From assembly GCA_003554505.1 (NCBI GenBank), contig PWGS01000195.1, positions 1 through 13,928 on the forward strand: DNA of 13,928 nucleotides. Direction: 5' to 3'. The position numbers were made by a program, and so were the translations under genes. Every line of letters begins with the position of its first letter. Position 1 is the stretch's first letter. The notes beneath the pieces are model-generated. The model was not told where the DNA came from, did no database searches, and worked only from the letters and a program-made list of their open reading frames with translations. This DNA comes from Desulfonatronospira sp. GTDB lineage: Bacteria; Desulfobacterota; Desulfovibrionia; Desulfovibrionales; Desulfonatronovibrionaceae. Positions 1 through 13,928 of this stretch are shown piece by piece.

Positions 1-213
1 GGTTGAGGCGGCCCCAGGCTGGCACTTGCTCTGGACGAGCAAAAAGAAAACGACAATGTATATGATTTAAAGGGCTTTCAATTCCTGGTGGACAAAAATC
101 TCATGCAGACTGTAGCTCCAATTCAACTGGATATGACAGAAGGCGGTTTTATAATAAAATCCAGTCTGCAGGCAAGTGCCGGAGGATGTTCATCTTCCTG
201 CTCCTCCTGCTGA
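1..213 (+). CDS. IscA/HesB-like selenoprotein, C-terminal part (5' end outside window)
   Basis: Frame 1 is open from the window edge to TGA at 211-213 except for an in-frame TGA at 4-6. The reading is G-U-G-G-P-R-L-A-L-A-L-D-E, then about 45 residues, ending in a Cys-rich tail GGCSSSCSSC. IscA/HesB proteins are Fe-S cluster assembly or carrier proteins with one Cys early in the domain and a CxC-like pair at the C-terminus. The GGPRLxLALDE stretch and the Cys-rich tail fit that family, and the TGA sits where the first Cys belongs. HesB-like selenoproteins are a known bacterial selenoprotein family. The tail has three Cys (C-x3-C-x2-C) instead of plain CxC. I infer cytosolic Fe-S or metal handling. 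The start codon and N-terminal half are not visible. A strong terminator follows 27 nt after the stop. Confidence 0.8.
4..6 (+). other. In-frame TGA read as selenocysteine
   Basis: TGA at 4-6 interrupts a frame that continues for 68 more sense codons with clear IscA/HesB character. It falls at the conserved first Cys position of that family, just before GGPRL. A normal stop here would leave a conserved coding sequence downstream without any start codon. Decoding would need SelA/SelB/SelC, which are outside the window. Confidence 0.78.
14..34 (+). promoter_or_regulatory. Candidate bacterial SECIS hairpin
   Basis: Directly after the TGA, CCAG (14-17) pairs with CTGG (31-34). Inside that, GC (18-19) pairs with GC (28-29), leaving T30 bulged and an 8-nt apical loop TGGCACTT (20-27). 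The loop holds a GG about 15 nt after the UGA, near the spacing and apical-G character of known bacterial SECIS elements. The stem is short and its fold was judged by eye only. Confidence 0.4.
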
Positions 214-239
214 TTCCTGGATGTGCGCATGTATTACAT

Positions 240-273
240 AATGGCCATGTCTTTAAGGCCGTGGCCATTTTTC
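240..273 (+). terminator. Rho-independent terminator after the selenoprotein gene
   Basis: AATGGCCA (240-247) pairs perfectly with TGGCCATT (262-269), extended inward by a T-G wobble and a G-C pair, giving a 10-bp stem with a loop of about 10 nt. The 3' arm runs into a T-tract (268-272) followed by further T-rich sequence. It lies 27 nt after the stop codon and separates the selenoprotein gene from the PxxKW gene. Confidence 0.85.
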
Positions 274-291
274 TTGTTTGATTCTAATTTT

Positions 292-305
292 CGCAATTAA
301 TTGCG
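292..305. repeat. Perfect 14-bp palindrome upstream of the PxxKW gene
   Basis: CGCAATTAATTGCG is fully self-complementary. It sits 19 nt before the ATG of the PxxKW gene and just after the preceding terminator, where a promoter or operator would be expected. It could be a dimeric repressor site; no regulator is identifiable from the sequence. Confidence 0.5.
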
Positions 306-324
306 GTCATGGAGGTTTTTCAGT

Positions 325-612
325 ATGCAGTGCGATACCATAAAAAAAGGGGGGGAATGCACTTTTATGACAGCCAGGGGTTGTTCTTATAAAGAAGGAC
401 AGTGTTATCCCATAGTGGAAAAATGCAACGGTTGCGACCGCATTCACGAGTTCGGAGGGCAGACTTACTGCAAAAGCTACCCTGAACCGGCTGTGAAGTG
501 GGAGCACAATGCCTGCAATTTCGCTACACACGTGCAGGCCACATTCGACAAAAGCGGCCAGGTCAAGATCAACCCCATCAAGGCTTCCAAGCGCGCCGCC
601 AAAAAGAGATAA
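325..612 (+). CDS. PxxKW family cysteine-rich protein
   Basis: A 95-residue protein with eight Cys (residues 3, 12, 20, 27, 34, 37, 49, 64), including a CNGC pair at 34-37, and the motif PAVKW at 55-59 that gives the PxxKW family its name. The C-terminus is very basic (KASKRAAKKR). The family is small, mainly found in anaerobic delta-type proteobacteria, and has no established function. The Cys pattern suggests metal or Fe-S binding, which is inference. I chose ATG 325 because GGAGG at 311-315 lies 9 nt upstream; a TTG at 301 in the same frame has no comparable site. No signal peptide or membrane segment. It lies between the terminator at 240-273 and the hairpin at 623-661, so it may be a single-gene unit. 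Confidence 0.82.
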   Translation: MQCDTIKKGGECTFMTARGCSYKEGQCYPIVEKCNGCDRIHEFGGQTYCKSYPEPAVKWEHNACNFATHVQATFDKSGQVKINPIKASKRAAKKR

Positions 613-622
613 CATGTGCCTG

Positions 623-661
623 TGCATACGCCGGAAGCAAGCAAAGCTTCCGGCGTATGCA
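623..661 (+). repeat. Perfect 16-bp hairpin between the PxxKW and M20 genes
   Basis: The arm at 623-638 (TGCATACGCCGGAAGC) is exactly complementary to 646-661, with a 7-nt loop (AAGCAAA). It starts 10 nt after the PxxKW stop codon. No T-tract follows on either strand, so it is not a canonical intrinsic terminator. It ends 19 nt before the preferred start of the M20 gene and could stabilise the upstream mRNA end, pause transcription or limit translation of the downstream gene. Confidence 0.8.
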
Positions 662-680
662 TGAACCTCTGCGGTCAGTC

Positions 681-1913
681 ATGCAAGAAATCATACAATA
701 TCTGGAAGATCAAGCTGATAAAGTGGTGCAGCTGCAGTCAGGCCTGGTTTCCATTCCCGCACTGGGACCGTCCAATGAAGGGGGAGGTGAAAAGGAAAAA
801 GCCGATTTCCTGCACAAGTATCTGCGTGAATGTGGATTTGAGGAAATAATTGAAATCCATGCACCTGATCAACGGGGGGAATGCGGGTACAGACCCAATG
901 TGGCTGCCTGGATCCGCGGCCGGGATACAACCAGAACGCTCTGGATCATCAGTCACCTGGATATCGTGCCTCCGGGCGATTTATCCCTGTGGAAAAGCGA
1001 TCCCTACTCCCTGGAAGTTGATGCAGACACCCTCACGGGCCGTGGAGTTGAGGACAACCACCAGAGCATAGTTTCATCCATCCTTGCGGCCAGGGCTTTT
1101 ATGGAACAGGGTATAAAGCCGGCTGTCAACCTGGGGCTTATCTTCGTGGCTGACGAGGAAACCGGGAATGGCTACGGACTGCCTTATGTTCTGGACAATC
1201 GCAGGGATCTTTTTAAAAATGATGATCTTTTCCTGGTTCCTGATTTCGGCACCAGCGATTCCACCATGATGGAGGTGGCTGAAAAGAGCATGCTCTGGCT
1301 GAAGATATCTGTTCAGGGCAGGCAGGGCCACGCCTCGACCCCGGAAAAGGGGATCAATTCCCTTTCAGCTTCCGCTGCCTTCATACTCCAGCTGGAAAAG
1401 CTGCATGAAATTTTTCCCGACAAAAACCAACTCTTCAGTCCGGCAGGCTCCACTTTCTGTCCCACCAAGAAAGAGGCCAATGTGCCCAACATCAATACCA
1501 TTCCGGGTCTGGATGTCTTTTATCTGGACTGCCGTATACTGGCCGACTATTCTATCCAGGACGTGATCAAAGAAGCCCGGAGCCTAGGTTCAGACATTGA
1601 AAGGAAATACGGGGTGAAAATTGATTACGAGATTGTTTACCAGCAGAAGGCGGCCCCGCATACAGATCCTTCCAGTGAAGTTGTTCAAAGGCTTGCCCGC
1701 GGCATTGAGAAGGTTTACCAGGTTAAGCCCAGGCCCCAGGGGGTAGGCGGGGGCACCGTGGCGGCCTTTCTCCGGCACAGGGGATACAGCGCCGTGGTAT
1801 GGGCCACCCTTGCAGGCACGGCGCACCAGCCCAACGAACGCTCCAGCATTGGCAGCACTCTGAAGGATGCCCAGGTCATGGCCCTCATGGCCATTGATGA
1901 TCAGACGGGCTGA
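681..1913 (+). CDS. M20 family metallo-hydrolase (ArgE/DapE/ACY1-type)
   Basis: A 410-residue zinc-dependent amidohydrolase. Visible M20 landmarks: HLD with His92 and Asp94 (metal ligand and following Asp), GVEDNHQ with the bridging Asp125, DEET with Glu159 (general base) and Glu160 (metal ligand), GHAS in the dimerisation lid domain, and TAHQPNE with the last metal ligand His382. The family removes acyl groups or cleaves peptide bonds from small substrates in the cytosol; the exact substrate cannot be read here. A DapE-like role is imaginable given dapF and dapA further on, but they are distant and not co-transcribed, so I give no symbol. I chose ATG 681 because the MQEIIQYLE start matches family N-termini; the frame is open much further upstream through the PxxKW gene. 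ATG 657 lies inside the hairpin. Neither start has a good ribosome binding site. Confidence 0.85.
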   Translation: MQEIIQYLEDQADKVVQLQSGLVSIPALGPSNEGGGEKEKADFLHKYLRECGFEEIIEIHAPDQRGECGYRPNVAAWIRGRDTTRTLWIISHLDIVPPGDLSLWKSDPYSLEVDADTLTGRGVEDNHQSIVSSILAARAFMEQGIKPAVNLGLIFVADEETGNGYGLPYVLDNRRDLFKNDDLFLVPDFGTSDSTMMEVAEKSMLWLKISVQGRQGHASTPEKGINSLSASAAFILQLEKLHEIFPDKNQLFSPAGSTFCPTKKEANVPNINTIPGLDVFYLDCRILADYSIQDVIKEARSLGSDIERKYGVKIDYEIVYQQKAAPHTDPSSEVVQRLARGIEKVYQVKPRPQGVGGGTVAAFLRHRGYSAVVWATLAGTAHQPNERSSIGSTLKDAQVMALMAIDDQTG

Positions 1914-1972
1914 ACACTGGTTGAAGAAATATCAAACCCCAGGATGACACGTTCAGCCATAAACTACCAGGA

Positions 1973-3868
1973 ATGACAAAAGAACTCCCCGAGGTTTTCG
2001 ACCTGATTATTGTCGGGGCCGGCCATGCAGGCTGTGAAGCCGCTCATGCAGCGTCAAGGCTGGGCCTTGCAACCCTTGTTCTGACCAACAACATAGACCG
2101 TATCGGACACCTTTCCTGCAATCCAGCCATTGGAGGCCTGGCCAAGGGGCACATGGTCAAGGAGATTGACGCCCTTGGAGGGATCATGGGGCTGTGGGCC
2201 GATGAATCGGGTATTCAGTTCAGGCGGCTCAACACCCGCAAAGGACCTGCCGTGCAGGCCACCCGGGCCCAGATGGATCGCAGCAGGTATCTTTTCAGGG
2301 CGCAAAACACCCTGTTCTCTCTTGAGCACCTGTATATCATGGAGGCTTTTGCCCAGGACCTGCTGGTAGCCAGTGACCGTGTCCGGGGTGTGCGCACCGC
2401 CTTTGGCCAGGATTTTTTCTCATCAGCAGTTCTACTCACCACGGGAACGTTTCTGCAGGGTCAGATCCATGTTGGGCTTAAGAGCTGTTCCGGAGGGCGG
2501 CTGGGAGATCCGGCATCCGCCGGGCTATCCCGCAGCCTGAAAGAACTCGGCCTGGAGCTTGGACGGCTTAAAACCGGTACGGTCCCCAGGCTCTTGAAGG
2601 AAAGCATTGATTTTTCCGTCATGCAGGAGCAGCACGGGGATGATCCTCCTCCGAGGTTCAGTTTCCGGGCGGTTCCGGACCCCCCGGGGCAGCTCCCCTG
2701 TCATATTACCTATACCAGCAGCAGTACCCACGACTGTATAAGCTCCAGCCTGGAGCGCTCGCCCATGTTCCAGGGCCGTATTCACGGAACCGGCGCAAGG
2801 TATTGTCCCTCCATAGAAGACAAAGTGGCCAGGTTTCCGGAAAAACAGCGACACCAGATCTTTGTGGAACCCGAGGGGCTGGACAGCCACGAGGTTTACC
2901 CCAACGGCATCTCCACCAGTCTTCCCCTGGATGTGCAGAAAAAGATGCTTCAGACCATTCCCGGCCTGGAAAAAGCCATTATTGTCCGTCCCGGCTATGC
3001 CATTGAATATGACTATATTCATCCCACACAATTAACGCCGCACCTGGAGACCAAGGCAGTGCAGGGGCTTTATGCTGCCGGGCAGATAAACGGCACATCC
3101 GGGTATGAAGAGGCCGCAGCCCAGGGGCTCTGGGCTGCGTTGAATATTTATGCCCGCAGCCACGGCACTGACTTTATCCTCAAAAGGGACCAGGCCTATA
3201 TGGCCGTGCTTGTGGATGACCTGGTAACCAGGGGTACCAGCGAGCCCTACCGCATGTTTACCTCCAGGGCGGAGTACAGACTGCTTCTAAGGGAAGACAA
3301 TGCCGATGAAAGGCTCACTCCCCTGGGCAGGGAAATCGGCCTGGTGGACGATGCGCACTGGAAGGTTTTTACAGTCAAGCAGGAGCAGAAGAAAAATATC
3401 AAGGATGCCCTGCAGTCGATAATTATCCGTCCGGACCAGTCCACCGTCAAAATTCTGGAACAGATTGGAGCCCATCCTCCCAAAAGATCAGCTTCCCTGG
3501 CTGAACTCCTGAAGCAGCCCGGCTTGAGCATTCAGGACCTGAGGCCTTTCTGGTCCGGGTTCGAAGATTACGGTCCCGGCATTCTGGAGCAGGTCCAGAC
3601 AGACATCAAGTTTGAGGGTTATATCAACCGCCAGCATGAAATGGCAGAGCGCACCCGGCATCTGGAGGCTACCAGGCTGCCGCATGACCTGGACTACAGC
3701 CGGGTATCAGGCCTGTCCAGAGAGGCCGTGGAAAAGCTTTCCTCCATTCGACCCGAAACACTGGGCCAGGCTGGACGTATTTCCGGCATAACTCCTGCAA
3801 CCCTTTCTGCATTGCAGATTTATCTTAAAACGGGTAAAAAAGACTCGCAGCAGCACCAAGGGCATTGA
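1973..3868 (+). CDS. mnmG: tRNA uridine-5-carboxymethylaminomethyl modification enzyme MnmG (GidA)
   Basis: At 631 residues this is the usual MnmG length (about 630). With MnmE it installs the (carboxymethyl)aminomethyl group on the wobble uridine of certain tRNAs, using FAD and methylene-tetrahydrofolate. Landmarks: FAD-binding GAGHAG (15-20), LSCNPAIGG with Cys49, [21 protein letters not shown] with the conserved Cys278, [11 protein letters not shown], the second FAD/NAD segment [17 protein letters not shown], and [16 protein letters not shown] from residue 430 leading into the C-terminal helical MnmE/tRNA-binding region. The gene starts 59 nt after the M20 gene. Its ATG has almost no ribosome-binding-site spacing, but an 11-codon mini-ORF ends in an ATGA overlap with it. 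mnmE is not in the window. Confidence 0.97.
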
Positions 3869-4251
3869 AGCATTTCTGTGGAGCAGGCAATCTCTCGTTT
3901 TCAGGCGACTAAAGGGTGCCGCGCTTCAAGCACTTGAGTTTACCCTCAAGCATCAAGAAGTAGTGCCTTGTCCACCGAATAGCCGGCATCATTCAGCGTA
4001 TACTTGTTCCACCCGCAGAACTGGCCACGGATGTCCCAGGGGTTTCATGACGCTCAAATATTCAGAACCGGTTGTATGGACATGTAAAAAAAGGTCTATT
4101 ACAATCGGGTAAAACAGACCCGGCAAGGATGGGGCGGAAGAACAGCTGGTGCAGAAATATTTTCAGTTTTCCCGCGAAAAAGAATTTGTGGTCTGGAAAA
4201 AGAATGAAGAAGGTTTGCATCTGAACAGAATTTTATCCAGGGAGGAAAGAC
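3869..4251. other. 383-nt intergenic region, no confirmed gene
   Basis: It holds a CTTGAG/CTCAAG hairpin near 3933-3950, a minus-strand 32-codon coding-like fragment at 4044-3946 that lacks a start codon, and at its right end a small plus-strand ORF (4149-4274) that overlaps the corC start. No clear intrinsic terminator follows mnmG and no convincing promoter precedes corC. It may be decayed coding sequence. Confidence 0.5.
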
Positions 4252-5064
4252 TTGGAAGAGGCTTCGGAAAGTAAGCTGGGGAGCATGATCCGCAGAATGT
4301 TCAGTTCGCGCTGTGATGCCCCGCTGGAAGAAGTCATCCGGGAGGCCAGCGAAGAAGGGGAGATAAAAAATGAAGAAGTACGTATGCTTCTTAATATACT
4401 GCGTCTGCATGAAAAACAGGCTGTGGAAATTATGGTCCCCAGGACCGACCTTGTATGCGCCGAAGAAAACGACGCATTGAAAGAGGTGGCGAAGTCCATA
4501 TTGCAGTCAGGACACTCCCGCCTGCCTGTATACCGGGAGAACAAAGACCATATTGTGGGACTGATCCACGCCAAGGATCTGCTGCAGCACTTTTTTGAAA
4601 ATAAAGATGTCTCGGTGAAATCTTTGATGCGTGAACCTCATTTTATGCCGGAAACCAAAAACGTCAGACAGATCCTCATGGATTTCCAGAACCAGAAGAT
4701 ACATCTGGGGGTTGTTCTGGACGAATACGGCGGTACTTCGGGTATTGTCACCCTGGAAGACGTGCTCGAGGAGATAGTGGGAGAGATTGAAGATGAATAC
4801 GACCCTCCACGTCCACAGGAAGTACAGGTCATGGAAGACGGGAGCTACTATGTTGCCGGACGCACCTCCCTTGACGAGCTGGCTGAGCTTGGCATCAATA
4901 TTCCCACGGAACAGGTGGAGACAGTGGGAGGCTACGTCAGCCATCTGGCAGGAAAAGTTCCAGTAAAAGGCGAGGAATTCTCGGACGAGCTTTTCAAGTA
5001 TGTGGTGCAGGAGGCCAACACCAAAAACATACAATGGTTGAAAATAAGGCCCCTGGATACATGA
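4252..5064 (+). CDS. HlyC/CorC family CBS-domain protein (lacks DUF21 membrane domain)
   Basis: A 270-residue soluble protein. Residues 1-55 form a charged helical linker. VMVPRTD-type signature (EIMVPRTDLV, 59-68) opens the first CBS motif, a second CBS spans about 125-185 with HLGVVLDEYGGTSGIVTLEDVLEEIVGEI, and a CorC_HlyC C-terminal domain follows (about 195-266). CBS pairs bind adenosyl nucleotides; CorC/YbeX proteins are linked to Mg/Co efflux and, in E. coli, to ribosome and envelope functions. The short form without a membrane domain and the position before lnt match the enterobacterial ybeX-lnt arrangement. I chose TTG 4252 as start because AGGGAGGAAA gives a strong ribosome binding site with GGAGG 6 nt upstream; ATG 4285 has none as good. 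Confidence 0.88.
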   Translation: MEEASESKLGSMIRRMFSSRCDAPLEEVIREASEEGEIKNEEVRMLLNILRLHEKQAVEIMVPRTDLVCAEENDALKEVAKSILQSGHSRLPVYRENKDHIVGLIHAKDLLQHFFENKDVSVKSLMREPHFMPETKNVRQILMDFQNQKIHLGVVLDEYGGTSGIVTLEDVLEEIVGEIEDEYDPPRPQEVQVMEDGSYYVAGRTSLDELAELGINIPTEQVETVGGYVSHLAGKVPVKGEEFSDELFKYVVQEANTKNIQWLKIRPLDT

Positions 5065-6596
5065 TATTTCCCAGAATTTTCAGACAGGGCTTCTTCTGGG
5101 CCTGTCTTTTCATTTGTGTTGCCGGTTTGTTCCTGGCATTTCCCAATCCTGTTCTGCAGATACCCTTTTTTATCTTTCTGTTTTTCCTGGGACTTAATTA
5201 TATTGCCTTGAATACCCGCAGCAGAGGGGAGGCGTTCCGGCTGGGCCTTCTTGTTTCCGGCCCGGCTTACGCAGCCAGCCTGTACTGGATAGTGGTCCCT
5301 GTATATGTTTACGGGCATTTCCCGCTGGTTCTGGCAGTGTTTGTCCCGCTGCTGCTTGGGTTTGTCCTGGGACTCTTCAGCAGTCTTTACGTAATCCTGG
5401 TGCACATTATGAGCAGGCGTTTTTCATGGTTTGCTCTGGGTATTTTCGGCGGTGCTGTCTGGGCCTCACTGGAATTCGCCAGGGAGTACGTGCTTACCGG
5501 ATTCCCCTGGCTGGTAGCTGCCCAGGCTTTCAGTGTCTGGCCGGAATCCATCCAGGCCGTTTCCATCGTGGGAAGCTACGGACTGGCCATGCTGCTGGCT
5601 TGCGCTGGTCTCTGGATCCATCAGGGCAGGAAGCTTCCTGTTCTAGCGGCCCTGGCTCTGCTTGTTCCGGTGCTGGGTCACGGTTATTTCCTGAAGCATG
5701 AAGATCATGACGCCCCGTCTAAAGATATCCTGATTGTTCAGGGCAACCTGGACCAGGATATCAAGTGGGAAGAAGAGATCCAGATGAAAACAGTTGAAAA
5801 GTACAAGGAACTGACCCAGCAGGCCCTGCGTGAAGAAAAGGCGGATCTGGTGATCTGGCCTGAAACCGCCATGCCTTTTTACCTGCAGGAACAAAGCCGT
5901 ATGAGCTTCATTGTTATGAATTTTGCCCAAAAGCAGGATGTCAATCTTATTACCGGCGCTCCTGCCTATGAAATGCTGGACGACGGCATAAACTACCAGC
6001 TCCATAACAGGGCTTTCTGGGTCTCTGAAAGGGGACTGATAAAAAGTTTTTATGATAAGGAACGTCTGGTCCCTTTCGGAGAGTATATCCCCTGGTCCGA
6101 ACACCTTTTTTTTCTGGATCGCCTGGTGGCCGGCCCCATGGATTTTTCCCCGGGCAAGTCTACTGCTCCCTTGAAAAATGAAGAACTTGCCTTGGGCATG
6201 CTCATCTGCTACGAAATTATATTTCCGGGACTGGTCAGGGACAGAGTGCAAAGAAGCGCAAACGTCCTGATCAACATATCCAACGATGCCTGGTTCGGCC
6301 CTACTTCAGCCCCGAAACAGCACCTGCACCTGAGTGTATTGAGGGCTGTGGAACAGGGTCGTTATGTGGTCAGATCCACCAACACCGGTATTTCGGCTTT
6401 TATAGATCCTTCCGGCAGAGTCTATAAAAGCACTTCGCTTTTTCAGGAGGCGACCCTTTCAGGCCGGGTCAGGCTTCTGGATGAAAAAACTTTTTACCAC
6501 GTCTGGCACTGGCCCATCAACTGGACCCTGGCGGGCATAAGCTTTGCTGGACTGGCGCTTTGCCTGGTTCTGCCGGCAAAGAAGACTTTTTCCTGA
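5061..6596 (+). CDS. lnt: Apolipoprotein N-acyltransferase Lnt
   Basis: A 511-residue inner-membrane enzyme that transfers the third acyl chain from a phospholipid onto the N-terminal Cys of lipoproteins. About the first 210 residues are strongly hydrophobic with several membrane segments, followed by a periplasmic nitrilase-like domain and a final membrane helix. The catalytic triad is visible: Glu268 in IWPETAMP, Lys333 in YDKERLVPFGEY, Cys383 in MLICYEIIFP. NISNDAWFG and RSTNTGISAFIDPSGR are also typical. I prefer ATG 5061, whose ATGA overlaps the corC stop and implies translational coupling; ATG 5034 in the same frame would add nine residues. prfB follows after 23 nt. Having lnt implies a diderm envelope with triacylated lipoproteins. 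Confidence 0.95.
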   Translation: MIFPRIFRQGFFWACLFICVAGLFLAFPNPVLQIPFFIFLFFLGLNYIALNTRSRGEAFRLGLLVSGPAYAASLYWIVVPVYVYGHFPLVLAVFVPLLLGFVLGLFSSLYVILVHIMSRRFSWFALGIFGGAVWASLEFAREYVLTGFPWLVAAQAFSVWPESIQAVSIVGSYGLAMLLACAGLWIHQGRKLPVLAALALLVPVLGHGYFLKHEDHDAPSKDILIVQGNLDQDIKWEEEIQMKTVEKYKELTQQALREEKADLVIWPETAMPFYLQEQSRMSFIVMNFAQKQDVNLITGAPAYEMLDDGINYQLHNRAFWVSERGLIKSFYDKERLVPFGEYIPWSEHLFFLDRLVAGPMDFSPGKSTAPLKNEELALGMLICYEIIFPGLVRDRVQRSANVLINISNDAWFGPTSAPKQHLHLSVLRAVEQGRYVVRSTNTGISAFIDPSGRVYKSTSLFQEATLSGRVRLLDEKTFYHVWHWPINWTLAGISFAGLALCLVLPAKKTFS

Positions 6597-6608
6597 TAAT
6601 CTTACATT

Positions 6609-6614
6609 TATAAT
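6609..6614 (+). promoter_or_regulatory. Possible -10 box directly before prfB
   Basis: A perfect TATAAT ends 5 nt before the prfB ATG, and prfB has no visible Shine-Dalgarno sequence. No matching -35 element is seen 16-18 nt upstream. If used, transcription would start at or near the ATG and give a leaderless message. It could equally be chance in AT-rich sequence. Confidence 0.25.
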
Positions 6615-6619
6615 AAATC

Positions 6620-7727
6620 ATGATTCAACAATTATCCGACCTAAAAGCCCGTTCCGATCAGGTTCTTCAACGCTTTACATCTTTCTGGGGGCGGCTTTGA
6701 CCTGGAATCCCGGAAACAGAGACTGGAGGAAATAGAGCATGAGCTTTCCAGGCCAGGGGCATGGGACAATCCTGAAAAACTCACCCCCATCCTCAAGGAA
6801 AAAAGCAGTCTGGAAGAAAGCGTCAGCAAATATGAAAACCTTTACAGTTTACAGGAAGAAGTAAGAGAATGGCTGGATTTTGTTGAAAAAGATCAGTCCC
6901 AGGAGGTTATACAGGCGCTGGAGGACAGTCTTGGAGCCCTTGGCAGGCAGCTTGAAAAGCTGGAACTGGAAGCCTTATTAAGCGGCAAAGACGACAATAA
7001 TCCCGCAATTGTTTCCATCCATCCCGGGGCAGGAGGCACTGAAGCCCAGGACTGGGGGGAGATGCTGCTGCGCATGTACACCAGGTGGGCCGAAAACAAC
7101 GGCTTTCGGTTGGATTACCTGGATTATTTACCCGGAGACGAAGCAGGAGTCAAAAGCGTGACCCTGCAGGTTACCGGAGAGTACGCTTATGGGTTGCTTA
7201 AAAGTGAAAGAGGTATACATCGTTTGATCCGCATTTCTCCTTTTGATTCATCAGGGCGCAGGCACACCTCTTTTGCTTCGGTTGATGTTTATCCCCAGGT
7301 TTCCGATGATATAAACATCGAGGTCAAAGAAGATGATATGCGGGTGGATGTTTTCAAATCCAGCGGTCCCGGGGGGCAGCATGTCAACAAGACCAGGTCA
7401 GCTATCCGGATAACCCACCTGCCAACGGGGATCGTTGTCCAGTGCCAGAGCGAAAGATCCCAGAGACGTAACCGGGAAGCCGCTCTCAAGATTTTGAAGG
7501 CCAAGCTTTACGATCAGGAAATGAAAAAGCTTGAGGACGAGAGGCAGGAAAAATATGCGGCCAAGGACAGTATAGCCTGGGGCAGCCAGATCCGTACCTA
7601 CCCCCTTCATTCTTACCGCCTGGTAAAGGATCACAGGAACAACACCGAAATCTCCGATGTAGACAGAGTCCTGGACGGAAACATTGACGAACTGATCCGA
7701 AACTATCTCCTGTACAGACATGGGTAA
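6620..7727 (+). CDS. prfB: Peptide chain release factor 2 (programmed +1 frameshift)
   Basis: It is encoded in two frames: 6620-6697 (26 codons, ending before in-frame TGA 6698-6700) and, after a +1 slip, 6699-7727. The product is 368 residues, normal for RF2. RF2 recognises UGA and UAA and triggers peptide release. The tripeptide anticodon SPF at 206-208 marks it as RF2 rather than RF1 (PxT). The catalytic GGQ is at 251-253 in SSGPGGQHVNKTRSA. The N-terminal part MIQQLSDLKARSDQV is typical. Expression is autoregulated: low RF2 slows termination at TGA 6698 and favours the slip. The gene lies 23 nt after lnt and is the last gene of the corC-lnt-prfB run. It has no obvious ribosome binding site. 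Confidence 0.97.
6687..6701 (+). promoter_or_regulatory. prfB programmed +1 frameshift site
   Basis: The codons read TGG GGG CGG CTT TGA C. GGGGG (6687-6691) acts as an internal Shine-Dalgarno one codon before the slippery CTT (6695-6697), followed by TGA and C. This has the same spacing and slip codon as the E. coli site (AGG GGG TAT CTT TGA C). After the slip, GAC (6699-6701) is the next codon. Confidence 0.95.
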
Positions 7728-7742
7728 TCCCAATTGAACAGG

Positions 7743-7791
7743 ATACCTGGCATAAAAACAGGAAACCAGGGATTATACGCACTTTTTTTTT
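7743..7791 (+). terminator. Weak possible terminator after prfB
   Basis: CCTGG (7746-7750) pairs with CCAGG (7766-7770), with two further outer A-T pairs across a mismatch. A run of nine T (7783-7791) lies 12 nt beyond the stem. The long loop and the gap before the T-run make this a poor canonical terminator. Confidence 0.3.
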
Positions 7792-7839
7792 CGACGAACC
7801 TCTTTTGGAATTTCTTCAGTCAAACAAGCTAAAAACCTC

Positions 7840-7869
7840 TTGATTTTACTTTCCATGTAAGCATATAGT
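7840..7869 (+). promoter_or_regulatory. Probable sigma70-type promoter for the HU gene
   Basis: TTGATT (7840-7845) and TATAGT (7864-7869) match 4/6 and 5/6 of the -35 and -10 consensus with an 18-nt spacer. They lie 58 nt upstream of the HU ATG in AT-rich sequence. An imperfect operator-like TTCCGTGGAA follows at 7896-7905. Confidence 0.5.
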
Positions 7870-7926
7870 TTCATTTGCTTTCATGATTTTTTAAGTTCCG
7901 TGGAATTATAAAACAGGAGCCAAGCC

Positions 7927-8202
7927 ATGAACAAAAGCGAATTAATCAAGCGTCTGGCTGAAGAAAGGGATCTTTCCCTGGAAGAAGCCACTGAGATTGT
8001 AACAATTTTTTTTGATTCCATGAAGGAGGCTCTCCAAAACGGTGACAGGGTGGAAATAAGGGGCTTTGGCAGTTTTAAGATCAAGGAGTATGAAGGTTAC
8101 CAGGGCAGGAACCCCAAGACAGGAGAGTCTGTTCAGGTAAGTCCCAAGAGACTGCCGTTTTTCCGGGCCGGGAAAGAACTAAAGGAATATCTGAATACTT
8201 AA
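7927..8202 (+). CDS. HU/IHF family histone-like DNA-binding protein
   Basis: A 91-residue protein of the usual HU size. N-terminal dimerisation helices (MNKSELIKRLAEERDLSLEE) are followed by EALQNGDRVEIRGFGSF, the DNA-binding arm with the hallmark GRNPKTGE, and the C-terminal SPKRLPFFRAGKELKEYL. It bends and compacts DNA as a homo- or heterodimer in the nucleoid. Sequence alone does not tell HU from an IHF subunit; the arm favours the broad HU/IHF-beta type. ATG 7927 has AGGAG (7915-7919) 7 nt upstream. It has its own promoter and sits alone between prfB and dapF. Confidence 0.93.
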   Translation: MNKSELIKRLAEERDLSLEEATEIVTIFFDSMKEALQNGDRVEIRGFGSFKIKEYEGYQGRNPKTGESVQVSPKRLPFFRAGKELKEYLNT

Positions 8203-8348
8203 GCAGTCTTTTCCTGAGGAGCCTGCACGTTACCTTTTCATTTTCAGTGATGAATCATGCTGGGCCGGGTCATCATTAACGGTTTCGAGTTCAATATTTA
8301 CGGTGCTCCCGGTCAGCTTTACACTTCTTTAATTCAAACAGGTTTTTC

Positions 8349-9203
8349 ATGGAAATGCTATCCTCTAATATGCAGCCGTTTTTCAAAATGCAGGGAAGCG
8401 GAAATGACTTTATCCTTTGGGATAATACAGTTCTGAATCTGCCCGTTGATCATATGTCCTGCTGGGCAAAGGCCCTGTGCCCCAGGGGTTTTGCCATAGG
8501 GGCGGATGGAATGATATTTCTGGATAAGCCCCGTACTCAGGGGCATGACTATGACTGGCATTTTTTTAACGCGGACGGATCCAGAGCTGAAATGTGCGGC
8601 AACGGCTCCAGGTGCGCCGCCAGGCTGGCGTACAGAATCGGCCTGGCCGGCAGGGAGCAGGTTTTTGGAACTGATGCGGGTGCAATTCGGGCCCAGGTCA
8701 AGGATAAGGGCAGGGTCAGGGTGCAGTTGACCGCGGCTGAAAACCTGCAGCTGCACAACCTTCTGAACTTCCAGGACAGCGACCCGGTCAATGTGCATTC
8801 GGTGAATACCGGGGTTCCGCATGCTGTGATCATATGCGATGATGTGCACAAGGTAAACGTATCGGGGCTTGGGAGGATGGTCCGCATGCATCCGGACTTT
8901 GCACCTGCAGGAACCAATGTTAACTTTGTCCAGGTCAAGGACAGGGGACATGTTTTTCTGCGGACCTATGAAAGGGGGGTCGAGGATGAAACCTTTGCCT
9001 GCGGGACCGGGGCTGCCGCCTCGGTTGTGGTGGCCTCTGCCCTTGGCTTGTGTGCAGGTTCAGTCCAGGTGATTACTTCCGGGAAGGAATATCTGAACAT
9101 CGATCTGCAGGATGAGGGAGTATTTTTAACCGGAAAAGCAGACTTCATCTATCAAGGAATGGTGTTTCTGGACACTTTCGGGTTGAGCATTCCTCGAGTC
9201 TGA
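8349..9203 (+). CDS. dapF: Diaminopimelate epimerase
   Basis: A 284-residue cofactor-independent racemase that converts LL- to meso-diaminopimelate, used for peptidoglycan and lysine. Both catalytic Cys are present: Cys83 in AEMCGNGSRCAA and Cys218 in ETFACGTGAAAS. The N-terminal FFKMQGSGNDFI and the NTGVPHAV segment also fit. ATG 8349 has a modest ACAGG 6 nt upstream. ATG 8370 would give MQPFFKMQGSGNDF, closer to family N-termini but without a ribosome binding site, so the start is uncertain by seven codons. dapA follows after 208 nt, so the two are neighbours but perhaps not one tight operon. Confidence 0.95.
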   Translation: MEMLSSNMQPFFKMQGSGNDFILWDNTVLNLPVDHMSCWAKALCPRGFAIGADGMIFLDKPRTQGHDYDWHFFNADGSRAEMCGNGSRCAARLAYRIGLAGREQVFGTDAGAIRAQVKDKGRVRVQLTAAENLQLHNLLNFQDSDPVNVHSVNTGVPHAVIICDDVHKVNVSGLGRMVRMHPDFAPAGTNVNFVQVKDRGHVFLRTYERGVEDETFACGTGAAASVVVASALGLCAGSVQVITSGKEYLNIDLQDEGVFLTGKADFIYQGMVFLDTFGLSIPRV

Positions 9204-9411
9204 TAAAGATATCCGTCCCAAGTCCTGAAATGAATGATCGCAATTCTTAGCAGGTCGTCTCTGCTTTTACTCTGGTACAGGGGTCGGAGTCATAATCGAA
9301 GGCCAATCTGTGAGGGACGCAGCCCAGCTCTTTCGATGCCGGTTCCGATCCCGAAAAAGCATCCCTGTGATGAATAATTACAAAAAGTTATATTAAACAA
9401 AGGAGGCTTTC

Positions 9412-10290
9412 ATGCAGTTCCGTGGCGCTTATACTGCCCTGGTGACTCCATTTAAAAACAATCAACTGGATGAAGAAGCTTACCGCAATCTCATCGAATG
9501 GCAGCTTGAGCAGGGTATAGATGGTGTTGTTCCCTGCGGCACTACCGGGGAATCAGCTACCCTGACCCATGAAGAACACAAGCGCACCATCAGTGTATGT
9601 GTGGACCAGGTCAAGGGCAGGGTGCCTGTTATAGCCGGCGCGGGGTCCAACTGCACGAGCGAAGCCGTCGACCTCACCAGGTATGCCAAGGAAGCAGGTG
9701 CTGATGCAGCCCTGCTCATCACTCCCTATTACAACAAGCCCACACCTGACGGGCTCCTGGCGCACTTCAAGACCATAGCCAGGGAAGTACCCATACCGTT
9801 TTTTATCTACAACGTACCTGGAAGGACCGGCTTGAACGTGCTGCCGGATACAGTGGCCAGAATTTTCAAAGAAGTACCTGAAGCTGTGGGCATCAAAGAG
9901 GCCACCGGCAATCTGACCCAGGTCTCTTCAGTCATCGAGGAATGCGGTCCGGATTTCACTGTTCTTTCCGGCGAGGACTCCATCGTGCTGCCTCTTATGG
10001 CTGTTGGAGGACATGGAGTAATTTCGGTCACCTCCAATATCGCCCCGAACATGATGCATTCTTTGTGCAAGGCCTACATGGATAATGACCAGGAAAAAGC
10101 CAAGATGCTGCATCTTGAAATGGCTCCCCTGTGCAGGGCCATGTTTTTCGAAACAAACCCCATACCCGTCAAGACTTCGCTGGCCCTCATGAAAAAAATC
10201 GAGCTGGAACTCAGGCTGCCCCTGGTGCCCATGCAGGAGAAAAACCTGGCCAGGCTCAAGGAAGTCCTGCAGAACAAGAAACTTATTTAA
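9412..10290 (+). CDS. dapA: 4-hydroxy-tetrahydrodipicolinate synthase
   Basis: A 292-residue TIM-barrel lyase that condenses pyruvate with aspartate semialdehyde, the first committed step to DAP and lysine. Active-site residues are all visible: Thr44 and Thr45 in PCGTTGES, Tyr107 in TPYYNKP, Tyr133 and Arg138 in YNVPGRTG, and the Schiff-base Lys162 in [11 protein letters not shown] 9412 has a perfect AGGAGG (9401-9406) 5 nt upstream. The 208-nt leader shows no recognisable lysine riboswitch. The flavoprotein gene begins 10 nt after the stop, indicating an operon. Confidence 0.97.
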
Positions 10291-10300
10291 GGAAGGCTTT

Positions 10301-11323
10301 ATGAACTGGAACGACATCACCAAAGAGGCCAAGGAAAAACTGAAGGGATACTGCCGTGTCTGCCCGGTATGCGACGGCCGCATGTGTGCCGGTGAAGTGC
10401 CCGGAATGGGCGGAATGGGTACAGGTGAGGCTTTCAAGGTAAATTTAAAGGCCCTGGGACGATACAGACTGCGCATGCGCGCTGTGCACGGGGTCAAAAA
10501 TCCCGGCACCGCTCACAAATTATGGGGAGAGGAGCTTAAAACCCCTGTTATGGCTGCCCCCCTGACCGGAACTACCTACAATATGGGCGGGCAGATCACA
10601 GAGCAGGAATTTATTGATCATATCATATCCGGAAGCCTTGACTCCGGGAGCATCGGCTTTTCAGGGGACGGTGCTGATCCGGCCATGTTTGACAGCGGAG
10701 TCCAGGCCATCCGGAAAAACAAGGGGATGGGTATTCCAATAATCAAGCCCAGGGCCCAGGAAGAAATTATAAAACGTATCCGCAGCGCCGAGGAAGCCGG
10801 AGCAATGGCTGTGGGCGTAGATATTGACGGTGCCGGGCTGGTGACCATGGCCCTTAAAGGGCAAGCCGTCGGACCCAAGGACAAATATGAAATCAGGGAA
10901 CTGGTGGATTCCACCAGGCTGCCCTTTGTTCTCAAGGGGGTAATGACCTCCGAAGATGCCCTGGATGCCCTGGAAGCAGGAGTGTCGACCATAGTGGTTT
11001 CCAATCACGGCGGGAGGGTTCTGGATCATACACCGGGTGCTGCCGAAGTCCTGCCGGAAATCGCGGATCTGGTTCGGGGGCGTATGACCATCATCGCCGA
11101 TGGCGGGGTGCGTTCCGGGTCGGATGTCTTAAAACTCCTGGCTCTGGGTGCGGATGCCGTACTGGTGGGCAGGCCTCTCATCACCGGCGCTTTCGGAGGA
11201 GGCCGGGAAGGAGTTTCTTTCGTGCTGAACAAGTATACTCAGGAGCTAATCCAGGCCATGCTTCTCACAGGCATTCCGGATGTTGAAAATGTCTGTTCCG
11301 ATATCCTGGATTACCGGGACTAG
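10301..11323 (+). CDS. FMN-dependent alpha-hydroxy-acid dehydrogenase family protein with N-terminal Cys motif
   Basis: A 340-residue TIM-barrel flavoprotein of the lactate/glycolate oxidase family. It shows Lys212 in FVLKGVMT, the catalytic His236 and substrate-binding Arg239 in VSNHGGRVLD, and the FMN phosphate site IADGGVRSGSDV (265-276) with GADAVLVGRP. The family oxidises 2-hydroxy acids to 2-oxo acids. Unusually, residues 18-29 hold C-x2-C-x2-C-x4-C (CRVCPVCDGRMC) followed by AGEVPGMGGMG, which could bind an Fe-S cluster or metal; this is inference. The ribosome binding site AAGGAAGG overlaps the dapA stop. Being in an operon with dapA suggests a link to pyruvate/lactate or amino-acid metabolism, but the substrate is not known. 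Confidence 0.87.
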   Translation: MNWNDITKEAKEKLKGYCRVCPVCDGRMCAGEVPGMGGMGTGEAFKVNLKALGRYRLRMRAVHGVKNPGTAHKLWGEELKTPVMAAPLTGTTYNMGGQITEQEFIDHIISGSLDSGSIGFSGDGADPAMFDSGVQAIRKNKGMGIPIIKPRAQEEIIKRIRSAEEAGAMAVGVDIDGAGLVTMALKGQAVGPKDKYEIRELVDSTRLPFVLKGVMTSEDALDALEAGVSTIVVSNHGGRVLDHTPGAAEVLPEIADLVRGRMTIIADGGVRSGSDVLKLLALGADAVLVGRPLITGAFGGGREGVSFVLNKYTQELIQAMLLTGIPDVENVCSDILDYRD

Positions 11324-11345
11324 ACCGCCGTAATAAAGCACAAAA

Positions 11346-11381
11346 CCAGGAAGGGCAGAAAGAAAAAAATGTCCTTCCTGG
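11346..11381. terminator. Hairpin between convergent operons, possible bidirectional terminator
   Basis: CCAGGAAGG (11346-11354) pairs perfectly with CCTTCCTGG (11373-11381), extended inward by a wobble and a C-G pair, around a purine-rich 14-nt loop. On the minus strand the stem is followed by TTTTG and T-rich sequence, fitting a terminator for pyrR. On the plus strand it lies 22 nt after the flavoprotein stop but lacks a clean T-tract. Confidence 0.5.
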
Positions 11382-11384
11382 CAA

Positions 11385-11402
11385 TCAGGATTTTCTTCCT
11401 GA
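11385..11402. repeat. Second small hairpin in the convergent region
   Basis: TCAGGA (11385-11390) pairs with TCCTGA (11397-11402) around a 6-nt T-rich loop, only 3 nt after the larger hairpin. Its arms resemble the inner part of the first hairpin (AGGA/TCCT), so the two might form alternative structures. Confidence 0.45.
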
Positions 11403-11624
11403 AAGCGCGTTTCACTGTAAGTACTCACCATAAGGATGGTCTTCCCGGGATGGTGATCGGTATCGAAACTGCCGGTTATCGTTCCCCATGACTTCTCCTG
11501 TGGATTTTTCTTTCGAGCCTCTCCGAGCTGCAGCCTCTCCTGGCCGGCAGCCGATACCGGCCCCGACTCCGATTCCCGGAATAAGATTAGACACAAGGTG
11601 TGCCGAAGAGTTACGTTTTATTTT

Positions 11625-12164
11625 TCAGTCGCCACCTTCCTGGAGCAGGACCCTGTCTTCCCCGTCTCTTTCCCGGAGCACTACATCCACCTGTTCCTTT
11701 TGGGAGGTGTTGACTTTTTTGCCCACAAAGTCCGCATGGATGGGCAGTTCCCGGTGGCCGCGGTCAATGAGCACCAGAAGCTTTATGCACCCGGGTCTTC
11801 CGAAATCCAGAAGGGCGTCCAGGGCGCTTCTTATTGTCCGCCCGGTGTAGAGAACATCATCCACCAGTATCAGAATTTTTCCGTCCACGGAAAAAGGGAT
11901 TTTTGTACTGTTTATTACCGGTGTTGAAGTCATTTTGGTCCAGTCATCCCGGTAAAGATTTATATCAAGTTTGCCCAGCCTGATTTCCTGGCCGGTTTTA
12001 TCTTCCAGCATTTTCTGCATCCTGGCGGCCAGATCCACTCCGCGACGCTGAATCCCGATGAGCGCCGGGGTTTCAGTCTCAGCTGTCTGTTCCCACACCT
12101 GGGAAGCAAGCCTCTCCAGGGTTTTCTGCATCTGTTTGGCGTTTAAAATCACTCGTGATGCCAT
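11625..12164 (-). CDS. pyrR: Bifunctional pyr operon regulator / uracil phosphoribosyltransferase PyrR
   Basis: A 179-residue protein of standard PyrR length. It shows the PRPP-binding loop ILVDDVLYTGRTIRSA (about 99-113), the early substrate region LIGIQRRGVDLA (35-46), LYRDDW (70-75) and LLVLIDRGHRELPI (129-142), all typical. PyrR converts uracil and PRPP to UMP and in Gram-positive bacteria binds pyr mRNA leaders to control attenuation; RNA regulation in this organism is not shown here. The start ATG (12164) has AGGGGGA about 4 nt upstream on the minus strand. It is divergent from the ATPase gene and no pyrimidine biosynthesis gene lies nearby. It probably ends at the hairpin 11346-11381. 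Confidence 0.95.
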   Translation of the reverse strand: MASRVILNAKQMQKTLERLASQVWEQTAETETPALIGIQRRGVDLAARMQKMLEDKTGQEIRLGKLDINLYRDDWTKMTSTPVINSTKIPFSVDGKILILVDDVLYTGRTIRSALDALLDFGRPGCIKLLVLIDRGHRELPIHADFVGKKVNTSQKEQVDVVLRERDGEDRVLLQEGGD

Positions 12165-12352
12165 TTAGTCCCCCTATCAATATTCTTGCAGGGAAAACAT
12201 TCATCTGGTAACGATCCTTGATCCCGCAAGTTGCTACCTATGAACACTTACCTTGTACAGCTTCGGTTTGACGATGCCATGCCTTCCGGACATGCTTCGG
12301 CCTTTGGAAAAAACAAACTTAAAGTATATCTGCATTCTTGATCGGGGTAAAG

Positions 12353-13928
12353 ATGTCTGAAGACAAAAAAACTTTCGGGCTGGACAAGCCCCCGGAGTCT
12401 TTGAATGAAAACTCCGGTAAAAACAACCCTTTGGTTATCCTGAAAATTACCGGCATGTCCTGTGCCTCCTGCGTACGCCGGGTGGAAAAGGCCCTTACAG
12501 ATATTCAAGGGGTAAGAACCGCTGAAGTCAACCTTTCCACGGAAAGGGCCTCTGTCTTCCTGGAAGACCGGGTTCCTGTTGCAGAGTTGACAGGGGCTGT
12601 GGAAAGCATCGGTTTTGGTGCCGAACCCGTGGACCAGCGCCAGGCGGTTCTGGATATAGAGGGCATGACCTGTGCCTCCTGCGTGCGCCGTGTGGAAAAG
12701 GCCCTTCGGGATGTCCCCGGAGTGCTGCAGGCAGAGGGGAATTTTGCCTCTGAGCGTGCACTGATCACATATACAGGCGGTCCGGAAACGCTTGCTTCCC
12801 TGCAGAAAGCAGTGGAAGAGAGCGGTTACAAGGTTGTCCATGCCGGCACTGAACAAAAAGAAAGCGAGGACAGGGAGCGGGACGTCCGGGAGCAGCAGAT
12901 GAAACGCCTGGTAAGGGACGTGGTTTCCGGAGCGGCGGTGACCACTGTTGTCCTTATAGGCAGTATTCCCCACATGATGCCCATGTGGTCGGACTGGGTG
13001 CCCGCCTTCTTAAGCAATGTATATGTTCTTCTGATTCTGTCCACCTACGTGCAGTTCGTTGCCGGCTGGCGCTTTTATCAGGGCGCATATGGGGCTTTGC
13101 GGCACTTCACCGCGGATATGAACGTACTGGTGGCCATGGGCACCACCTCGGCCTGGCTTTACAGCGCGGCCATGACCCTTTTTCCGGGCTTTCTAACCGG
13201 CCTGGGCTTTCCATATCAGCTTTATTACGATGTAGCCACGGTCATCCCCACACTTATTCTGGTGGGCCGACTCATGGAGGCCCGGGCCAAGGGACGCACT
13301 TCCGAGGCCATCCGCCGTCTCATGGGCATGCAGGCCCGCAGCGCAAGGGTAAGACGAAATGGTGAAGATCTTGAAATCCCGGTGGAAGAAGTGCTGGTGG
13401 GGGATGTGGTCCTGGTCCGCCCGGGAGAAAGGATTCCCGTGGACGGGGAGATAACCTCCGGATCCTCAACTGTTGACGAATCCATGCTCACCGGAGAAAG
13501 CATGCCTGTGACCAAGAAGCCCGGCCATGAAGTCATAGGCGGGACCATAAACAAGGTGGGAAGCTTCCAGTTCAGGGCCACCAAAATCGGCCGGGACACT
13601 GCTCTGGCCAGGATAATCCAGCTGGTGGAACAGGCCCAGGGATCAAAGGCCCCCATTCAGAAAATGGTGGATGTGATAGCGGCTTACTTTGTGCCCGCAG
13701 TTCTCAGTGTAGCACTTGTAAGTTTTATTTTCTGGTCCATATACGGGCCTGAACCGCAGCTGACCTTTGCCCTGACCACCTTTATCGCTGTGCTCATCAT
13801 AGCCTGTCCCTGCGCCCTGGGTCTGGCCACTCCCACGGCCATAATGGTGGGCATGGGCAAAGGTGCTGAAAACGGCATACTCATCAAGAACGCCGAGACA
13901 TTGCAGCTTACACGCAGGCTGCAGACAA
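12353..13928 (+). CDS. copA: Heavy-metal (copper-type) translocating P1B-ATPase, 3' end outside window
   Basis: The frame is open from ATG 12353 to the window end (525 full codons), so the C-terminal part is missing. Two N-terminal HMA metal-binding domains carry GMSCASC (Cys37, Cys40) and GMTCASC (Cys107, Cys110). They are followed by a charged linker, membrane segments from about residue 185, the actuator motif TGES at 380-383, and the membrane metal site CPC at 485-487 in [14 protein letters not shown]. Two MxCxxC domains plus CPC is typical of Cu(I) exporters (CopA, P1B-1), but the diagnostic TM7/TM8 residues and the phosphorylation DKTGT lie outside the window, so silver or other soft metals remain possible. 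GGGG at 12344-12347 gives a moderate ribosome binding site. It is divergent from pyrR; no CueR/CopY-type regulator or operator was recognised. Confidence 0.9.

Follow-up and report, generated by a model that had tools for sequence, protein, structure and literature searches.

Does the TGA codon at the very start of this Desulfonatronospira contig encode selenocysteine (Sec) in a HesB-like protein and, if so, what might the residue do there? The window, i.e. the whole stretch of 13,928 nucleotides that was analyzed, is the entire contig C191 of an assembly of 1.64 Mb in 306 contigs (82.6% complete), and the two share their first base. Positions 1 to 213 of the forward strand belong to a hesB/iscA-like gene whose 5' part is cut off by the contig start, leaving its 3' part. 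Translation of this segment gives G-UGA-GGPRLALALDEQKENDNVYDLKGFQFLVDKNLMQTVAPIQLDMTEGGFIIKSSLQASAGGCSSSCSSC-stop. The TGA at positions 4 to 6 shares its reading frame with 68 sense codons, which include a C-terminal Cys-rich tail (GGCSSSCSSC) and are ended by a second TGA. An in-frame TGA followed by 68 sense codons up to a Cys-rich tail had been reported from the sequence alone, and our own reading of the window confirmed it. The features discussed below are the following.

1..213, + strand: predicted hesB-like selenoprotein gene, 3' part, running from the Gly that precedes Sec through the stop codon (ORF reading, contig edge, family alignment)
4..6, + strand: UGA probably read as Sec, corresponding to residue 32 of the complete congener protein (in 16 of the 18 genomes of the family; aligned with the Cys of a GC-x-G motif)
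26..42, + strand: candidate bacterial SECIS hairpin, TTGCTC-TGGAC-GAGCAA (core in 63/64 Sec versus 1/24 Cys genes; minimum-energy fold)
187..210, + strand: Cys tail, C-SSS-C-SS-C, with Cys codons at 187-189, 199-201, and 208-210 (all three Cys unchanged across the 19 aligned rows)
211..213, + strand: terminal stop codon TGA (TGA, TAA, or TAG among relatives)
325..612, + strand: PxxKW family Cys-rich protein, the next gene (NF038144, 129.8 bits for a cut-off of 40)

Assignment to a known selenoprotein family

The window fragment matched the NCBIfam model NF038090 (IscA_HesB_Se) with an E-value of 2e-21 and a score of 76.2 bits, which is below the cut-off of 85, as expected since the gene is truncated. 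The full-length protein of a congener (L003) passed the same model with 104.2 bits. At E-values up to 1e-3, all 19 rows of the alignment were matched both by NF038090 and by TIGR01911 (HesB_rel_seleno), and 17 of the 19 by the Pfam model Fe-S_biosyn (PF01521). The member shown scored below the cut-offs of TIGR01911 (41.5 versus 66.35 bits), the IscA model TIGR02011 (24.5 versus 150.6 bits), the ErpA model (28 versus 117 bits), and TIGR00049, and below the gathering score of PF01521 (22.8 versus 26.3 bits). The window fragment alone had no match in Pfam. A profile search of solved structures matched four sequences, 1nwb, 2apn, 1s98, and 1r94, and in the three alignments printed (1nwb, 2apn, and 1s98) the Sec column coincided with the GC-x-G Cys. 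The proposal that UGA replaces the first conserved Cys of IscA/HesB proteins thus agrees with the alignment. An in-frame UGA lying within U-x-G-P at that Cys is what characterizes HesB-like selenoproteins, and this arrangement is present here. We consider it highly probable (about 93%) that the window gene is a member of the IscA_HesB_Se subfamily and codes for a Sec-containing HesB-like protein.

The gene adds a member to a selenoprotein family that is already known, both from the NCBIfam model and from published descriptions. In the excerpts considered here, HesB-like selenoproteins are covered by PMC1794560, which gives 11 selenoproteins and 2 Sec-to-Cys events, PMC1088965 also includes such proteins, and PMC1914089 lists DVU_1382 of D. 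vulgaris among them. Excerpts of PMC9312934 and PMC13188914 name the model TIGR01911, the latter giving UxGP as the HesB-like motif. As excerpted, PMC11097638 cites 75Se labelling in M. maripaludis, mentions a disruption mutant with unimpaired nitrogen fixation (unpublished there), and calls the function of these proteins not clear. Among the papers listed by literature searches, titles and opening abstracts mentioned neither a biochemical function for HesB-like selenoproteins nor tandem Sec/Cys hesB pairs.

Conservation of the UGA within the family

A search across 18 genomes of the same family returned a hesB-like match in 17, the genome without one being G017. A single in-frame TGA was present at the same place in 16 of the 18, including the genome of the window; in G012 the match begins downstream from that place, at a contig end. 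Occurrence of the same TGA in 16 of 18 genomes is therefore more than chance. Named matches to the relatives were best for Desulfonatronospira MAGs, in a listing that may omit records of the source genome. The window gene itself is not extendable past the contig start. Lack of an IscA/HesB-like N-terminal half in frame upstream from the TGA would have refuted the sequence-only reading, but all 15 family relatives that could be read there contain it, with a start codon 30 codons upstream of the Gly (14 ATG and 1 TTG). The full-length Sec proteins encoded by the 15 family genes other than that of the window comprise 99 to 101 residues. The Sec/Cys column and the three tail Cys are invariant in the 19-row alignment. 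Besides the Sec gene, three genomes (G007, G008, and G016) harbor a Cys paralogue elsewhere.

The terminal TGA (211-213) was also considered as the site of another Sec, a reading that was rejected. The 16 Sec genes of the family end with TGA (5), TAA (8), or TAG (3), and the terminal TGA of the window gene is therefore a plain stop codon.

Synonymous codons following the UGA

Codons +8, +9, and +11 (GCT CTG ... GAG) were identical in all 27 Sec genes compared, including that of the window, and other conserved residues near them were encoded by two to five codons. A wider search retrieved 71 Sec and 24 Cys genes, and removal of seven Sec rows whose 48-nt stretches were duplicates left 64. These sets consist of best-scoring loci and hand-picked regions rather than a random sample, and the search pattern required a motif upstream from Sec, which places the window gene outside the 64 and leaves off-pattern genes uncounted. 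The core GCUC-UGGAY-GAGC, or variants of it retaining the four pairs, could be formed in 63 of the 64 distinct Sec genes and in 1 of the 24 Cys homologues (Fisher p of 7e-19, a value that treats genes as independent of kinship). When synonymous codons were redrawn in 1000 rounds, the core appeared on average in 4.4, and never in more than 12, of the 64 genes. The next pair, +21/+35, covaries (T-A 30, G-C 28, G-T 3, C-G 2, A-A 1). Synonymous codons under the predicted hairpin are thus constrained in Sec genes, and the 64 Sec and 24 Cys genes offer a clean natural comparison in which the recoding signal is visible in synonymous codons.

The gene of the window also has the core, and the minimum-energy fold of its sequence shows the hairpin at 26 to 42. 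The codon constraint is what marks a SECIS hairpin directly after the UGA; folding energy by itself is not significant, since the 50 nt of the window were no more stable than shuffled sequences (z of -0.6; 53 of 200 shuffles as good). For L057, the minimum-energy fold differs from the common hairpin. The only Sec gene of the 64 without the common core is L113 (G551), in which another inverted repeat, TTGGCC/GGCCAA, was seen by eye at the same place. In the Sec gene L106 (G685), ACTC...GAGT replaces GCTC...GAGC, a paired change from G-C to A-U in the core. Among the Cys genes, L059 keeps the core with a different loop, and L136 keeps the 12-nt motif with loss of the fourth pair.

Selenocysteine machinery

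The gene for tRNA-Sec (selC) is present in the source genome, as is selD (L024, G000:C148), which scored over the cut-off, has an in-frame UGA of its own in GAGUASK, and probably encodes a selenoprotein too. The search of the 82.6%-complete assembly gave no match to selA. For selB it gave two weak matches that stayed under the cut-off and were of a kind seen in all 14 control genomes as well. Both selA and selB were over the curated cut-offs in six of six congeners. Absence of the Sec machinery from the genome would have refuted the sequence-only reading. This condition holds only superficially: selC and selD are present in the source genome, and selA and selB, not found in its incomplete assembly, occur in all six congeners, where the machinery is complete.

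A 19-kb congener stretch containing selA and selB was compared with the source genome. With 40 of 153 first-look candidates scored, this gave 53 matches, of which 45 were to two intergenic stretches and only one was gene-sized (C141:114-750, 70% identical). The two stretches, located beside selB in G006 (L148, 5843-6020 and 7116-7437) and matching 45 places in the source genome, look like a dispersed repeat family. The 3.8 kb beside the congener selA, in which folC, malic enzyme, hypA, and hypB genes were recognized by eye, gave no match in the source genome, in a search that scored 40 of its 43 candidates and had no positive control. Since neighbors of the congener selA-selB locus were also not found, a missing stretch of the assembly is a likelier explanation, albeit not a proven one, than loss of the two genes. 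Loss of the Sec trait from the source genome is disfavored on the same ground.

Main and alternative readings of the UGA

Under our main reading, SelB and tRNA-Sec, aided by the hairpin at 26 to 42, would insert Sec at the UGA at 4 to 6, and the product would be an IscA-type protein of about 100 residues with Sec in place of the first conserved Cys and a Cys tail at its C-terminus. The UGA might instead be a true stop codon or result from a sequencing error, with the frame representing a decayed hesB gene, a reading with which the failure to find selA and selB in the assembly would be in keeping. Recurrence of this UGA in 16 of the 18 genomes of the family, conservation of both halves of the gene, and the synonymous codon constraint on the hairpin all speak against decay, which we regard as very improbable. 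Genome-wide reassignment of UGA to a sense codon, in favor of which nothing was found, is scarcely credible and was rejected: of 11 further window genes with ends that were read, six terminate at TGA, so that UGA is a stop codon in general, and in prfB there is a frameshift site, CTTTGAC, at 6695. The prfB gene (release factor 2; window 6619-7727) itself apparently requires a shift of +1 at CTTTGAC, which we take to be the usual autoregulatory site.

The claim that the UGA encodes Sec is therefore very probably right in view of the conserved UGA, the hairpin constraint, and the homology. It had also been anticipated that automated gene callers would truncate or miss the gene. Ordinary calling would indeed truncate it, but the subfamily is already modeled by NCBIfam. 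The locus thus provides a confirmed selenoprotein gene where ordinary gene calling would cut it short.

Sec and Cys forms in the order

A hesB-like match at 1e-8 was found in 319 of 348 genomes of the order, and a match in 187 of 395 genomes drawn from the phylum. Sec and Cys forms were tallied over the best 150 matches, which come from 110 genomes of the order and leave lower-scoring copies outside the tally. Among these matches, the Sec form occurred in 101 of the 110 genomes and Cys only in 9. In the same set, a Cys gene was located at most 1.5 kb from the Sec gene in 23 of the 101 Sec-form genomes, and elsewhere in the genome in 17. Side-by-side Sec and Cys genes are seen at L128 (G093), L134 (G018), L144 (G094), L145 (G199), and L146 (G200); L133 (G097) is a further pair, beyond the 23.

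In a tree of 88 proteins (64 Sec and 24 Cys) based on few columns and rooted at the midpoint, Cys rows occupied several separate places among Sec rows. The tree needs 11 changes of the Sec/Cys label, at least 10 of which are forced by well-supported branches (mean of 21.3 for shuffled labels). Cys copies seem to have emerged several times over next to Sec genes, in many cases as tandem neighbors; because the root is a midpoint, the direction from Sec to Cys is one that we infer. We tentatively suggest, as a scenario less likely than not, that Sec-HesB is ancestral in Desulfovibrionales-type bacteria and was repeatedly duplicated to give a Cys copy without the SECIS hairpin, often adjacent. The pairs might then act as a selenium-dependent isoform switch or form a mixed Sec/Cys dimer, with Sec tuning a metal or Fe-S site. 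With Sec/Cys pairs recurring in relatives that can be cultured, the function of HesB-like selenoproteins would become open to testing.

Possible function

The A-type proteins IscA, ErpA, and SufA are Fe-S carriers that bind Fe-S clusters or iron via three Cys. Alignment of Sec with one of their conserved Cys makes a role as cluster ligand plausible, which would place Sec at a chemically unusual position. The likeliest function, to which we give roughly even odds, is that of a carrier site for metal or Fe-S, where iron, an Fe-S cluster, or some other metal would be bound by the selenolate together with the tail thiolates; the tail spacing, unlike the C-x-C of IscA, speaks against it. A distinctly less probable proposal is that Sec serves thiol/selenol redox chemistry, for example by forming a Se-S bond with a tail Cys, an IscA-like fold having been co-opted for an oxidoreductase or repair role. 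The tail would lend itself to this, with three Cys against two in IscA, but the Sec column is the conserved Cys column of the Fe-S carriers. As excerpted, a review (PMC13188914) considers most uncharacterized prokaryotic selenoproteins to be probably redox proteins; the motif found here is UxGP, which is neither UxxC nor CxxU.

Assistance in selenium or sulfur trafficking, or in the maturation of selenium-dependent enzymes (formate dehydrogenase, NiFeSe hydrogenase), is suggested by two Cys paralogues located near selenoenzyme-type genes. In G008, the paralogue (L062) lies beside a hydrogenase large subunit gene, for which the best model is NiFeSe_hydrog (587.9 for a cut-off of 600), and a maturation protease gene (TIGR00140, 180.4 versus 151.8). 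In G007, it (L061) lies between YedE/TusA-like genes and an ORF resembling the formate dehydrogenase alpha subunit, with scores below the cut-offs. We nevertheless hold this role to be unlikely: the neighbor matches, protease models excepted, are below curated cut-offs, a third Cys paralogue (L063) has no such neighbors by eye, and the Sec gene itself adjoins other genes. Downstream from it in the window are the genes for the PxxKW Cys-rich protein and for an M20 hydrolase, followed by mnmG, all three scoring above their cut-offs, and PxxKW-like and M20-like genes were seen by eye downstream of hesB in all five family regions viewed. Gene context does not fix the function of the HesB-like selenoprotein.

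Comparison with known systems

The closest known system is the NF038090 subfamily (IscA_HesB_Se), whose curated cut-off is exceeded by the full-length congener and whose Sec within U-x-G-P is shared; the differences seen are limited to sequence divergence and, for the window copy, to shortening by the contig end. TIGR01911 (HesB_rel_seleno) describes proteins homologous to the family studied here, but the member shown remains below its cut-off. IscA, ErpA, and SufA are homologous over most of their length, and Sec aligns with their first conserved Cys. They differ in having Cys rather than Sec at this position, and the member shown scores far below the cut-offs of the IscA and ErpA equivalog models. 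The tails also differ, being C-x2/3-C-x2-C in the present family and C-x-C, with two Cys, in IscA.
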